From assembly GCF_000327285.1 (NCBI RefSeq), contig NZ_HE998571.1:56149-120148 (forward strand): DNA of 64,000 bases, in the 5' to 3' direction. A model generated the notes under the pieces. The model ran no database searches, had not been told where the DNA came from, and saw nothing but the letters and a program-made list of their open reading frames with translations. Positions within the stretch are counted from its first letter, which is position 1. Each line of letters begins with the position of its first letter. The stretch is from Holdemania massiliensis AP2 (GTDB taxonomy: Bacteria; Bacillota_I; Bacilli_A; Erysipelotrichales; Erysipelotrichaceae). The position numbers and the translations under genes are program-made. Positions 1 to 64,000 of the stretch are shown here, one piece after another.

Positions 1-630
1 GGCGCGCTGCAGAATTTCATCCATCTGCCCCAGCCACCGGCGGGCCTGCGGCAGAACGCTTTCCCAGGTCAGCTGCTGGGCATCTTCATATTCAGGATAA
101 TCGATATTCACTTCAATATTAGCAATGATGTTGAGCAGGGCTTCATTCAGCGGTTCAATCAGACGGCGGATGCTGCCGCGAATGCCCTGAATCGCCATCT
201 GTGCCTGCTGGGAAGAGTCCGCGTCGATCATATCCATCACCGCTTCCGCTTGGGTCAAATCGATGCGGCCGTTGAGGAAAGCCCGGCGGGTAAACTCCCC
301 GGGATCGGCCAGCCGAGCGCCTTCGGCCAGCACCAGCGCCAGAATCCTTCGGGTGATGTAGCGGCCGCCATGGCAGCTGATTTCCACGACATCCTCGCAC
401 GTAAAGGTTTTCGGCGCGCGGAAAACCGTCAGCAGCACCTCATCCACCGCTTCCCGGCTGATCGGATCCAGGATATACCCATACCGAACGGTATGCGTCG
501 GCTGGTCCACTACGCTGCGGCTGAACAGCTTTTCTGCAAGGATCAGACTTTCCGGACCGCTTATCCGAATGATCGAAATCGCCCCGTCCTGCAAAGCGGT
601 AGAGACCGCCGCTATCGTATCGTTCAGCAC
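1..630 (-). CDS. mnmE: tRNA modification GTPase MnmE (partial, N-terminal part)
   Basis: Reading the minus strand gives 210 open codons that run off the left edge of the window. The start is a GTG at 628-630 with GGAGGT at 637-642, six bases upstream. The visible part is the N-terminal formyl-tetrahydrofolate-binding domain, with the family motifs SIIRISGP near the start, CHGGRYITRRIL, and FTRRAFLNGRIDL around residue 115. The helical and GTPase domains and the C-terminal Cys lie outside the window. MnmE acts with MnmG in the cytoplasm to modify the wobble uridine of certain tRNAs. In many Firmicutes mnmE, mnmG and rsmG are adjacent; here rsmG lies about 34 kb away on the same strand and no mnmG is seen in the window. 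Confidence 0.95.
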   Translation of the reverse strand, partial: MLNDTIAAVSTALQDGAISIIRISGPESLILAEKLFSRSVVDQPTHTVRYGYILDPISREAVDEVLLTVFRAPKTFTCEDVVEISCHGGRYITRRILALVLAEGARLADPGEFTRRAFLNGRIDLTQAEAVMDMIDADSSQQAQMAIQGIRGSIRRLIEPLNEALLNIIANIEVNIDYPEYEDAQQLTWESVLPQARRWLGQMDEILQRA

Positions 631-837
631 ACTCTCACCTCCGAAATGTTCATGGTACAGTTTACCATATTTTTTTGATTTGCCTAGTGAAATCCTTCAA
701 TCTCCCTTTAAAACAAGGGATTTTTCCAATCTTTTGGAAAACATTTCTATCCTTTTAAGCATTTTTTAAGAATCATTGTTAATTCAATAGTTTTGTTTTC
801 ATCCTTTCTCTGCCTTTTTGTTAGATGAGAAAAGAAA

Positions 838-866
838 GCAAAAACTGGAACCCTTCGATTCCAGTT
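838..866 (-). terminator. Intrinsic terminator of the flavoreductase gene
   Basis: On the minus strand an 8-bp stem AACTGGAA/TTCCAGTT with an 8-base loop is followed by TTTTTGC. It lies just after the stop of the flavoprotein gene. Confidence 0.75.
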
Positions 867-887
867 CTGCCTGAGATGGGATTGAAT

Positions 888-2537
888 CTATTTTTTCAGC
901 AGTTCGCTGACGGCTTCTCCGACAAACTTTCCGGTGTTGACGGAATAGCCCATCGTGTTGCCTGGAAGCAAAAACATATAGCTGTCGCCATAGACTGTGC
1001 AGGAATCCGTTCCGGCGGAATACAGACCCGCGATGACCTGATCGTTCTGATCCAGCACTTCCAGGTTTGAATTAACCTTGATTCCACCCAGGGTTCCATA
1101 ACTCGATGGATAATACTGAGCGGCATAGAACGGCGCCGTGGTGATCGGTTTGAGATAAGCCGCACTCTTTCCCAGTGGATCATAGCCTTGAGCACACAGC
1201 TGATTGTAGCTTTCCACCGTGGCTGTCAGACCTGCGGCGTCAATGCCCATCTTCGCAGCCAGCTCGTCTAACGAATCAGCTTTGATGATCGCGATATATC
1301 CGGATTCTTCCATCGTTTTGAAATTCGCGTCAAACTGAGTGAAATCATCGGTATTCCAAACACGGCTGGTGAAATCGACATGGTTAGCTTCGACATAGCT
1401 CTGCTTAATTGCCTCATCGAGAATCATGAAACCTGTATTGCCGGTCTGATTGCATAAGGAATTGCCGGTATACGTCGTATTCTGAACCTGTTCTTCGTTA
1501 AAGAACCGCTGTCCCTGCTGGTTCACCATCAAATTGGGCTGCTGCATAATCAGCTTGATGTCATTGGTATATGAACCGGAAGAATTCGGCCGGAAAATAT
1601 CGAAAATCATCTCCTCGATCATCGCTGATTCCTTCACGCCGGCATCCCAAGCCATTTGAATGCCGTCGCCTTCATGGCCCGGAAACCGCATCCCGAAGAA
1701 ATCTTCATTCAGGCTGAGATGGAACTGTTCTTTTACCCACTCCGGATTGTTGCCAAAGCCGCCAGTGGCGATCAAGGCCGCATGGCATTGGAAATGGTAG
1801 CCCTGCGTTTGATCTGCATTGTAAGCACAAACGCCCTTGACTTGTCCCGCTTCGGTTTCTAAGCGGCAGGCGGAAGTTTCCATGTAGAATTCAACGCCCA
1901 GCTCCCGGGCCCGAGCTTCCAGATGATCGGTCATCGTTTTGGCTTGTCCGCCGCCGATCACGCCTTCCTCAGATTTAACGATATGCCAGGTTGGATAGGA
2001 TTTTTCAAAGTAGCGCGCGGCTTCCTCAAATTCAACGCCCATGCCTTCAATCCATTCCAGTGTCTCTTTGGATTCTTCAAAGTAGCGCCGCATCAGCACG
2101 CAGTCAGTGCGGTAATGCGTATACTCAGTGAACATGTTATACATTTCATCCAGATTGAGCACATCCCCCTGCGCTTTCTGCAGCTCGGTGCCGATCGCTA
2201 AGATCCCCATGCCGAATTTTGCGCAGCCGCCGGTTGCCCCGGTTTTCTCAATCACCGCGACAGAAACGCCGTTCTCCGCGGCTCTGACCGCGGCGCACAA
2301 GCCCGCAGGCCCGGCTCCAACAACGACGAAGTCGACCGTTTTTTCCGTGATCGCACTGGCATCCAGCGCCGCATAAGGCGCATCCAGAGAGGATGTCTGA
2401 GAGGCATCATCCGGCTGCGTTAGAGGGGTTGTCTGCGCTGAAGGCTGATCCGTACTGCAGCCGCTCAACAACCCCAGAGCACTTACCCCGGCCGCCGCCA
2501 GGGAGCTTTTTAAAAAGGCTCTTCTTGATAGTTCCAT
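888..2537 (-). CDS. Tat-exported FAD-dependent fumarate reductase-like lipoprotein
   Basis: A 549-residue flavoprotein of the fumarate reductase/succinate dehydrogenase flavoprotein superfamily. The N-terminus reads MELSRRAFLKSS, a twin-arginine motif, followed by a hydrophobic stretch and a lipobox ending LLSGC, so it is probably exported folded and lipid-anchored. An FAD-binding Rossmann motif (VVVGAGPAGLCAAVRAAE) follows at about residue 55, and the C-terminal FAD-contact region ends near GNTMGYSVNTGKFVGEA. It has no FMN-binding domain, unlike the relative at 20.8-22.5 kb. I chose the ATG at 2535-2537 over an ATG six codons upstream because AGGAGG overlaps that upstream ATG and is well spaced for this one. 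The electron acceptor cannot be told from sequence; such enzymes reduce fumarate, urocanate, cinnamates or other enoates. It is preceded by a MerR gene and a MerR-type promoter. Confidence 0.88.
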   Translation of the reverse strand: MELSRRAFLKSSLAAAGVSALGLLSGCSTDQPSAQTTPLTQPDDASQTSSLDAPYAALDASAITEKTVDFVVVGAGPAGLCAAVRAAENGVSVAVIEKTGATGGCAKFGMGILAIGTELQKAQGDVLNLDEMYNMFTEYTHYRTDCVLMRRYFEESKETLEWIEGMGVEFEEAARYFEKSYPTWHIVKSEEGVIGGGQAKTMTDHLEARARELGVEFYMETSACRLETEAGQVKGVCAYNADQTQGYHFQCHAALIATGGFGNNPEWVKEQFHLSLNEDFFGMRFPGHEGDGIQMAWDAGVKESAMIEEMIFDIFRPNSSGSYTNDIKLIMQQPNLMVNQQGQRFFNEEQVQNTTYTGNSLCNQTGNTGFMILDEAIKQSYVEANHVDFTSRVWNTDDFTQFDANFKTMEESGYIAIIKADSLDELAAKMGIDAAGLTATVESYNQLCAQGYDPLGKSAAYLKPITTAPFYAAQYYPSSYGTLGGIKVNSNLEVLDQNDQVIAGLYSAGTDSCTVYGDSYMFLLPGNTMGYSVNTGKFVGEAVSELLKK

Positions 2538-2565
2538 AGAAATATTCCTCCTCATTTCTGAGGTT

Positions 2566-2596
2566 ATTGTAGGGTATACAGGTACTGTACAGGCAA
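2566..2596 (-). promoter_or_regulatory. MerR-type promoter with dyad in a 19-bp spacer
   Basis: Minus-strand -35 TTGCCT (2591-2596) and -10 TACAAT (2566-2571) are 19 bp apart, the overlong spacing typical of MerR-controlled promoters. The spacer holds the dyad TACAG-TAC-CTGTA. It sits between the MerR gene and the flavoprotein gene, so the simplest reading is control of the flavoprotein by the adjacent MerR protein. Confidence 0.65.
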
Positions 2597-2608
2597 GTGA
2601 TTATTTTA

Positions 2609-3415
2609 TCAATCCTGCACCGGAACATAACATTTATGGTATTCGATGGTTTTTCCTTCCACGGTATGAACAAGAATCAGGCTGGTGCTGACAAAGGAGT
2701 GCACGGTTTTCCCTGTTTCTTCCACTTCTTTGCGCAAGGCCAGCGCCTGTTCGATCAGCTGATCCGGCATCCTTTCCCATTCACAACGGACACAGCGTAC
2801 GGCTGCCAAAGAGCGGGGCAAGCGACGCATCCTTGGATGTGATCCTAAGCCCATCCTCTCAGCATAGACTTCCGGAATGCCCAAGCTGGAAACAAAATGC
2901 AGACCGGTTTCATCCTCGATCAGATCGCCATGCACACTTGTCAAAGGCATTGCGGCGATCCACGATTTTAATAACCGCAGATCTGCTTCACTCATTGAGT
3001 TAAAAGCTTCGGCGCAGAGACTTACATAATCGGGACAGGCCTCATAGCGCAGAAGAGGATTTTGGCATTCCAAAAGCAATCTGCGATAGTTCTGCAAACT
3101 TTTTCGCTGCTGCATTAAGCGTTCAATTTGATCATCCAGTTCTGCTTCCCGCTTACAGATTTGTTCCTGAATTTCCGGCAAGGTTAAATGCGCTTCCTTG
3201 ATGAAGGTATGCAAAGTTTCATCTAAAGAAAAAGACATCGACGCATAGCGTTTCAGATAAAACAGCTGAAAAATATCATCAATACTGTACCAGCGGAAGC
3301 CATGTTCATCCCGCCGCGGATGGATCAGACCTTTTTCTTCATAAAAACGGATCGCTCCGCGCGTATTATCAAATAAATCAGAGACTTCCTTGATCGTAAA
3401 CCAACCGTCCTTCAT
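2609..3415 (-). CDS. MerR family transcriptional regulator
   Basis: A 268-residue regulator. Residues 6-75 form a MerR-type winged helix (FTIKEVSDLFD, then the diagnostic GAIRFYEEKGLIHPRRDE). A coiled-coil segment (about 90-125, rich in Glu/Gln/Arg) follows, and then a C-terminal domain of about 140 residues resembling an effector-binding GyrI-like fold, without clear motifs. The ATG at 3413-3415 is preferred to a GTG three codons upstream because GGGGTGA sits seven bases before it. The gene lies 71 bp upstream of the flavoprotein gene on the same strand, and the intervening promoter has a 19-bp spacer. The same MerR-then-flavoprotein order recurs at 54.4-56.8 kb. Confidence 0.88.
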   Translation of the reverse strand: MKDGWFTIKEVSDLFDNTRGAIRFYEEKGLIHPRRDEHGFRWYSIDDIFQLFYLKRYASMSFSLDETLHTFIKEAHLTLPEIQEQICKREAELDDQIERLMQQRKSLQNYRRLLLECQNPLLRYEACPDYVSLCAEAFNSMSEADLRLLKSWIAAMPLTSVHGDLIEDETGLHFVSSLGIPEVYAERMGLGSHPRMRRLPRSLAAVRCVRCEWERMPDQLIEQALALRKEVEETGKTVHSFVSTSLILVHTVEGKTIEYHKCYVPVQD

Positions 3416-3510
3416 CGCGATCACCCCGCTTTTATTGTATCATGGTCACAGCCTAAAAAATGAACGGGAATATCGCATTTGATTTTCCTTGTTCCCACTT
3501 CCCGCTCTGA

Positions 3511-4125
3511 TTAAAAATGTCCCCAGTGAACAAGCGCAAATTCAGCAAACCAAAAGCCATTGATCCAATCCAGGAAACAGATCCCGACGTTTACAAGCGT
3601 ATCCGGATACAGACAGGTAAGCAGAAACAAGGTGAAGAACGCCAGCTTGACTGCCATCAATCCCCAACGGATCTCCTTGCTTTTCCACAAATAAAAGCCA
3701 GTCAAAACGATCTGGAAAATCACGGAGAAGAGGATCAGGATGGGCATCAGTCCTCGAACTAAATCGCCAATCGGAAGCAGCGATAGGAAAAACTGCGGCA
3801 CAAAACTGCCGATCATTAGAAATATCCAGCTCAGGGTTTCCAGTTCCATCAAACGCAGCAGAAGCATCAAGACAATGAGACCTATGACAAAGCGGAAAAG
3901 GCGCACGGGTTCATCACAAAGAAGGCGCAGATAAACACCGATGATCATCATCCCCAGTGTGATTGCGATCAAAGAAGCACTGCCTGGAATAATCCAAGAT
4001 CCATTGAAAAGCTCATGGGTAAAATTTTTCCAGCCTCCCATTTGCCAATAGCCTAACGCGATTGCCATATCGATAAGCAGCCAGCTGCCAAGCCGGTACA
4101 GCTCATTTTCCCATCGTGTGTTCAT
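3511..4125 (-). CDS. Polytopic membrane protein of unknown function
   Basis: A 204-residue, very hydrophobic protein with about six predicted membrane segments (roughly residues 12-28, 45-66, 77-93, 98-120, 127-150, 155-172). I recognise no family motif. The start has a GAGGAG site nine bases upstream. It stands alone between the MerR gene and the divergent RNA helicase gene. It could be a small transporter subunit or an anti-sigma-like membrane protein, but nothing in the sequence decides this. Confidence 0.7.
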   Translation of the reverse strand: MNTRWENELYRLGSWLLIDMAIALGYWQMGGWKNFTHELFNGSWIIPGSASLIAITLGMMIIGVYLRLLCDEPVRLFRFVIGLIVLMLLLRLMELETLSWIFLMIGSFVPQFFLSLLPIGDLVRGLMPILILFSVIFQIVLTGFYLWKSKEIRWGLMAVKLAFFTLFLLTCLYPDTLVNVGICFLDWINGFWFAEFALVHWGHF

Positions 4126-4414
4126 GCTTCCATCTCCTCTTTAATCGCTTTGCTTCGTCTCTCCATCCTTTTTATAATGGTGATACAGGATTTCAACAGC
4201 CGCGTTCCGTGAAATTTAAAGTCTTATTGAACTTCATTCTTCAGTTTCTGTTTGTTTTCTTATTGTACCATAGAGAAGATTGAAGAATTTTTACGATCCA
4301 ATGACAATCTCGCTTTGGATATAATCCTTGTGTTTTTCTGCTTCTGCTGGTATGCTGAGACCCGGATGCTTTTATTTATCCTTATATAATAGAAACCCAA
4401 CAGGAGGTTTTATC

Positions 4415-5839
4415 ATGAAATTCAACTCAGCTTTTGATTTGCTGGAAGAGGATCTGCGCCAAGCCATAGAAGCGCTGCATTACACCCAGCCCACGCCTGT
4501 TCAGCAACATGTGATCCCCGCCTTTCTGGAAGGAAAGGATTGCCTGGTTCAGGCCCAGACTGGATCCGGAAAAACCGCGGCTTTTGCCCTGCCCGTTTGC
4601 CAGCTTTGTCATTTTGAGGAGCGTCAGCCGCAGGCTTTGATCCTTGCGCCAACCCGCGAATTAGCAGATCAGATCACCCAGGAAATTCAAAATTTCAGTT
4701 TGTTTCGCAGATTGACCTGTGTCCGCCTGGTTGGCCGTCAGCCGATGAAAAGTCAGAAGTTTCAGCTGAAACAGCGTGTTCAGATTATCTGCGGCACACC
4801 TGGCCGAATCTGGGATCATATTGAGCAGGGAACTCTGGATCTTTCCGCTTTAAGGATGATCGTTCTGGATGAAGCTGATCAGATGTTCTCGCTGGGATTG
4901 ACGGAAACGGTTCATCAGATTCTGAAACAGCTGCCTTCCCCCATTCAGACCTGTCTGTTTTCGGCGACGCTGAGTCCCGAAATTCTGCAGCTGGCGGAAA
5001 TCACGGTTCATGATCCGCTGATGATTCAGATCGACTCGCCCCGCCAAACCAACCAGAATGTTCATCTGACCTCCCTGACGGTTCAGGAATCAGAAAAAAT
5101 GACAGGCCTGCTGAACCTGTTATCCCGATTTCAAGCTCCCTCGGCCATTGTCTTCTGCGAACGTCAAAGCAGTGCGCAGGAAGTGGCCGATCAGCTTAAA
5201 AAACGCGGATTGTGCGCCGAAGCGATGCACGGTGGGATGGAACAGGACCAGCGGTTTGCCGTACTCAGACAATTCCGTCAGGGTCAGCTGCGAATCTTAT
5301 GCGCAACCGATGTCGCTGCCCGGGGCTTGGATATTGATGGCCTGTCGCTGATCATCCACTGGGATCTGCCGCTGAGTTTAGAATCGTTTATCCATCGCTG
5401 CGGGCGCTGCGGACGGATTGATCAGCCTGGTACTTCCGCAGTCCTTCTGACCTCGGGACAACAGACACGTTACTCGGCCTTTTTGCAGACCATGGCGGTG
5501 AACAGTGAAACTTTGGAAATAGATTTGTTTGACGATCATTCCGGCTTAGCTCATTGGAAAACGAAAACGCAGGCTCAGCCGGAAAAAGCGGCGGCATTGA
5601 AACAGAACAAGACGACCCTTCTCATCCGCGCCGGCCGTCAGCACAAACTGCGGCCTGGCGATATCGTCGGTGCATTTTGCAGCCTGGGCTTTTCCGCGGA
5701 ACAGATTGGTACAATTGAAGTCCAGGAACGGGTTACTTTTGTCACCTTAATTCAGGCTGATTCCGAAGCTCTTATAAATAAGGGAGAAATCATGATCAAG
5801 GGAAAAGCCCGCCGAATGGAACTGGCTCATCAACAATAA
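4415..5839 (+). CDS. dbpA: DEAD-box RNA helicase, DbpA/YxiN type
   Basis: A 474-residue ATP-dependent RNA helicase. It has the Q motif (YTQPTPVQQ, about residue 23), motif I AQTGSGKT (47-54), PTRELADQ, the DEAD box (about 150), SAT, and HRCGRCGR (motif VI). The last 75 residues, from about TTLLIRAGRQHKLRPGDIVG, are a DbpA-type RNA-binding domain, which in E. coli DbpA and B. subtilis YxiN targets hairpin 92 of 23S rRNA. The expected role is therefore large-subunit assembly. The length matches YxiN (about 479). CAGGAGG lies eight bases before this ATG; a longer open frame upstream has no ribosome site. The 289-bp upstream region contains two TATAAT-like boxes without good -35 elements. Confidence 0.92.
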   Translation: MKFNSAFDLLEEDLRQAIEALHYTQPTPVQQHVIPAFLEGKDCLVQAQTGSGKTAAFALPVCQLCHFEERQPQALILAPTRELADQITQEIQNFSLFRRLTCVRLVGRQPMKSQKFQLKQRVQIICGTPGRIWDHIEQGTLDLSALRMIVLDEADQMFSLGLTETVHQILKQLPSPIQTCLFSATLSPEILQLAEITVHDPLMIQIDSPRQTNQNVHLTSLTVQESEKMTGLLNLLSRFQAPSAIVFCERQSSAQEVADQLKKRGLCAEAMHGGMEQDQRFAVLRQFRQGQLRILCATDVAARGLDIDGLSLIIHWDLPLSLESFIHRCGRCGRIDQPGTSAVLLTSGQQTRYSAFLQTMAVNSETLEIDLFDDHSGLAHWKTKTQAQPEKAAALKQNKTTLLIRAGRQHKLRPGDIVGAFCSLGFSAEQIGTIEVQERVTFVTLIQADSEALINKGEIMIKGKARRMELAHQQ

Positions 5840-5865
5840 CGCAGAGCACGTGAAAATGACAGAGT

Positions 5866-5907
5866 AGAAAGCGATCGGGAAACTCCTGAATTTTGCTTTC
5901 TTTTTTT
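5866..5907 (+). terminator. Intrinsic terminator after the helicase gene
   Basis: The outer stem AGAAAGC (5866-5872) pairs with GCTTTCT (5895-5901). The inner stem is TCGGGA/TCCTGA with one G-U pair, and a T-run to 5907 follows. Confidence 0.75.
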
Positions 5908-6023
5908 CTGCTTGTGAAAGGATTCGTTGGAAATGTGATAAAAAGATGAAAAATAGACTTATTTCAGAGTTTTTGCGGGGCTTTTTTGATTTTTCCGCAA
6001 TAGGTAAGAGGAGGAGGGATTTT

Positions 6024-7028
6024 ATGCCGGTAATCCAAGAAGAGATCCAACATCCGCCCAAGCTTCGTTGTACCAACGATTTTGTCTTTAAAACGCTGTT
6101 AACCTATTTTCCTGCTTTAGGTCAGAAATTTCTCAAAAACATCTCGGAGGAATTGATGAAAACTCATTTTGAAGCGCTGTCCCTCAGTCCCACCGAAAAA
6201 CTTTCACCCTCATCCAGCGGGAAAGATGTACGTTTGGATATCAGTGTACAGACTATCCCTATGCGATTAATCAATTACGAAATGCAGGGCTATGCCAGCG
6301 AAATGAACATCTGTAACCGTTCCGCATATTACGCGGCGATGTTGCTGACACAGCCCGCAAACAAAGGGGCGGCCTATTCCGAATTAGTTCCCGTCAGCCA
6401 AGTCTTCTTTCTTGATTTTCCCTTTCCGCCAAAGGCTGATCAGCCTGACAAGGCGATCCATGTTTACCAACTTCAGGAAAAGGATGAACATGACGTCTTG
6501 ACAAATTTGATAACCATTTATATCATTGAGTTAAAGAAAATAATTCAGATGAATCACAGTTATCAGGAGTTAGACGGATTTGAAAAGTGGTGCTGGTTCT
6601 TTGAAAAGTATGACGAAGAAATCAGCGATCCAATTGTTGCGGAAATCATACAGCGTAACGACATATTTAAGGAGGTAGTCGAAGTGATGAAAGTTATTAG
6701 TTCCGATCCCGCCATCCGCAATGCGGCCTTTGCCCATGAACGTGATTTACGAGATAAAGCTCAGATCAAATATGATGGGATTCAAGAAGGGATTCAAGAA
6801 GGGATCCAGCTTAATCAGCTTCAAAATGCTCAGGCCATGCTCAAAGATCACGTTCCTGATGAGCTTATTTTGAAGTATATCGGTATACGATCAGACCAGC
6901 TAAACAGCCTGAAAGCTCAGATTGCATCTTCCTTAATCCAGGAAAGTGAAGCTTCTTACGATATCTCAAGTCCAGACAGTCCTGCAGTGAATACAACAGA
7001 AGGAACAGAACCCGATGAGAGTCAATAG
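6024..7028 (+). CDS. Rpn family PD-(D/E)XK nuclease (full-length RpnL-like)
   Basis: A 334-residue member of the Rpn/transposase_31 family of PD-(D/E)XK nucleases. GAGGAGGG lies upstream of the ATG. The catalytic signature is visible as RLDIS (D72) and NYEMQ (E86, Q88). The C-terminal third (from about residue 221) is a small helical module with four-residue repeats GIQE-GIQE-GIQ near residue 255 and the segment LNQLQNAQAMLKDHVPDELI. In E. coli Rpn proteins the full-length form is a toxic DNase acting in phage defence, and the separately translated C-terminal domain (RpnS) is its antitoxin. Here an internal Shine-Dalgarno and start occur exactly at this module, and two more copies of the module follow. 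The stop overlaps the next ORF by 14 bp. The gene is intact, so an inhibitor is expected. Confidence 0.85.
   Translation: MPVIQEEIQHPPKLRCTNDFVFKTLLTYFPALGQKFLKNISEELMKTHFEALSLSPTEKLSPSSSGKDVRLDISVQTIPMRLINYEMQGYASEMNICNRSAYYAAMLLTQPANKGAAYSELVPVSQVFFLDFPFPPKADQPDKAIHVYQLQEKDEHDVLTNLITIYIIELKKIIQMNHSYQELDGFEKWCWFFEKYDEEISDPIVAEIIQRNDIFKEVVEVMKVISSDPAIRNAAFAHERDLRDKAQIKYDGIQEGIQEGIQLNQLQNAQAMLKDHVPDELILKYIGIRSDQLNSLKAQIASSLIQESEASYDISSPDSPAVNTTEGTEPDESQ
6684..7028 (+). CDS. Intragenic RpnS-like antitoxin, internal start
   Basis: Inside the Rpn gene, AAGGAGGT (6669-6676) lies seven bases before an in-frame GTG (6684) and ten before an ATG (6687). That is as good a ribosome site as any in the window, yet it lies in mid-gene. 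Translation from it would give a 113-114 residue protein identical to the Rpn C-terminus, the same arrangement as the RpnS antitoxins known from E. coli. The size matches the two separate downstream copies (117 and 101 residues). The internal site is seen directly; its use is inferred. Confidence 0.65.
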   Translation: MMKVISSDPAIRNAAFAHERDLRDKAQIKYDGIQEGIQEGIQLNQLQNAQAMLKDHVPDELILKYIGIRSDQLNSLKAQIASSLIQESEASYDISSPDSPAVNTTEGTEPDESQ

Positions 7029-7639
7029 TTTCACGCTGGCTGCCCAAAATGCGGCCTTTGCCCATGAACGCGACTTACGAGATAAAGCTCAGATCAAATA
7101 TGATGGGATTCAGGAAGGAATTCAAGTTGGTATAAAAGAAGGGATCCAGCTTAATCAGCTTCAAAATGCTCAGGCCATGCTCAAAGATCACGTTCCTGAT
7201 GAGCTTATTTTGAAGTATATCGGTATACGATCAGACCAGCTAAACAGTCTGAAAGCTCAGATTGCATCTTCCTTAATCCAGGAAAGTGAAGCTTCTTACG
7301 ATATCCCAAGTCCAGACAGTTCTGCAGCGGCTACAATAAAAGGAACAGAAACAGATGAGATTCAATAAGTTCACGCTGGCTGCCCAAAATGCGGCCTTTG
7401 CCCATGAACGTGATTTGCGAGATAAAGCCCAGATCAAATATGATGGGATTCAAGAGGGGATTCATGAAGGAATTCAAGTTGGTATAAAAGAAGGGATCCA
7501 GCTTAATCAGCTTCAAAATGCTCAGGCCATGCTTAAAGATCACGTTCCTGATGAGCTTATTTTGAAGTATATCGGTATACGATCAGACCAGCTAAACAGC
7601 CTGAAAGCTCAGATTGCATCTTCCCTAATCCAGGAAAGT
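6720..7639 (+). repeat. Three tandem copies of the Rpn 3' module (328/340-bp units)
   Basis: Near-identical units begin at 6720, 7048 and 7388, each opening with AATGCGGCCTTTGCCCATG; the third is cut short near 7639. Unit length grows from 328 to 340 bp through a nested 12-bp (four-codon) repeat: GIQE-GIQE-GIQ, then GIQE-GIQV-GIKE-GIQ, then GIQE-GIHE-GIQV-GIKE-GIQ. The high DNA identity, including silent sites, points to recent tandem duplication. Confidence 0.92.
7015..7368 (+). CDS. Stand-alone RpnS-like module, second copy
   Basis: A 117-residue protein that repeats the Rpn C-terminal module after a new N-terminus (MRVNSFTLAAQ replaces the Rpn sequence before NAAFAHERD). It has three full four-residue units, against two in the Rpn gene. 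The ATG overlaps the Rpn stop (ATG at 7015, TAG at 7026) in the +1 frame. Only a weak AGAAGGA lies about ten bases upstream, so coupled reinitiation is likely. By analogy with RpnS it may bind and block the full-length nuclease or another Rpn. It could also be a non-functional duplication. Confidence 0.65.
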   Translation: MRVNSFTLAAQNAAFAHERDLRDKAQIKYDGIQEGIQVGIKEGIQLNQLQNAQAMLKDHVPDELILKYIGIRSDQLNSLKAQIASSLIQESEASYDIPSPDSSAAATIKGTETDEIQ

Positions 7640-7660
7640 ATAAATACATGCAACTTCTGA
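7355..7660 (+). CDS. Stand-alone RpnS-like module, third copy
   Basis: A 101-residue third copy of the module, starting with ATGAGATTCAATAAG, which again overlaps the preceding stop by 14 bp and again moves to a new reading frame. It carries four full four-residue units (GIQE, GIHE, GIQV, GIKE). The Ser/Asp/Pro-rich tail of the other copies is replaced by INTCNF. AAAAGGA lies about ten bases before the ATG. The function is inferred only from similarity to the Rpn C-terminus and the RpnS precedent. Confidence 0.6.
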   Translation: MRFNKFTLAAQNAAFAHERDLRDKAQIKYDGIQEGIHEGIQVGIKEGIQLNQLQNAQAMLKDHVPDELILKYIGIRSDQLNSLKAQIASSLIQESINTCNF

Positions 7661-7740
7661 TCTATATTTCGAAAGATCAAATTTTTTAAATTGATTATTG
7701 ATTGGCTTAGAATCCCTTTTTGTGGAAAAACCTGTTCATT

Positions 7741-7802
7741 AAAAAAAACTCATTCTCTTTAAAAGCTTTTCAGCCCTTTAGACAGAATGAGGTTTTTCTT
7801 TT
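7741..7802. terminator. Bidirectional terminator between Rpn cluster and symporter
   Basis: The stem ACTCATTCT (7748-7756) pairs with AGAATGAGGT (7784-7793), with an A-run before and a T-run after. It can therefore stop transcription from both converging sides. Confidence 0.75.
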
Positions 7803-9259
7803 TTATCGTGAACGACGCTGACTCAGCCAAGCACTGAGCGGAAACATCATGACACAGACCACAATGATCAGCGGCAGCCAGAACTGTGCAAAACCCGTAA
7901 ACTTGGCATAATATCCTTGGAAGAAAATAAACACGACAATGCACGGCAGACCCCAGCGCAGATATCCGCGAATTTTGGCCGGGAACCGCAGGCCTTTTCC
8001 GGCGTTGGCTTCCTCAATAAAATGATCCCAGCCCCAGCCGCATTGACGGGTACAAAACATCAGATAAATTAAGGATCCTAACGGCAGAATGTTGCTGGAT
8101 ACAATGAAGTCTTCTAAATCCTGGATGGTGCTGCCTGCCCCCAAGGGCTGAACAGCGCTCCAAAGGTTAAAGCCCAACGCGCATGGCAGAGATAAAACCA
8201 GAAGCAGAAGGATATTCATAAGTACAGACTTCTTTCGTGACATGCCGAAATCCATCGCAAACGCCACAATGTTTTCAAAGACCGCAATGATTGTCGTCAG
8301 CGCGGCAAACGACAGAAAGATAAAGAACAAGGTACCCCAGATCTGACCTCCAGGCATGGAATTGAAAATATTCGGCAGCGTGATGAAGACTAAACCCGGA
8401 CCGGAATCGACCGGAATGTTGTAAGCAGCGGCGGCTGGAAAAATAATTAAACCGGAAAGCAGCGCCACTAGGGTATCCAGGGCCATGATATTCAGGCTTT
8501 CACCAAAAAGACTGCGTTCTTTCCCAATGTAACTGCCGAAGATCGCCAATGATCCCATGCCGATGGATAAAGTAAAAAACGCCTGACTCATTGCCGCAAA
8601 GATAACGTTGCTGATCCCGGCTTCCAGAATTCGGTTAAAGTCAGGAATCAAATAGAATTTGAGACCTTCCATCGCATTCGGCAGCGTCAGTGAACGCACA
8701 CACAGCACAAGCATAATCAGAAACAGACAAGACATCATCACTTTGGATACCCGTTCCACGCCATTTTTTAAACCTAACCGGCAGACCAGAAATCCCAAGA
8801 GCACAGCCAGCACCATATAGCCAACCTGCTGAGCAGGGGATTTCAGCATTCCATCAAAAACACCGCTGACCTCAGCCGCACTCAAACCCGTTAATCCGCC
8901 TGAACTCATTTTAAAAACATAGTTCATCATCCAGCCGCCGACTACCGTGTAAAACATCATCAAAATGTAATTGCCGCTGACGGCCATGCCCTTAAACCAA
9001 TGCCAGTACGTCCCTTTAGGCTGCAATACATCAAACGACTGAGATGCGGATTTGCGCGAAGCCCGGCCCACGGAAAACTCCATGACCATAATCGGCAGCC
9101 CCAGCAAGATTAAAAAAACAAATAAATAAGAACGAAGGCTCCTCCGCCATACTGACCGGTAATGAACGGAAAACGCCAGACGTTGCCCAGACCGACCGCA
9201 CAGCCGGCCGATATTAAAATAAATCCCAGACGGGAAGATAAATTTTCTCTTTCTTTCAT
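7803..9259 (-). pseudogene. Sodium-dependent NSS/SNF family transporter, frameshifted
   Basis: Neurotransmitter:sodium symporter family (LeuT fold). The N-terminus is in one frame from an ATG at 9257-9259: [20 protein letters not shown], with the sodium-site motif GNVWRFP. That frame meets TAA just after a run of seven T (plus-strand A at 9112-9118). The rest, LGLPIMVMEFSVGRASRKSA onward, about 434 residues and ten or more membrane helices, is in the next frame. Restoring one base would give a protein of about 485 residues, the usual size. Such bacterial proteins take up amino acids with sodium. As written the gene is broken; the cause may be true mutation, slippage-based switching or sequencing error. 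An alternative TTG start at 9107 would lack helix 1 and the sodium site, so it is unlikely to give a working protein. Confidence 0.8.
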
Positions 9260-9583
9260 TTTTACAAAATCCCCTTTTTCCCAGCTATTGTATCATAGAA
9301 AAATAGCTCTGTCTTTAACCAAAATAAGCCGAAAAGACCAAGTTCAGCTTTGTTTATCCTGACCTCTTTTCCTTTCCAGCGATATTCCTTTTTCCCATTT
9401 CCCCTTTCTTCAGCCCCTTCTTGCCTGGATACTGCTGCATTTCATCATGTCCAGCATCCTGAGGATTCCGTTTCCCCTCCTAAAACAAAGAAACGAAACA
9501 ACGGAAATTCTCTGTTGTTTTTTAAGTGAATGTCTATTACACTGAAATTAACCGATGCCGTATTGGTAAAAGGAGAAAATCTC
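9260..9583. other. Intergenic region between divergent symporter and PHP gene
   Basis: It holds the upstream region of the symporter on the minus strand and the leader of the PHP gene on the plus strand. A plus-strand terminator-like hairpin lies at 9497-9523. No conserved T-box or other riboswitch motif was recognised, and no convincing ORF. Confidence 0.5.
9497..9523 (+). terminator. Terminator-like hairpin ahead of the PHP gene
   Basis: AACAACGGA pairs with TCTGTTGTT (one G-U pair), followed by T's to 9523. No plus-strand gene precedes it within about 1.8 kb, so it may be a leader attenuator of the PHP gene rather than the end of a gene. Confidence 0.45.
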
Positions 9584-10405
9584 ATGCAGAAATTTAATCT
9601 ACACACTCACACCTTCCGCTGCGGTCATGCCAGCGGAACGGATGATCAGATGGTGCTCAGCGCCATAGAAGCGGGCTTTGAGCTACTTGGTTTCAGTGAT
9701 CACATGCCCTATCCTCAGCTGCATCTGCCAACCTGCCGAATGTTCTGGGATCAGCGTCAGGAATACACGGACGCCATGCAGGCGCTAAAAATAAAATATC
9801 AGGATTTAATCCAGCTGCGCTTTGGCTATGAAGCGGAATATCTGGATGATCAGCAGGCCTTGCTCGAACAGCTGCACGGTGAAGTTGACTATTTGATTCT
9901 CGGCCAGCATTTCAAAGCCATTGAAACAAATCCCGTTTATGAGCTTGTCTATGATTACGATGCCTACAACAATGATGAAGATGTCTTGTTTTATGCAGCC
10001 CAAATTGAAAAAGCGGCGGCAACTGGATGGTTCGCAATGATCGCGCATCCTGACTATTTCATGTTGGGCCGCCGCACCTTTACGCCGGCCTGTGCAGAAG
10101 CCGCCCGACGGATCTGCGCCGTCAGCATCAAAAGGCAGATTCCTTTGGAAATCAATTTAAACGGTGTCCATTACGGTAAACACAATTATCAAATCCGCTC
10201 CGTTTCACCCTCGCAGCAGATAAGCAGTTATGCCTATCCGTTCCGTCCGTTCTGGGAAATTGCGGCTCAGATGCAATGCCCGGTATGCTACGGATGGGAT
10301 GCCCATGCCCCGCTGGTGCTGCAGGATTTCAGCCGTCTGGAAATCGCGAAACAGATTCTGGAGGACTTGCCGCTGAATTTCATCGATCAGGCTCCCATTC
10401 AGTAA
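9584..10405 (+). CDS. PHP-domain phosphatase, histidinol-phosphatase-like
   Basis: A 273-residue PHP-superfamily metalloenzyme. The metal-ligand motifs are HTHTFRCGHA (residues 6-15), GFSDHMP, GYEAEY, LGQH, AHPDYF and WDAHAP near the C-terminus. Size and motif order fit the HisK/HisJ family (histidinol phosphate to histidinol). No other his gene is present, so the substrate may be another phosphate ester. AAAGGAG lies before this ATG; the frame is open further upstream without a ribosome site. A possible attenuator hairpin precedes the gene. Confidence 0.82.
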   Translation: MQKFNLHTHTFRCGHASGTDDQMVLSAIEAGFELLGFSDHMPYPQLHLPTCRMFWDQRQEYTDAMQALKIKYQDLIQLRFGYEAEYLDDQQALLEQLHGEVDYLILGQHFKAIETNPVYELVYDYDAYNNDEDVLFYAAQIEKAAATGWFAMIAHPDYFMLGRRTFTPACAEAARRICAVSIKRQIPLEINLNGVHYGKHNYQIRSVSPSQQISSYAYPFRPFWEIAAQMQCPVCYGWDAHAPLVLQDFSRLEIAKQILEDLPLNFIDQAPIQ

Positions 10406-10516
10406 AGTCCAATCTTTCCGCTGCAGCCTACAAGCAGATTGACGCTGGTCTGCCTGCAGACATTTTGTTTTTATCCGATTTTATCTCCCAGATCCTCATT
10501 TCTTCACCGATCCATT

Positions 10517-10545
10517 TTGAATTCTTGAATTAAATAGTGTAATAT
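10517..10545 (+). promoter_or_regulatory. Sigma-A type promoter of the VIT transporter gene
   Basis: TTGAAT (10517-10522), 17-bp spacer, TAATAT (10540-10545), 29 bp before the start codon. Confidence 0.65.
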
Positions 10546-10574
10546 GAAAGATAGAAATAGGGGGTAAAAAACAG

Positions 10575-11453
10575 ATGAATGAATGCTCTGGCGCTGCATT
10601 GAAAACCCTGATTCGGATGCAGCAGAACGAAATTGACGAATATCATATTTATCAGAAAATCGCAGAAGCTGTTAAATCGGAAAAGGACCGCGACATTCTG
10701 CTTCAAATTGCACAGGAAGAAGCTTCGCATGGGAAACTGTGGGGCAAATATACCGGTCTGCAGCCAAAACCCAACAAGGGCAAAGTTTTCTGGTATAGTC
10801 TGCTTGCCAAAATCTTTGGTTATACCTTTGCCTTAAAGCTGATGGAAAATGGTGAGGATAAAGCCGATAAGGCATACACCCGCTTAATTCAGGAAATTCC
10901 TGAGGCTGAAAAAATCGCTGAGGATGAGGAACGTCATGAACAGGCTTTGCTGGTGATGCTCGATGAAGAGCGCCTGCAGTTTGTCGGTTCAATGGTTTTG
11001 GGCATGAATGACGCGTTAGTCGAACTGACCGGAACCTTGGCGGGTCTGACCTTCGCTTTGCAGGATAATCGTCTGGTGGCTTTGTCCGGTTTAATCACAG
11101 GGGTTTCCGCAACCTTGTCGATGACGGCTTCGGCCTATCTTTCCGCAAAAAGTGATAATGATCCGCAGGCCGTGAAATCGTGTCTGTATACCGGCGTGAT
11201 GTATCTGATCACGGTGGCTTTGATGAGCCTGCCTTATTTATTGCTTCCGGCGGAAGCCTACATTCCAGCATTGATCGCCTTGCTGATCACCGTGACGTTG
11301 ATCATTCTCGTGTTCAATTATTATATTTCAGTTGCCAAGAACTACAATTTCAAACAGCGCTTCCTGGAGATGTTTACGATCTCCGGATCCGTTGCTGTCA
11401 TTTCTTTCCTGGTCGGACTGGTCATTAAAGCCTGGCTAGGGATCGATATCTAA
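10575..11453 (+). CDS. Ferritin-like plus VIT-family Fe/Mn transporter
   Basis: A 292-residue two-domain protein. Residues 1-130 form a ferritin-like di-iron domain with spaced carboxylate/His ligands (QQNEIDEYHIYQK, AQEEASHGKLW, EDEERHEQAL). Residues 135-292 form a VIT1/CCC1-type membrane domain with about five helices, beginning GMNDALVELTGTLAGL and ending with an Ile/Leu-rich helix. The architecture resembles MbfA/VIT membrane ferritin proteins that export iron or manganese. AGGGGG precedes the ATG. It is a single-gene unit with its own promoter and terminator. Confidence 0.88.
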   Translation: MNECSGAALKTLIRMQQNEIDEYHIYQKIAEAVKSEKDRDILLQIAQEEASHGKLWGKYTGLQPKPNKGKVFWYSLLAKIFGYTFALKLMENGEDKADKAYTRLIQEIPEAEKIAEDEERHEQALLVMLDEERLQFVGSMVLGMNDALVELTGTLAGLTFALQDNRLVALSGLITGVSATLSMTASAYLSAKSDNDPQAVKSCLYTGVMYLITVALMSLPYLLLPAEAYIPALIALLITVTLIILVFNYYISVAKNYNFKQRFLEMFTISGSVAVISFLVGLVIKAWLGIDI

Positions 11454-11517
11454 ACCGCTGCTTTCAGATTTCAGGTTTTCTTTCACCAACGCGATTCTTG
11501 AAAGAACCTAAAAGTAA

Positions 11518-11566
11518 AGAGAAGCCCTTTGAACCGTAATCAGTTCATGCAGACTTCTCTTTTTCT
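11518..11566 (+). terminator. Intrinsic terminator after the VIT gene
   Basis: AGAGAAG (11518-11524) pairs with CTTCTCT (11554-11560); the inner TGAAC/GTTCA stem strengthens it, and TTTTCTT follows. Confidence 0.75.
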
Positions 11567-11611
11567 TGTTATTCCGTATGTGTTCCTTTTTAAGCTTTTC
11601 TTAACTTCCAC

Positions 11612-12691
11612 TTATTTCCCGATCTGATTTTCATAAAATTCAACCAGCTGGGTTCTCATTTGCGCTACGACATCTTTGGCCCAGGCATAATCTTTTTTCT
11701 TTTCCTTACTGCCGACCGCAGCGGCAAAACGTTCTGCCAAATCCTGTCCTTCATAGAAGGAAGGGGCAAGATCCACGACTTTGCGCTCCGGCGTTTCTTC
11801 CAGAACAGCCTCGCTTGGCAGCTTGGAAATTAAGATCGTCTGATCCTGAAGATTAAAATAGCTTTCGGGTTTCAGCGTCGCCTTGTTGTACTGCTGAACC
11901 AGGAAGACCGGCAGCGATACCGTCTCTTTTCCTTTTTTGTTGAAGCTCAGTGAAACGACATAGCCGTCGCCGTTTAATGTCAGTCCGTCCACAGTCTGAA
12001 ACGTGCGTTCAATCCCTGACGGGAAGGATGTTTGCTTCAAGTAAGCCACGGTGACCTTGAGGTTTTCAATCTGCTTGCTTTTGGCATCGAGATCGGTGAA
12101 TAAATCCGCTGACGGTACGCGATAGTCCTGCAGCACTTCCCCGACCGCTGCCATTTCATCATAGACCCACCGTGACATCTGATCGGCAATCGTCCGCTGA
12201 TCTTCACCTTCCGTTCGTCCGATCAGGTTGTTCATATTGACCAAAGATACGATGCCGTTGGTCCAGATTTGATGTTCTTTCAGCTGTTCCGCATTCCAGC
12301 TGCCCTGGCTTGTGGTCAGCGAATAAGACTTCATCGCTTCCTCTGTGAACAACTGGAAGATTGACAAACCCGGATTGATTTTGGTTCCGGCCAAGATGAC
12401 CGTTCCTTTCAGTCCAGCTTTTTTGGCTTCTTCGCAGGCCTCCATTGTGCAGCCCTCCAGGGTTTCTTCACTGATCGATAACCGAACGATTTCAGACGCG
12501 ATGCGAATCGGCGCGGTTTGGGTGATCTGCAGCTTGGCTGACGCTAAGTCCGTTCCGGACAGTTCATTGTTGATCACTTGCTGCTGGGGTGCCGGAAGCA
12601 TGCCGTCATCTGTCGGCTGCGGCTTCTCCTTGTTCTGACAACCGCTGATCAACAAGATCAGAACCAAAGCTGCTGCAATTGTTTTTTTCAT
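11612..12691 (-). CDS. Secreted lipoprotein of unknown function
   Basis: A 359-residue predicted lipoprotein: MKKTIAAALVLILLISGC is a signal peptide with lipobox LISGC. The mature part has alternating strands and helices and a DUF4300-like look, but I cannot name a family with confidence. The ATG at 12689-12691 is preferred to a GTG three codons upstream because GAGGT lies seven bases before it. It is transcribed alone, facing the VIT gene terminator. Confidence 0.72.
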   Translation of the reverse strand: MKKTIAAALVLILLISGCQNKEKPQPTDDGMLPAPQQQVINNELSGTDLASAKLQITQTAPIRIASEIVRLSISEETLEGCTMEACEEAKKAGLKGTVILAGTKINPGLSIFQLFTEEAMKSYSLTTSQGSWNAEQLKEHQIWTNGIVSLVNMNNLIGRTEGEDQRTIADQMSRWVYDEMAAVGEVLQDYRVPSADLFTDLDAKSKQIENLKVTVAYLKQTSFPSGIERTFQTVDGLTLNGDGYVVSLSFNKKGKETVSLPVFLVQQYNKATLKPESYFNLQDQTILISKLPSEAVLEETPERKVVDLAPSFYEGQDLAERFAAAVGSKEKKKDYAWAKDVVAQMRTQLVEFYENQIGK

Positions 12692-12793
12692 TTCCTGCAC
12701 CTCGTTTCTCTCTTTATTATAAAGGATATTATTAAGGAATGTCTTAAATTTTGCTTACGACTTCCAAAATATTGACTGGTTAATTCTGGTTTT

Positions 12794-13990
12794 TTAATGA
12801 TGGAAACGGAAGAATTCCTGAACGCGTGAAGCGTAGTGTCCCAGCACAATCAGATGATGGTTGCCAATCGGCTCTTTCAGCAGCGTTTCCAACCCCTGCG
12901 GCAATGAGACGCGAATCTGCGTGCGGCACAGATGTTTTTCGTTCAGATTTTCAACAATTTCACCGTCCTGAACAAAGTAGCGGTCCATCAGCGCCGAACA
13001 TTTGAACACCGTGGCTTCGCCCTCACGCAAATGACCGGCCAGCGCAACGCCCAAATCCGACTCAAAATGCGTCATTAACCGGAAAGCACTCGGCATCGTT
13101 AACGGCAAGGTGCAGTGAGCGAAAATGATCTGTTTCGGCTGCGAGAGAATCCGCGAAGGATTGCACATAAAGACCGGCTGATCTGTCAGTTTGCCGATCA
13201 GCGTCATAGCGGTCAAGGACGGCATATCGCCTTCGCAGCCGCCGTAGATTCCTTCGGCATTCAAAATCGCCAGCGCCAGACAGCCGGTACTCTTCACCGG
13301 GCCCAACAGGTCGAAGCAGCGCACAGTCACGCCGTTGAGCTGATATTTCTGACAGAGGCGCTTGAGCGCACCGTAGATTTCCAACGATTTCTGCATTTCC
13401 GCCTGCGGCCAAGCTTGGCTGCGCAGCAGGCGGGTATATTCGTTTTCTTCCACCTGATGTTTCTCGATTTCCGCAAAGAACTCCTCCATCGAAATGGAAA
13501 CCAGCTCAATCCCGGTCTTCTCACGGACTTGGTCGGCATCGACATGGCTGGAAATCAGCCAGTCTGACGGATCGCCGACACTGCCTAAACGCAGTCCCTG
13601 CAGTTCCTTTTCAACCTTGAACACCTGAACCAGATCGCTTAAACGCGCAGCCATATCGTCCAGATCGCCATGCAGAATTTCCGCCTGTACGCCTTTCTGA
13701 CGCAGGTAGGACAGAATTTCCATCGATGCGGCCAGCGAGTTGTTTTCGCCAGAGGTCAAAAGGAAAATTGGCTCTTTTAAATACGGCTCCAGCTTCAGAA
13801 AGCGCCCTTCCGTACCGCCTCCGCCGACAAACACCACTGTCATGGCTTCCTCTTTTAATGCTTCCGGCTGAACAATTTCTAACGTGTGTCCGCAGCGCCG
13901 GGACAGTTCTTCCAGATAGTTCCGATTCAAGACATCCCGATCCTCCATATCTGCATTCATGCTTTGCAGATAGCCAATCCCAATCTTCAT
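12794..13990 (-). CDS. L-fucose/L-arabinose isomerase-like protein
   Basis: A 398-residue protein of the L-fucose/L-arabinose isomerase-like superfamily. Its N-terminal half is a Rossmann-like sugar-binding fold (VVFVGGGGTEGR near residue 55, LTSGENNSLAAS near 80). The C-terminal half carries CEGDMPSLTAM (about residue 255), the region that in fucose isomerases contains a metal-ligand Glu/Asp. It is shorter than true FucI (about 590), so the substrate is unknown. No sugar-uptake gene is adjacent. The start has GAAGGG upstream. Confidence 0.72.
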   Translation of the reverse strand: MKIGIGYLQSMNADMEDRDVLNRNYLEELSRRCGHTLEIVQPEALKEEAMTVVFVGGGGTEGRFLKLEPYLKEPIFLLTSGENNSLAASMEILSYLRQKGVQAEILHGDLDDMAARLSDLVQVFKVEKELQGLRLGSVGDPSDWLISSHVDADQVREKTGIELVSISMEEFFAEIEKHQVEENEYTRLLRSQAWPQAEMQKSLEIYGALKRLCQKYQLNGVTVRCFDLLGPVKSTGCLALAILNAEGIYGGCEGDMPSLTAMTLIGKLTDQPVFMCNPSRILSQPKQIIFAHCTLPLTMPSAFRLMTHFESDLGVALAGHLREGEATVFKCSALMDRYFVQDGEIVENLNEKHLCRTQIRVSLPQGLETLLKEPIGNHHLIVLGHYASRVQEFFRFHH

Positions 13991-14113
13991 GATAACCCTT
14001 CTTTCTTAATTTTATTGTAACCTTACTGCGGCCAAAGTACAATCAATCTGCCGGACTTCTTCGCTGGCTTCCTGCCCTTTTTTGCACGATTTCTAATTGT
14101 TTGGTATAAAAAA

Positions 14114-14153
14114 GAAAAAGACTGAAAGAAGGATTTATTCCCTACTTTCAATC
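14114..14153 (-). terminator. Intrinsic terminator of the ABC exporter operon
   Basis: Minus strand GATTGAAAG pairs with CTTTCAGTC around an inner AGG/CCT, followed by TTTTTC. Confidence 0.7.
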
Positions 14154-14184
14154 TCCATTGATACTTTTCAGAACTGAAACTGCC

Positions 14185-16023
14185 TCAGATCAGCTTGAGC
14201 GCAGGACGGCGGTAATACTGTGCCTGAGCTTCCCATAACTCCTGATACAAACCTGGCTGAGCGGCCAGCTGATCATGGGTTCCCCGCTGAATAATCTGCC
14301 CTTGATCAAACACAATGATTTCATCACAAAACTTGCAGCTGCTCATCCGGTGAGAAATGAAGATCGACGTCTTATCTTTGACCAGTTCGCTGAAATTCTC
14401 ATAGATTTCCGCTTCCGAGATCGGATCCAAGGCCGCCGTTGGTTCATCCAAAATGACGATCGGGGCATCCTTATATAAAGCCCGGGCAATCGCTGCTTTC
14501 TGCGCTTCCCCACCGCTCAGCAGTTCGCCGTCGCCATTTTCTTTGCCCAGCTGGGTTTTTAAGCCCTGCTTCATCTTCTGTAGACGCGGACCTAGACCTA
14601 CTTCCTCCAGAACCTGACATGCCCGTTTCTCATCGACCTGACTGCCGGAAGCCAGGTTCTCTCCCAGCGGCATTTCCATCAATTTAAAATCCTGGAACAC
14701 AACCGAGAAAATCTGCATGTATTCCTCAATATCATACTTGCGGATATCAATGCCGTTTAACAGAATCCGCCCGCTCGTCGGTTCAGCCAGCCGGCACATC
14801 AGCTTGATGAACGTTGTTTTGCCGGCGCCGTTGCGTCCCACTACCGCAAAGTGTTTTTTCATTTCCAGATCAAAGCTGACGTCTTTTAAAGCGTACACCT
14901 TTTGGCCTGGATAACAATAGGAAACATGATCAAAGGTCAGATGGTATTCATGATCATCCCGCTTCTCGATCGGCAGCGTGCCTTCGTAGCCCAGATTCGG
15001 CCGCTGAATGAACGCTTCATAACTGTTGAGGTACTCATAACGATAAGCAAGGTTGTTGTAGCTGGACGCCAAAGTCACCAGCGACGTGGTAAAACGCAGA
15101 ATGGCATTGGCATACAACATGACTTCACCGATGCCGATCGTTCCCTGCATCGCGATGATCCCAATGACCAGATACGTCATGCCGGAAGCCAGCTGGGTCA
15201 GAAACAGAATGAAGCCATTGATCCTGCCATTGGTCGTGCCCCAGTCCATATAGAACCGGGCACCGATCAGTGTCTTTTCAAACAACTGAAGAATGAGTTC
15301 CTGCATTTGAAACAGCCGGATGTCTTTGCCATGATTAATGCTCATGCCCAGATTGCCGACATAGTTGGAAATCGCATTGTTATGCACGTTGTCCCGTTTC
15401 ATCTTTTGAAGCAGTTGGCCGGACTTGGCACTGAGCCGCGAACCGATCCCAATCACCGCGCTGTAGACAAGCAGCAGCGCCCCCAAACTGAGTAACGGCA
15501 GGGTTTTATCCTGGGCGGACAGAAAGATCTGAACTAACAGAAGAGCGACAAAAAGCAGGGAGAACAGCATCGAAAAAAACATGGTCAGAAATTGAAGCAG
15601 ATCGCGCAGCTGCTCGCCGGTACCGCCTCCGCCGTTGCTGCCCTGGTCCGCCTTGCGGATCTCATCCAGGGTCTCGGTCTTTTCCAGATCCTCGTATTCG
15701 ATCTGATATGACTTTTCAATGACACGCTGACGGATCTTATATTCCGAAATATCACGGATTTTGATAAACCGCTGATTTAAAGCCTTACTGATCAGTGTAA
15801 GCAAACCACTGAGGCCGATCATCCAAAATACATTGTTCATCGCCGGCTCAAACTGACTGATCATCAACAGATTGAGAATCCGGGCTGAGAAATAGAGCGT
15901 GATGAACGGCACTGACGCCGTTATCAAAGCGGTTAAAAAGAGATAGAGAATTAAATGGGGTTCGCTTGCCTGCATCATGCGGATAAACTTACAGGTTTCC
16001 TGCCAGGCTTCCTTCAAACGCAT
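14185..16023 (-). CDS. ABC exporter half-transporter (second subunit)
   Basis: A fused membrane and ATPase protein of about 612 residues. The N-terminal 320 residues have six membrane helices. The nucleotide-binding domain has Walker A GRNGAGKT, the signature LLSGGEAQK, Walker B IVILDEPTAALD and an H-loop ISHRMSS. It overlaps the upstream ABC gene by about 35 bp, so the two are translated together and probably form a heterodimer of the BmrCD/MsbA-like type. The start is ambiguous: ATGs at 16023 and 16029 both follow AAGGAG; the first has the better spacing (nine bases). The substrate is unknown; the neighbouring LytTR two-component system suggests peptides or antimicrobials. Confidence 0.85.
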   Translation of the reverse strand: MRLKEAWQETCKFIRMMQASEPHLILYLFLTALITASVPFITLYFSARILNLLMISQFEPAMNNVFWMIGLSGLLTLISKALNQRFIKIRDISEYKIRQRVIEKSYQIEYEDLEKTETLDEIRKADQGSNGGGGTGEQLRDLLQFLTMFFSMLFSLLFVALLLVQIFLSAQDKTLPLLSLGALLLVYSAVIGIGSRLSAKSGQLLQKMKRDNVHNNAISNYVGNLGMSINHGKDIRLFQMQELILQLFEKTLIGARFYMDWGTTNGRINGFILFLTQLASGMTYLVIGIIAMQGTIGIGEVMLYANAILRFTTSLVTLASSYNNLAYRYEYLNSYEAFIQRPNLGYEGTLPIEKRDDHEYHLTFDHVSYCYPGQKVYALKDVSFDLEMKKHFAVVGRNGAGKTTFIKLMCRLAEPTSGRILLNGIDIRKYDIEEYMQIFSVVFQDFKLMEMPLGENLASGSQVDEKRACQVLEEVGLGPRLQKMKQGLKTQLGKENGDGELLSGGEAQKAAIARALYKDAPIVILDEPTAALDPISEAEIYENFSELVKDKTSIFISHRMSSCKFCDEIIVFDQGQIIQRGTHDQLAAQPGLYQELWEAQAQYYRRPALKLI

Positions 16024-17812
16024 ACTCATCCTCTCCTTCCTGATAATAATGACTCTGCACTTCAAACATAGCCGCATATTGTCCCTTTTGCCGCATCAGT
16101 TCTTCATGCGTGCCGTCTTCCACAATTCGGCCGTTTTCCAGAAACAGAATGCGGTCGCAGAACTGGGTGGAAGACAGGCGGTGAGAGATAAACAGCGAGG
16201 TATGATTTTCGACCAGACCGCCGTACATTCGATACATTTCATTTTCCGCGATGGCATCCAGCGCCGCCGTCGGCTCATCCAGGATCAGCATCTTCGCTTC
16301 CTTATATAATGCCCGGGCCAGGATCAGGCGCTGAACTTCCCCGCCGGAAAGCTGAATTCCGCTCTCATCCAAATCTTTGCCGATAAATGTGAGTTCCTGA
16401 TTCGGTAGGGTTTTGATCTTATCCCATAAATTAGCCTGTTTCAGCGCGAAGAACACTTTTTCCCGATCGGTTTTGTCCAACGGCTTGCCGGAGACATTTT
16501 CCGCAATCGTCACGGACATAACCATGGCATCCTGAAAGACCACGGCCAGCTGATCCTGAAAGCTTTCCCGATTTCTTTCGGTAAGCGGCTGACCATTCAG
16601 CCGAATCTGTCCGCTGTCGGGAGTATAAAGTCCGCATAACAGCTTGACCAGAGTCGTCTTGCCAGCACCGTTGATGCCGACCAGCGCCACCTTCTGACCC
16701 GCAGGAATTTCAAGGCAGAAATCATCGAGGACGGGTTCCCCTTTCTGATCATACCGGAACGAAACATGATCAAACGTGAACGCCAACGTCGCCGCGGAAT
16801 CTTTTACCTCTTCCGGGGAAATCGTTGATTTTCCGGAATCAATGTATTCACGGTAGAAACTAAACCGCATCAGATCGTTGCTGATCAACGCCAGCATTTC
16901 GCTGATTGTGGAAAACCATGTGGAAAACCCGCCGATAATACCTAACAAGAAGACAAACTGAGCGATGCTCATTCCCTGCATCAGACTGAATATCAGCCAG
17001 CTGTACGCTGCCAGATCTCGGATCACCTGAATGATGACCCCGGCTAAGTCATAGCTGAAGTAAGCTTTGCGAACCTGCCCGTAGATCGTTTCCAATCGAT
17101 GGTTCAGCTTTCGGTAGTAGTCTGCCAGCCAAGGCCGCAGACCATAAAGCCGGATATCCTTGCCCGCGGCAACATCATAGGTTTCTTTGCGCAGGTACCA
17201 CGTCGAACGGATGATCTGACTGGATTCTTCCAGGGTCGCTTCTTCTTTTTTCCGGGCATAGAAATAAACAAAATACTGAATGACGGACAAGCCGAGTAAA
17301 AGACAGATCAGCTGGATGTTGGTGACTCCGATGATCAGCGAATAGAGAACCAGGCCCGCAATGTTCACCGCAAGCTTGATGTTGTGATGGCAGAATCCTT
17401 CCAAACCATGATCGTTGCTGCTCAGGGATTCGGTCGCTTTGGTCATCAGCGTCTGGGTTTCATGACTTTCTACCTTCTGATAATCGCGGGTCAGCGTGCT
17501 GTGAAAAAGTTCTTCCCAAAAGTTTTTCAGGCGGTAAAGGATAAACTGCATCGCTGAACGATTTTCCAGAAAGGCCTGAATTCCATGAATCACACCATAA
17601 ATCAGAAATGAGCCAAGACAGACCGCGGCCAAGACAGAAACGCCGGCGTTTTGTTCCAGACAGGCGATGATCAGCGAAGGCATCAGCACCCCCATTAACG
17701 GTGTTACTGCGGAAAAAATCACCTCGGCAATCCCATAAACGATCATTTTCCGGTCATATTTCCACATCCTGGAATAAACAAGATGATATGAACTGCGGAC
17801 GCTGTATTTCAT
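15989..17812 (-). CDS. ABC exporter half-transporter (first subunit)
   Basis: A 607-residue membrane plus ATPase fusion. Six membrane helices in residues 20-310 are followed by an ATPase with Walker A GINGAGKT, the signature QLSGGEVQR, Walker B LILDEPTAALD and H-loop ISHRLSS. GAGGGGGAG lies upstream of the ATG. It is the first gene of the exporter operon and overlaps the second. It lies downstream of an AgrC-like kinase gene, separated by that gene's terminator and a promoter, so it is probably a target of the response regulator. Confidence 0.86.
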   Translation of the reverse strand: MKYSVRSSYHLVYSRMWKYDRKMIVYGIAEVIFSAVTPLMGVLMPSLIIACLEQNAGVSVLAAVCLGSFLIYGVIHGIQAFLENRSAMQFILYRLKNFWEELFHSTLTRDYQKVESHETQTLMTKATESLSSNDHGLEGFCHHNIKLAVNIAGLVLYSLIIGVTNIQLICLLLGLSVIQYFVYFYARKKEEATLEESSQIIRSTWYLRKETYDVAAGKDIRLYGLRPWLADYYRKLNHRLETIYGQVRKAYFSYDLAGVIIQVIRDLAAYSWLIFSLMQGMSIAQFVFLLGIIGGFSTWFSTISEMLALISNDLMRFSFYREYIDSGKSTISPEEVKDSAATLAFTFDHVSFRYDQKGEPVLDDFCLEIPAGQKVALVGINGAGKTTLVKLLCGLYTPDSGQIRLNGQPLTERNRESFQDQLAVVFQDAMVMSVTIAENVSGKPLDKTDREKVFFALKQANLWDKIKTLPNQELTFIGKDLDESGIQLSGGEVQRLILARALYKEAKMLILDEPTAALDAIAENEMYRMYGGLVENHTSLFISHRLSSTQFCDRILFLENGRIVEDGTHEELMRQKGQYAAMFEVQSHYYQEGEDEYAFEGSLAGNL

Positions 17813-17847
17813 TCAGGACTCCCCCTCTTTGATATTTCGGTATTTTG

Positions 17848-17877
17848 ATTATAGAGTACAACTTCGCCAACGAACAA
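17848..17877 (-). promoter_or_regulatory. Promoter of the ABC exporter operon
   Basis: Minus strand TTGTTC (17872-17877), 18-bp spacer, TATAAT (17848-17853). The -35 is poor and overlaps the terminator T-run, which would fit a promoter needing activation by the LytTR regulator next door (inference). Confidence 0.5.
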
Positions 17878-17908
17878 AAAAGTGCATGAAATGTTGATTT
17901 TCATGCAC
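17876..17908 (-). terminator. Intrinsic terminator of the two-component operon
   Basis: GTGCATGAAA pairs with TTTCATGCAC (10 bp) around a 7-8 base loop, followed by TTTTTT on the minus strand. Confidence 0.85.
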
Positions 17909-17916
17909 GAATCGTG

Positions 17917-18903
17917 TCACAGCGGAAGCATGATTTCGGTCACAAAGATGCCTGGCTCATTTTTACGGTTGATATACCCGCCGTATTTCTCCACTTCCAA
18001 ATTGATGCGCTTCAGCCCATGACCATGATTGCCGCGCTTCTGGGTAATGTATTCCTCATCCAGCTTGCGTACGACTTCCGAAGTGGCATTGCTGAGGGAA
18101 ATGTAAAGCTGCTGCTTGAACACACCGATATACAAACGGATGAAACGACCGGATTCTACCGTTTCGCAGGCTTCCATCGCATTGTCGATCAGATTGCCGA
18201 GAATGACGCACAAATCCAGATCGGTCACCTTCAGCTTCGGCGGCACAGTCGCTTTATAGTCCAAAGCGATATCTTTTTTCAGCGCCATCGAAAGCTTGGA
18301 ATTCAGGATGGCGTCGACGTTCAGATTGCCGCTGTCCACCAGTTCATAAATATCATCCAGATCCTGTTCCAACTCATTCAAATAAGCCTGAGCCTCAGGA
18401 ATCTGATTCATCCGCAGCTGAGCTTTCAGGTTCTGCAGGTGATTGTGATAATCATGCCGCCATCCGCGCATGATCTGATAAATGTTATTGACTTCTTCCA
18501 TCTGCTGAACGAGAATCTTGTTCTGATACTCCATCATCCGTTCCTCATAGCTGCGCCGCAGAAAGCGCTGATTGGCACTGCCTACGCCATAAAGCAGAAG
18601 ACTAAGACCCAGAAAAAGCAAAAGCTGGTCGGTCAGCACCCCATAGAAAACAAAGAAGATCATGCTCAGTCCCATGACTGCCAAAATGAGCGGACGGCTC
18701 TGACTGCGCTGCTGCTCTAGGATCAGACAAAGCAGATAGGTCAGGATGAAAAACGGCAGAAAGGATCGGGTCAGTCCATAACTCAAGGCTCCGCCGATCA
18801 GCACTGCCAGATCCAGAATCAGACTTTTACGCTGAAACCGCAGCCACAAAAGCACGATCAGGGCGATCCCCGGCAAGCACTCGATCATATTCGTCACAAT
18901 CAT
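17917..18903 (-). CDS. AgrC-like GHKL sensor histidine kinase
   Basis: A 328-residue sensor kinase. About four membrane helices in residues 5-120 precede a dimerisation helix with the phospho-acceptor WRHDYHNHL (about residue 153) and a GHKL ATPase domain with N-box GNLIDNAMEA and G-box GNHGHGLKRI. The short, lone sensor region and the HDYHNHL motif place it with AgrC/ComD/LytS-like kinases that pair with LytTR regulators. It overlaps its regulator gene by four bases (ATGA). No pheromone precursor gene is visible nearby. Confidence 0.88.
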   Translation of the reverse strand: MIVTNMIECLPGIALIVLLWLRFQRKSLILDLAVLIGGALSYGLTRSFLPFFILTYLLCLILEQQRSQSRPLILAVMGLSMIFFVFYGVLTDQLLLFLGLSLLLYGVGSANQRFLRRSYEERMMEYQNKILVQQMEEVNNIYQIMRGWRHDYHNHLQNLKAQLRMNQIPEAQAYLNELEQDLDDIYELVDSGNLNVDAILNSKLSMALKKDIALDYKATVPPKLKVTDLDLCVILGNLIDNAMEACETVESGRFIRLYIGVFKQQLYISLSNATSEVVRKLDEEYITQKRGNHGHGLKRINLEVEKYGGYINRKNEPGIFVTEIMLPL

Positions 18904-19571
18904 AGACTGATTCCTTTATTGTATTCGATAAAGGCTTCACTGACAGTTTTTAGCTGGGATCGGGCTACTGGCAGCGTGAATGAGCCTGCTGACAGTTCTT
19001 CACGACGAATTTGATCAACTTTGGCAATATTGACCAGATAGGAACGATGGATCATGACAAACGAATCATCCAGCATTGTTTTTAATTCGCGAATGCCGAT
19101 TTTCTCTTTTTGCCGGTGATCTTCAAAAACCAGATGGCAGTAATGGGCTTCTGCTTCGACATAGACCAGGACATTCAGATCAATCCGGTTTCCATTGAGC
19201 AAGATTGACCGTTTGGTGGAAGCCTGGATTTCACCGAGGATCGCAAAGAGCTGCGATGGCTGGATCGGTTTGATCAGATAGCGCAGAGCGTTGACCTCAT
19301 ATCCTTCGAACACGTATTCTTTAGTTGCGGTCAAAAACAAAAGCGGAACCTGCGGATCGGCTCTCCGGATCTGCCGAGCCAGCTCCATTCCGTTTTGATT
19401 CCGCATCTGGATATCCAGAATGATCAGATCGAATGGATAGCGTCCATCGCACTCAAAAAGCATCTGTTCGGCACTTTCATACCAGACCAGATTGACTTTG
19501 CCCCACCGGCACAGGAGTTCTTCCAGAATCTCCTTCTGTATTTTCTCATCTTCACAATAAGCAATGTTCAT
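18900..19571 (-). CDS. LytTR-family response regulator (AgrA/ComE-like)
   Basis: A 223-residue regulator. The receiver domain is residues 1-115 (acidic CEDE at 5-8, phospho-Asp in LIILDIQM near residue 52, Lys in LIKPI). The LytTR DNA-binding domain covers about 130-223 and includes the conserved FVMIHRSYLVNI stretch. It is co-transcribed with the overlapping kinase. No Shine-Dalgarno precedes the ATG, and the promoter -10 lies only about seven bases upstream, so the message may be leaderless unless it is read through from the acetyltransferase gene. Confidence 0.88.
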   Translation of the reverse strand: MNIAYCEDEKIQKEILEELLCRWGKVNLVWYESAEQMLFECDGRYPFDLIILDIQMRNQNGMELARQIRRADPQVPLLFLTATKEYVFEGYEVNALRYLIKPIQPSQLFAILGEIQASTKRSILLNGNRIDLNVLVYVEAEAHYCHLVFEDHRQKEKIGIRELKTMLDDSFVMIHRSYLVNIAKVDQIRREELSAGSFTLPVARSQLKTVSEAFIEYNKGISL

Positions 19572-19578
19572 GACTTCA

Positions 19579-19607
19579 TTTTAACCTGCCCTGCGCTTCA
19601 CTGGCAA
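19579..19607 (-). promoter_or_regulatory. Promoter of the two-component operon
   Basis: Minus strand TTGCCA (19602-19607), 17-bp spacer, TTAAAA (19579-19584), immediately before the start codon. Confidence 0.45.
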
Positions 19608-19633
19608 GCCTAAATTTCCAGGGCTTTAGCGGC

Positions 19634-20137
19634 TCATTGCGGATAACAGACCATTACTGTTTCTCCATGGATATCCTTTTTCTCTATAAACTGAAATCCA
19701 AATTTCTGATAGAGGCGAATGGCTGCGGTATTCTCAGGATAGACACTGAGATAGATTTCCCTGCCCGGATATTGTGCCTGAAGTTTTCTAAGCAGTAAAT
19801 CCAGCGCGGCTTTGCCATATCCCCGGCCCTGAACCTGAGCGTCGATCAAAAAACGATCGAGCCACACGCGGCCAGGCTGGGGACAAAAGGTCAGACCTTC
19901 CTTCAGTTTCCGAGGCGGCAGCGGAGTCGGATACTCTTTCTCAAAAAAACCTGTCATCGCAAACCCAACCGGCTGATCTCCATCGTAAATTCCGATCGGC
20001 TGCCAACGCTCATCCGCCTTGGCTTCTGTTAAACATTGTTCCACTGACTCAATAAAATTTTCCTGTCGTTTGGCCACCCGCAGCGCAAGTAAGGCTTTTC
20101 GGTTTTGCGGTGTCAGCGGTCTCAGCATTAAATTCAT
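19634..20137 (-). CDS. GNAT family N-acetyltransferase (BltD/PaiA-like)
   Basis: A 167-residue GNAT enzyme. The acetyl-CoA binding motif A is VQGRGYGKAALDLLL (about residue 106), preceded by WLDRFLID, and motif B is SVYPENTAAIRLYQKFGFQF. The WxDRFLID segment before motif A resembles spermine/spermidine acetyltransferases such as BltD, so a polyamine substrate is possible but unproven. AAAGGAAG lies upstream of the ATG. The gene has a near-consensus promoter and a 150-base structured leader. Confidence 0.85.
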   Translation of the reverse strand: MNLMLRPLTPQNRKALLALRVAKRQENFIESVEQCLTEAKADERWQPIGIYDGDQPVGFAMTGFFEKEYPTPLPPRKLKEGLTFCPQPGRVWLDRFLIDAQVQGRGYGKAALDLLLRKLQAQYPGREIYLSVYPENTAAIRLYQKFGFQFIEKKDIHGETVMVCYPQ

Positions 20138-20286
20138 GATTACACTTCCTTTTCCAAAGAAAAAACCGATCCTCTCTGGATTTGCCTGATTCCTTCAATG
20201 CTTTTGTACGCAAAAGCGGAAATCAGAATCCTGAAAGCGACCGGCTTGATTGAGTACGCTCAAAAGGCCATTTCGGTCATTTCTTT
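20138..20286 (-). ncRNA. Structured 5' leader with twin CGUA-loop hairpins
   Basis: The transcript from the strong promoter would begin close to two successive hairpins. The first is GACC..GGC..TTGAG-CGTA-CTCAA..GCC-GGTC (apex 20250-20263). The second is GGATT..CTGATTTCC-GC-TTTTG-CGTA-CAAAA-GC..GGAATCAG..AATCC (apex 20200-20217). Both share the tetraloop CGUA closed by G-C. After them, AUCC-AGAGA-GGAU plus CGGUUUUUU could form a terminator that competes with the GGAUU/AAUCC base of the second hairpin. This layout looks like a riboswitch or attenuator controlling the acetyltransferase. I know no family that matches; guanidine-II also has paired hairpins but with ACGR loops. Confidence 0.5.
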
Positions 20287-20291
20287 ATTTC

Positions 20292-20320
20292 ATTATAAGA
20301 ATCCGATTCCAGTTTGTCAA
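20292..20320 (-). promoter_or_regulatory. Consensus sigma-A promoter of the GNAT leader
   Basis: TTGACA (20315-20320), 17-bp spacer, TATAAT (20292-20297): a perfect match in both hexamers and spacing. Confidence 0.85.
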
Positions 20321-20458
20321 TCTGGCTGTCAGTTCTGCACTCAGCGCTACATGTCCGTGATTCTTCCATCTCCTGTTTGGTTTTCAAGGTATCATCAGCT
20401 GTGGATTTTCATTCCCAGCAGATCAGTCAATAAAAACCTTATCGCAAGGAGTCCTTGA

Positions 20459-20641
20459 ATGCGTCTGTAAAATTATACATTCGAAGAAACCTTAAAATTC
20501 GTAGGATACATTGTTTTCAAATATCCAACCGGAGCAGAGGCAATGTTTTTTAACTCAACGGCAAGTAAGGAATCGCTGAAAATATATCTGAAAAAGGCTT
20601 CTTCGATCCCAAATTTTACTATTACAGAATTTTACCCTTAA
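20459..20641 (+). pseudogene. Small ORF with stop at codon 4
   Basis: AAGGAG sits seven bases before ATG CGT CTG and then TAA; the same frame continues open for 56 codons with protein-like composition (NYTFEETLKFVGYIVFKYPTG.., ending ITEFYP). It looks like a 60-residue gene inactivated by one nonsense change, or a relic. The family is not recognised. The remainder of the intergenic region (20321-20458 and 20642-20774) shows nothing else clear. Confidence 0.4.
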
Positions 20642-20774
20642 TTCAGTAAAGAGCGAAAGATTAGTAATCCTATCATCGCTGGCCATTGACATTTACGGAA
20701 ATCACTTTTAGTTAAAAAATGACATTTTTCCAACCTATCAATTCGTAAAATAAGCATTTTTTCAACTTTACTCC

Positions 20775-20800
20775 AAAAAAAAAGGAGCAGAACGCTCCTT
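20775..20800 (-). terminator. Intrinsic terminator of the FMN/FAD reductase gene
   Basis: Minus strand AAGGAGC-GTTCT-GCTCCTT followed by a run of T's. Confidence 0.85.
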
Positions 20801-20813
20801 CTCCAGTTTTGAT

Positions 20814-22538
20814 TTATTTCAGAGCTGCCGCAGCGTTTTCACCCGCGACCTTACCGAAGACAACCGACTGTGAATAGCCGCCTGTCTGCGAAGTAACTTC
20901 ACCGGCTGCATACAGGCCGTTGACGACGCTTCCGTCTTCAAACAGAACCTGAGCTTTTTCGTTAGCCGCAACGCCGCCCTTAGTCATATGGTTGGCTGCT
21001 TCAACACGAACGCCGTAGAATGGGCCTTCGGCATCCAATGCACGGGAAGGAACTTTGCCCAGAACAGGATTTTCAGCGCCGGCTTCAGCATCTGCATTGT
21101 ACTGTTCAACACTGGCTTTCAGACCCGCTGCATCAATGCTCAGCGCGGCTGCCAGTTCATCCAGCGTCTTGCCTTCTGCATAATAACCTAAGCCGACATG
21201 CTTACGGATACGATAGAAGGAATCATAGCCTGTCTTATCAGTAATGTAGTAAGCCGCGCCATCGGTCTGGCTCTGAATCATCTTTGCGCGATCCAGTCCA
21301 GAAGCATTGGCCAACAGTTCGCCTTCTTTGTTTACCAACAGATTCATATCCGCACCGCCGGTCAGATCCCGACGTGGAACGATGATGTTGGCAAAGACGC
21401 TCATTTTGCCCATGTTTTCCATCTTGTAGCCGTTAGCTTCAAAAATCTTAACATAGTCGCCAGTTGTTCCCATCTGGTTGGAAGTGTTCATAATTTCATA
21501 ACCTGGAGCATATTCCGCTAACAATTCCTTGTTCGAGCAGAAACCACCCGTCGCAATGATGACCGCCTGAGCCTGAATGTCATAGCTTTCATTGTCATTG
21601 TTCGTGACCTTGACGCCTGTGACGTCCTTGCCGTCCAGGATCAGTTCTTCGCCCTTCGTGCCGGTGCGGATATCGACGCCCAGTTCCTTAGCCTGCTTTT
21701 CCAAACCGGCCTGGATAACTTCACCCGAATACTGGTTGTCTTCTGCCATGTGGTTGGTTCCGCCATAGTTATAGTTCAGTTCAACACCCATCGCTCTTAA
21801 CCAGGCATCCAATTCGTTTTCTTCGTTGGCCCACACTTCAATCCGTTCTGCGGATTCGCCGGTGTCCTTCTTGCTTTCGATGAAATTTTCAACCTGATTG
21901 ACTGTCCATTCTTCATTGCCAGCCTTCTTCTGAGCTTCAGTATTGATAATATCGAAGAAGTTCATATCAAACTTACCGTTACCGCTTAAGATATCCAGCT
22001 TTTCAACGACGATGACGTTGGCATTCGCATTGGTCTGCTTCGCACCGATCGCTGCCGCCAAGCCCGCAGGCCCGCCGCCGACAATCACGATATCGCAGGT
22101 TTCAGCTTCACGCTGAGATGCTGGTTTTTCCGGTCCCTGCGTGGTCATGGTGATTTCTTCCACATCCATGCCAGCCTGCTTCATCGCATCCGCAACCGCG
22201 CTCTTCACGCCGAAGGATGAGAATGTTGCGGCGCTGACATTGTCAACGACCGGTGAATTGGCTTCTAAGATTCTTTCCTTCATTACCGGGAAAGCACGAT
22301 CGATAACGACATTGGTTTCATGGCTGTCAACCAGCTCAATATCCGTAATCTTCTGATCAGCGATTGTGACTTTTAAGTTCATCTCGCCGCCGTAGCCTGT
22401 ACCCTTTACCTCATAGACACCAGAGTTCCCTGCTTCCGGTGCTGTGGATGGGGTCTGCTGAGCAGCCTGATTTGAGCAAGCAGCCAAGCTTGCTGCTAAT
22501 AAGCCCGCAAGACCGACCTTCACAAATTTGTTGTTCAT
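20814..22538 (-). CDS. Lipoprotein FMN-binding/FAD fumarate reductase-like enzyme
   Basis: A 574-residue two-flavin reductase. The signal peptide ends in lipobox LAAC (Cys about residue 21). An FMN-binding domain (about 45-120) carries DNVSAATFSS, matching the D-x-x-S-G/A-A-T-x-S motif whose Thr is covalently flavinylated by ApbE. An FAD domain with VIVGGGPAGLAAAIGA (about 150) and a fumarate reductase-like catalytic domain follow. Such enzymes act outside the cell as flavin-linked reductases of fumarate, urocanate or other enoates. No apbE gene lies in the window. The promoter contains a perfect inverted repeat in its spacer, so it is probably regulated. Confidence 0.9.
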   Translation of the reverse strand: MNNKFVKVGLAGLLAASLAACSNQAAQQTPSTAPEAGNSGVYEVKGTGYGGEMNLKVTIADQKITDIELVDSHETNVVIDRAFPVMKERILEANSPVVDNVSAATFSSFGVKSAVADAMKQAGMDVEEITMTTQGPEKPASQREAETCDIVIVGGGPAGLAAAIGAKQTNANANVIVVEKLDILSGNGKFDMNFFDIINTEAQKKAGNEEWTVNQVENFIESKKDTGESAERIEVWANEENELDAWLRAMGVELNYNYGGTNHMAEDNQYSGEVIQAGLEKQAKELGVDIRTGTKGEELILDGKDVTGVKVTNNDNESYDIQAQAVIIATGGFCSNKELLAEYAPGYEIMNTSNQMGTTGDYVKIFEANGYKMENMGKMSVFANIIVPRRDLTGGADMNLLVNKEGELLANASGLDRAKMIQSQTDGAAYYITDKTGYDSFYRIRKHVGLGYYAEGKTLDELAAALSIDAAGLKASVEQYNADAEAGAENPVLGKVPSRALDAEGPFYGVRVEAANHMTKGGVAANEKAQVLFEDGSVVNGLYAAGEVTSQTGGYSQSVVFGKVAGENAAAALK

Positions 22539-22573
22539 GTTTGCCTCCTGTGTAGATCTCCTCTACAAACCCT

Positions 22574-22601
22574 ATTGTATCGAAAACAATTCGATAGTCA
22601 A
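22574..22601 (-). promoter_or_regulatory. Promoter with operator-like inverted repeat in the spacer
   Basis: Minus strand TTGACT (22596-22601), 16-bp spacer, TACAAT (22574-22579). The spacer is filled by ATCGAA-5-TTCGAT (22579-22595), so a dimer bound there would cover the promoter. Confidence 0.6.
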
Positions 22602-22728
22602 GTTAAAAAATTCACATGATTTTCACAATATGAACACAATTAAGCTCAATAAAGACGGAGATAAAAGGGTTTTATCGTTATTTCTGGAATAATTTTCAAG
22701 AAATGAAAACTTTTTGAAATTCAAAAGA

Positions 22729-22755
22729 AACCTGTTTTCTTGACGAAAACAGGTT
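22729..22755 (-). terminator. Intrinsic terminator after kbl
   Basis: AACCTGTTTTC (22729-22739) pairs perfectly with GAAAACAGGTT (22745-22755) around five bases. On the minus strand it is followed by TCTTTTG, so the T-tract is broken. Confidence 0.6.
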
Positions 22756-22764
22756 GTTTTTCAC

Positions 22765-23958
22765 TTATTTTTTCATTTCTTCGCGAACTTCACAGAAGCA
22801 GCGGACGATCGTGTCGATATCTTCATGGGTGTGGGCAGCGCTGACCTGCGTCCGAATGCGGGCTTTCCCCTTCGGAACGACTGGATAAGAGAATGCGACA
22901 ACATAGATTCCCTTCTCCATCATTCGGCTGGCCATTTCCGCCGCGGTCTTTTCATCATACAGCATAACCGGAACAATCGGATGCACGCCCGGGATAATAT
23001 CAAATCCGGCATCCGTCATTTTCTGACGGTAATACGCTGTGATTTCCTCCAAATGATCGCGCAGGGAGGTATCTGCTTCAAGCATTTTAAAGACTTCCAG
23101 AGAAGCGGCAACAATCGCCGGAGCCAGCGTATTGGAGAACAGATAAGGCCGGCTGCGCTGACGAAGCAGATCGACGATTTCCTGACGGGCAGCGGTAAAG
23201 CCTCCCGAAGCTCCGCCCAGGGCCTTGCCTAACGTTCCGGTGATGATATCAACGCGTCCTTCAACGCCGCAGTATTCCGCAGTTCCCCGGCCATGCTTTC
23301 CGACAAAGCCGGCAGAATGACTGTCGTCCACCATCACCAGAGCGTTAAATTCATCTGCCAAATCGCAGATTGATTTCAGATCGGCGATAATTCCATCCAT
23401 CGAGAAAACACCGTCCGTAGCGATCAATTTGATCCGGGCGCCGTTAGCATCCGCAGCGATCAGCTGCTGGCGCAGATCATTCATATCATTATTCTTATAG
23501 CGGAAACGCTTGGCCTTGCACAGACGTACTCCGTCAATGATGCTGGCATGATTCAGCTCATCGCTGATGATCGCATCCTCCGGACCTAAGATCGTTTCAA
23601 ACAGACCGCCGTTCGCATCAAAGCAGGAGGAATATAAAATCGTGTCATCCATCCCCAGAAAATGCGAAATTGCGGCTTCCAGCTGTTTGTGGCTGTCCTG
23701 TGTCCCGCAGATAAACCGGACGGATGCCAGACCATAGCCCTTTTCCTCATACGATTTTTGAGCGGCCTGAATTAAGCGTGGATTGTTGCCTAAACCAAGA
23801 TAATTGTTGGCGCACATGTTGATGACTTCCCGGCCATCTTCCAGCCGGACATGAGCCGACTGCGGCGTAACAATTAGACTTTCACCTTTAAACAGACCGG
23901 CTTCTTTAATCTCCGCGACTTCGTTGGCGTAAAACTGCAGTGCTTCTGATTTATTCAT
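22765..23958 (-). CDS. kbl: Glycine C-acetyltransferase (2-amino-3-ketobutyrate CoA ligase)
   Basis: A 397-residue PLP enzyme of the alpha-oxoamine synthase family. Visible motifs are [38 protein letters not shown] and the PLP-lysine region [15 protein letters not shown]. It splits 2-amino-3-oxobutyrate with CoA to glycine and acetyl-CoA. It starts directly after the tdh stop (TAAATG), and its AAGGAGG site lies inside the last tdh codons, so the two are translationally coupled. Together they degrade threonine to glycine. Confidence 0.96.
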
Positions 23959-25023
23959 TTATTTTTCCTCCTTCTGCAGCGAACTCCAATCCAGTACGAC
24001 TTTGCCGGATTGTCCGGAATTCATTGCTGCAAAGCCTTTCTCATAATCCTGAATGTCAAACCGATGGGTGATCACGGCGTCAATGTTCAAGCCACTTTGC
24101 AGCATTGTGGACATTTTATACCAGGTTTCCCACATTTCCCGGCCGTAGATTCCTTTGATCGTTAAACCGTTGAAAATCACCTTTTCCCAATTGATCCGGG
24201 CCTCTGCTTTCTGCAGCCCCAGCAAGGCAATTTTCCCGCCGTTTTTCATGTTGTTGACCATATCGTTAAAACCAGACTGAGCTCCGCTCATTTCCAGACC
24301 TACGTCAAAGCCTTCTTTCATTCCCAACTCATGCATGACCTCCGGCAGCTGCTCCTGGGCCACGTTGACCGTGCGGGTTGCCCCCAGTGTCTTAGCCAAA
24401 TTCAGCCGATATTCATTGACATCGGTAATGACAACATGTCTTGCCCCAACATGCCGGCAGATCGCAGCCGCCATGCATCCAATCGGCCCGGCCCCGGTAA
24501 TCAGTACATCCTCACCGATCATATCAAACTGCAGAGCGGTATGGACAGCGTTGCCCAGCGGATCAAAGCAGGAATATAATTCTTCGCGGATGGATGGGTC
24601 ACAGTGCCAGGCATTCTTTGCCGGGATCACCAGATACTGAGCGAAGGCTCCGTTGCGGTTGACCCCCACGCCCTGTGTATTCCGGCATAAATGCGGCTGT
24701 CCGGCCAGACAGTTACGGCAATGTCCGCAGGTAATATGACCCTCGCCGCTGACGAGGTCACCGACCTGAAAGCCTTCGACATTCTCTCCCACCTCAACTA
24801 CTTCACCAACATATTCGTGACCAGCTGTTAATCCGATGGGAATCGTATGCTGCGCCCATTCATTCCAGTTGTAAATATGCACATCGGTGCCACAGATTGA
24901 CGTCTTGCGGATTTTAATCTTCACATCATTTTTTCCACATTCCGGAATCGGCACCTGCTTCAGCCATAAGCCAACATCGGCCTTTTCCTTCACTAAAGCC
25001 CACATCATTTTGACTTCACTCAT
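23959..25023 (-). CDS. tdh: L-threonine 3-dehydrogenase
   Basis: A 354-residue zinc-dependent medium-chain dehydrogenase. The catalytic zinc region is [12 protein letters not shown] and [12 protein letters not shown], the structural zinc site is [15 protein letters not shown], and the NAD site is [13 protein letters not shown]. The NWNEWAQ stretch is typical of Tdh rather than sorbitol dehydrogenases. It oxidises threonine to 2-amino-3-oxobutyrate, the substrate of the next gene product. AAGGAGG precedes the ATG. A 12-bp palindrome lies in the promoter region. Confidence 0.95.
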
Positions 25024-25060
25024 CTTGTTCCTCCTTTGCTTTGTAAGCGGTATCTTTAAC

Positions 25061-25089
25061 TTTATAGTGCCTTAGTTTCGCGCGAAATG
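25061..25089 (-). promoter_or_regulatory. tdh promoter with palindrome TTTCGCGCGAAA
   Basis: Minus strand -10 TATAAA (25061-25066) with a weak -35 (CATTTC, 25084-25089) 17 bp upstream. The perfect palindrome TTTCGCGCGAAA at 25076-25087 overlaps the -35 and spacer, an arrangement expected of a repressor operator. The regulator is unknown. Confidence 0.5.
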
Positions 25090-25265
25090 CAAGACACTTT
25101 TTTAGAATTGTCCGCATATCAAAGACACTTTCTTCATTTATCCGTCCCGCTTTCTGAAATTTGTGAAAATCCTTTGAAAATTACAGTAGATCTTGAATTC
25201 GCCTCTGTATTTTTCATGATTCGACAAAATGCGGCAACAATAAGAAGAGTGAAGGAGGGATGCGT

Positions 25266-26741
25266 GTGAAATTCGCCGCCAGAAAATCTAGTCCCCGATA
25301 TCCAAACCGAGTCCCAGGTGTGTTTCTCTTTCTCTTCATCGGCGGTCTTTTGTGTCTGTTTGGTTTCTGGTCGCTTTCCATTGGACAAAAACCGAAAAAG
25401 CCAATCTTTCTTGAAGCGGAGGATCGTCAGTTAGATCACGCACTGCATCAAAAGCAGGATGACTTTGAGATTGTTGTCTTTTATCCCCAGGAACCTCAGG
25501 AGATTGTGAGCACAGCGAAACAGCAGGCGGAGCAATTAATGACTTCATTAAGCACTAAAAATACGGAAATGCCCGAGCTTCCTGCAGCCAAACAGGAGAA
25601 CCCGGAACCAGTCTTAATTAAGGCAGATTATCACACGGAAATCCTGGAACAGAATACGCTGTCCGTTGTTTATCTGATTCAGAAAAAAGTCGGCGATCAG
25701 ATTGAAGAAGATCATTGGGGCTATATTCTCGATCTGCAAACAGGTGAGTTAATCACGGCCGATCAGGCGTTTGATCAAACGGGACTGGATCGGATTTCCG
25801 CTTTATTCCGGGATGCGATGAAGAACCAAGAAGCAACGCATGATTTAGCTTATACCTTATCTTTTATTACGGCCAGCGCTCCCGCCGCAGAGAACTTTTC
25901 CTCTTTTTATTTAGAAGAAAATCAGCTGACGTTTTTCGTCGATGTCGCTGTCGAAAGTCTTTCAGAAGTCGGCAGCAATGAAGAAAACATCCTAAAAACC
26001 ACGTCTGCTATGGAAAAAGAGTTGCGTTGGTCTGTTGATCGGAATCGGTTGGGTTCTCATTTCCTGTTGAAGCCGGGGGAGGAAGAAGAAAATTTATTTA
26101 TTCCGCCGCGGACTGTCGATCCTCAGCGGCCAATGATAGCGCTGACCTTTGATGATGGTCCCCATCCCAGAAATACGCCGCGCATTCTGGAAACCTTAAA
26201 AACATATGACGGAGCTTCGACTTTTTTCATGGTCGGCACCAATGTAGAGCGTTATCCTGACGTAGTTTTGCAGGTGGCGGAAAACGGCAGTGAAATTGCC
26301 TCGCATACCTACAATCATCCTAATTTAACCCGGCTTTCCGCAGACAGTTTAAATGTCCAGTTAAATCGTGTCAGTGAGCTGGTCAATGATCTGACTCATC
26401 AGCAAATTCAAATCCAAACCCTACGTCCACCTTACGGCGCAGTCAACGAACAAGTGAAAGAGGCTTCCCCAACGCCATTGATTCTCTGGAGCCTGGATAC
26501 CTTGGACTGGAAAACCCGCAGCGCGGAAAAAACGGTGGATCTTGTTCTCAGTCAGGTTGAGGATGGTGATATTATCCTGATGCATGATATCCATGCTGAA
26601 TCTGCAGATGCTGCAGAAACGCTCATTCCAAAACTGACTGAAATGGGATTTCAATTAGTCACAGTTCAGGAACTGATGGAAGCTAAAGGATTGGAAATGC
26701 TTCCCGGACAGAAGATTTTCAGTGCTAATCAAGACAAATAA
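25266..26741 (+). CDS. Membrane-anchored polysaccharide deacetylase (PgdA-like)
   Basis: A 491-residue protein: one membrane helix (about residues 18-38), an outside region of about 240 residues resembling the DUF3298/RsiV-type domain, then a NodB deacetylase domain. Motifs are TFDDGPH (metal Asp and catalytic base), SHTYNHPNL (two metal His), RPPYG, DTLDW and LMHDIH. Such enzymes remove acetyl groups from peptidoglycan GlcNAc and give lysozyme resistance. I chose GTG at 25266 because AAGGAGG (25252-25258) is seven bases away, while it is only one base from the ATG at 25260. Confidence 0.9.
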   Translation: MKFAARKSSPRYPNRVPGVFLFLFIGGLLCLFGFWSLSIGQKPKKPIFLEAEDRQLDHALHQKQDDFEIVVFYPQEPQEIVSTAKQQAEQLMTSLSTKNTEMPELPAAKQENPEPVLIKADYHTEILEQNTLSVVYLIQKKVGDQIEEDHWGYILDLQTGELITADQAFDQTGLDRISALFRDAMKNQEATHDLAYTLSFITASAPAAENFSSFYLEENQLTFFVDVAVESLSEVGSNEENILKTTSAMEKELRWSVDRNRLGSHFLLKPGEEEENLFIPPRTVDPQRPMIALTFDDGPHPRNTPRILETLKTYDGASTFFMVGTNVERYPDVVLQVAENGSEIASHTYNHPNLTRLSADSLNVQLNRVSELVNDLTHQQIQIQTLRPPYGAVNEQVKEASPTPLILWSLDTLDWKTRSAEKTVDLVLSQVEDGDIILMHDIHAESADAAETLIPKLTEMGFQLVTVQELMEAKGLEMLPGQKIFSANQDK

Positions 26742-26771
26742 TTAGCATTTCCGGGGTAATAGATATGAAGA

Positions 26772-26808
26772 AAGCATATCCTGCTTAAGAAAGTAAGATA
26801 TGCTTTTA
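26772..26808 (+). terminator. Intrinsic terminator after the deacetylase gene
   Basis: AAGCATATC (26772-26780) pairs with GATATGCTT (26797-26805), followed by TTATTTATA. Confidence 0.65.
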
Positions 26809-26819
26809 TTTATAATGAT

Positions 26820-27053
26820 TTAATATCCTTTAAATAAAATTGATTCGCAAAACTGTTCTTTTGCCTCACGAGCCAGTTGAAGTTTTCTAAAATCCAGTTG
26901 ATTTAACTTCTGATGGATATAATCTTTTTCCTCCAGTTGAAGTATTGATACACAGTATTGTTTTAACGACTCCTCTAGGAATATTAGCCCTGTTTTTTCA
27001 TCAAATTCATATTTATCAACCTCCCAAATCTCAAAAGTGTTATCTAATACCAC
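26820..27053 (-). CDS. Short hypothetical protein, possibly a gene remnant
   Basis: A 77-residue, charged, AT-rich ORF beginning at GTG without a clear ribosome site, with an in-frame TAG four codons upstream. It begins like the middle of a protein (VVLDNTFEIWEVDKYEFDEKTG). It lies at the end of the Rhs island behind the two paralogous beta-rich genes, so it may be the C-terminal remnant of a further immunity gene. No family recognised. Confidence 0.4.
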   Translation of the reverse strand: MVLDNTFEIWEVDKYEFDEKTGLIFLEESLKQYCVSILQLEEKDYIHQKLNQLDFRKLQLAREAKEQFCESILFKGY

Positions 27054-27147
27054 ATAATTGATCTACAAATAGAAAAAATAAGCTGATTTCATTGGTACGC
27101 TGCTCATCTTCATATTCTATTTTCTCGTAAATTTATTCTTGTGAAAA

Positions 27148-28251
27148 CTATAGTTCACCATAAAGTTTTAAATGTCTCCTAATTTGTCTTAATGAATAAT
27201 TTCTACACTTAGAATCATCGACATTCAACAAACTAAACCTTGGATTAATCAAATTATCATAAGAATATTTCAATTTATCTTCAGGCTCAATCTGATAAAT
27301 TGCACATCCCATATCATTGCCCAAATCGCTAATTATAATAAAGTGCTTCGTCGAATGATATTGTGTTAAGACAGAACTCAGAGGTATTGCTAAAACAATT
27401 TCATTTGAATTCAATTTCATTTGAATAAAATAACAACCTGAATACTTGTTATCAGAAGTATATACGTCTGCAAACATAGAAAGGCAATCTGTATCATTCT
27501 CAAATTTGAATGTATATGGTTTAATTTTCTCATCAGTTAAGAGTTGTGGCTTCTGCATCGTTTCTGACCAATAAAAAGTCTGATTAAATTTACTGAAGAC
27601 TTGAATTTTTAAATCGTCGAACCAATAACTAAATACATATTCTTCTTGGAAATCAATTTCTTCAAATTGTAAGTTTTTAAAAGAATAATAAACATCAGGC
27701 TTTTCAACGTAATTCTCTTTTATTTCATCTTCAGTATAGTCTTTTTCAAAATAAACCTCAAAAACATCTCGTTTTGGAAATTCTAAAACGCCAATACCAC
27801 TAAGTCTGGTTTTTAATTTAACAGTCTTCAAATATTCTAATTTTTCACAATTAAAGATATGAAATTGTCTATCTTCAATGAAAACAACTGAGTTCGGTAA
27901 TTTATTCAAAGGTATCACAGATTTATAAATTGAAGAATGAAATTTTCCTAATTCATGATAAACAAACGTTTTATTAAGCTGATTTACATCAATGATATAA
28001 GCATATTTTGTAATGGAAGAAGCGTTTTTTTCGGAAATAGCAACAATATAATCCTCGCTTGTTGTTAACGTCATTCTTTCAATAAACCCTAGTTTTTTTG
28101 TAGTATATAAAATTCTTTCTTCACAAAGTGAATACACAATTAAAATATCCATATAATGTAAAAATAAGAGTTCATATTTTTGACTCATTCCCAACAAATG
28201 AACTAAAATAAACTTCTCATGACTTCCAGAAAACGAAATGATCTTCCTCAT
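27148..28251 (-). CDS. Beta-rich hypothetical protein A, candidate Rhs immunity
   Basis: A 367-residue cytoplasmic protein without a signal peptide. It is rich in aromatic residues and alternating hydrophobics, as in beta-propellers, and it is acidic. Its N-terminus (MRKIISFSGSH..LLGMSQKYELLF..ILIVYSLCEERIL) aligns with the start of the next gene upstream (MKKLVTFGNN..LLAYSEKYHYMF..FVVYSTKDQKIV), so the two are paralogues. It is AT-rich like the whole island. Position after an Rhs toxin suggests immunity; the sequence alone does not prove it. Confidence 0.65.
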   Translation of the reverse strand: MRKIISFSGSHEKFILVHLLGMSQKYELLFLHYMDILIVYSLCEERILYTTKKLGFIERMTLTTSEDYIVAISEKNASSITKYAYIIDVNQLNKTFVYHELGKFHSSIYKSVIPLNKLPNSVVFIEDRQFHIFNCEKLEYLKTVKLKTRLSGIGVLEFPKRDVFEVYFEKDYTEDEIKENYVEKPDVYYSFKNLQFEEIDFQEEYVFSYWFDDLKIQVFSKFNQTFYWSETMQKPQLLTDEKIKPYTFKFENDTDCLSMFADVYTSDNKYSGCYFIQMKLNSNEIVLAIPLSSVLTQYHSTKHFIIISDLGNDMGCAIYQIEPEDKLKYSYDNLINPRFSLLNVDDSKCRNYSLRQIRRHLKLYGEL

Positions 28252-28326
28252 ACATCATATCCTCTTTTCTAAATATCTAATGCAGGTATTGACAATAAAC
28301 TCTATAATTTTATATTTTGACTGCCA

Positions 28327-29349
28327 CTAAATTAACATTTTTTTACAGTTCACTTCTTTAATCTTTCTTTCAACACGATTTTCAATCAAAATCTGATCGA
28401 GATCAAGTGTTAGCCAATCGTCGTCTTCCATATCATAAACAGATATGGTAAAAGTATCAAAACCTTCGTTGATAATGGCTTTGTTCAACATTTCATCATA
28501 ATAGAATGCAGATAGATTATCACTCTCAAAAAATAGATTCATTTTTTTAGTTTTCAGATTAATAAACAATAAGCTCCCTGTTGTATTTCCTTCTTTTTGT
28601 TTACCAAACCAAATATTACCCGAAAAATACTTTCCCGATTGATTTACTCTCCCATTAGTTATAGTAGTATTTTCCCATTTTAATTCTAGCCATTTAGTGT
28701 CATCCATATTTTCAATTCTAATACTGTTATTTTGAAATTCAGACAAACGAATTGTCTTTGCATTATAATATCGAATCCATTCCTTCTGTTCATTCATATT
28801 AGCAATAGGCTTAAACTCAGAATTATTGAGATTATAATGATATTCCATAGTTTTTTGGAACACCGCTAGATAATCAAAATCTTCACCTTCTGAAATTGCT
28901 ATTAACTTGATAAATGATTTTTTCTGACTTGCTTCAAATAGTATTCGATTTAAACCACAATCATAGATGAACACCCTATTTTTATCACATGCAGCTATTG
29001 CGTTAGGGAAGCGTGATAATGGAGTTGATGATAATTGTGAGCCAATTCCTTTTGCAATATACTTAACAGAGAAATCAGATTCTAGTGAGTCTAATTTTAA
29101 ATAATATAATGCTGCATAACGATTACTTGTATTCTTATAGGCAAAAATTATTATATATTCTTGATTTTCAGTTAAAACTGCAGTTTCTACATATCCAAGA
29201 TCCTTTATTTTCAAAACGATTTTTTGGTCTTTAGTTGAATATACAACGAAACGATTTCCACTATTAAAAAACATGTAATGGTATTTTTCACTATATGCTA
29301 AAAGATGAGGCATAATTCTATTATTTCCAAAAGTAACTAGTTTTTTCAT
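28327..29349 (-). CDS. Beta-rich hypothetical protein B, candidate Rhs immunity
   Basis: A 340-residue protein, paralogous to the next gene downstream, with repeated strands ending in Tyr/Phe pairs, compatible with a beta-propeller. Its ATG overlaps the Rhs toxin stop by four bases (ATGA), the usual coupling of toxin and cognate immunity gene. No signal peptide, so it would act inside the cell, where a nuclease toxin must be neutralised. The family is not recognised. Confidence 0.68.
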   Translation of the reverse strand: MKKLVTFGNNRIMPHLLAYSEKYHYMFFNSGNRFVVYSTKDQKIVLKIKDLGYVETAVLTENQEYIIIFAYKNTSNRYAALYYLKLDSLESDFSVKYIAKGIGSQLSSTPLSRFPNAIAACDKNRVFIYDCGLNRILFEASQKKSFIKLIAISEGEDFDYLAVFQKTMEYHYNLNNSEFKPIANMNEQKEWIRYYNAKTIRLSEFQNNSIRIENMDDTKWLELKWENTTITNGRVNQSGKYFSGNIWFGKQKEGNTTGSLLFINLKTKKMNLFFESDNLSAFYYDEMLNKAIINEGFDTFTISVYDMEDDDWLTLDLDQILIENRVERKIKEVNCKKMLI

Positions 29350-31820
29350 AAATACCTCACAAAGACTGCATATAACTCATCACTTGCTCGTTCTAGAAAA
29401 TCTCTCATACTTGTTAATTTAGCTTTAACTCTGCCTGCAGTTATAAAATCAAAATTTTTTAAGTAGAGTAAATCATAATATTCAGAAAATGCGTTTTTAA
29501 TTGCTTCATTATATGCATTTCTAATAGGGGTAACATTATGAATTGTATTATGAAACCACATATAAATCAGGGCAATATTAACGGTTTTTGATCTTTCATA
29601 AGTTTGATGATCAATACCTGATTTTTCTAATACTAATCTTGGCCTAGCATCACCATCTTTTCTAGGTACAACATGGTGTCTTCTTTTTTCGTTAGGATAT
29701 GATTTATATTTTTCCGTTACTTTAGATAAGATCATTTTTATAACTATACTAAAGCCTAAAGTAGGCGTTGATCCGGCTAGTCGATTTCCAAGATCCCTTA
29801 AAGCCTCATCCAACCCTTTGTTATAATTGTTTGAAGGAGTATCTATTGTCCCTGCATTAGAACCTACACTTACTTGTGGAATAGTTGCCTCATGCTCTTG
29901 TTGTGTATCGTATGTACTCTGCTTAAGCTCATAGCCAGCGGGACAAATTACGTCCAATAAGCCAGCAACAAGATTATCTAAAGCTTGTTGTAAACTCATA
30001 ATCCCTAAGAAGATTAAAGTAAGCAATGCTGCTAAAGTTATTTTATCGCCTCCAAGTTCCAATTCTCCTGAATAAGTAGATATTGGTTCACCTGTACCTT
30101 CAGGTTCTTCCTGTGCTGTAAACACGGGTTGAACATAATCAATATCATAGCCAGACTGATTCTGATTCGCTTGGGCGGTCGTTCTCACCTCTTCCGCGTT
30201 ATTACCAGTTTTGTCATAAAATCGATATGGATTGTTGTTGGCAAACGTTCTTCGATTTTGACTTGTTATGTTTTCTAAAGTCCCTGTGTAATCATCCAGC
30301 TGTAAGAACATCGCGTATTTTGGTAAATAGGCTCTGTTTCTTAAATGTATTATACCACTAGAATCTTTATACTCGCCATTTAAACTGAATCCATATTTAT
30401 TGGATACACCATAATCTTCATAATAATAATTATCCGATATGGAATAAATGTTTCCCAACGTGTCTGAATTTGTTGTCAATGCCACTGTTCCATTGAGTGA
30501 AGTATGATACAATGTGTTTCCAGAACCTAATCGTTCTAAGCCATAATAGTAGAATGTATTCGATCCACCGTAACGCCAACTCTTAGAGATAGTTTCTAAC
30601 TGTTCTGTATTCGCCAATGAAACGTCATTAACAAAATAGTTATATGTTTCTACAATTTCCGGTCCATCTGCATAGGGAATAACCTCATTATAATTATTAT
30701 AATTTACCTCATATGTTTCTTTTAATCCTGTCATATTATTGTTGGCATCATAACTATAATTATAGTAAAGACTTGAATCACCATGATCTACATAGGTTAA
30801 GTTCCCAAACAAATTATAAGAGAAATTATAAGTTGAGGAATTGGTAGAAGTAATTTGGGTTACTTCTCCATTTGCTGAATAATAGAATCGTTGTACGCCT
30901 TGTGCAGTTTCTATTCTTTCCAACAGATTATGATCATTATAAATGTAGACTTCATTTCCTTCTGGAGTTTGAGCAACCCGATCCCCTTTATAATTATAAA
31001 AATAATTCGTTGTTGTCATGTTTCCCTGAATATCCTTTTTTGTACTGGATTTCAATTGATTCATTTTGTCATAAGTATAAACGTTAGTGTATTCTTCTTT
31101 ACATACTCCAGAATTTATATCGTATTTTGATTTAACTTTCTCGGTTAAAACATTTCCTTCTCCGTCATATGTATACTGTAAATCGTGGATCGTCTTCGCT
31201 TGGCTCTTTGTTGTTTTGGAAATCAACTGCCCATAAACATCATAATTTATAGTTACAGTTAATCCAAGTTCAGAAATCTGATTAACATGACCATTATCGT
31301 CATAAGTATATATGGCTTTGGGTGTTGTTAACGATCCGGCATCATCACTATAAACTTCAATAAGTTGATTCCAATCATTGTATTTTTTTAATTGAATGTT
31401 AACTTTTGGACCTGTAGGCTCATCAGCGTAATAACTTGGGCCACTATTGTCAGTAACAATAATTTTCGTCTGATTATCAAACACATCATATTCATATTCA
31501 ACGACATTCCCGTTAACATCTTTTACTCTGATTAACCGATCATAAATGTCATAAGATCTTGTTTCTGTACTATAATCTGAACTTGTCAAACGATTTCCAT
31601 GAGCATCATAAGTAAATGTATGAATTAGATTGCCGCAGAATTCTTTTGTAAGATTGCCAAGTGAATCATATTCATAATTAATCTCTTTCTTATCCGCTTT
31701 AATGAGCTTCGTTTTATTGCCCAGCAAATCATATTGCATGCTTAAATTAATCCCGTACTCATCATGAGAAGAGACCATTTGTCCCATTAGGTTATAGGCA
31801 TACGTCGCTTCCTGCGTCAC
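29346..31820 (-). CDS. Rhs-repeat protein with C-terminal nuclease domain, 5'-truncated
   Basis: An 824-residue Rhs/YD-repeat protein. About a dozen YD repeats (YDSLGNLTKEF, YDAHGNRLTSS, YDIYDRLIRV, YDGEGNVLTEK and others) fill residues 1-480. The core ends with NNPYRFYDKTGN near residue 540. A hydrophobic segment (about 610-640) and a C-terminal toxin domain follow. The toxin reads RRHHVVPRKDGDARPRL..LEKSGID..FHNTIHN, which fits an AHH/HNH-type (EndoVII fold) nuclease. The GTG start has no ribosome site, and protein-like sequence continues upstream to a TAG. The N-terminal secretion and shell parts are absent, so this is probably an orphan toxin tip. Low GC suggests transfer. Confidence 0.8.
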   Translation of the reverse strand: MTQEATYAYNLMGQMVSSHDEYGINLSMQYDLLGNKTKLIKADKKEINYEYDSLGNLTKEFCGNLIHTFTYDAHGNRLTSSDYSTETRSYDIYDRLIRVKDVNGNVVEYEYDVFDNQTKIIVTDNSGPSYYADEPTGPKVNIQLKKYNDWNQLIEVYSDDAGSLTTPKAIYTYDDNGHVNQISELGLTVTINYDVYGQLISKTTKSQAKTIHDLQYTYDGEGNVLTEKVKSKYDINSGVCKEEYTNVYTYDKMNQLKSSTKKDIQGNMTTTNYFYNYKGDRVAQTPEGNEVYIYNDHNLLERIETAQGVQRFYYSANGEVTQITSTNSSTYNFSYNLFGNLTYVDHGDSSLYYNYSYDANNNMTGLKETYEVNYNNYNEVIPYADGPEIVETYNYFVNDVSLANTEQLETISKSWRYGGSNTFYYYGLERLGSGNTLYHTSLNGTVALTTNSDTLGNIYSISDNYYYEDYGVSNKYGFSLNGEYKDSSGIIHLRNRAYLPKYAMFLQLDDYTGTLENITSQNRRTFANNNPYRFYDKTGNNAEEVRTTAQANQNQSGYDIDYVQPVFTAQEEPEGTGEPISTYSGELELGGDKITLAALLTLIFLGIMSLQQALDNLVAGLLDVICPAGYELKQSTYDTQQEHEATIPQVSVGSNAGTIDTPSNNYNKGLDEALRDLGNRLAGSTPTLGFSIVIKMILSKVTEKYKSYPNEKRRHHVVPRKDGDARPRLVLEKSGIDHQTYERSKTVNIALIYMWFHNTIHNVTPIRNAYNEAIKNAFSEYYDLLYLKNFDFITAGRVKAKLTSMRDFLERASDELYAVFVRYL

Positions 31821-32202
31821 GCTATAACTTTTTTTAATAAGATTGTTTGCATTGTTATTCTACCTGTAAGCCCTTACTCTGGCAAATTATTATAAAGGGA
31901 AACTTTTGTCAAATAAAATTTCAAAAAAATATAAGGAATATATAAAATGTAATAATTAACGGAGTATATATAAATAAGAATATGATTGGATAGAATTAGA
32001 AATGTAAATATTTAAGCGTTTAAACAACAAATTATGAAATTTATTTCACAATTCTTCAAAAAAAACAGTTAATACTTAAAATAAAATTTTTAACCTAAAA
32101 AAAGAATACATGCGTTTCTTCAAATATTCGTCAGATAATCTTTTCTTTTTTATGTATAAAAACACGGTATCCTCAAAGAGTACCGTGCAAATTTACTTTC
32201 AA
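31821..32202. other. AT-rich intergenic region between Rhs remnant and parB
   Basis: Very AT-rich. It contains the parB terminator at its right end and a short open stretch joined to the Rhs frame (31821-31861). No other gene, no parS-like sequence and no clear mobile-element end was found; the breakpoint that removed the Rhs 5' part probably lies here. Confidence 0.5.
32157..32187 (-). terminator. Intrinsic terminator of the parB operon
   Basis: Minus strand CACGGTA pairs with TACCGTG (one mismatch-free 7-bp stem, 11-base loop), followed by TTTTTATAC. Confidence 0.8.
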
Positions 32203-33078
32203 CTACGATTCTGTTTCTTCCAGACAGTGAATCAATTCCAGAATACGATTCAGATCCTGAGTCCCGGAATACTGAATGACAATCTGCTTTTTGTCCACTT
32301 TAACCCGTGTCTGCAGCTTATTCTGCATGACTTCCTCAACATATAACAAATTCGGGTCTTCCTGCTTTTTGACCGCTTTCGGTTTCGGTTTTTCCTGACG
32401 TTCCTTGACCAACCGTTCGACTTCCCGAACAGACAAGCCTTCTTCAGCAATCTTCATTGCCATATCATAGGCTTCCCCCTCATCTTCGATCGTTACTAAC
32501 GGACGAACATGCCCCATCGACAGTTTATTCTCCGTAACCAGCTGCTGAACCGACTTCGGCAGTTTCAGCAAGCGCAGCGTATTCGTAATGTGTTCACGCG
32601 ACTTGCCGACACGCTGAGCCAGTTTTTCCTGTGTGTAGTCCAGACGTTCGATTAAACGCTGATAAGCCTGCGCTTCTTCAATCGCGTTGAGATCCTCACG
32701 CTGAATGTTCTCCAGCAATGAGATTTCCATCATCTGTTCTTCAGTGAACTCCATGACAATGGCTGGAATCGTTTTTAACCCAGCCTGCTTGCTTGCACGA
32801 ACCCGGCGCTCGCCTGCGATCAGTTCGTAACCCTTGACGGATTTACGCAGCAGAACCGGTGTGAATACGCCATGTTCCTTAATCGACTGCGCCAGTTCAC
32901 CAATCTTCGCGTCATCAAAAATCTTACGCGGCTGATAAGGATTCGGACGAATCTCGGACAGCTTAATTTCGCTCTGCCGAGTTTCATCTCCCTGCTGAAT
33001 TTCTTCGATAACGTTGCTTAAATCCTCTCCGAAAATGGCGCCTAACCCTTTACCCAGCCGGGCTTCATCCTTTTTCAT
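32203..33078 (-). CDS. parB: Chromosome partitioning protein ParB (Spo0J)
   Basis: A 291-residue ParB. The N-terminal CTPase part has IRPNPYQPRKIF and GERRVRA (C-motifs). The central helix-turn-helix has VGKSREHITNTLRLL, whose Arg and Thr are typical of parS-reading ParB rather than Noc. The C-terminal dimer domain ends the protein. It loads on parS sites near the origin and works with ParA in segregation and SMC loading. It overlaps parA by 14 bp, and AAGGAGG lies upstream. No convincing parS site was found by eye within the window. Confidence 0.95.
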   Translation of the reverse strand: MKKDEARLGKGLGAIFGEDLSNVIEEIQQGDETRQSEIKLSEIRPNPYQPRKIFDDAKIGELAQSIKEHGVFTPVLLRKSVKGYELIAGERRVRASKQAGLKTIPAIVMEFTEEQMMEISLLENIQREDLNAIEEAQAYQRLIERLDYTQEKLAQRVGKSREHITNTLRLLKLPKSVQQLVTENKLSMGHVRPLVTIEDEGEAYDMAMKIAEEGLSVREVERLVKERQEKPKPKAVKKQEDPNLLYVEEVMQNKLQTRVKVDKKQIVIQYSGTQDLNRILELIHCLEETES

Positions 33079-33859
33079 TGGCTTTTGCCTCCTTTGCGTT
33101 ATAGGAAATGACTTCCTTAGCTAACGATGCGTAGGCCTTGGCTCCTTCCGATTTGACATCATATTCAAAAATCGTGGCGCCGCGGGAAGGCGCTTCCGAC
33201 AGCTTAACATTGCGGGGAATATAGGTCTTATATACCCGCTCCTTGAAATACCGCCGGACTTCCTGCTGGACTTCGACGCTCAGCTTGGTCCGCGCATCAA
33301 ACATGGTCAATAATACACCTTCAATCATCAATTTATTGTTGAAAAGACGCTGAACCAGACGAATTGTGGACAACAGCTGCGTCAGCCCTTCCAAGGCGTA
33401 GTATTCGCATTGCACCGGGATGATCACTGAATCTGCCGCAGTCAGCGCATTCGTATTTAATAATCCCAATGAAGGCGGACAGTCGATAATGATGTAATCA
33501 TAATCCTCTTTTACAGCGACCAGCTTGTTTTTCAACAGCTTTTCACGGCCATATTTATATTCGACCATTTCCAAATCCGCGCCTGCCAGATCAATTGTCG
33601 CCGGCAAAATATCCAGCGGCGGAATCTTCATCGTTTTTACAGCGGCTTTGACTTCAACATCATTCATAATGACATCGTAAATACTTTTCACAAAGCTCTG
33701 GCGGGTTGCCCCGACGCCCTGTGTTGCATTACCCTGCGGATCAAAATCGACCAGTAATATTTTCTTGCCGAGATACGCCAGTCCGGCGGAAAGATTAATG
33801 CTCGTCGTCGTTTTTCCGACGCCGCCTTTCTGATTGGCTATGGCAATGATTTTTCCCAT
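33065..33859 (-). CDS. parA: Chromosome partitioning ATPase ParA (Soj)
   Basis: A 264-residue ParA/MinD-type ATPase with deviant Walker A KGGVGKTTT (residues 11-19), Walker A' LLVDFDPQGNAT and Walker B IIIDCPPSLG. It drives origin segregation with ParB and, in some Firmicutes, regulates DnaA. It lies between noc and parB in one operon. Confidence 0.96.
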   Translation of the reverse strand: MGKIIAIANQKGGVGKTTTSINLSAGLAYLGKKILLVDFDPQGNATQGVGATRQSFVKSIYDVIMNDVEVKAAVKTMKIPPLDILPATIDLAGADLEMVEYKYGREKLLKNKLVAVKEDYDYIIIDCPPSLGLLNTNALTAADSVIIPVQCEYYALEGLTQLLSTIRLVQRLFNNKLMIEGVLLTMFDARTKLSVEVQQEVRRYFKERVYKTYIPRNVKLSEAPSRGATIFEYDVKSEGAKAYASLAKEVISYNAKEAKANEKG

Positions 33860-33873
33860 TTCTTCACATCCTT

Positions 33874-34647
33874 TTATCTTGGAAATTTAATGATAATCCG
33901 GACGTCCTTGTCCGTTTCCGCTTCCTCGGTTTCAATGGCGATTCCAGTTCGGCGTACCATCTCCACAGCCTGGTAGATGGTGTTCACTGCGATTTTAATA
34001 TTCCGGGCAAAGCCTTTGAAAACAGGTTTCTTGGCTTCCGGCTTCGCCTGAGGTTCTTCTTTCAGACTGGTGATCAGCTGTTCAGCCTGGCGGACATTCA
34101 TCCCCTTTTTTACAATTTTTTCATAAACTTCCTGCTGTTTCTCCGGTTCCACCGAAAGCAGTGCCCGCGCATGTCGCTCAGTGATCTTACGGGAAGAAAT
34201 GCCTTCCTGGATTTCATCCGGCAGATTCAATAATCGAACCTTGTTGGCAATCGTTGACTGAGATTTTCCCATTTTGGAAGCCAGCTCTTCCTGCGTCATG
34301 CCCGCAGAGCGCATAATCTGAATATATGCCTTGGCTTCCTCGATCGAAGTCAGGTTTTCTCGCTGAATGTTCTCGACTAAGGCCAGCTCAGCCAGCTTCT
34401 GTTCATCTGCACTCATGACATTGCACGGCACTTCGCTGTAGCCCGCTAAAATACAGGCTTTATACCGGCGCTCTCCCGCAATGATTTCGTAGCCTTCCTC
34501 ATCCTCACGCACGGTAATCGGCTGGATCAATCCATTCTCACGAATGGACTGTGCCAGTTCCATCAAAGCTTCTTCGTTAAATTCCAGCCGCGGCTGATGG
34601 CGGTTGGGATGAATCTGTTCAATCGATATTTCCCGGACTTCTCTCAT
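33874..34647 (-). CDS. noc: Nucleoid occlusion protein Noc
   Basis: A 257-residue ParB-like CTPase. It has HPNRHQPRLEF, GERRYKA and ENIQRENL. The helix-turn-helix reads KSQSTIANKVRLL, and its Gln and Lys match those reported to give Noc its own site specificity (Arg and Thr in ParB). The C-terminus FARNIKIAVNTIYQ..IKFPR is Noc-like. Unlike B. subtilis Noc it begins directly at the CTPase domain (MREVREISIEQIHPN) and lacks the N-terminal amphipathic membrane helix. Only 12 bp separate it from rsmG, so there is no room for a longer start. AAGGAG precedes the ATG. Confidence 0.88.
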   Translation of the reverse strand: MREVREISIEQIHPNRHQPRLEFNEEALMELAQSIRENGLIQPITVREDEEGYEIIAGERRYKACILAGYSEVPCNVMSADEQKLAELALVENIQRENLTSIEEAKAYIQIMRSAGMTQEELASKMGKSQSTIANKVRLLNLPDEIQEGISSRKITERHARALLSVEPEKQQEVYEKIVKKGMNVRQAEQLITSLKEEPQAKPEAKKPVFKGFARNIKIAVNTIYQAVEMVRRTGIAIETEEAETDKDVRIIIKFPR

Positions 34648-34659
34648 AAAAACACTCCT

Positions 34660-35361
34660 TTACAACGGATTCTTCTTGATTTTCGCATAGGCACGCGGAT
34701 ACTGCGACGGCGTGGCTTTCACCTTCCGATAGGTCAGATTGACCCGTGTAGAGCCATCCTGTAGATGGACTTCCTCGGCCTTTTCCAATTCCGCTCCCAG
34801 AATTTTCGTCGCTTTTTCTGCCTGGACCTGTTCCTCAAATCCAGCCGCCCCCTTCATTGCGATAAATTTTCCGTTCTTTTTTACCAAAGGCAAACACAGC
34901 TCTGACAACACACGCAGATTAGCCACTGCCCGCGCAGTGACCAAATCAAACGCCTCACGGTGTTCTCTGGCATAATCTTCAGCACGTACATTCAGGCATT
35001 CAACCTGATTGAGCTGAAGCTGCTGACATACTTCCTTGAGAAAAACAACCCGCTTATTCAGCGGTTCCAAAATTGTGATCTTCAGTTGAGGATTCATAAT
35101 TTTTAACGGCAGGGAAGGAAATCCGGCCCCGGCGCCGACATCGCACAGATGAGCCCCATCCAACATAATACCGGCAAAAGGCACTAAGGAATCATAGAAA
35201 TGCTTTTCCAGCACTTCCTCCCATTCCGTGATCGCAGTAAGATTCATTTTTTCATTCCACTCTTGAAGCAGCTGCGCATAGCGTACAAATTGTTCCTGTT
35301 GTTTGGGGGAACATTCGATTTCTTTCTGGCGACAGGCTTCAACAAATTCTTCCCATTTCAT
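34660..35361 (-). CDS. rsmG: 16S rRNA (guanine-N7) methyltransferase RsmG
   Basis: A 233-residue SAM-dependent methyltransferase that modifies G527 of 16S rRNA. The SAM-binding motif is LCDVGAGAGFPSLPLKI (about residue 72), followed by EPLNKRVVFL and the RAVANL motif, with NLTAITEWEEVLEKHFYDSL near residue 40. It is the first gene of the rsmG-noc-parA-parB operon, the standard Firmicute order. GGAGGATG precedes the ATG. Confidence 0.96.
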   Translation of the reverse strand: MKWEEFVEACRQKEIECSPKQQEQFVRYAQLLQEWNEKMNLTAITEWEEVLEKHFYDSLVPFAGIMLDGAHLCDVGAGAGFPSLPLKIMNPQLKITILEPLNKRVVFLKEVCQQLQLNQVECLNVRAEDYAREHREAFDLVTARAVANLRVLSELCLPLVKKNGKFIAMKGAAGFEEQVQAEKATKILGAELEKAEEVHLQDGSTRVNLTYRKVKATPSQYPRAYAKIKKNPL

Positions 35362-35382
35362 ACTGCATCCTCCGCATGGGTT

Positions 35383-35411
35383 ATTATAGCAAAATTCTCA
35401 TCTGTTCTAAA
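35383..35411 (-). promoter_or_regulatory. Promoter of the rsmG-noc-parAB operon
   Basis: Minus strand TTTAGA (35406-35411), 17-bp spacer, TATAAT (35383-35388), 22 bp before the rsmG start. Confidence 0.6.
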
Positions 35412-35634
35412 GCACTTCTTCCCAGGAAATTGATGTTTCATTGTTTTTCATCGTCTTGTTTTCGCTTTCTTTTGAAACACAAGTCACGTTTTTACATCTG
35501 CTTTTTGCAGTCTTTGATAATTCTTTTACCCGGTATTCAATTTTATGCTCGTCTTGGCCCAGCGCTTCTTCACTTTTTCTGATTTGTTTCCCGTGCATCT
35601 ATGCTATACTTTTGATAAAGAATGAGGTATGGCT

Positions 35635-36510
35635 ATGACAGACTGCAAACCAATCCGATTGCTTGCCAGCGACCTGGACGGCACGTTGTATGACGATCTT
35701 CAGCATCCAGGCCAAATTTCCGCAATGAATCAAGCCGCTATCCGCCGCTGGACCGAAGCGGGCAACCGTTTTTTAATCGCTACTGGAAGACGGGCCTGCA
35801 CAAAACAGGAAATCTTCAAAAACTATCAGATTGACTGCGATATCCTTGCCTGCAATGGCGCAAAAGTTATTGTGGATAAAGAAGTGTTGTGGAATCGTGA
35901 AATCATGCCGCCGGAGCTCAGCGAGCTTTGCGATCTGTGCGAACCGTTTCGCGATGAATTGGATTTCGTCCTGGATATCGATATTGAGGAGCGCATCACT
36001 TTTCAAGCGAACAGTTTGATTCAGCAGCGTTTTCCTGACGATCTCTATCTTCAGCAGGTTCGTGACTATCTGGCCTCCGGTCAGACTGATTATCCAAACA
36101 AAATCTTCATGGTACTCAAAGATTCGGCACGTCAGGCCTTTTTCCTAGATTATCTTAGCCAGCATTTTAAAGGCCGGCTGGCCGTGACCAGCAGTGGTCT
36201 GGATCTTGTCGAAATGAGCTGCGAAGGCTGCAGTAAAGGCCGGGCTCTTTTGACCATCCTAGATCGCTTAGGTTTGGATGCAGATCAAGCGGCGGCCATT
36301 GGAGATGAACAAAATGATCTGGACATGCTGCAAAGCATTCCCTATGGTTTTGTGATGAGTTCAGCTCGTCCGGCGATCAAGGAACAGGTTCCTTATACGA
36401 TGGACTCCGTTTCCGATTTGATTGATGCCTGCCTGGCTTATAATGCCGCTTGTTTTTCAAAATCCAGTTTGGATAAAATGAACTTCCCTGCGGCGTATCG
36501 TTATCGCTGA
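35635..36510 (+). CDS. Cof-type HAD-superfamily phosphatase
   Basis: A 291-residue HAD IIB phosphatase. Motif I is ASDLDGTLYDD (nucleophile and general acid Asp), motif II is LIATGRR, motif III is the Lys in CSKGRAL, and motif IV is IGDEQNDLDML. Such enzymes hydrolyse sugar phosphates or flavin-type phosphates; the substrate is not predictable. The second of two near ATGs is chosen because GAGG lies seven to eight bases upstream of it. Confidence 0.9.
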   Translation: MTDCKPIRLLASDLDGTLYDDLQHPGQISAMNQAAIRRWTEAGNRFLIATGRRACTKQEIFKNYQIDCDILACNGAKVIVDKEVLWNREIMPPELSELCDLCEPFRDELDFVLDIDIEERITFQANSLIQQRFPDDLYLQQVRDYLASGQTDYPNKIFMVLKDSARQAFFLDYLSQHFKGRLAVTSSGLDLVEMSCEGCSKGRALLTILDRLGLDADQAAAIGDEQNDLDMLQSIPYGFVMSSARPAIKEQVPYTMDSVSDLIDACLAYNAACFSKSSLDKMNFPAAYRYR

Positions 36511-36665
36511 ACCGCATCCGTTTGTCTAATCATCATAGCTAGGGCTTGGGAATTCTTCAGGATTTTCTCAAATATCGTTTTCCGTTTTTTAAAGGATTGA
36601 AAAAGAAAGGATATATCGCTCCATGACTGAAACTTTCCTCATGGACTGATATCAAAGGTCTACCC

Positions 36666-37280
36666 ATGAAAAAGAAAACACACCGATTTGCTTTTCTGGC
36701 TTTAGCGCTGCTGCTTGCGGGCTGTCAATCCACTCCTGCTGCCGCAAAGACTTTAGCTGTCGCACCGCATTCTGTATCTGCCGATACGGAAAAGCTGCTT
36801 CAGCTGATGCCGCAGGGTTCCTCCACTTATTTCTTTGATCTGCATATCGATGATTCAATAGATGGAATTTCTGTGCAGAACTGGATCTTGGATGAAAATC
36901 ATCAGTGGCAGGATAATGGCGGCAATGGCATGAACGGGATTCTCGATCACACCGATAAACTCTTGATGATTCAGCTTTTGCCGGATCAGTCCAGCTTCTC
37001 TTGGTCCTGCGACGGCGTTTCCTCAACAACAGCGATTGGAAATGACAGCCAGGAAGACGCTTATTTTAAACCTGAATGGGGAATGCGCGGCCAAGATCGT
37101 TTGGAAGAGAAAATCGAAGTTGCCCTCAATCAGCCGATTCCCCTGCTTTTAATTCTGGAAAAAGATGCGGGTGCTGAAGGCAGCACCTCCATGTCGGTCA
37201 ACGATCTGGCGCTTGTGCTGGATCATCCAGAACAGGTGGATGCAGATCGAGCGGTATTGATCACGGTCACATTCAAATAA
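36666..37280 (+). CDS. Small lipoprotein of unknown function
   Basis: A 204-residue lipoprotein with a charged start (MKKKTHRF), a hydrophobic core and lipobox LLAGC (Cys about residue 19). The mature part is acidic, has no recognised domain and ends in a predicted beta strand. It stands alone before a strong bidirectional terminator. The ribosome site AAAGGT is modest. Confidence 0.68.
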   Translation: MKKKTHRFAFLALALLLAGCQSTPAAAKTLAVAPHSVSADTEKLLQLMPQGSSTYFFDLHIDDSIDGISVQNWILDENHQWQDNGGNGMNGILDHTDKLLMIQLLPDQSSFSWSCDGVSSTTAIGNDSQEDAYFKPEWGMRGQDRLEEKIEVALNQPIPLLLILEKDAGAEGSTSMSVNDLALVLDHPEQVDADRAVLITVTFK

Positions 37281-37427
37281 AGGCATTATTTTATCTTTAA
37301 TTTATAGTTTTTTATTTCTTCCACGCAGACAGAGCAAATTCGTATTTTCCTTTAATTAAAGGAATTTCTATTAAGTATCGATAAACCAGTTCTATTTTTG
37401 TTCGAAATCAGTCCTTTAATTTACACA

Positions 37428-37458
37428 ATAAAACTCAGCTTTCGCTGAGTTTTATTTT
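37428..37458. terminator. Bidirectional terminator, 12-bp perfect stem
   Basis: ATAAAACTCAGC pairs perfectly with GCTGAGTTTTAT around TTTC, with T's following on both strands. It serves the lipoprotein gene and the converging gene, whose stop codon lies inside the stem. Confidence 0.88.
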
Positions 37459-38732
37459 GACGTAGTATAAGTTCGCTGCTGGCGATACTCCTCCTTCGGT
37501 GAATAAGCTTTAATTTGGTGAAGCAGTTCAACCGCAGCCTCGCGCTGACAATCATCAGGGAAGGTAATCGTGATTAAAGTAAGCTGATCTCCGCAGACAA
37601 CCTGGGCAATTAATGCCGCAGGTTCATCGGCCTCCCGCTTTTTCCATCCATAGCGACATTGACCTTCTCCCGCTTCAAATTGATGAAGCTCACAGACCTC
37701 TTCAAAGCCCTTTTCAAAATAGACGGCTTTTCCCTCTTTACAGGAATAACCGCCGACCTGCCAGACGGGACAATGCGGATCACTATCATCTGTCCAAAGA
37801 TTGAGTCCGCCGTTCTCTAATTTTTCATATTCATATTTGTATTTCCCAGGCAATGTCAGTTTTACATTCCCAAAATCTTGGGTAATCTGATCCCGGCGAT
37901 ATCCGACCAGCGTATCGTATTTTAATTCAGGTACGCCTGTTAGATCCAGCGGATCACGGCCATCCAGCTGACAGAGTTTATAATAAGCCTCGATTGGAAA
38001 AGGAAGCGACCTGTCCATCATCAGCGCTTGTTCCAAATGCGAGAAAATAAAACTGTTGGTCTGCCGGTCTAGCTCGCTGCGCGAAGACGGGACAAAATAA
38101 CATTGTTCCCACAGTTCATTCAATGCACAGTTTCGATGATACAGGGCGTCCTTGAGCGGATTTTTCCAGATGAAGAAATCCTCTGCGAAAGCTTCAACAG
38201 CTTCATCCTCCAACATCTCGGCCAGCTGCCGCATCGAAAAACGTCCCATATGCGTAATAACCGTGCCGGGAATTTCTCTCGGCATATAATTATTTAAATC
38301 CCAGCACAGACACAAACTCGTGTATTCCTCTTCTTCCAGCTGATGAACAGGGATCTCTGTTAACATTTCCAGCCAGGCATAAAAGTGATCCTCCAGCATT
38401 TTCTTATAATCGTGATAAACCATATATTCAGCTTCATCTTCAAACACAAGTTCCAGATCAAGCCGATCCGCCAGTGTTTCAACAAAATCCGCTGCCGCTT
38501 TATGCAGCCCTGGGCCTGCAGGGGTCGTTATGCACTCCCCTTCCATTTTCCATTGAGGTCCGTCTTCCTGCTCAAACTGAATTTCCATTATTCCAAGCGG
38601 GCAAAACATAACGCTGATTCCCTGTTCGTCGGGAAAGGCCTGAAAATTTCTCTGTTCCGCTAATTCCTGGATTTCTTCTTTTGCTTCATTCAGATCCTGG
38701 ATATGAGTCTCAAATGCTAATCGGATACTCAT
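37452..38732 (-). CDS. Uncharacterised cytoplasmic protein
   Basis: A 426-residue soluble, acidic protein without signal peptide or recognised motif. The N-terminal 100 residues look alpha/beta, the middle is helical and rich in Leu/Glu/Trp, and the last 130 have strand-like composition (KLTLPGKYKYEYEKL and following). AAGGAGG lies well before the ATG at 38730-38732; an earlier in-frame start lacks one. Function unknown. Confidence 0.65.
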   Translation of the reverse strand: MSIRLAFETHIQDLNEAKEEIQELAEQRNFQAFPDEQGISVMFCPLGIMEIQFEQEDGPQWKMEGECITTPAGPGLHKAAADFVETLADRLDLELVFEDEAEYMVYHDYKKMLEDHFYAWLEMLTEIPVHQLEEEEYTSLCLCWDLNNYMPREIPGTVITHMGRFSMRQLAEMLEDEAVEAFAEDFFIWKNPLKDALYHRNCALNELWEQCYFVPSSRSELDRQTNSFIFSHLEQALMMDRSLPFPIEAYYKLCQLDGRDPLDLTGVPELKYDTLVGYRRDQITQDFGNVKLTLPGKYKYEYEKLENGGLNLWTDDSDPHCPVWQVGGYSCKEGKAVYFEKGFEEVCELHQFEAGEGQCRYGWKKREADEPAALIAQVVCGDQLTLITITFPDDCQREAAVELLHQIKAYSPKEEYRQQRTYTTSK

Positions 38733-38792
38733 GACCGGCACCTCCTTTTTCTCATTATAGCATATTCCTAATGCCCTACAGTCTGCCAAAAC

Positions 38793-38847
38793 AAAAGAGA
38801 ACCGCAGTCTTCTCCCTCCGTACTCTGTTGAAGACGTTCGATTCTCT
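38793..38847 (-). terminator. Probable intrinsic terminator of the 134-residue gene
   Basis: Minus strand AGAGAA..TTCTCT outer stem with inner GTCTTC/GAAGAC, followed by TTTTGTTTT. Confidence 0.55.
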
Positions 38848-38865
38848 CTTCTTTATTTTCTTCAA

Positions 38866-39270
38866 TTACGCGTTTTTTCCGATAACAAAAGCATAGGCGC
38901 AGCCTGCTTTCAGATCCAGCTGCGAATAAATCTGATTCATTTCCATAAAATCCTCTGTTGGAATATAGATAACATCTTCCCATGTCAGCTGCGGGTTGTG
39001 ACAAACCAGGAAATCCTCAACTGCGATACGATGATCATGAACTCCGACAATGGTAATGTAACAGGATGTTTCATCAAGCGCATTCCATCCGGCTAACAGA
39101 TCTTTCTTCGGCAGCGGTTCCTTGTATAGAAACAACAAATATTCTGAACCGTCACGTCCGCCATAATAAAAGGAATGTCCGATAAAAACATTGTTGGTTT
39201 CATCTTTGTAGAGCAATACGATCCGTTCAAATTCATCCAAACTCGTCTTAATCCGAAATGTTTCAATCAT
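38866..39270 (-). CDS. Small uncharacterised protein
   Basis: A 134-residue soluble protein, rich in aromatic and acidic residues. It has no signal peptide and no family that I recognise. GAGAGGTGA precedes the ATG. It is transcribed alone toward the larger uncharacterised gene. Confidence 0.6.
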   Translation of the reverse strand: MIETFRIKTSLDEFERIVLLYKDETNNVFIGHSFYYGGRDGSEYLLFLYKEPLPKKDLLAGWNALDETSCYITIVGVHDHRIAVEDFLVCHNPQLTWEDVIYIPTEDFMEMNQIYSQLDLKAGCAYAFVIGKNA

Positions 39271-39454
39271 GCATGATCACCTCTCATGTTCAGTATAGAT
39301 AGCCTTCTCCAAAAGCTCAACACTAAGTTTCCGAGTTTACTAAACCTGAACAAGAACAGTATTTTTGTGTTCTATTTCGATATCAACGCTACCCCTTTTC
39401 CACAGGTGCTGATAAAATGAAGGAAAGTCCAATCCTTTCAGGCAGGTGAAGATC

Positions 39455-40039
39455 ATGACGAAAAGAAAAATAGGAATTCTTGCACTACTTGTTCTCTGCC
39501 TATTTTTCTTAGTGTATCGCAGCATATACATAAAGCGCGTTCAACTTTCCTCCTCTCAACATCCTTGTACCTGATTAAGCGTGGATGAAAAACCGCTGCT
39601 GTTCCTGAATCTTAACCGACAGTTTGTCTTTGACAGTGAATATAAAATTTTAAACTCTCAGTTGCAAGTGAAATCTTATCTTCCAGGATTAGCAATTTTT
39701 TCTGAGCCGATCAGTCAGATTTCTGATTATTGGGTCAACCTTGATGATCATGGATTTTCGTATTATTTTAGTGTGCTGGAGCAGCAGCGTGACATCGTTC
39801 CTAGCTGCCAGTTCGCATTCGTGTCCGATGAACATGAAAAAGAGTTAATCCGGCAAAATAACAATGTCCGCTGGTTTCAACAAGATGAACTGGCTAACAA
39901 TCCATCCTCAAAAATTCAATTCTATCGTATCTGGACATTACAGACAGACACTTTGGAAATCGCAGTCCGTTGTCCTGATTTTATGCTTGAGCTTGTTCTA
40001 CCTGCTGTGGAAGCTACGTTTAATCGCTTGGCAAAATAA
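39455..40039 (+). pseudogene. Small membrane-anchored protein, interrupted by TGA
   Basis: The frame starts MTKRKIGILALLVLCLFF (a membrane anchor), reaches TGA at 39572-39574 (codon 40) and continues in the same frame for 155 more codons. The whole aligns with the intact gene at 49.5-50.1 kb: PACLWLKTDSSPFLFL there against HPCT-stop-LSVDEKPLLFL here, so the TGA falls exactly on a Trp. The C-terminal halves also match (RIWTLQTDTLEIAV against RVWQMRSSEVEITI). AGGTGA precedes the start. Most likely a TGG-to-TGA nonsense mutation. Confidence 0.75.
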
Positions 40040-40119
40040 AGTTAGAAAATCCATTTATTTTATAGAACTCTGCCTATTCAGGCATTTAAAATACAATTAA
40101 TATTAGATTAATACACAAA

Positions 40120-40846
40120 TTAACGTATTAATTTTAAATTATACTCTGGAATAAAAAATGCGCAAGTGCTGAGCACGGCAACGCGGTTTTCGTTTTGAAT
40201 GGAATTTAATTGGGTATTGAGTATCTCTGCCTGTGAGGGAGGCATATCATCCTCAGGATCACCCACGACAAGCCATGCCTTGCTTATATTTTGCCTGATA
40301 ACAATATTGCAATCTTCTTTTTGTTGCGGCAAATTTACGATAATCATGATTTCGGTTTTCCCTGTTTACACGCGCCTTATACGTTCCTGCACTTAGTTCA
40401 TTCAGTGTAGCATTGTAAGTGTTAAAGTTCAGATCCGGAATGGAAGTCATGTGATAAAAGGCTTCCACCATCGGGTAATTGATGTAAAGCTTTCCGACAT
40501 CAGACGATTCCACAAAGTACTTCGCCATGTGACGGATCTTCTCTGGGGTAAATCCAAAATCATGCGGATCAAGATCAAAAATCAAAAGAATATCAGAATA
40601 GGATTCGTCAAACAATGTCTTTTTCACCAGATCAGGTTCACGTGATTTGAGCAGCTGAAGCAAGTCCATATCATCGGGATCGTTGTCCTCAAACATCTCT
40701 TTATACAACGTGTAGATATTCGTACAGTAAGAAACAATCTCATATTTGAAATCAATCTGGTAAATAGAGAACAAGCGTTCCATTAAAGCAACGTCTGTCT
40801 TTGCTCCTTCCACTAACACCAGAATTTTTCGCTTCTTTTCAGCCAT
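40120..40846 (-). pseudogene. RloB-like TOPRIM protein, frameshifted near the C-terminus
   Basis: The N-terminal 175 residues have the RloB layout: ILVLVEGAKTD (TOPRIM Glu), LLIFDLDPHD (Asp-x-Asp) and MVEAFYHM. The frame ends early (..QAKYKQGMACRG). The next frame supplies the missing family end: CNIVIRQNISKAW..VLSTCAFFIPEYNLKLI, stopping at 40120. The switch point is a run of five bases (plus-strand T at 40318-40322); four would restore the frame. It overlaps the AAA15 gene. RloB-type proteins pair with RloA/AAA15 ATPases in anti-phage loci (AbiL is similar). Confidence 0.75.
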
Positions 40847-41945
40847 TAAATTCACCACTCATATAGAGTTTCTCCAGATTGTGACCTTCACGAAGCTCCC
40901 GATCCGTAGCATTGGCAAAGGATGTAAGTCCATCCCTAGTCAGAATGAAGTAGCAGTCTGGACGCATAATGCGATTAGAAAGCAGGTTTGTATTGTGGGA
41001 AGTGAGCACAACCTGAAAATCAGGCTGTTGCTCTAAAAGTTGAACCAGTATTTCAGCCAGTTCATAATGATAAAAAGCATCAAATTCATCAATAAACATC
41101 AAGGAGACATCTGTAGCAGTCTTGTTCCAATAAAAAAATGTGTAAAGGGCTCTTGTGCCACTGGATGCCGCCTTAAAAAACGGCAATGGTTTATTCGTAT
41201 CAAAATATAAACGTTTTATTCCGTCAGTATCCTTTTTAGCGATCAAATTTTCCTGAAGTCCCGCTTTGTGCAGAAAAGACTCCAGCTCTTTCACCCGATT
41301 CCCTTCAAAGATAAAATCAAAATAATCTTTGCTATTTGACTTATAACCAATGTAGCAATTCTCATCCAAACTGCGGAACCAGAGCATATGCGATACAAAT
41401 CCCTGCATCTGATAAAGCGGATGATTCTGAGCCAAAGCCGTATTGGCAATGACATATTTCAGAATAGAATCTGTACCGCGAAAGGAGAGATTCAACGTCG
41501 TGGTCAAAGCCTCAAGGCCAGACAAATCGCCGCGCATATCTTCGTAATCGTAAGTGAAAATCCGCTTGTTATCAATGGCAACGGATTCGTAAACAAGCGT
41601 CTGCTTGTCATTCTTACGGTATCGATAATCCACCTCACCGCTGTCAAATGTAAAAACATAATGAAACTCAGCGTAACCAGCCTTGTTGTTGACATTCAAA
41701 TAATAATCATACAAGCCTGGTGTTACATTGTTTGTTGTAAGGTGAGAAACAATATCAAAAAGAGCCAGACCTAAATTGGACTTACCAACAGAGTTTTTAC
41801 CATAAATGATCAACTTGCTGAGCAAACCCTTGGCAACACAAGAATTGTTGAATTTGTAATCACGGATGTCAGAAAAATCCAACTGAATGGTATTATCAAA
41901 GTTTTTAAAACCTGTGACCTCGAACAGCTTTAACATTGTGTTCAC
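40839..41945 (-). CDS. AAA15-family (RloA-like) ATPase, putative phage defence
   Basis: A 368-residue ABC/SMC-like ATPase of the AAA15/OLD type. The N-terminus has the typical VTGFKNFDNTIQLDFSD strand. Walker A is IIYGKNSVGKSN (about residue 50), the Walker B region is MFIDEFDAFYHYELAEI, and the H-switch is VVLTSHNTNLL. There is no nuclease domain of its own; the overlapping next gene encodes the TOPRIM partner. The pair resembles RloAB/AbiL-type defence modules. It is led by a good promoter and two palindromes. Confidence 0.85.
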   Translation of the reverse strand: MNTMLKLFEVTGFKNFDNTIQLDFSDIRDYKFNNSCVAKGLLSKLIIYGKNSVGKSNLGLALFDIVSHLTTNNVTPGLYDYYLNVNNKAGYAEFHYVFTFDSGEVDYRYRKNDKQTLVYESVAIDNKRIFTYDYEDMRGDLSGLEALTTTLNLSFRGTDSILKYVIANTALAQNHPLYQMQGFVSHMLWFRSLDENCYIGYKSNSKDYFDFIFEGNRVKELESFLHKAGLQENLIAKKDTDGIKRLYFDTNKPLPFFKAASSGTRALYTFFYWNKTATDVSLMFIDEFDAFYHYELAEILVQLLEQQPDFQVVLTSHNTNLLSNRIMRPDCYFILTRDGLTSFANATDRELREGHNLEKLYMSGEFNG

Positions 41946-41959
41946 CTTCCTTCACTAGT

Positions 41960-41988
41960 ATTATACTCATGTTGGAGAATCGAATCAA
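41960..41988 (-). promoter_or_regulatory. Promoter of the AAA15-RloB pair
   Basis: Minus strand TTGATT (41983-41988), 17-bp spacer, TATAAT (41960-41965). Confidence 0.75.
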
Positions 41989-41995
41989 CAATTCC

Positions 41996-42031
41996 CGTAA
42001 TTTAATTACGGATGTTCTGTAATTAAATTAC
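41996..42031. promoter_or_regulatory. Two tandem AATT-type palindromes, candidate operators
   Basis: CGTAATTTAATTACG (41996-42010) and GTAATTAAATTAC (42019-42031) are near-identical perfect palindromes. Their centres are 22 bp apart, about two helical turns, and they sit directly upstream of the -35 of the defence operon. This is the signature of cooperative binding by a dimeric regulator. No regulator gene is adjacent. The rest of the gap to 42276 is AT-rich with nothing recognised. Confidence 0.7.
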
Positions 42032-42276
42032 GTCACAACAAAGCATGAGGACATACCGTCAGAAAATTGAATTATTTAATAATATATCGGAAGAGTTCTT
42101 CCTATTCAATTGTTCAAAAAACTATAAACGTTAGATTTCACTAAAACGTTAAGGGAATCTGATTGTTTTTTCTTTCTTGTTTAATAATAAAGTTTCCCCA
42201 AAAGTTCAACCTTTTTTTTAATTTTAACAAATTAGATATAGCTTCTGTCTTCCCTGCCTTCAACCTAGTTGTAATT

Positions 42277-44199
42277 CTATTCCTCCATACCATGATTCAT
42301 TTTTAAACAAAGTTTATGGATAAACTGCTTGAAATCCTTGGAGGCTGCTAAATCCATGACCGCCTGCGATTCGCTGAAAATCTCCACAAGCTGATCAAAA
42401 ATTTCAGAAAACAATCGTCGGGATTTTTCGCTAATTCCTAGCAAGGCCACAATATAAACTGTTTTTGAATCCCACTTCATTCCTGCTTCGTTGATGGCAA
42501 TAAAAATAAAATTATGCTGAATATCCTTGGAAAGGGTGTGAGGAATCGCTACTAAATTATAAGCAGTACTCGACATCTTTTCGCGGGCCATTACCTCGGT
42601 ATAAAAATGACTGGAACCATAACCAAGGTGTTCTAAATCTTTGCACATTCGTTTCAATAGTTCAGCTTTTGGCATTTTGGGAACTGCATTATAAAATAAT
42701 CGTGCATCAAAGAATTCCATCAGCTGACTTTTTAACAACTCTCCCTGTTTCTGCTTAATCATTTTATCCAGCCTATCACTTAGCGCTATCATATCTCCTG
42801 CAGTTAAAAAAGGATGCAAAACCAAGGCATCAGGAACCCCTGGCAATTCAGTCATCGAAAGTGTTAATTCTGCAGGATGACGGCTGGGATCAAAATCATT
42901 AATTGATACCGCAGATTGAATGATCAGCTGATCATCAAACTGACTGCGTATTTTATTGATAATCTGGATATATTGAGCATAATAGTCAGCATAGACAAAA
43001 CAGCAGCTGACTTTCATTTTGCCTTTTCCATTGCTTTCAAAGTAAGAACCAATGTGCAAAGCAATATAAGCAATTTCATGTTCATTGATTTCAAGCTGAG
43101 CGGTCTTGCTTAAATACTGCGCAATACTGACTGAAATGTCATAGATCAGCGGATAGGAGAGCTTGATTTCATCTGTCAGCGGATTATTAATCTGATAGTG
43201 ATGTTCCGCACGAAAAAACAAGTTTTGAATATGAATCGCAAACTTGGCAATGAAGTCCTCAGAAAAGGGTTCTAAGCAATAATGATCCTCAACCTGTTTT
43301 ACTGCCTTCTGTGCTTGTTCAATATAACGTTGCTCAATGAAATTCTGAATGTTTTGGGCATTGATTTTTTCATGATCAATCTGTGTCGTATTGTTGGTAA
43401 TAACCAATGTCAGATGATACAGCTCTGCGGCATTGAGCTCTTTATTAAACTCCCGAAACAGATAGGCAGCAATCGCTACTGCCGCCTGATATCCCGGCTG
43501 CGTTTCAACCTTTTTTAAATCAACATGCTCTTGCAATGGATGTCCACTGCGGACACGATCAATCATAATGATAAGATGCAAGGTTATCACATTTAAAGCA
43601 TAATCATTGGTAAAGATGCCACATTCATCAAAAATATTACGAATTGCTGATCGGAATCCCCAGATTTGATAATGAAATGTCAGCAAGTCAATTTCCTCGT
43701 TAAAGACAAAATGATTACCTATTGCTTGACTGATCAGCTGACTCATTAATTTGCGCTTATCTGTTTCTTCTCCGTATATCCGCACTGTATTTTGGGAACG
43801 AACCAGATCCAAAGAAATCACTTTCAGCTTCTCTTTAAGCAGCCTCAGATCATTTTCAATCGTTGTCATGCTGACATAAAGTGTATCCGCTACATCATAA
43901 ATAAGAAGCTCTTCATTGATCAGCAATTCCTGAAGCAAATAATTCTGGCGGGCAGAGGGTGTATCTACCCGCTGACGTTTTGTTAGCTGATAGTTTCGAT
44001 AAGCTTTTTGACAAAGCTGATACCCCTTATCGCTGGAAAGAATGACTGGAACAGACAAGCCGTCATTGACTGCCGCAACATATTTGCGGATTTGACGCGT
44101 GGATACGCCCAATAAACCAGCCAAAGTTGCTGCTGAAACCCAACTATCTGATTTGCTTTTCAGTAATTCCAACATCTGGGATGACCGTGATTCCTTCAT
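42277..44199 (-). CDS. PRD-domain transcriptional regulator, LicR/MtlR type
   Basis: A 640-residue regulator. The DNA-binding part has HTH_11 (residues 5-60, GVSTRQIRKYVAAV) and an Mga-like HTH (about 85-150, VSMTTIENDLRLL). Two PTS regulation domains (about 175-270 and 285-395) contain conserved His in VITLHLIIMIDR, YHLTLVI, FAIHIQNLFFR and YIALHIGSYFE. An EIIB-like domain (about 400-490) and an EIIA-like domain (about 500-640, VAIPHTLSK) follow. It is divergent from a Lac-type PTS operon, which it should activate in response to sugar uptake and HPr phosphorylation. Confidence 0.9.
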   Translation of the reverse strand: MKESRSSQMLELLKSKSDSWVSAATLAGLLGVSTRQIRKYVAAVNDGLSVPVILSSDKGYQLCQKAYRNYQLTKRQRVDTPSARQNYLLQELLINEELLIYDVADTLYVSMTTIENDLRLLKEKLKVISLDLVRSQNTVRIYGEETDKRKLMSQLISQAIGNHFVFNEEIDLLTFHYQIWGFRSAIRNIFDECGIFTNDYALNVITLHLIIMIDRVRSGHPLQEHVDLKKVETQPGYQAAVAIAAYLFREFNKELNAAELYHLTLVITNNTTQIDHEKINAQNIQNFIEQRYIEQAQKAVKQVEDHYCLEPFSEDFIAKFAIHIQNLFFRAEHHYQINNPLTDEIKLSYPLIYDISVSIAQYLSKTAQLEINEHEIAYIALHIGSYFESNGKGKMKVSCCFVYADYYAQYIQIINKIRSQFDDQLIIQSAVSINDFDPSRHPAELTLSMTELPGVPDALVLHPFLTAGDMIALSDRLDKMIKQKQGELLKSQLMEFFDARLFYNAVPKMPKAELLKRMCKDLEHLGYGSSHFYTEVMAREKMSSTAYNLVAIPHTLSKDIQHNFIFIAINEAGMKWDSKTVYIVALLGISEKSRRLFSEIFDQLVEIFSESQAVMDLAASKDFKQFIHKLCLKMNHGMEE

Positions 44200-44292
44200 T
44201 GTCGCTTTCCCACCTTCCTCTGCCTTTAAGTATAAATAAAACCGTTCAATAAATAAAACAAAAGTAGTTCCTAATCCCAGGAACTTAAGCTA

Positions 44293-44310
44293 TTTGTAAT
44301 CTTTTACAAA
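44293..44310. promoter_or_regulatory. Inverted repeat TTTGTAA-4-TTACAAA upstream of PTS operon
   Basis: A perfect 7+7 bp dyad in the divergent region between regulator and PTS genes, a likely site for the LicR-type protein. Nearby CTTGAAAAGA occurs twice (about 44333 and 44401) with an inverted CTTCTCAAG between them. No strong -35/-10 pair is evident, as expected for an activated promoter. Confidence 0.45.
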
Positions 44311-44425
44311 ATAATTTAAAGTATGCTTGAACTTGAAAAGAATCCAAGCTTCTCAAGTTTCATTCTGCAATCGGCCGATTGCCTGAAAACAAAATCTAAA
44401 CTTGAAAAGATGAAGGAGGAAAATG

Positions 44426-44755
44426 ATGTTTAATCTTTTATTGGTTTGTGGTACAGGAGCGTCCAGTGGATTTATGGCCAAAAATATCCGCAAAGCAGCC
44501 AAAGAAGAAAATCTGGAAATCAACGTCAAGGCTCGAAGTGATTCTGAAATCGAGGAATATATTGACTCGATTGACCTTTTGCTCGTCGGTCCGCATTTAC
44601 GTTATATGTTGAATGACCTGAATCAGATCGCTGCCCCTTACCATGTCCCTGTTCGGATCATCGATGATCGAGCTTATGGAGCGCTGGATGGTAAAGCTGT
44701 ACTCCATTTTGCTTTAGACTGCCTCAAAGAAGAAAAGAAAGGAGTCAACTCATGA
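44426..44755 (+). CDS. PTS lactose/cellobiose-family IIB component
   Basis: A 109-residue PTS IIB of the lactose/cellobiose family. The phosphorylated Cys is in LLVCGTGASSGF (about residue 8), and LLLVGPHLRYML closes the active-site loop. It passes phosphate from IIA to the incoming sugar. The second ATG of a pair is chosen because AAGGAGG is better spaced. It overlaps the IIC gene by four bases. Confidence 0.92.
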   Translation: MFNLLLVCGTGASSGFMAKNIRKAAKEENLEINVKARSDSEIEEYIDSIDLLLVGPHLRYMLNDLNQIAAPYHVPVRIIDDRAYGALDGKAVLHFALDCLKEEKKGVNS

Positions 44756-46021
44756 ATCATTTTATGCAATGGATGACCGAGAGCTTTGCCCCACGAATGA
44801 ACAAGATCGCCAAAAATCCATGGATTGCTTCGATTCAGGATTCGATCCTAACAACAATGCCGGTGATTTTAATCGGTTCCCTAGTCACCATCTTAACCAT
44901 TTTTCAGTCCTTCATTCCGGGATTCCCGGATTTCACCTTATTGTCCAGTTTTTCTTTTGGGCTTCTTTCCTTATTTTTAGCTTATCTGATTCCCAATACC
45001 GTCATGATCAAAAAGCATCATTCCAAAACCGCAAAACAAGCAGGTTTAGCCGGCATTGCTTTCTTCCTCATGGTTGTAAATCCTTTGTTTGAAGAAGGAA
45101 ATATGACCCTAACCTTCGCCAAACTGGGTTCCAGCGGCATGATCGCAGCGCTGATTTCCGGTTTGTTTACTGGGGCTGTCATGAATCTGTTTGCCTCACA
45201 TTCGTTCTTTTCAGAGGACACCCCGATTCCTGATTTTATTACAGTCTGGTTCGATACTCTGATTCCGATTGCTTTGATTCTGATGGTTGGCTGGTTGTTT
45301 ACCTTTCAGCTTCAGATTGATATCTTTGAGACGATCGCTTCGCTCTTTCAGCCTTTCGTAGCGATTGGTCAATCTTTCTGGGGATTTGTTTTCCTCAGCT
45401 TCATCGCTTATGGTTTTCTTTATTCCTTTGGCATTTCCGCCTGGGTTCTGGCGCCGATAACGCAAACCATCATGCTGAAAGGCATGGGCGACAACATGGC
45501 ACTGGTGGCCGCTGGTGCAGCTCCAACCAATATTTTCTTAAAGGAAACGGTGCGGCTATTCATGGTGGGTGGATCTGGCGTAACCTTATCTCTAGCCATT
45601 ATGATCGCATTTCTTGCCAAGTCAAAACGTTTGCGCCTGATCGGAAAATCGACATTTCTACCCTCGTTGTGCAACATCAATGAGCCTCTGATCTTTGGGA
45701 TTCCGGTTGCCTTTAATCCGATTCTTATGATTCCGATGTGGATCTGTCAGCTGATCTGCCCGATCGTTGTCTACCTCACGCTGCAGGCAGGCTGGGTGCC
45801 GATTCCGGCTGCGCCTTGGGATTTCGGCTTTATGCCGCAGCCCATTGTCGCCTTCTTTGCGACGAAATCCATCGCCGGTGCTCTTCTTACGCTTGTTAAC
45901 TTCGGCATTTCCTGGATTGTTTATTATCCTTTCTTTAAAATCTATGATCGACAATGCTGCGAAGAAGAAAATCAAAACCTGGAATGCAAAACAGAAGTGA
46001 TTGAAAAGGAGAGGTTAGCCC

Positions 46022-46035
<14 letters not shown>
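44752..46035 (+). CDS. PTS lactose/cellobiose-family IIC permease
   Basis: A 427-residue membrane permease of the Lac family with about ten helices and the family stretch CNINEPLIFGIPVAFNP near residue 304. It transports and phosphorylates a beta-glucoside, probably a cellobiose-like disaccharide given the GH1 gene downstream. It overlaps IIB (4 bp) and IIA (14 bp). Confidence 0.93.
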
Positions 46036-47780
<1,745 letters not shown>

Positions 47781-47825
47781 CTTCCAATTGAAAGACTGCA
47801 ACACTTATCATAAGCAGATATAGTT

Positions 47826-47856
47826 AAAAGAAGATCGAATTCCGATCTTCTTTTTT
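47826..47856 (+). terminator. Intrinsic terminator of the PTS/GH1 operon
   Basis: AAGAAGATCG pairs with CGATCTTCTT around AATTC, followed by T's. Confidence 0.88.
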
Positions 47857-47977
47857 CAAAATTTAAGCGATTTTTAATTCTTTGTATGCGCAGAGAAAAA
47901 GCTTTATTTCAGCTCGATTTCATTTCCTTAACTGATCAATGGGTATTCCATCGAAATGCCGCTTGATTCTCTGTTCT

Positions 47978-49177
47978 CTACTTTATGTCTTCTAATAAAA
48001 AATCTTTCAAATGAACAATTCGAATTCCATTTTCGATCCCTGTATCCAAAGGATTCATGGTGACTACAAATTTCGGATAGTGATCCCGTATCTCCATTAA
48101 ATTTCCTATTTCACGATCAGAATTTTCCGGAAGTTGTACGCAGACCTGAACATAAACTTTTTCATCGCGGCGGAGCGCAATAAAATCAATTTCTTTTGTT
48201 CCATTTTTACCAACAAACACATCATAGCCTCTTCGTTTAAGCTCCAAGAAAACAATATTTTCTAAGACGCCATCCAGCATTTTGCGATTATATCCAAGCA
48301 GTGCATATTTTAAGGAACAATCCGCAAGATAATATTTTTCTTGCGTTTTCAAAACGCTTTTTCCTTGAAGATCATAGCGTTGACAAGGATAGATGATAAA
48401 AGCTTGTTCCAGCCATCGAATATAATTATAGATTGACTCCACTGAAACTTTACGATGCTCGCTTTTTAAAAACTGGGAAATCGAGTTGGCTGAGAATGTT
48501 TTCCCCATATTTTCAATGATGAATTTTACAACTCGATCAAAAAGATCTTGTTTATTAATACGGTGCCGCTTTACAATATCCCGAGAAATAACTGTATGAT
48601 ATATGTCTTCTACGATCTGATAGGCTGAAGAAGCTTCATAGTCACCTAAAGCCACAATTGGAAAACCACCAAAGCGGATATATTCTCCCAACAATTCATT
48701 CTGAGATAAAGTACTTTTATTTTTAAATGTAAGGTATTCCTTAAAAGATAAAGGATAGACTGGAATCAATACATAGCGTCCTGTCAGATAAGTTGATATC
48801 TCACTGGACATGAGTTTTGAATTGGACCCTGTCACATAAATATCAGCGTCGGTTCCTTCTAATAAAGCGTTAACCGCTTTCTCCCAATCCCGAACCTCCT
48901 GAATTTCATCCAACAGAAGAACACAATGATCTTTCCCCTCCATAGCTGCTTTGAGTTCCTCAAACATTTGTTTTGCCGTAATATTTTGCGGAATATCCAT
49001 TTCCGTATATCGTTTATGGATAATCGCATCTTCTGGAATCTTTCGCTTTAACATTTCCAATTTAAGCATTTCAAATATTGTCGATTTCCCCGAGCGGCGG
49101 ATTCCTGCCAGAATTTTAACTAATGGTTTACCCATAAAGGGTTTGACTGCATTGATATATTCAGGTCTGTCTATCAC
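47978..49177 (-). CDS. AAA_14/DUF4143 ATP-binding protein
   Basis: A 399-residue AAA ATPase with Walker A AGIRRSGKST (about residue 24), Walker B CVLLLDEIQEV, and sensor motif VTGSNSKLM. The C-terminal DUF4143 domain has an Ex(V/I)FLELKRRGYDVFVG..KEIDFIA segment that resembles a PD-(D/E)XK core. These proteins are very common in gut Firmicutes; their role is uncertain (possibly mobile-element or toxin-antitoxin linked). The start is GTG with AGGAAG upstream. Single gene. Confidence 0.85.
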   Translation of the reverse strand: MIDRPEYINAVKPFMGKPLVKILAGIRRSGKSTIFEMLKLEMLKRKIPEDAIIHKRYTEMDIPQNITAKQMFEELKAAMEGKDHCVLLLDEIQEVRDWEKAVNALLEGTDADIYVTGSNSKLMSSEISTYLTGRYVLIPVYPLSFKEYLTFKNKSTLSQNELLGEYIRFGGFPIVALGDYEASSAYQIVEDIYHTVISRDIVKRHRINKQDLFDRVVKFIIENMGKTFSANSISQFLKSEHRKVSVESIYNYIRWLEQAFIIYPCQRYDLQGKSVLKTQEKYYLADCSLKYALLGYNRKMLDGVLENIVFLELKRRGYDVFVGKNGTKEIDFIALRRDEKVYVQVCVQLPENSDREIGNLMEIRDHYPKFVVTMNPLDTGIENGIRIVHLKDFLLEDIK

Positions 49178-49527
49178 AGTATCACTTCCTTTCTAATATA
49201 ATACCAAAATACTCCTAGATTTATAACATTTTTTCAGGTCTAACCTTAAATACTTTTTCAATACTGAGTTTTTCACCATATTGGCTTCCCTTATTTTAGT
49301 TAATTTTAATCGCTTTAGAGTCTAATGATTTCAACAGAGATTAGAGAAAACTGATAAGATCTGATCTATTCCGTTCTTCCTTATTTGCCTGTTCACTGAT
49401 AAGATGAATGTAGTAATAAGCAACATCCTGGCTTCTGGAACGGGTCAGACTGCTTGAGCCATCGAGTTTCCCTTCTGCAATTTAAACTTATTTATAAAGT
49501 TCACTGAACTTGAAAGAGAGAACTTTT
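49178..49527. other. Intergenic region with short direct repeat
   Basis: AT-rich upstream region of two divergent genes. ACTGATAAGAT occurs twice (about 49350 and 49395, 45 bp apart). No ORF, RNA gene or strong promoter pair was recognised. Confidence 0.4.
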
Positions 49528-50106
49528 ATGCGAAAACACAAAATTTTATATCTTATCCTTTCACTTCTGCTTCTTCTTTCTGGTTATCTGGGATATCGCC
49601 GCTGGCATATCCAACTTGTTGACAGTCAGGAAAAACCAGCCTGTCTTTGGCTGAAGACCGATTCATCGCCGTTTCTTTTTCTGGATCTTCATCGTCAGTT
49701 TCAATCTGATGCTTCCATGAAGATCCTTGAAACGCAATTTTGGACAGAAAAAATGATTCCCATCATAACGACACCTTCCAAAATCACAGCCAGCTATACA
49801 AGCTATCAGCTGCCGACGGAGTCGGGCGAAACTGCCCGTTTTTATGTCAATGAGCATCCGATCAACAATCACTGCGGATTATCCTTCTTTTATATGCAGG
49901 AAGGTGAAACCCTCCGAGAAACTGAAACCGCCGTCTGGGTTCAGTTTGTTCAATCGGTTTCCGATCCTGACTCATCCAATTCATCCGTTCAGCGCGTCTG
50001 GCAGATGCGCAGCAGCGAAGTTGAGATAACCATCGAGTTTGCGGACAGTTTAACCGACTCCATTTTGCCTGCCGCGGAAAAGACGTTCGCGCAGCTGGCT
50101 TCCTGA
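49528..50106 (+). CDS. Small membrane-anchored extracellular protein
   Basis: A 192-residue protein with an N-terminal anchor (MRKHKILYLILSLLLLLSGY) and an outer domain with the stretch SPFLFLDLHRQFQSDASMKIL and C-terminal ILPAAEKTFAQLAS. It is the intact paralogue of the TGA-interrupted gene at 39.5-40.0 kb. No named family. The ribosome site is weak (AGAGAG). A Noc-site-like palindrome follows the stop by two bases. Confidence 0.7.
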   Translation: MRKHKILYLILSLLLLLSGYLGYRRWHIQLVDSQEKPACLWLKTDSSPFLFLDLHRQFQSDASMKILETQFWTEKMIPIITTPSKITASYTSYQLPTESGETARFYVNEHPINNHCGLSFFYMQEGETLRETETAVWVQFVQSVSDPDSSNSSVQRVWQMRSSEVEITIEFADSLTDSILPAAEKTFAQLAS

Positions 50107-50108
50107 TT

Positions 50109-50122
50109 ATTTCCCGGGAAAC
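50109..50122. promoter_or_regulatory. Noc-binding site (NBS) candidate
   Basis: ATTTCCCGGGAAAC matches the published Bacillus Noc site ATTTCCCGGGAAAT at 13 of 14 positions. It is intergenic, and a noc gene with Noc-type recognition residues lies in the same window. Confidence 0.65.
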
Positions 50123-50149
50123 GTTCATTGCTTCATTCGTTACAACATA

Positions 50150-50197
50150 AAAAGCTCCTCATGCGGAAATTGAATCCCAGACATGAAGAGCTTTTTT
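50150..50197. terminator. Bidirectional terminator
   Basis: AAAAGCTCCTCATG pairs with CATGAAGAGCTTTT (one mismatch), with T's on both sides. It separates the small membrane protein gene from the converging lyase gene. Confidence 0.8.
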
Positions 50198-50199
50198 GT

Positions 50200-52227
50200 T
50201 TAGAATGCCAGAGTTGTCCCCCACTGTTCCTTATCCATTCCTGACCAGACGATGACATGGCCCATTCCCTGTCGTTCGTTGACCAGCACAGCGTCAGAAG
50301 GTCCCATATAATCTTCATGAGCGATCATAACCGTAAACTGATCTGCCCCTTTTTGGATAACCCAGCCTTCCGCAACCTTTTTCGCAAAAGGACGATCCTG
50401 CCGGCTGACTAAGCTGACCGGCGCATTGACCGCAAAACACGGCGCTTTTTCTCCTTTAGGATTGAGTGAGAAAATCGTTGTGATCGAAGCGAAGCCCGAT
50501 GCATTCAGCTCTGTTTCCAGCATTTTCGACGGCGTCGTCGTATTGTAATGCAGCGACAGCCGGGTATCTGTCAGCCGTACTTGCGCGTTGTCCGCCAAAG
50601 TCAGAACTTCACAATCGCTGTGATTCAGACTCAATGCCGTAGTCTGTCCTTTCAATGTCACTTCCGCAGCAGGCGAAAAATGCCAGCGCTGCACAATTTT
50701 ATGCGTGTCTTTCGGATTGGCATAAATTTCATCATGGACTAAAATCAGGTCTTCGCGCAGCCAGACGACTTTTCGGCTGAGCACTGCACTTCCGGTTTCC
50801 AGATCCATATAGCCAAGCGCGGCTCCCTGGGCCAGACGGAAGCCGCAGCTTTCACTGGCCTGCGTATTGAGAGACCAAGAAAGCTTGTGATATCCCCACG
50901 AACGCTTGCATAGAATCGAAGGCTGATCATCCAGCTCGATGACATTGTGCGCCTTCGGACCTTTAAACTCAAATCGTTCCGGCTTGTCCACATAGGTCAG
51001 CCGGCCGCTGTCGCGCACGATATCTTCACCGCGATAGAACAGATCGACATGCAGTTTGTCTTCATGCGCATGTCCGCCGCCATGAACTCCATTGGTGAAA
51101 TGCAGCCAGGTTTGATCTTCGGTATCGCTGCTGTGCCAGAAAATATGACCGCTGTCCGGGAAAACGACAATCCGCCGGCCAGAAGGAAGAGCCGACATCG
51201 CCGCATAAGCCGCAGCGGCTTCTGCCCCTAAATCAAACACACAGTCAAAATCAAATTCCGTATAACCAGCCGCTTTCCACTGCGGATTGTTAAAGCTGTA
51301 CGCCGCTTTGGTAATAATATCGCGGACATCTATGTCATCGCTGTCGCCCATCGCCATTTCAATCCCATCCGGCTTTTTGTGTTCAACGCAGAATTCGATC
51401 ATCTTCGCCAGCCGTTCATTGTATCCCTCAGGCAATTCGATGTGATTGCGATCTGCCAGGATCTTTACTTCCAGGAAGTCCTGCGCCACTTCATTGTGAT
51501 ACATTGTCGACTGCTCCCAATGTACGCCGTCCGGGTAAACCTGGCGCTGCAGCTGCAGATCCAACCGATGCAGCGACTCCTGAAGCATCGCTGCGCTGAA
51601 CGGATGCTCCGGCATCAACAATGCTGCCGTGAATAAACCATGGTTTTCCAAAACACCCCAGTTGGAAATGATTTTTGTGCTGTTCCAGACTTCGGCGATG
51701 AACTTTTCCTGCTCAATCATTGATTCTTCAAACAGGCTGCAGAAGCTGTCGGTCAGCGTCGGACTATTGCGGAACAGACAGAAAGCCTTAATCCACAGAT
51801 TCATCCGAATTCCGGTTTCCAATGTCCGGCAGGCGTTGGCACAATCCGGATCCCGCAGATTGATCTGACAGATCCAGCTCTTGCACTGTCTGACAAACGC
51901 TTCGGCATACTTTTCATCGCCCGTCAGGACATAGGCCTGACCCAGGGTAATCCAGAAATGATGACGGTTAAACGCAAAGATCCATTCCGGATCATCCGCA
52001 GGCTGATGCAGCCAGTTGATTTCCTTGTCAAAGACAACTGGAATTTCCGTGTATTCCATATCCCAGCGCAGATCAAAACGGAAGCTCTGGGCGCAGGCTT
52101 CATCCGCGCGTTCGACGATTTTGGCAATCTCCGACTGCGGGCAATGAGTCAGCACATACTGCTTTACCGCTTCAACGTCCTCAACAAAGAAATGCTTGTT
52201 CTGGGCAAAAAATTCGTTTTTTTTCAT
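50200..52227 (-). CDS. Heparinase II/III-family polysaccharide lyase
   Basis: A 675-residue cytoplasmic protein with no signal peptide. Residues 1-330 form an alpha/alpha toroid (ISNWGVLENHGLFTAALLMPE, YPDGVHWEQSTMYHNEV). The C-terminal beta-sheet half has the heparinase II/III signature HGGGHAHEDKLHVDLFYRGE near residue 390, with catalytic Tyr/His candidates. Lyases of this class cut uronic-acid polysaccharides by elimination, leaving unsaturated uronides that the next gene product (GH88) removes. Lack of a signal implies action on imported oligosaccharides, though no transporter is adjacent. Confidence 0.85.
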   Translation of the reverse strand: MKKNEFFAQNKHFFVEDVEAVKQYVLTHCPQSEIAKIVERADEACAQSFRFDLRWDMEYTEIPVVFDKEINWLHQPADDPEWIFAFNRHHFWITLGQAYVLTGDEKYAEAFVRQCKSWICQINLRDPDCANACRTLETGIRMNLWIKAFCLFRNSPTLTDSFCSLFEESMIEQEKFIAEVWNSTKIISNWGVLENHGLFTAALLMPEHPFSAAMLQESLHRLDLQLQRQVYPDGVHWEQSTMYHNEVAQDFLEVKILADRNHIELPEGYNERLAKMIEFCVEHKKPDGIEMAMGDSDDIDVRDIITKAAYSFNNPQWKAAGYTEFDFDCVFDLGAEAAAAYAAMSALPSGRRIVVFPDSGHIFWHSSDTEDQTWLHFTNGVHGGGHAHEDKLHVDLFYRGEDIVRDSGRLTYVDKPERFEFKGPKAHNVIELDDQPSILCKRSWGYHKLSWSLNTQASESCGFRLAQGAALGYMDLETGSAVLSRKVVWLREDLILVHDEIYANPKDTHKIVQRWHFSPAAEVTLKGQTTALSLNHSDCEVLTLADNAQVRLTDTRLSLHYNTTTPSKMLETELNASGFASITTIFSLNPKGEKAPCFAVNAPVSLVSRQDRPFAKKVAEGWVIQKGADQFTVMIAHEDYMGPSDAVLVNERQGMGHVIVWSGMDKEQWGTTLAF

Positions 52228-52237
52228 GGCTTGCTCC

Positions 52238-53410
52238 TTACCAGTACCGGTTCCAGTCCGTGACCATTCGTGTCAGAGCTTCCATATAATAATAGTCGCC
52301 CCAGCTGCAGCATTCATCCACGCCTTTATTGCGGCAGGTATTGGTCGGCGTATGCCGGTTATACGTGCTGTGAAGCAGAATGCCGTTGGATGAATTCCAG
52401 TCCTTGACCTCGTAATTGTCGATCAGCGATTTCATCATCTGACGGGCCAGCTTTGTATAGTATTGCGCCTCTTCCGGCTCCAGTACCTTGGCCGCTTCCA
52501 AGAAGCCGCAGATCACAATCGCTGCCGAAGAAGAATCGCGCGGTTCACTGCTTCCGTCAGTAAAATCAAAATCCCAGAATGGAATCAGATCTTCCGGCAG
52601 ATGCCGCAGGTAGTAATCACTGATGTGCCGGAACAATTCAAGATATTCCGGATCCTGGGTATATTGATAGCTCAGAATCGTTCCATAAACGCCCCAGGCC
52701 TGTCCGCGCGCCCAGGCTGAATTATCCCGATTACCCTGATGAGTCACACCTTTAAGCGGCAAACCCGTTTCCGGATCAAAGAAGTAGGTGTGGATCGTTG
52801 AATAATCTTCACGCACAACACATTTCATCGCCGTGCGGATATGCCGATGTGCGATGTCCGCAAATTTCGGATCGCCGGTGACTTCACTGGCCCAATATAA
52901 TAACGGCAGGTTCAGCAAACAGTCGATAATCAGCCGATAGCTGCCCTTGTCCCCCATCTCTCCCCAAGCCTGAATGAATTCGCCTTTTTCCTGAAATCGG
53001 GTGATCAGTTTTTCTGCCGCCAGAATTGCCGCCTGCTTTGCGGTTTCATCCCCGGTTAATTTCCAGCCGGCGACGCAGGAGAGTGAATACAGAAAACCGA
53101 GGTCATGATGATCAACACTGAATTCCTCATGAATCCGCTTGTAGAAATCCTCAACCTGAATCAGCGCGGCATACTTAAAGATATTTTTCTTTGTATGTTC
53201 ATAGGCCAGCCAGATTTCACCTGTCCAGAAGCCGTTAGTCCAGTCCTTGTTGATAATCGGCTGATAGAATAAATCCGTACTGCTTGCGGATTGATATTGA
53301 TAGGTAAATTCCGGCAGGTTCTTTTCTACCTGGGTGCAGGCACGGTCCAGCGCGGCGATCATTTCTTCGTGTGTCGCCTGGGGTTTCTCTAAAAATTGAA
53401 TACGATCCAT
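52238..53410 (-). CDS. Unsaturated glucuronyl hydrolase, GH88 family
   Basis: A 390-residue GH88 enzyme with the alpha6/alpha6 fold. Conserved parts are NGFWTGEIWLAYE, VDHHDLGFLYSL (one catalytic Asp) and DNSAWARGQAWGVYG (second catalytic Asp with WARGQAWG). It hydrates and releases the unsaturated uronic acid from lyase products, such as glycosaminoglycan disaccharides. It lies 10 bp upstream of the lyase gene in one operon and is divergent from an AraC regulator. Confidence 0.92.
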   Translation of the reverse strand: MDRIQFLEKPQATHEEMIAALDRACTQVEKNLPEFTYQYQSASSTDLFYQPIINKDWTNGFWTGEIWLAYEHTKKNIFKYAALIQVEDFYKRIHEEFSVDHHDLGFLYSLSCVAGWKLTGDETAKQAAILAAEKLITRFQEKGEFIQAWGEMGDKGSYRLIIDCLLNLPLLYWASEVTGDPKFADIAHRHIRTAMKCVVREDYSTIHTYFFDPETGLPLKGVTHQGNRDNSAWARGQAWGVYGTILSYQYTQDPEYLELFRHISDYYLRHLPEDLIPFWDFDFTDGSSEPRDSSSAAIVICGFLEAAKVLEPEEAQYYTKLARQMMKSLIDNYEVKDWNSSNGILLHSTYNRHTPTNTCRNKGVDECCSWGDYYYMEALTRMVTDWNRYW

Positions 53411-53443
53411 GTCCGAGATCCTCTCTTTCTCTTCTTCCTTGAG

Positions 53444-53470
53444 TTTATCATCATTTTTCGCTATGATAAA
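53444..53470. promoter_or_regulatory. Inverted repeat between GH88 and AraC genes
   Basis: TTTATCAT (53444-53451) and ATGATAAA (53463-53470) form a perfect 8+8 bp dyad with an 11-bp gap in the divergent promoter region, a candidate site for the AraC-type regulator. Confidence 0.5.
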
Positions 53471-53519
53471 TAGGAAGGTTAAGGTTTTTTTGTATAAATT
53501 AAAGAAAGAGGAACGGAAA

Positions 53520-54293
53520 ATGGAAGATTTCAGCGTCGCATTCCGTTATGCGATTCAGCGTGAATGTACTTTAGAATGGGGAGTGAAGCGCGATCGCATC
53601 GACTACAACAACCTTGTGTTCATATTAAAGGGAAAAGCCTGCTATAAAATTGATGATCAGGAGTTGCTTTTAAGGGAGAACCAGGTCCTTTTAATTCCTG
53701 CCGGAAGTCTGCGGGAAGCGCATCGGCTGCCGGAAGTCCCGCTCACACTGCAGTCTTTTGATTTTTACAGCGATCAGCCGCTGCCGGCTTTGCCTCAGCG
53801 TGTCCTGACCCTGGATCGGCTGGATTTCTATCTGCCGTTATTTCAGGATTTTAATCGTCATTGGCTGACGGATAAACCGTTATCGCGCTTGCATTGCAAG
53901 TCGGTATTTTATCAGATTTTAGATGAGCTGTATCAGACTGCCTGGGCGCAGCAGGAGAATCCGCATGTCCGGCAGATGAAAAACTACATTGAATCGCACC
54001 TGACCCAATCCATCACCATGGAGGATCTAGCCTGGGTCAGCGGCCTGAACGTCGTGTACTGCGGTGCGTTGTTCAAACAGGAAACGGGCATGAGCGCACT
54101 GCGCTACTGGCGCACGCTGCAGATCCGCAAAGCGGCGCAGCTGTTGAGCGAGCCCGATATTTCCGTCAGTGAAGCTGCCTGGCAGGCCGGATTTGACGAT
54201 TTATTTTACTTTTCCAAATTGTTCAAAGAAATTCAGGGTTTGTCGCCTAAAGCTTATCAGCGCCGGCATGCCGGTCAGCATTCTTCGCAATAA
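53520..54293 (+). CDS. AraC-family transcriptional regulator
   Basis: A 257-residue regulator with an N-terminal cupin-like sensor (about residues 25-110, ENQVLLIPAGSLREAH) and two C-terminal HTH motifs (ITMEDLAWVSGLNVVYCGALFK and VSEAAWQAGFDDLFYFSKLFK, each within the last 100 residues). It is divergent from the GH88-lyase operon and probably activates it in response to an unsaturated oligosaccharide. GAGGAA precedes this ATG; the frame is open further upstream without a ribosome site. Confidence 0.88.
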   Translation: MEDFSVAFRYAIQRECTLEWGVKRDRIDYNNLVFILKGKACYKIDDQELLLRENQVLLIPAGSLREAHRLPEVPLTLQSFDFYSDQPLPALPQRVLTLDRLDFYLPLFQDFNRHWLTDKPLSRLHCKSVFYQILDELYQTAWAQQENPHVRQMKNYIESHLTQSITMEDLAWVSGLNVVYCGALFKQETGMSALRYWRTLQIRKAAQLLSEPDISVSEAAWQAGFDDLFYFSKLFKEIQGLSPKAYQRRHAGQHSSQ

Positions 54294-54294
54294 G

Positions 54295-54344
54295 AAAAGA
54301 TCCGCCCCTCCCTTTCTGGATTAGAAAGTCCTGCGGATCTTTTT
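54295..54344. terminator. Bidirectional terminator between AraC and flavoprotein genes
   Basis: AAAAGATCCGC pairs with GCGGATCTTTT, with inner CTTTCT/AGAAAG and T-runs on both strands. Confidence 0.85.
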
Positions 54345-54372
54345 TAATTCATGAACGCTTGAAAACGATGAC

Positions 54373-55839
54373 TTACTGTTTCACGTACGCCGCGGCCGAT
54401 TCTCCGGCTACTTTTCCGGTTACCGCGGCATGCGCATTAGCATCGCCGCAGACATAACCATAAGCGCGGTATCCGCCGGTGGCTTCCCCGGCACTGTATA
54501 GTCCGGCAATCGCCGTCCCGTCTTCTTTTAATACACGGCACTGTTCATCGAGTGTCAGACCACCGAAGGTCATAACCCCGCCGGCTGCAACCTGAATGCA
54601 GTAATAAGGCGCGGTTTCCATCTTGTTAGTGAAAATCGTCCGTCCCAGTTCATCTTCCTGGCTTTCCACCGCGGCATTGTATTTTTCAACGGTGGCCGTC
54701 AGCGCTTCCGTCGGCAGTCCAACCTTTTCTGCCAATTCTTCCAGGGTATCGGCTTGTTCTACAATCCCCATGCTTTGATAAACAGAAACTTTATAGACAT
54801 TCTCTGCCACGGTTTGATCAAAAATTTCATAGACAAACGGTTCTCCGGTTTCCACAACACTTCTTGACGTATCAAAAGGATCGCCGGTTTCATTGCAGAA
54901 ACGATGACCTGTGGAATCGGTCAGGATCGCTCCGCCGGAAAGGACCATCGCCGTGATCAGCATGTTCTTTTTGACATCCACCGTGGCAGAACCATACGCT
55001 GCTTTGTCCATATCTGTCAGCTTCGCTCCCAACCGCGCGGCTTCCTCAATCATCTCGCCGGTTGTTCCCGGACTGCCGGCATAGCTCATTTTGGCATATT
55101 CATCGCCCCAATACCGGGAAAGCATTTCCGGACTGCCGCCGAATCCGCCGCTGGCAATGATCACTGACTTCGCCGTATATTCGACTGGCGTGCCCTTTTG
55201 ATCAACAACCACGCCAATCACTTCGCCCTGATCATTCGTCCGCAGCGACTGCACCGGACTTTCATATTGAATCTCTACACCCTGCTTTTCAGCCGCTTCC
55301 ACCAAACCGGAAACCAGCTCGTTTGCATCCGGCATGGACTGGTGCGCCCGGTAGGCTGTACTGCCCACCCCCTGGGTCACCTTCTCTGAAAATTCAACGC
55401 CGTTGTCCATCAGCCAATCCAGGGTTTGCCCGGAAAGCTGGCTGACCAGGTTCATTTGAATCGGATCCCGATCCGCACTGGCTCCCTGCGCCATATCCTT
55501 GGCATATTGCTCTGGGGAATCTTCAATTCCTGCCTGGGCCTGCAGCCGTGAACCGGCAGCTTGTAAAATTCCGGTGGAAAGAATACAGTTGCCTCCAGCA
55601 TACGCCATCTTTTCAAGGACAATGACCTCTGCCCCCTGTTGGGCAGCACGGACTGAAGCTGAAAGTCCGGACAATCCAGCACCGATAACCAAAACATCAG
55701 CCGTTGTTTTCACTTCTGTCTTTGCGGTCGGTTCCGCCGTTGGCTGGGCGTCCTGATTCTGCGGTGCGGTTGAGCAGCCGGTGGATGCCATCAACAGCGC
55801 ACTCAGAAGCAGGATAAAACTCTTTTTTCCAAAACGCAT
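54373..55839 (-). CDS. Lipoprotein FAD-dependent fumarate reductase-like enzyme (second module)
   Basis: A 488-residue flavoprotein lipoprotein. The signal peptide MRFGKKSFILLLSALLMAS ends in lipobox STGC. The FAD motif is LVIGAGLSGLSASVRAA (about residue 48), with the C-terminal GLYSAGEATGGYRAYGYVCG typical of the family. There is no twin-arginine motif (unlike the first module) and no FMN domain. GGGAGG lies before the ATG at 55837-55839; an upstream extension lacks one. The gene follows a MerR gene and a MerR-type promoter, the same order as at 0.9-3.4 kb. Confidence 0.87.
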   Translation of the reverse strand: MRFGKKSFILLLSALLMASTGCSTAPQNQDAQPTAEPTAKTEVKTTADVLVIGAGLSGLSASVRAAQQGAEVIVLEKMAYAGGNCILSTGILQAAGSRLQAQAGIEDSPEQYAKDMAQGASADRDPIQMNLVSQLSGQTLDWLMDNGVEFSEKVTQGVGSTAYRAHQSMPDANELVSGLVEAAEKQGVEIQYESPVQSLRTNDQGEVIGVVVDQKGTPVEYTAKSVIIASGGFGGSPEMLSRYWGDEYAKMSYAGSPGTTGEMIEEAARLGAKLTDMDKAAYGSATVDVKKNMLITAMVLSGGAILTDSTGHRFCNETGDPFDTSRSVVETGEPFVYEIFDQTVAENVYKVSVYQSMGIVEQADTLEELAEKVGLPTEALTATVEKYNAAVESQEDELGRTIFTNKMETAPYYCIQVAAGGVMTFGGLTLDEQCRVLKEDGTAIAGLYSAGEATGGYRAYGYVCGDANAHAAVTGKVAGESAAAYVKQ

Positions 55840-55887
55840 AACACATTTCCTCCCTTCGATACGATTAACTTGTGTATCGTTGGACAA

Positions 55888-55918
55888 AGTATAAGCGTTA
55901 TACAAGCTTGAAGGTCAA
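55888..55918 (-). promoter_or_regulatory. MerR-type promoter with dyad in a 19-bp spacer (second module)
   Basis: Minus strand TTGACC (55913-55918), 19-bp spacer, TATACT (55888-55893). The dyad GTATAA-CGC-TTATAC sits in the spacer and runs into the -10. This is the same geometry as the promoter of the first module, with a different dyad. Confidence 0.7.
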
Positions 55919-55927
55919 GTCTTATTT

Positions 55928-56815
55928 CTATTCCATTTCCTCATCCTGAATAGGAATCCAGACGTCATAGTAATGATTGATTGTGTTATTTTCGCCCATA
56001 ACCCGCGCTATGCTTCGGCCTAAAATATCTCCGGCCAAAACAAAAGCGTGTTTTTTTAAATAGCTGAAAGCGGGTTGAAGGTTTTCGTAATGCAAAAAGA
56101 CTTGATCCTCAATCCGGAAGATCATGTGAACACAGGATGCGGCCGGATAATAGACGCTGTCCTGACGGTCCAGGCCTAAGCTTTCCGCCATTTCGGCTTC
56201 CATCGCAAAGCCCCAATGCAGATGATGGTCAGAGTCGTCTTTAGAGAATAAAAATGACAGATCGGCAGCCGGCATCCAATCGGTCCACTCCGTTCGTGCC
56301 GCCTTTGTTTTTTCACCAGTCAGAAAATGATCCTCGATCTGATGATCCATCCGCCACACTGCTGGACGGCGCTGAATGGTGATCCTGTTCAATTCACTAT
56401 CTAGGCTTTCCAGCAGCTGGATTTTCTGCCGAAAACCATTCAACAGAAGACGCTGGCGTTCCAGGCGTTTTTCCTCGGCTTCTTCAAGCTTTCGGAAGCC
56501 TTCGCAATACTCCTTGAAATCCACGTTATTCAAAAGCTGGACAGACTCCTGCAACGAAGCGCCGATATTCTTCAATTCCTTCATTTTGATCAGATAATTG
56601 CCATCCACAACGGTATATCTGCGGTATTGATTTTCCTGATCCCGATGCGGCACCACTGCTCCCTGACTGTCGTAAAAACGAATCGTCGGCGCACTCATGG
56701 ACAAAAGGGATGCCATTTCCCCGACAGTATACTGATGAAAATTGCGTGTCTTTTCCTGATCTGCCCGAATTCTGTTTTTCATTGAGATTTCTTTCCTCTG
56801 TTCATCCATGTTCAT
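55928..56815 (-). CDS. MerR family transcriptional regulator (second module)
   Basis: A 295-residue MerR regulator. The winged helix is at about residues 28-95 (YTVGEMASLLSMSAPTIRFY), a coiled coil at 110-150, and a C-terminal effector-binding-like domain. Its own ATG overlaps the preceding gene by four bases; an internal ATG at 56782 after GAGGAAAG is an alternative start. It resembles the regulator at 2.6-3.4 kb in layout but not closely in sequence. Confidence 0.85.
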   Translation of the reverse strand: MNMDEQRKEISMKNRIRADQEKTRNFHQYTVGEMASLLSMSAPTIRFYDSQGAVVPHRDQENQYRRYTVVDGNYLIKMKELKNIGASLQESVQLLNNVDFKEYCEGFRKLEEAEEKRLERQRLLLNGFRQKIQLLESLDSELNRITIQRRPAVWRMDHQIEDHFLTGEKTKAARTEWTDWMPAADLSFLFSKDDSDHHLHWGFAMEAEMAESLGLDRQDSVYYPAASCVHMIFRIEDQVFLHYENLQPAFSYLKKHAFVLAGDILGRSIARVMGENNTINHYYDVWIPIQDEEME

Positions 56816-57126
56816 TCCGCCTCTTCCGACAGGGCTTCAATATAGAAGCTGACCGGCCGGAATCCGTCATTACAGGAAATCATAGCGGATTTGGGATTTT
56901 TCATCCATCCTTTGTAAAGATCTTCCCCACCGCAGGCCAGCGCCATGACAAAGGCGGAAAGGCTGCCCCAGGCACTGTCACAAAATCCTTCCGGTTTCTC
57001 CCAGCCATTCGTGATGAACACCTGCCCTTCTTTCATTCCGCAGGCGTTTTCCATCGGATTTTCAAAACGCTCCATTAAATCCCGATGCTGCGTGATCTTC
57101 ATCACAGTAATTCGACATTTTTTCAT
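56812..57126 (-). CDS. TIGR04076-family small protein
   Basis: A 104-residue protein matching the TIGR04076 pattern: MKKCRITVMK at the start, a KEGQVFI segment, KPEGFCDSAWGSLSAFVMAL in the middle and a C-terminal DGFRPVSFYIE. These proteins often sit beside oxidoreductases; the function is unknown. AGGAGGG precedes the ATG. It is the first gene of the operon with the MerR gene. Confidence 0.82.
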   Translation of the reverse strand: MKKCRITVMKITQHRDLMERFENPMENACGMKEGQVFITNGWEKPEGFCDSAWGSLSAFVMALACGGEDLYKGWMKNPKSAMISCNDGFRPVSFYIEALSEEAE

Positions 57127-57345
57127 AGCACCCTCCTGCTTCTTGTCTTTATTTTAGCATAAAGCGGCCAAGTCCTTCCTGCGAAATCTTTTCGGCCGGA
57201 TGCCGGTCCCCTTTTCTGTTTCCTCCTTGTTCCTTTTTTAAACAATTTTAAGTTCTTAAGCTTTTGCCTTCATTTCCGGGCCCGTGTGATCTGTTCACTT
57301 TCCCATATCAATTGGAAAAAGATCTCTTTTTCTAAATATGCAGTC

Positions 57346-57380
57346 CAAAAAAAACTGACCTTTACTTCGAGGGGCCAGTT
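57346..57380 (-). terminator. Terminator of the XRE pair
   Basis: Minus strand AACTGGCC..GGTCAGTT (one mismatch) followed by a run of eight T's. Confidence 0.65.
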
Positions 57381-57418
57381 CGCTTCTCATTTCATTGATT
57401 CAAGTTGGATTCTTTTGC

Positions 57419-57751
57419 TTATTCTTTTGAATCGGGATCTTCTTTTTTCCCCTTTCCTTTCTTCTTTTTTCTTGATTTTTCCTGATTCTCATCCATTAAA
57501 ATTTTTCGCCGTGTCTCTAGGATTTCATCGATTTGATCAAAACAGGGTGAATCAAAGAATTCCTTGATTGAAATATCCAATGTCAGACAGATACAATAGA
57601 TCGTCGGAAGGTATAACGTTTCCTGCGGTTTAGACATAAAGGAAGAAATTGTGCTGTTGCCGCAGGCTTTATTGCTTAATGAGCTATAGGTCAAATTATA
57701 CTTCTTACACAGTTCATCAATCCGCTTGCGCAGGGCTTCGCTACATTTCAT
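57419..57751 (-). CDS. XRE-family HTH protein with Lys/Glu-rich tail
   Basis: A 110-residue protein with an XRE-type helix-turn-helix in residues 5-65 (YNLTYSSLSNKACGNSTISSF). A segment SIKEFFDSPCFDQI is shared with the next gene, and a highly charged C-terminal tail (KKKKGKGKKE) follows. It lies 2 bp after its shorter paralogue. Probably a DNA-binding repressor. Confidence 0.8.
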   Translation of the reverse strand: MKCSEALRKRIDELCKKYNLTYSSLSNKACGNSTISSFMSKPQETLYLPTIYCICLTLDISIKEFFDSPCFDQIDEILETRRKILMDENQEKSRKKKKGKGKKEDPDSKE

Positions 57752-57753
57752 CT

Positions 57754-57993
57754 CTATACTCCTTTGTCTAAATCATCAAACAGATCACTATCAAAGAATT
57801 CGGCGAACGACATATCAAACGCAGCAAGGATCTTACAGCAGGTGTGCAGCGTCAGGTACTTGTCCGGCTCTCGTTTATAATTGTAGAACACATTCTTGTT
57901 GACGCCACTGATCTTGGACAGCTTGTATATGGACCAGTTTCTTTTTTTGCATAGCTCGTCAATCCGTTTAAAAACCGCTTCATTCAATTTCAT
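57754..57993 (-). CDS. Small XRE-family HTH protein
   Basis: A 79-residue XRE-type repressor: KRNWSIYKLSKISGVNKNVF is the helix-turn-helix, and SFAEFFDSDLFDDL is the tail shared with the neighbour. It is a tandem paralogue of the downstream gene, in one operon. Target unknown; the next genes on the other strand include a decayed XRE gene. Confidence 0.8.
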   Translation of the reverse strand: MKLNEAVFKRIDELCKKRNWSIYKLSKISGVNKNVFYNYKREPDKYLTLHTCCKILAAFDMSFAEFFDSDLFDDLDKGV

Positions 57994-58098
57994 TTAATGT
58001 ATCCTTTGTATCAACACAAAATAGTCAATAACATCCAATTCCGCTTTTATTATACCCAGACGCGTGATAGAATTGAAATTGGGGGTTATGTTCTAATT

Positions 58099-58331
58099 AT
58101 GGTAAATAAAGGAATGCTTAACGTAGGTTCATTCATTCACCAGGTTCGTACAAAAAAAACATATCGTTAGAAATGCTTTCTACGGTCACTGAAATCTCGG
58201 TTAATGAATTAATTGCTTTGGAACAGGGGCAAGATTGTCTGGTTTCCGACTACTTCATCCTCTTAACAGCTTTGGGATTTGACTGGGATCAAATTGTTGA
58301 AGCCCTTCAGCAGGGTCAGCAGGAGGAATGA
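58099..58331 (+). pseudogene. XRE-family regulator, frameshifted in a poly-A run
   Basis: Starts MVNKGMLNVGSFIHQVRTKK, then stops after eight A's (58152-58159). With nine A's it would continue NISLEMLSTVTEISVNELIA..LTALGFDWDQIVEALQQGQ, a normal XRE protein of about 77 residues. The restored stop overlaps the next ATG (ATGA). Confidence 0.65.
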
Positions 58332-58693
58332 AAAAGGAAAGATTGTCTTTTTAAACGGCAGGAAACTCCTGATTCACATTTTGGCAAAACTTATTTCTAT
58401 TGATAAGAAACAGGCAGGGCGGCTCTTCTCAGTTTTGTCAGAGTTGGAAACGGTGATCATGGAATCCGAGCTAATATTTCAATATCTGCTTGCCGCTTTC
58501 ATCTATCCTGTTTTAAGTAAAAAAACAGATGAAAATTCGAGAAACACGCTATCTTTTAGAAAAGAACGCAATTCAATGCGAGGTTTATTTATCCGCCAAG
58601 TTCATTACTGAATTGATATATGATTTTTTCAGCCGCCGGAATAATGATTCCAAAGCGGTCTATTATCGGAATTTATTAGATCGGAGAAAATAA
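58328..58693 (+). pseudogene. Small gene with two homopolymer frameshifts
   Basis: Three adjoining frames read as one protein if a T is added at 58348-58352 and an A removed at 58519-58525: MKKERLSF, then LNGRKLLIHILAKLIS..IYPVLSKK, then QMKIRETRYLLEKNA..NLLDRRK, about 121 residues. It was probably co-transcribed with the XRE gene. The family is unknown. The reading is an inference from protein-like composition on both sides of each break. Confidence 0.45.
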
Positions 58694-58720
58694 GTCAATA
58701 CCCTAGAAAGAGAGATCAGG

Positions 58721-59116
58721 ATGATGGAAAGAACTCAAGCCTTACTGGAACAACTGGCTCAGGACAATCAGGTTACAGTTGATGATGTCATAGAAGATTT
58801 GCAGCGGCGCATTGATGAAGCCTGGGCGGGAACGGAAAACAGCCTGCTACATGCGTTTTTCAAAAATCAAAAACCCTGCCCGGGGATGTTTATCTTGGCC
58901 TTCGATCTGCTTCAGGAAATCAACGATCAGGTTCAGGAAATTCTCGAAGCGATGATTCAGGAAGAAAGCGAAGCGGGAATTGAAACTTCGATTGAAGTGG
59001 CCGATCAATTAACCAGCGAACAGCTCAAAGATCCGATTGAAACTTTCCTGGCGATGCTAAAATCTCTGAAAAACAATGCGCCGATCATCCGGATGATTTA
59101 CCGCCAACAGGCATAA
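58721..59116 (+). CDS. Small acidic helical protein of unknown function
   Basis: A 131-residue, Glu/Gln-rich, all-helical protein (TQALLEQLAQDNQVTVDDVI at the start). It follows the decayed XRE gene pair in the same direction and may belong to that operon. Two ATGs are adjacent; an AGG lies just before. No family recognised. Confidence 0.6.
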   Translation: MMERTQALLEQLAQDNQVTVDDVIEDLQRRIDEAWAGTENSLLHAFFKNQKPCPGMFILAFDLLQEINDQVQEILEAMIQEESEAGIETSIEVADQLTSEQLKDPIETFLAMLKSLKNNAPIIRMIYRQQA

Positions 59117-59165
59117 ACCGATCTTTGATCCACTCCATTTGACGAAGAAGCTTCTGTTTCAACAG

Positions 59166-59189
59166 GCGAACGATGCAGTTCGCTTTTTT
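59166..59189 (+). terminator. Intrinsic terminator after the small acidic gene
   Basis: GCGAAC-GATGCA-GTTCGC followed by TTTTTT. Confidence 0.85.
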
Positions 59190-59326
59190 AATGGAACGGT
59201 AGTTTTTTCTGTCAAACATCCGGCTGCATATCGGCAGACAGGAAAAAGGATCGACATTTTTTACCGTCAATCCTAATTCAACTTCATTTTTTGATTTTCT
59301 TTACAACGAAGGTATGGAATTCAGGT

Positions 59327-60769
<1,443 letters not shown>

Positions 60770-62134
60770 CTACTCCTCAAATTTGAGCAAGCTCATCGCA
60801 ATCCAGGTGACAACCATGGCGACACCCACGCCTAACAGATACCAGGGGAAGGTTTCAGTCATCGCTAAGACAATCGTCCCAAACGGAACAAAACCAAACG
60901 ACAGATACTGAACCGTGAACGCCCCCATGATCGCACCGCCGGCAGCCCCGCCGATCACAGTTGCCCACAGAGCTTTTTTATACTTCATGATCAGACCGAA
61001 CATGACCGATTCTGTGACGCCGATCAAAGCGGTAACCCCGGTGGATAAACCCAGCGACTTGGTTTCTTCCTTTTTGGATTTATAGAAAATAAACAGCGCG
61101 CAGACGGCCATTGCCGCATTGGAAGCCGCGGTGCAGGGATAGATGAAATCGTAGCCGAGTGTCGCCAGGTTCTGCACGGTAATCGGCGACATCGCTACCT
61201 GCATGCCGGTCATCAACATAAATGGATATAAAGCGCCGCACAACGCACCACCGACCGGTCCCAGCGAAGTATACAGCCACAGAATGCCCTGTGCGACAAA
61301 GGTACCGATCCAGTTGCCAATCGGCGCCAGAATCATCCAGCCGACAACTGCCGAAAGCATAACGGAAACCAACGGTGTAACAATGATGTCAATCATCTTC
61401 GGCACAACTCGCTTGCAGGCCTTTTCAACAAAGGACTGGAAATAGACGATCAGAATTGCCGGAATGACTGTCGATGCATAACCGGCATAGGTAATCGGAA
61501 GAAAACCAAACAGCTTGATCGACGTGCCGGCCATGGCGGAGAAGGTCGGATGCATGATGATCGCGGCCGTGGTTGCCGCTAAATAAGGATTGCAGCGGAA
61601 CCGTTTGCCCGCGGAAAAGGCAGCCAGGATTGGCAGGAAGTAAAAGGCAGCTTGGGAACAGGTAAAGAAAAACGTATAGGTCGCGGAATTGGGATCGATC
61701 CATCCTAATGTCTGAATCGAATACAACAGTCCCTGAAGCAGACCGCAGGCTACGATCGCCGGAATGAACGGCGCAAAGATCGAGGATAGTGTTTCCATGA
61801 ACGTTCCCAACAGATCTTGGATGCCTTTCTTTTCGGGTGAGAGCGAATGGTCAAGATTTTCATCAATCCCTTCCTGTCTTTGAAAATCACCGACCTGACA
61901 GAGTGCTTCATAAACATCGTTGACTTCGTTTCCGATAATCACCTGAAACTGATTGTTGCTCCACTTGGAACCAAACACCGAAGCGAGCTTGTTGATTTCT
62001 TCCGCTTCTACCCGATTTTTATCTTTCACGGTTAAGCGCAGTCGTGTAACACAGTGCGTTGCGAATGAAATGTTGTCTTTGCCTCCGACATGTTTTAAAA
62101 TATCGGCAGCCAAAGTCATGTAGTCTTTTGTCAT
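60770..62134 (-). CDS. bglF: PTS beta-glucoside IIBC permease
   Basis: A 454-residue glucose-superfamily permease. The N-terminal IIB domain (1-90) has the phospho-Cys in THCVTRLRL (about residue 28). IIC with about ten helices follows (110-450). There is no C-terminal IIA; that part is encoded separately by the first operon gene. It takes up and phosphorylates aryl-beta-glucosides or related sugars. Confidence 0.92.
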   Translation of the reverse strand: MTKDYMTLAADILKHVGGKDNISFATHCVTRLRLTVKDKNRVEAEEINKLASVFGSKWSNNQFQVIIGNEVNDVYEALCQVGDFQRQEGIDENLDHSLSPEKKGIQDLLGTFMETLSSIFAPFIPAIVACGLLQGLLYSIQTLGWIDPNSATYTFFFTCSQAAFYFLPILAAFSAGKRFRCNPYLAATTAAIIMHPTFSAMAGTSIKLFGFLPITYAGYASTVIPAILIVYFQSFVEKACKRVVPKMIDIIVTPLVSVMLSAVVGWMILAPIGNWIGTFVAQGILWLYTSLGPVGGALCGALYPFMLMTGMQVAMSPITVQNLATLGYDFIYPCTAASNAAMAVCALFIFYKSKKEETKSLGLSTGVTALIGVTESVMFGLIMKYKKALWATVIGGAAGGAIMGAFTVQYLSFGFVPFGTIVLAMTETFPWYLLGVGVAMVVTWIAMSLLKFEE

Positions 62135-62169
62135 ACTCTAAATCTCCTTCTCTTTTGTTTTTCTCTTCT

Positions 62170-62213
62170 ATGGGGATCCAGTCCCGCGCGTTAGACTGGG
62201 ATCCCCATTTTTT
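62170..62213 (+). terminator. Strong hairpin in the bglG-IIBC gap, T-run on plus strand
   Basis: ATGGGGATCC pairs with GGATCCCCAT, with inner AGTC/GACT; the T-run lies on the plus strand only. In the minus-strand operon message it would be a stem without U-tract, perhaps affecting mRNA stability. On the plus strand it would stop antisense transcription. Confidence 0.6.
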
Positions 62214-62265
62214 GTTTGTTCCTCAACGTTGAACGTTAAGGCCGCAGAAATAACATCCCTTGGTT

Positions 62266-63102
62266 TTACACTGTCGGTTGCGCACAGCGCTCACGATCAC
62301 ATAAACGCTGAACATGCAGGATCAGATAAAACTTCTCTTCCTCACCAATCGGATAACCGCTGGCTTCCAGATAGACCGCCATGGCACTGACGACTTCGCA
62401 GATTGGGGCATACCGTTCTTTAATCGTCTGGTATAGGGAATAGGAAACATTCTGCGGAGGTTGTTGATTCATCCGCCGAAGCAAATACTGCAGATGTGTC
62501 GCAAAACGGGTGTAGTTAAACGATTTTCGATAGATCGGATGATGCAGATACGCTTCAATGATCCGCGTACAGCCGTCGATCAGTTCTTCTTCCTGCTGCG
62601 TATTGGAAGTTTTGACAGACAGCTCGGCGTTAATAAGATTCAGTGCAATGCCTGCTTTCTCACTTTCCGGCAGTCGGATATCCAGCTGTTCCTCCACTCG
62701 CTGCAGCGTTCTTTCCGCCAGCTTCATTTCTAACGGATAGCTGCTTTCCAATTCATAGATCAGCGGCATTTTCAGCTGAATTTTCTTGTTCATCCGTTCG
62801 ATGCAGAACTCCAGATGATCGGCCAGCGTAAAGGGCAGATTGGCATTCAGCTCAGCCGGGATCTGGTCGACCGCTTCGTTGTAGATCTGATCCGCGATCT
62901 GCAGGATCTTGGGATTAACCGTCTGAATCAGGCGGATTGTTTCCGAGTTGAAACCGTAATATGTACGGGAAATGATCGAGAGATCTGTCAGCTCGCACGG
63001 CATTTTCTGAAATCCGACGCCGCGGCCTTCAACAATGACTTTTTCACCCTTGGAATCCTCCGCCAGCGCAAAGTTGTTATTGATCTTTTTTAACAGCTTC
63101 AT
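62266..63102 (-). CDS. BglG/LicT-family transcriptional antiterminator
   Basis: A 278-residue antiterminator. The CAT RNA-binding domain is residues 1-55 (MKLLKKINNNFALAEDSKG, then GRGVGFQK). PRD1 and PRD2 follow, with conserved His in LADHLEFCIERM, RFATHLQYLLRR and LILHVQRL. When the sugar is present it binds the RAT RNA and prevents terminator formation. It overlaps the IIA gene by four bases, and GGAGA lies before the ATG; a longer frame upstream is only an overlap with IIA. Its target RAT lies in the operon leader. Confidence 0.93.
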   Translation of the reverse strand: MKLLKKINNNFALAEDSKGEKVIVEGRGVGFQKMPCELTDLSIISRTYYGFNSETIRLIQTVNPKILQIADQIYNEAVDQIPAELNANLPFTLADHLEFCIERMNKKIQLKMPLIYELESSYPLEMKLAERTLQRVEEQLDIRLPESEKAGIALNLINAELSVKTSNTQQEEELIDGCTRIIEAYLHHPIYRKSFNYTRFATHLQYLLRRMNQQPPQNVSYSLYQTIKERYAPICEVVSAMAVYLEASGYPIGEEEKFYLILHVQRLCDRERCAQPTV

Positions 63103-63569
63103 AAGCGTTCTCCGGTCATGACGGTTTCTGAAGCTTTTACGGACTGCAGATCCAAATGTTTTTCCCAATGCCAGTTTGATGCTTTGGTGATCAGCATCAT
63201 CACCGTCAGGTCATAGGCGCTTAAAAGCTGGCGGTCAAACCGAATGATCGGCTCACCCCGACGGACTGGATCGTTGACCTTCTTTAAGGCTGTAAATCCC
63301 TGTCCCTGCATTTCTACCGTATCCATGCCGATGTGAATCAACAGTTCCACATCTTTGCTGCGAATCCCGAAGGCATGCCGGGTTTCAAAAAGCATGATCA
63401 GTTTCCCATCACAGGGAGCACAGACAAGCTCTGTATGCGGATTCACCGCGATCCCATCGCCTAAGTTTTTACTGGCGAAAAATGGATCGCTGACCTGTGT
63501 GATATCGAGCAGATCCCCTTCTGCCGGAGCACCTAAGATCATCGTTTTCTTTGCGAACAGACTTAACAT
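63099..63569 (-). CDS. PTS glucose-type IIA component
   Basis: A 156-residue IIA of the glucose family (beta-sandwich) with the phospho-His in LLIHIGMDTVEMQ (about residue 75) and GDGIAVNP near the middle. It supplies phosphate to the IIBC encoded two genes downstream, which lacks this domain. AAGGAGG precedes the ATG at 63567-63569. First gene of the bgl operon. Confidence 0.92.
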   Translation of the reverse strand: MLSLFAKKTMILGAPAEGDLLDITQVSDPFFASKNLGDGIAVNPHTELVCAPCDGKLIMLFETRHAFGIRSKDVELLIHIGMDTVEMQGQGFTALKKVNDPVRRGEPIIRFDRQLLSAYDLTVMMLITKASNWHWEKHLDLQSVKASETVMTGERL

Positions 63570-63591
63570 GTTAACACCTCCTTTGTGCAAC

Positions 63592-63648
63592 AAAAAAGGG
63601 AGGCAAACCATAACCAAAACAAATGTTCTGGTTAGTTATGCCTCCCTT
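63592..63648 (-). terminator. Leader terminator of the bgl operon
   Basis: Minus strand AAGGGAGGCA pairs with TGCCTCCCTT, with an inner AACCAGAACA/TGTTTTGGTT stem and six T's. Located between promoter and first gene, it is the conditional terminator of a BglG-type system. Confidence 0.88.
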
Positions 63649-63658
63649 ACGAGTTACA
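63634..63658 (-). promoter_or_regulatory. Ribonucleic antiterminator (RAT) site
   Basis: Minus strand TGTAACT..AGGCATAACT resembles the LicT RAT pattern TGTTACT..AGGCAAAACC. Its 3' half overlaps the 5' stem of the leader terminator, so protein binding there would exclude the terminator. Confidence 0.65.
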
Positions 63659-63674
63659 GTCTAACGATAATTTA

Positions 63675-63703
63675 AAATTACACCTGAATTTTCTTTTTGT
63701 CAA
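63675..63703 (-). promoter_or_regulatory. Promoter of the bgl operon
   Basis: TTGACA (63698-63703), 17-bp spacer, TAATTT (63675-63680). Confidence 0.8.
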
Positions 63704-63713
63704 GCGCTTTCAT
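63698..63713. promoter_or_regulatory. cre-like catabolite repression site
   Basis: Minus strand ATGAAAGCGCTTGACA contains the core AAAGCGCTT of CcpA sites, with one or two departures from consensus. It overlaps the -35, as expected for repression by CcpA. Confidence 0.5.
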
Positions 63714-63776
63714 GAACTGAGCTCAAGAATTCAACGCTGATCATTCCCACAGCATGCGCATTCCATTCCGCTAAAA

Positions 63777-63998
63777 TCAGAGCTGAAACATTGAAATTGA
63801 AATTTTTCCTTCTAATCGCAAGAAAGTGCTGCAAGCATCACTCTGAAAGTCTAAACCTTCAGAGCCCCTCTCTGTTTCTTGCCAGGAGAGTATTCCTGCA
63901 GTTCTGTTCCTTCCTCCTCTCTCTTGCTTCACAAGATGAAGGCTGTGTCGAAGGTTCTTCCCCACAGGCGTCTTCGTTCTCTTTCTGTTTCTTAATTT
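63777..63998 (-). other. Open frame at the right edge, uncertain
   Basis: A frame of 74 codons runs from the window edge to TGA at 63777 (..LDFQSDACSTFLRLEGKISI..). It could be the C-terminus of a gene lying outside the window or chance. No family, ribosome site or RNA gene recognised; composition is Arg/Glu/Ser-rich. Confidence 0.2.
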
Positions 63999-64000
63999 CG

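What the first reader, a model, noticed from the sequence alone, without database searches (positions are those of the whole stretch)
6720..7660. Tandem antitoxin cassette: three RpnS-like modules with 2, 3 and 4 four-residue repeats
The C-terminal module of the nuclease is duplicated twice downstream. Each copy starts with an ATG overlapping the previous stop by 14 bp, so each lies in a new frame and can be coupled in translation. Each copy also adds one 12-bp unit (GIQE/GIQV/GIKE/GIHE). In known RpnS proteins the repeat number varies between strains and lies in the dimer interface. An array holding several repeat lengths side by side could provide antitoxins of differing specificity, a reservoir for recombination into the full-length gene, or protection against Rpns from other strains. 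I know of no description of such an array.
Basis: partly seen in the sequence, partly recalled or inferred. Interest (0 to 1): 0.88.

Follow-up and report, generated by a model that had tools for sequence, protein, structure and literature searches.

The report
Length-coded antitoxin array behind Rpn nuclease
Next to a predicted DNA-cutting defence gene in a Holdemania gut bacterium sit two extra copies of the gene's own predicted off-switch, each one repeat unit longer than the last, which would likely neutralise versions of the nuclease other than the one beside them.

Summary
A PF12784 (Rpn-type) nuclease gene (6024-7028) is followed by two ORFs (7015-7368, 7355-7660) that copy its C-terminal module, each overlapping the previous stop by 14 bp, with 3 and 4 four-residue units against the parent's 2. 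The copied unit matches a predicted internal antitoxin (RpnS) starting at ATG 6687 behind AAGGAGG. The two copies carry 10 core substitutions, all synonymous. Independent Holdemania protein records show other lengths of both modules and a full-length protein with the terminal module's C-terminus, so this is not an assembly artefact. One downstream rpnS copy is already known (E. coli ypaA, rpnCS). New here: 4 of 27 surveyed loci outside E. coli have two copies, and neighbouring toxin and copy have equal repeat length in only 3 of 43 scored pairs, no more often than unlinked modules (27 of 196); E. coli K-12 rpnE/ypaA also differ by one unit. By the published rule that one extra unit abolishes inhibition (tested on RpnC), most copies should not inhibit their neighbour. 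I infer antitoxins of other specificity that also recombine into the toxin gene, as in orphan-immunity arrays. Function is untested.

The parts
6024..7028 (+). Predicted Rpn-type nuclease (RpnL), 334 aa from ATG 6024; a longer frame opens at ATG 5946
   Evidence: PF12784 E 2.9e-27, 96.3 bits against cut-off 27.4; related proteins P0015 and P0016 also start at the 6024 methionine
6498..6526 (+). Candidate internal promoter TTGACA-17-TATCAT inside rpnL, 171 nt before the internal SD
   Evidence: 11 of 12 consensus matches; at least one such hit in 14 of 2000 shuffles; same sequence and same distance to the SD in the four other Holdemania rpnL genes tested. The total number of promoter-like sites in the region is not above chance (5 against 4.4)
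6669..6675 (+). AAGGAGG, candidate ribosome-binding site of the internal start
   Evidence: Codons TTT-AAG-GAG and ATG 6687 identical in all five Holdemania genes; SD scan
6687..7028 (+). Module 1: predicted intragenic antitoxin RpnS, 113 aa, in frame with rpnL, 2 units (6777-6800)
7000..7004 (+). AAGGA, weak SD for module 2, 10 nt before its ATG
7015..7368 (+). Module 2: separate RpnS copy, 117 aa, 3 units (7105-7140); start overlaps the rpnL stop by 14 bp
   Evidence: 5 private core substitutions, all synonymous
7340..7344 (+). AAGGA, weak SD for module 3, 10 nt before its ATG
7355..7660 (+). Module 3: separate RpnS copy, 101 aa, 4 units (7445-7492), own C-terminus; start overlaps the module 2 stop by 14 bp
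   Evidence: 5 private core substitutions, all synonymous; predicted long helix 8-61 plus two helices

Best explanation
Behind a predicted Rpn nuclease gene lie two extra, separately readable copies of its own predicted antitoxin module (RpnS), with three and four 4-residue units against the gene's two, and they would likely neutralise Rpn nucleases of other repeat lengths rather than the one they follow. Shown by sequence: an internal start and ribosome-binding site mark module 1; modules 2 and 3 begin at the equivalent position and are chained by 14-bp overlaps; their cores keep the same protein while silent sites change; unit number varies between strains; modules recombine with each other and with full-length genes. 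Inferred: a conserved internal promoter-like site and the overlaps give one message with antitoxins of three helix lengths; each length pairs with itself and blocks only nucleases of that length, so module 1 holds the resident nuclease, while modules 2 and 3 cover nucleases of other strains or newly arisen lengths and serve as cassettes that can replace the C-terminus of the toxin gene.
For: 10 of 10 core substitutions synonymous, 5 on module 2 and 5 on module 3, against 10 of 11 nonsynonymous in the tail. dN/dS below 0.5 in 38 of the 45 L-S pairs with a usable value. L has a start with an SD of 5 nt or more near the S start in 34 of 46 pairs, against 0.08 at random places. Same-locus L and S equal in length in 3 of 43 scored pairs (one corrected by eye); K-12 rpnE/ypaA differ by one unit. 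Published: one added unit abolishes RpnC-S inhibition and matching restores it (PMC10327210). Module capture: E. coli L174, L171, L172; Holdemania P0016, P0017. Strain variation in unit number. RpnA-S (7TH0) is the first PDB match of the module 3 model.
Against: No function was tested. The length rule rests on one protein pair in E. coli. Equal length is not significantly rarer than between unlinked modules (Fisher p 0.31 and 0.16), so mismatch may be plain drift. P0002, a middle module with 2 units, would match a 2-unit nuclease if its strain has one. K-12 RpnE is annotated as inactive. Gene conversion from constrained rpnL genes could also lower dN/dS. No nuclease with 3 or 4 units was seen in Holdemania, although 90% clustering could hide one.
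Confidence: 0.52

Rival explanations
1. Modules 2 and 3 are extra doses of antitoxin for the resident nuclease; the length rule is loose in this family and length drifts without effect.
For: Shared core and predicted operon; the rule was tested only on RpnC; equal length is not significantly avoided.
Against: If the rule holds here, +1 and +2 units would prevent inhibition; no sign that length is kept equal in 26 of 29 pairs outside E. coli or in the 19 E. coli loci with a downstream copy.
Confidence: 0.22
2. The modules are mainly a recombination store: duplicates that supply new C-termini to the toxin gene, with little function as proteins.
For: Captured modules in E. coli rpnE and in P0016 and P0017; hybrid middle copy.
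Against: Synonymous-only core changes private to modules 2 and 3, and starts with SD-like sites, point to selection on the small proteins themselves.
Confidence: 0.13
3. Mismatched modules poison or titrate module 1 by forming mixed dimers, so they activate the nuclease; or, as HTH-like dimers of different span, they bind DNA.
For: The repeat lies in the helix that dimerises in RpnA-S, and HTH relatedness and the EcoR124 spacer analogy are raised by Zhong et al.; TrpR-like PDB matches follow 7TH0 in the fold search, none significant.
Against: No operator or activation evidence was sought or found.
Confidence: 0.1
4. Assembly artefact of near-identical repeats.
For: 17-contig draft with highly similar repeats.
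Against: Independent protein records, among them two modules on one 4.16-Mb Holdemania massiliensis contig and P0002 on 8 contigs; intact ORFs; purely synonymous core changes; relatives with the same kind of layout.
Confidence: 0.03

Closest known systems
Rpn toxin-antitoxin genes of E. coli with intragenic RpnS and separate downstream rpnES (ypaA) and rpnCS (Zhong et al. 2023, PMC10327210; parts 1-3 of 4 read, supplements not)
   Same: PD-(D/E)XK nuclease with internal start for a small C-terminal protein; four-residue repeats in its first helix that vary between strains; separate downstream copy; fusion of copy and nuclease body reported
   Different: Here two downstream copies of graded length, chained by 14-bp overlaps; the systematic length difference between nuclease and copy is not stated in the parts I read
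Strings of esaG and tipC immunity genes of type VII secretion toxins (Garrett et al. 2022, PMC9484751; abstract and outline seen)
   Same: Tandem non-identical antitoxin paralogues that recombine with each other
   Different: There for secreted polymorphic toxins between cells; the immunity gene is not copied out of the toxin gene, and specificity is not described as repeat length in what I saw
Orphan immunity gene arrays of Vibrio cholerae T6SS clusters (Kirchberger et al. 2017, PMC5361080; abstract and opening seen)
   Same: Retained immunity genes that no longer match the resident effector, proposed to guard against kin with older effectors
   Different: Built by horizontal transfer and displacement of effectors; here by duplication and, by inference, unequal recombination within one locus

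Membership tests
Rpn (RpnL/RpnS) toxin-antitoxin family | PD-(D/E)XK nuclease domain of the Rpn/PDDEXK_2 type | tested here: met
   PF12784 above its curated cut-off
Rpn (RpnL/RpnS) toxin-antitoxin family | In-frame internal start with ribosome-binding site before the C-terminal module | tested here: met
   By sequence: AAGGAGG and ATG 6687, conserved in five Holdemania genes. Use in translation not tested
Rpn (RpnL/RpnS) toxin-antitoxin family | RpnS fold: long first helix and a three-helix bundle, as in 7TH0 | tested here: met
   Model with helices 8-61, 66-73, 77-99, mean pLDDT 80.4, pTM 0.49; 7TH0 ranks first in PDB, probability 0.98, target TM 0.78, rmsd 0.6 over 37 columns, but E-value 0.52 and no sequence-level PDB match
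Rpn (RpnL/RpnS) toxin-antitoxin family | Four-residue repeats in helix 1 whose number varies between strains | tested here: met
   2, 3 and 4 units in the window; 1 to 4 units in other Holdemania records
Rpn (RpnL/RpnS) toxin-antitoxin family | RpnL toxic and DNA-cutting; RpnS binds and inhibits it | not testable with these tools
   Needs bench work
Separate downstream rpnS gene (ypaA, rpnCS type) | Short gene just downstream, homologous to the C-terminus of the same nuclease | tested here: met
   Modules 2 and 3
Separate downstream rpnS gene (ypaA, rpnCS type) | A single downstream copy, as described in E. coli | tested here: not met
   Two copies here and in three other loci (L221 second copy weak)
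Orphan-immunity arrays of polymorphic toxins | Tandem non-identical antitoxin paralogues with recombination among them | tested here: met
   Hybrid middle copy; module capture
Orphan-immunity arrays of polymorphic toxins | Toxin delivered to other cells by a secretion system | not tested
   No search for secretion signals or genes was run; works like, not filed as a member

The most novel reading that the evidence does not exclude
Rpn loci across bacteria keep a heritable library of length-coded antitoxins out of step with their own nuclease: one message carries the matching antitoxin plus antitoxins against the lengths used by neighbouring strains or mobile Rpn genes, and recombination swaps any library member into the toxin. 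It would be an intracellular phage-defence counterpart of orphan-immunity arrays, with specificity written as helix length.
Probability: 0.33. Interest if true: 0.82.

Novelty: new variant of a known kind. Interest (0 to 1): 0.62.

Why it matters
Downstream rpnS genes have been described as second copies of the antitoxin. If they usually have the wrong length for the toxin they follow, as here and in E. coli K-12 rpnE/ypaA, then what they neutralise is an open and directly testable question. Swapping of modules between toxin gene and companion also offers a simple route for the rapid change in repeat number that Zhong et al. attribute to phage pressure.

Tried and rejected
Active avoidance of length matching: tested against pairs of L modules from different loci or strains, and not significant (3 of 43 against 27 of 196, Fisher p 0.31; against 13 of 74 nearest neighbours, p 0.16). 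Only the absence of matching is claimed.

Assembly artefact: rejected. PDB relative of module 3 by sequence: only a designed helix bundle at E 0.71. Pfam domains in the two small ORFs: only hits under the cut-off. Intrinsic terminator behind module 3: the pattern scan lists none there; its three hits in the region (one inside module 2, at 7245-7264) are near the chance mean of 2.1. GTG 6684 as the internal start: dropped, because that codon is ATT or GTA in the relatives while ATG 6687 is invariant. One search printed leader 1 one base out of register; one search gives it correctly.

Limits and dropped rows. The loci come from search listings that are cut off (one search says more matches exist), and not every listed match was fetched, so the 27 loci are not a census; stretches that end early can hide copies. 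Dropped before the count of 43: L131 (45-aa fragment), L078 (identity 0.53; difference -12) and L221 second copy (identity 0.38). The script scored L141 as equal because its gap lies near the edge; by eye it is -4, so I count 3, not 4. The same edge filter may also inflate the equal count among unlinked pairs. G001 loci on C24 and C25 stand outside the counts; on C24 (L019), where the rpnL body is an N run, the readable tail and the copy differ in repeat length by eye.

Full report
WHAT IS THERE. The window lies on contig 5 of a 3.81-Mb, 17-contig genome. The nuclease ORF 6024-7028 matches PF12784 (E 2.9e-27). Two ORFs follow, 7015-7368 and 7355-7660, each a copy of its C-terminal module.

UNIT AND START. 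Inside the nuclease gene AAGGAGG (6669-6675) precedes ATG 6687. The codons TTT-AAG-GAG and this ATG are identical in five Holdemania rpnL genes, the other four being 50-51% identical to the window's protein. From this ATG, and from the starts of both downstream ORFs, the leader before the shared NAAFAHERD core is 11 codons. So the duplicated unit is the predicted intragenic RpnS. Among the 46 L-S pairs found here, L has a start codon with an SD of at least 5 nt near the position of the S start in 34 (0.74), against 0.08 at random places in the same genes.

INTERNAL PROMOTER. TTGACA-17-TATCAT (11 of 12 matches) lies at 6498-6526. At least one such hit occurs in 14 of 2000 shuffles of this gene, and the same site stands at the same distance from the SD in the four other Holdemania genes tested. 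Over three lineages, 34 of 103 invariant columns share a codon; of the five invariant columns in the stretch scored as hexamer codons, three are identical (TTG, ACA, ATC), and the other two differ only at bases outside the hexamers. The number of promoter-like sites in the region as a whole is at chance level (5 against 4.4). Zhong et al. cite transcription starts inside all E. coli rpn genes (PMC10327210). If active, the site would give one message carrying modules 1, 2 and 3 without the nuclease (inference).

SELECTION. Over the 74 core codons shared by the modules there are 10 variable sites: 5 private to module 2, 5 private to module 3, none private to module 1, all synonymous (p about 1.7e-7 for all being synonymous under neutrality). 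The core was delimited as protein-identical stretches, which favours this result at the edges. The tail shared by modules 1 and 2 has 10 nonsynonymous and 1 synonymous differences. In the wider set dN/dS is below 0.5 in 38 of the 45 pairs with a usable value (median 0.28, highest 0.67). A neutral copy beside a strictly constrained one would give about 0.5 (inference).

ORIGIN. Module 2 has a leader like module 3's and a tail like module 1's; module 3 has its own C-terminus. The simplest history is one ancestral L plus one separate S, then unequal exchange between their cores (inference). Protein records show the middle type with 1, 2 or 3 units (P0003, P0002, P0001), terminal types with 1, 2, 3 or 4 (P0010, P0007, P0005, P0006; the first unit of P0006 is altered), and two modules on one 4.16-Mb contig (P0003, P0009). 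P0016 and P0017 are full-length-type proteins with 1 unit that end in the terminal module's C-terminus. In the two relatives where the interval could be read (L264; L265 by a 37-nt match to the transporter end) helicase and transporter lie 1.0-1.5 kb apart with no rpn between them.

HOW GENERAL. PF12784 searches gave matches in 96 of 264 genomes of the order at E 1e-3, 26 of 392 at E 1e-10 and 40 of 394 at E 1e-10; these sets overlap. From the listed places I read 120 fetched stretches and the loci returned by the searches. Among 175 distinct RpnL-like ORFs outside E. coli, 27 have a downstream module within 700 nt, 23 with one and 4 with two: the window, L142, L221 and L245. The second copy in L221 is weak (38% identity) and the first in L142 is short (72 aa).

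LENGTH MISMATCH. Of 31 pairs outside E. coli I set two aside (L131, L221 second copy). Of the remaining 29, 3 are equal in length (L244, the second nuclease of L245, L256, all with little or no repeat) and 26 differ, 24 of them by a multiple of four residues in the repeat zone; the exceptions are L152 (-51) and L157 (+15) (L141 read by eye). In E. coli I fetched 15 rpnE loci; 12 have ypaA and in all 12 the unit numbers differ (L,S by eye: 0,1; 5,1; 5,2; 1,4; 8,4; 5,0; 6,2, seven length types), and 3 have a single gene. Eight rpnC loci were fetched; K-12 has no downstream copy, and in the other 7 the lengths differ (-6, -10 or -14; the repeat sequences themselves have diverged). The E. coli loci were picked from hit lists, not at random. 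In the scored set 3 of 43 same-locus pairs are equal, against 27 of 196 pairs of L modules from different loci or strains and 13 of 74 nearest-neighbour pairs (Fisher p 0.31 and 0.16). So neighbours are not kept equal; that they are kept unequal is not shown.

WHY THIS BEARS ON FUNCTION. Zhong et al. added one unit to RpnC-S and lost inhibition; adding it to both partners restored it. By that rule most downstream modules should not restrain the nuclease they follow, whereas the intragenic module always matches. The constrained cores say that the proteins matter. I therefore favour antitoxins of other specificity, with recombination into the toxin gene as a second role. The second role is seen in E. 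coli sequence: L174 rpnE carries a ypaA-type module throughout (122 of 123 nt to the L178 copy in the 5' part, 75 of 75 nt to the copies of L179, L170 and L167 in the 3' part, against 49 of 72 for the best L module), and L171 and L172 join an L-type 5' part to a ypaA-type 3' part (75 of 75 nt, against 51 of 72 for the best L module). Zhong et al. mention such fusions and independent origins of the downstream copies.

STRUCTURE. The AlphaFold model of module 3 has a long helix (8-61) that holds the repeats and two short helices (mean pLDDT 80.4, pTM 0.49). E. coli RpnA-S (7TH0) is its first PDB match (probability 0.98, target TM 0.78, rmsd 0.6), although the E-value is 0.52 and no match reaches 0.001.

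COMPARISON AND NOVELTY. The family is known and a single downstream copy is known. I found no description of two or more copies, or of the length mismatch, in the listings or in parts 1-3 of PMC10327210; its part 4 and supplements were not read, and the PNAS version is not held. Two later papers that cite it were checked only for passages naming it and add nothing on this point. The closest functional analogues are esaG and tipC strings (PMC9484751, abstract and outline) and T6SS orphan-immunity arrays (PMC5361080, abstract and opening). Hence: new variant of a known kind.

Noticed in passing
E. coli ypaA loci, L164 and several of L167-L179: ypaA is annotated as a pseudogene in K-12 and as 'missing N-terminus' in many other records, although an ORF of 57-74 aa reads through without a stop.
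   Followed up: partly
G000, eight listed rpn-type places outside and inside the window: The genome holds at least eight PF12784 genes (10 matches tallied). Of the seven others listed, six were fetched and none shows a downstream module by the script.
   Followed up: partly
L245 (G733 C21): A nuclease gene followed by two overlapping modules (first overlap 23 nt), then a second nuclease gene with its own module: a compound rpn cluster.
   Followed up: partly
L014, L019 (G001): The bodies of rpnL genes in this Holdemania draft are runs of N, with only the repeat-bearing ends readable.
   Followed up: no
L152, L157, L199 (G301 C1): Another C-terminal type with YAKE/KENEA coiled-coil-like repeats, where downstream copies differ by lengths that are not multiples of four (-51, +15).
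   Followed up: no
L163 (Oscillospiraceae MAG JAISBH010000089.1): A distant rpn gene with a downstream module 8 residues longer in the repeat zone, outside the class of the window.
   Followed up: no
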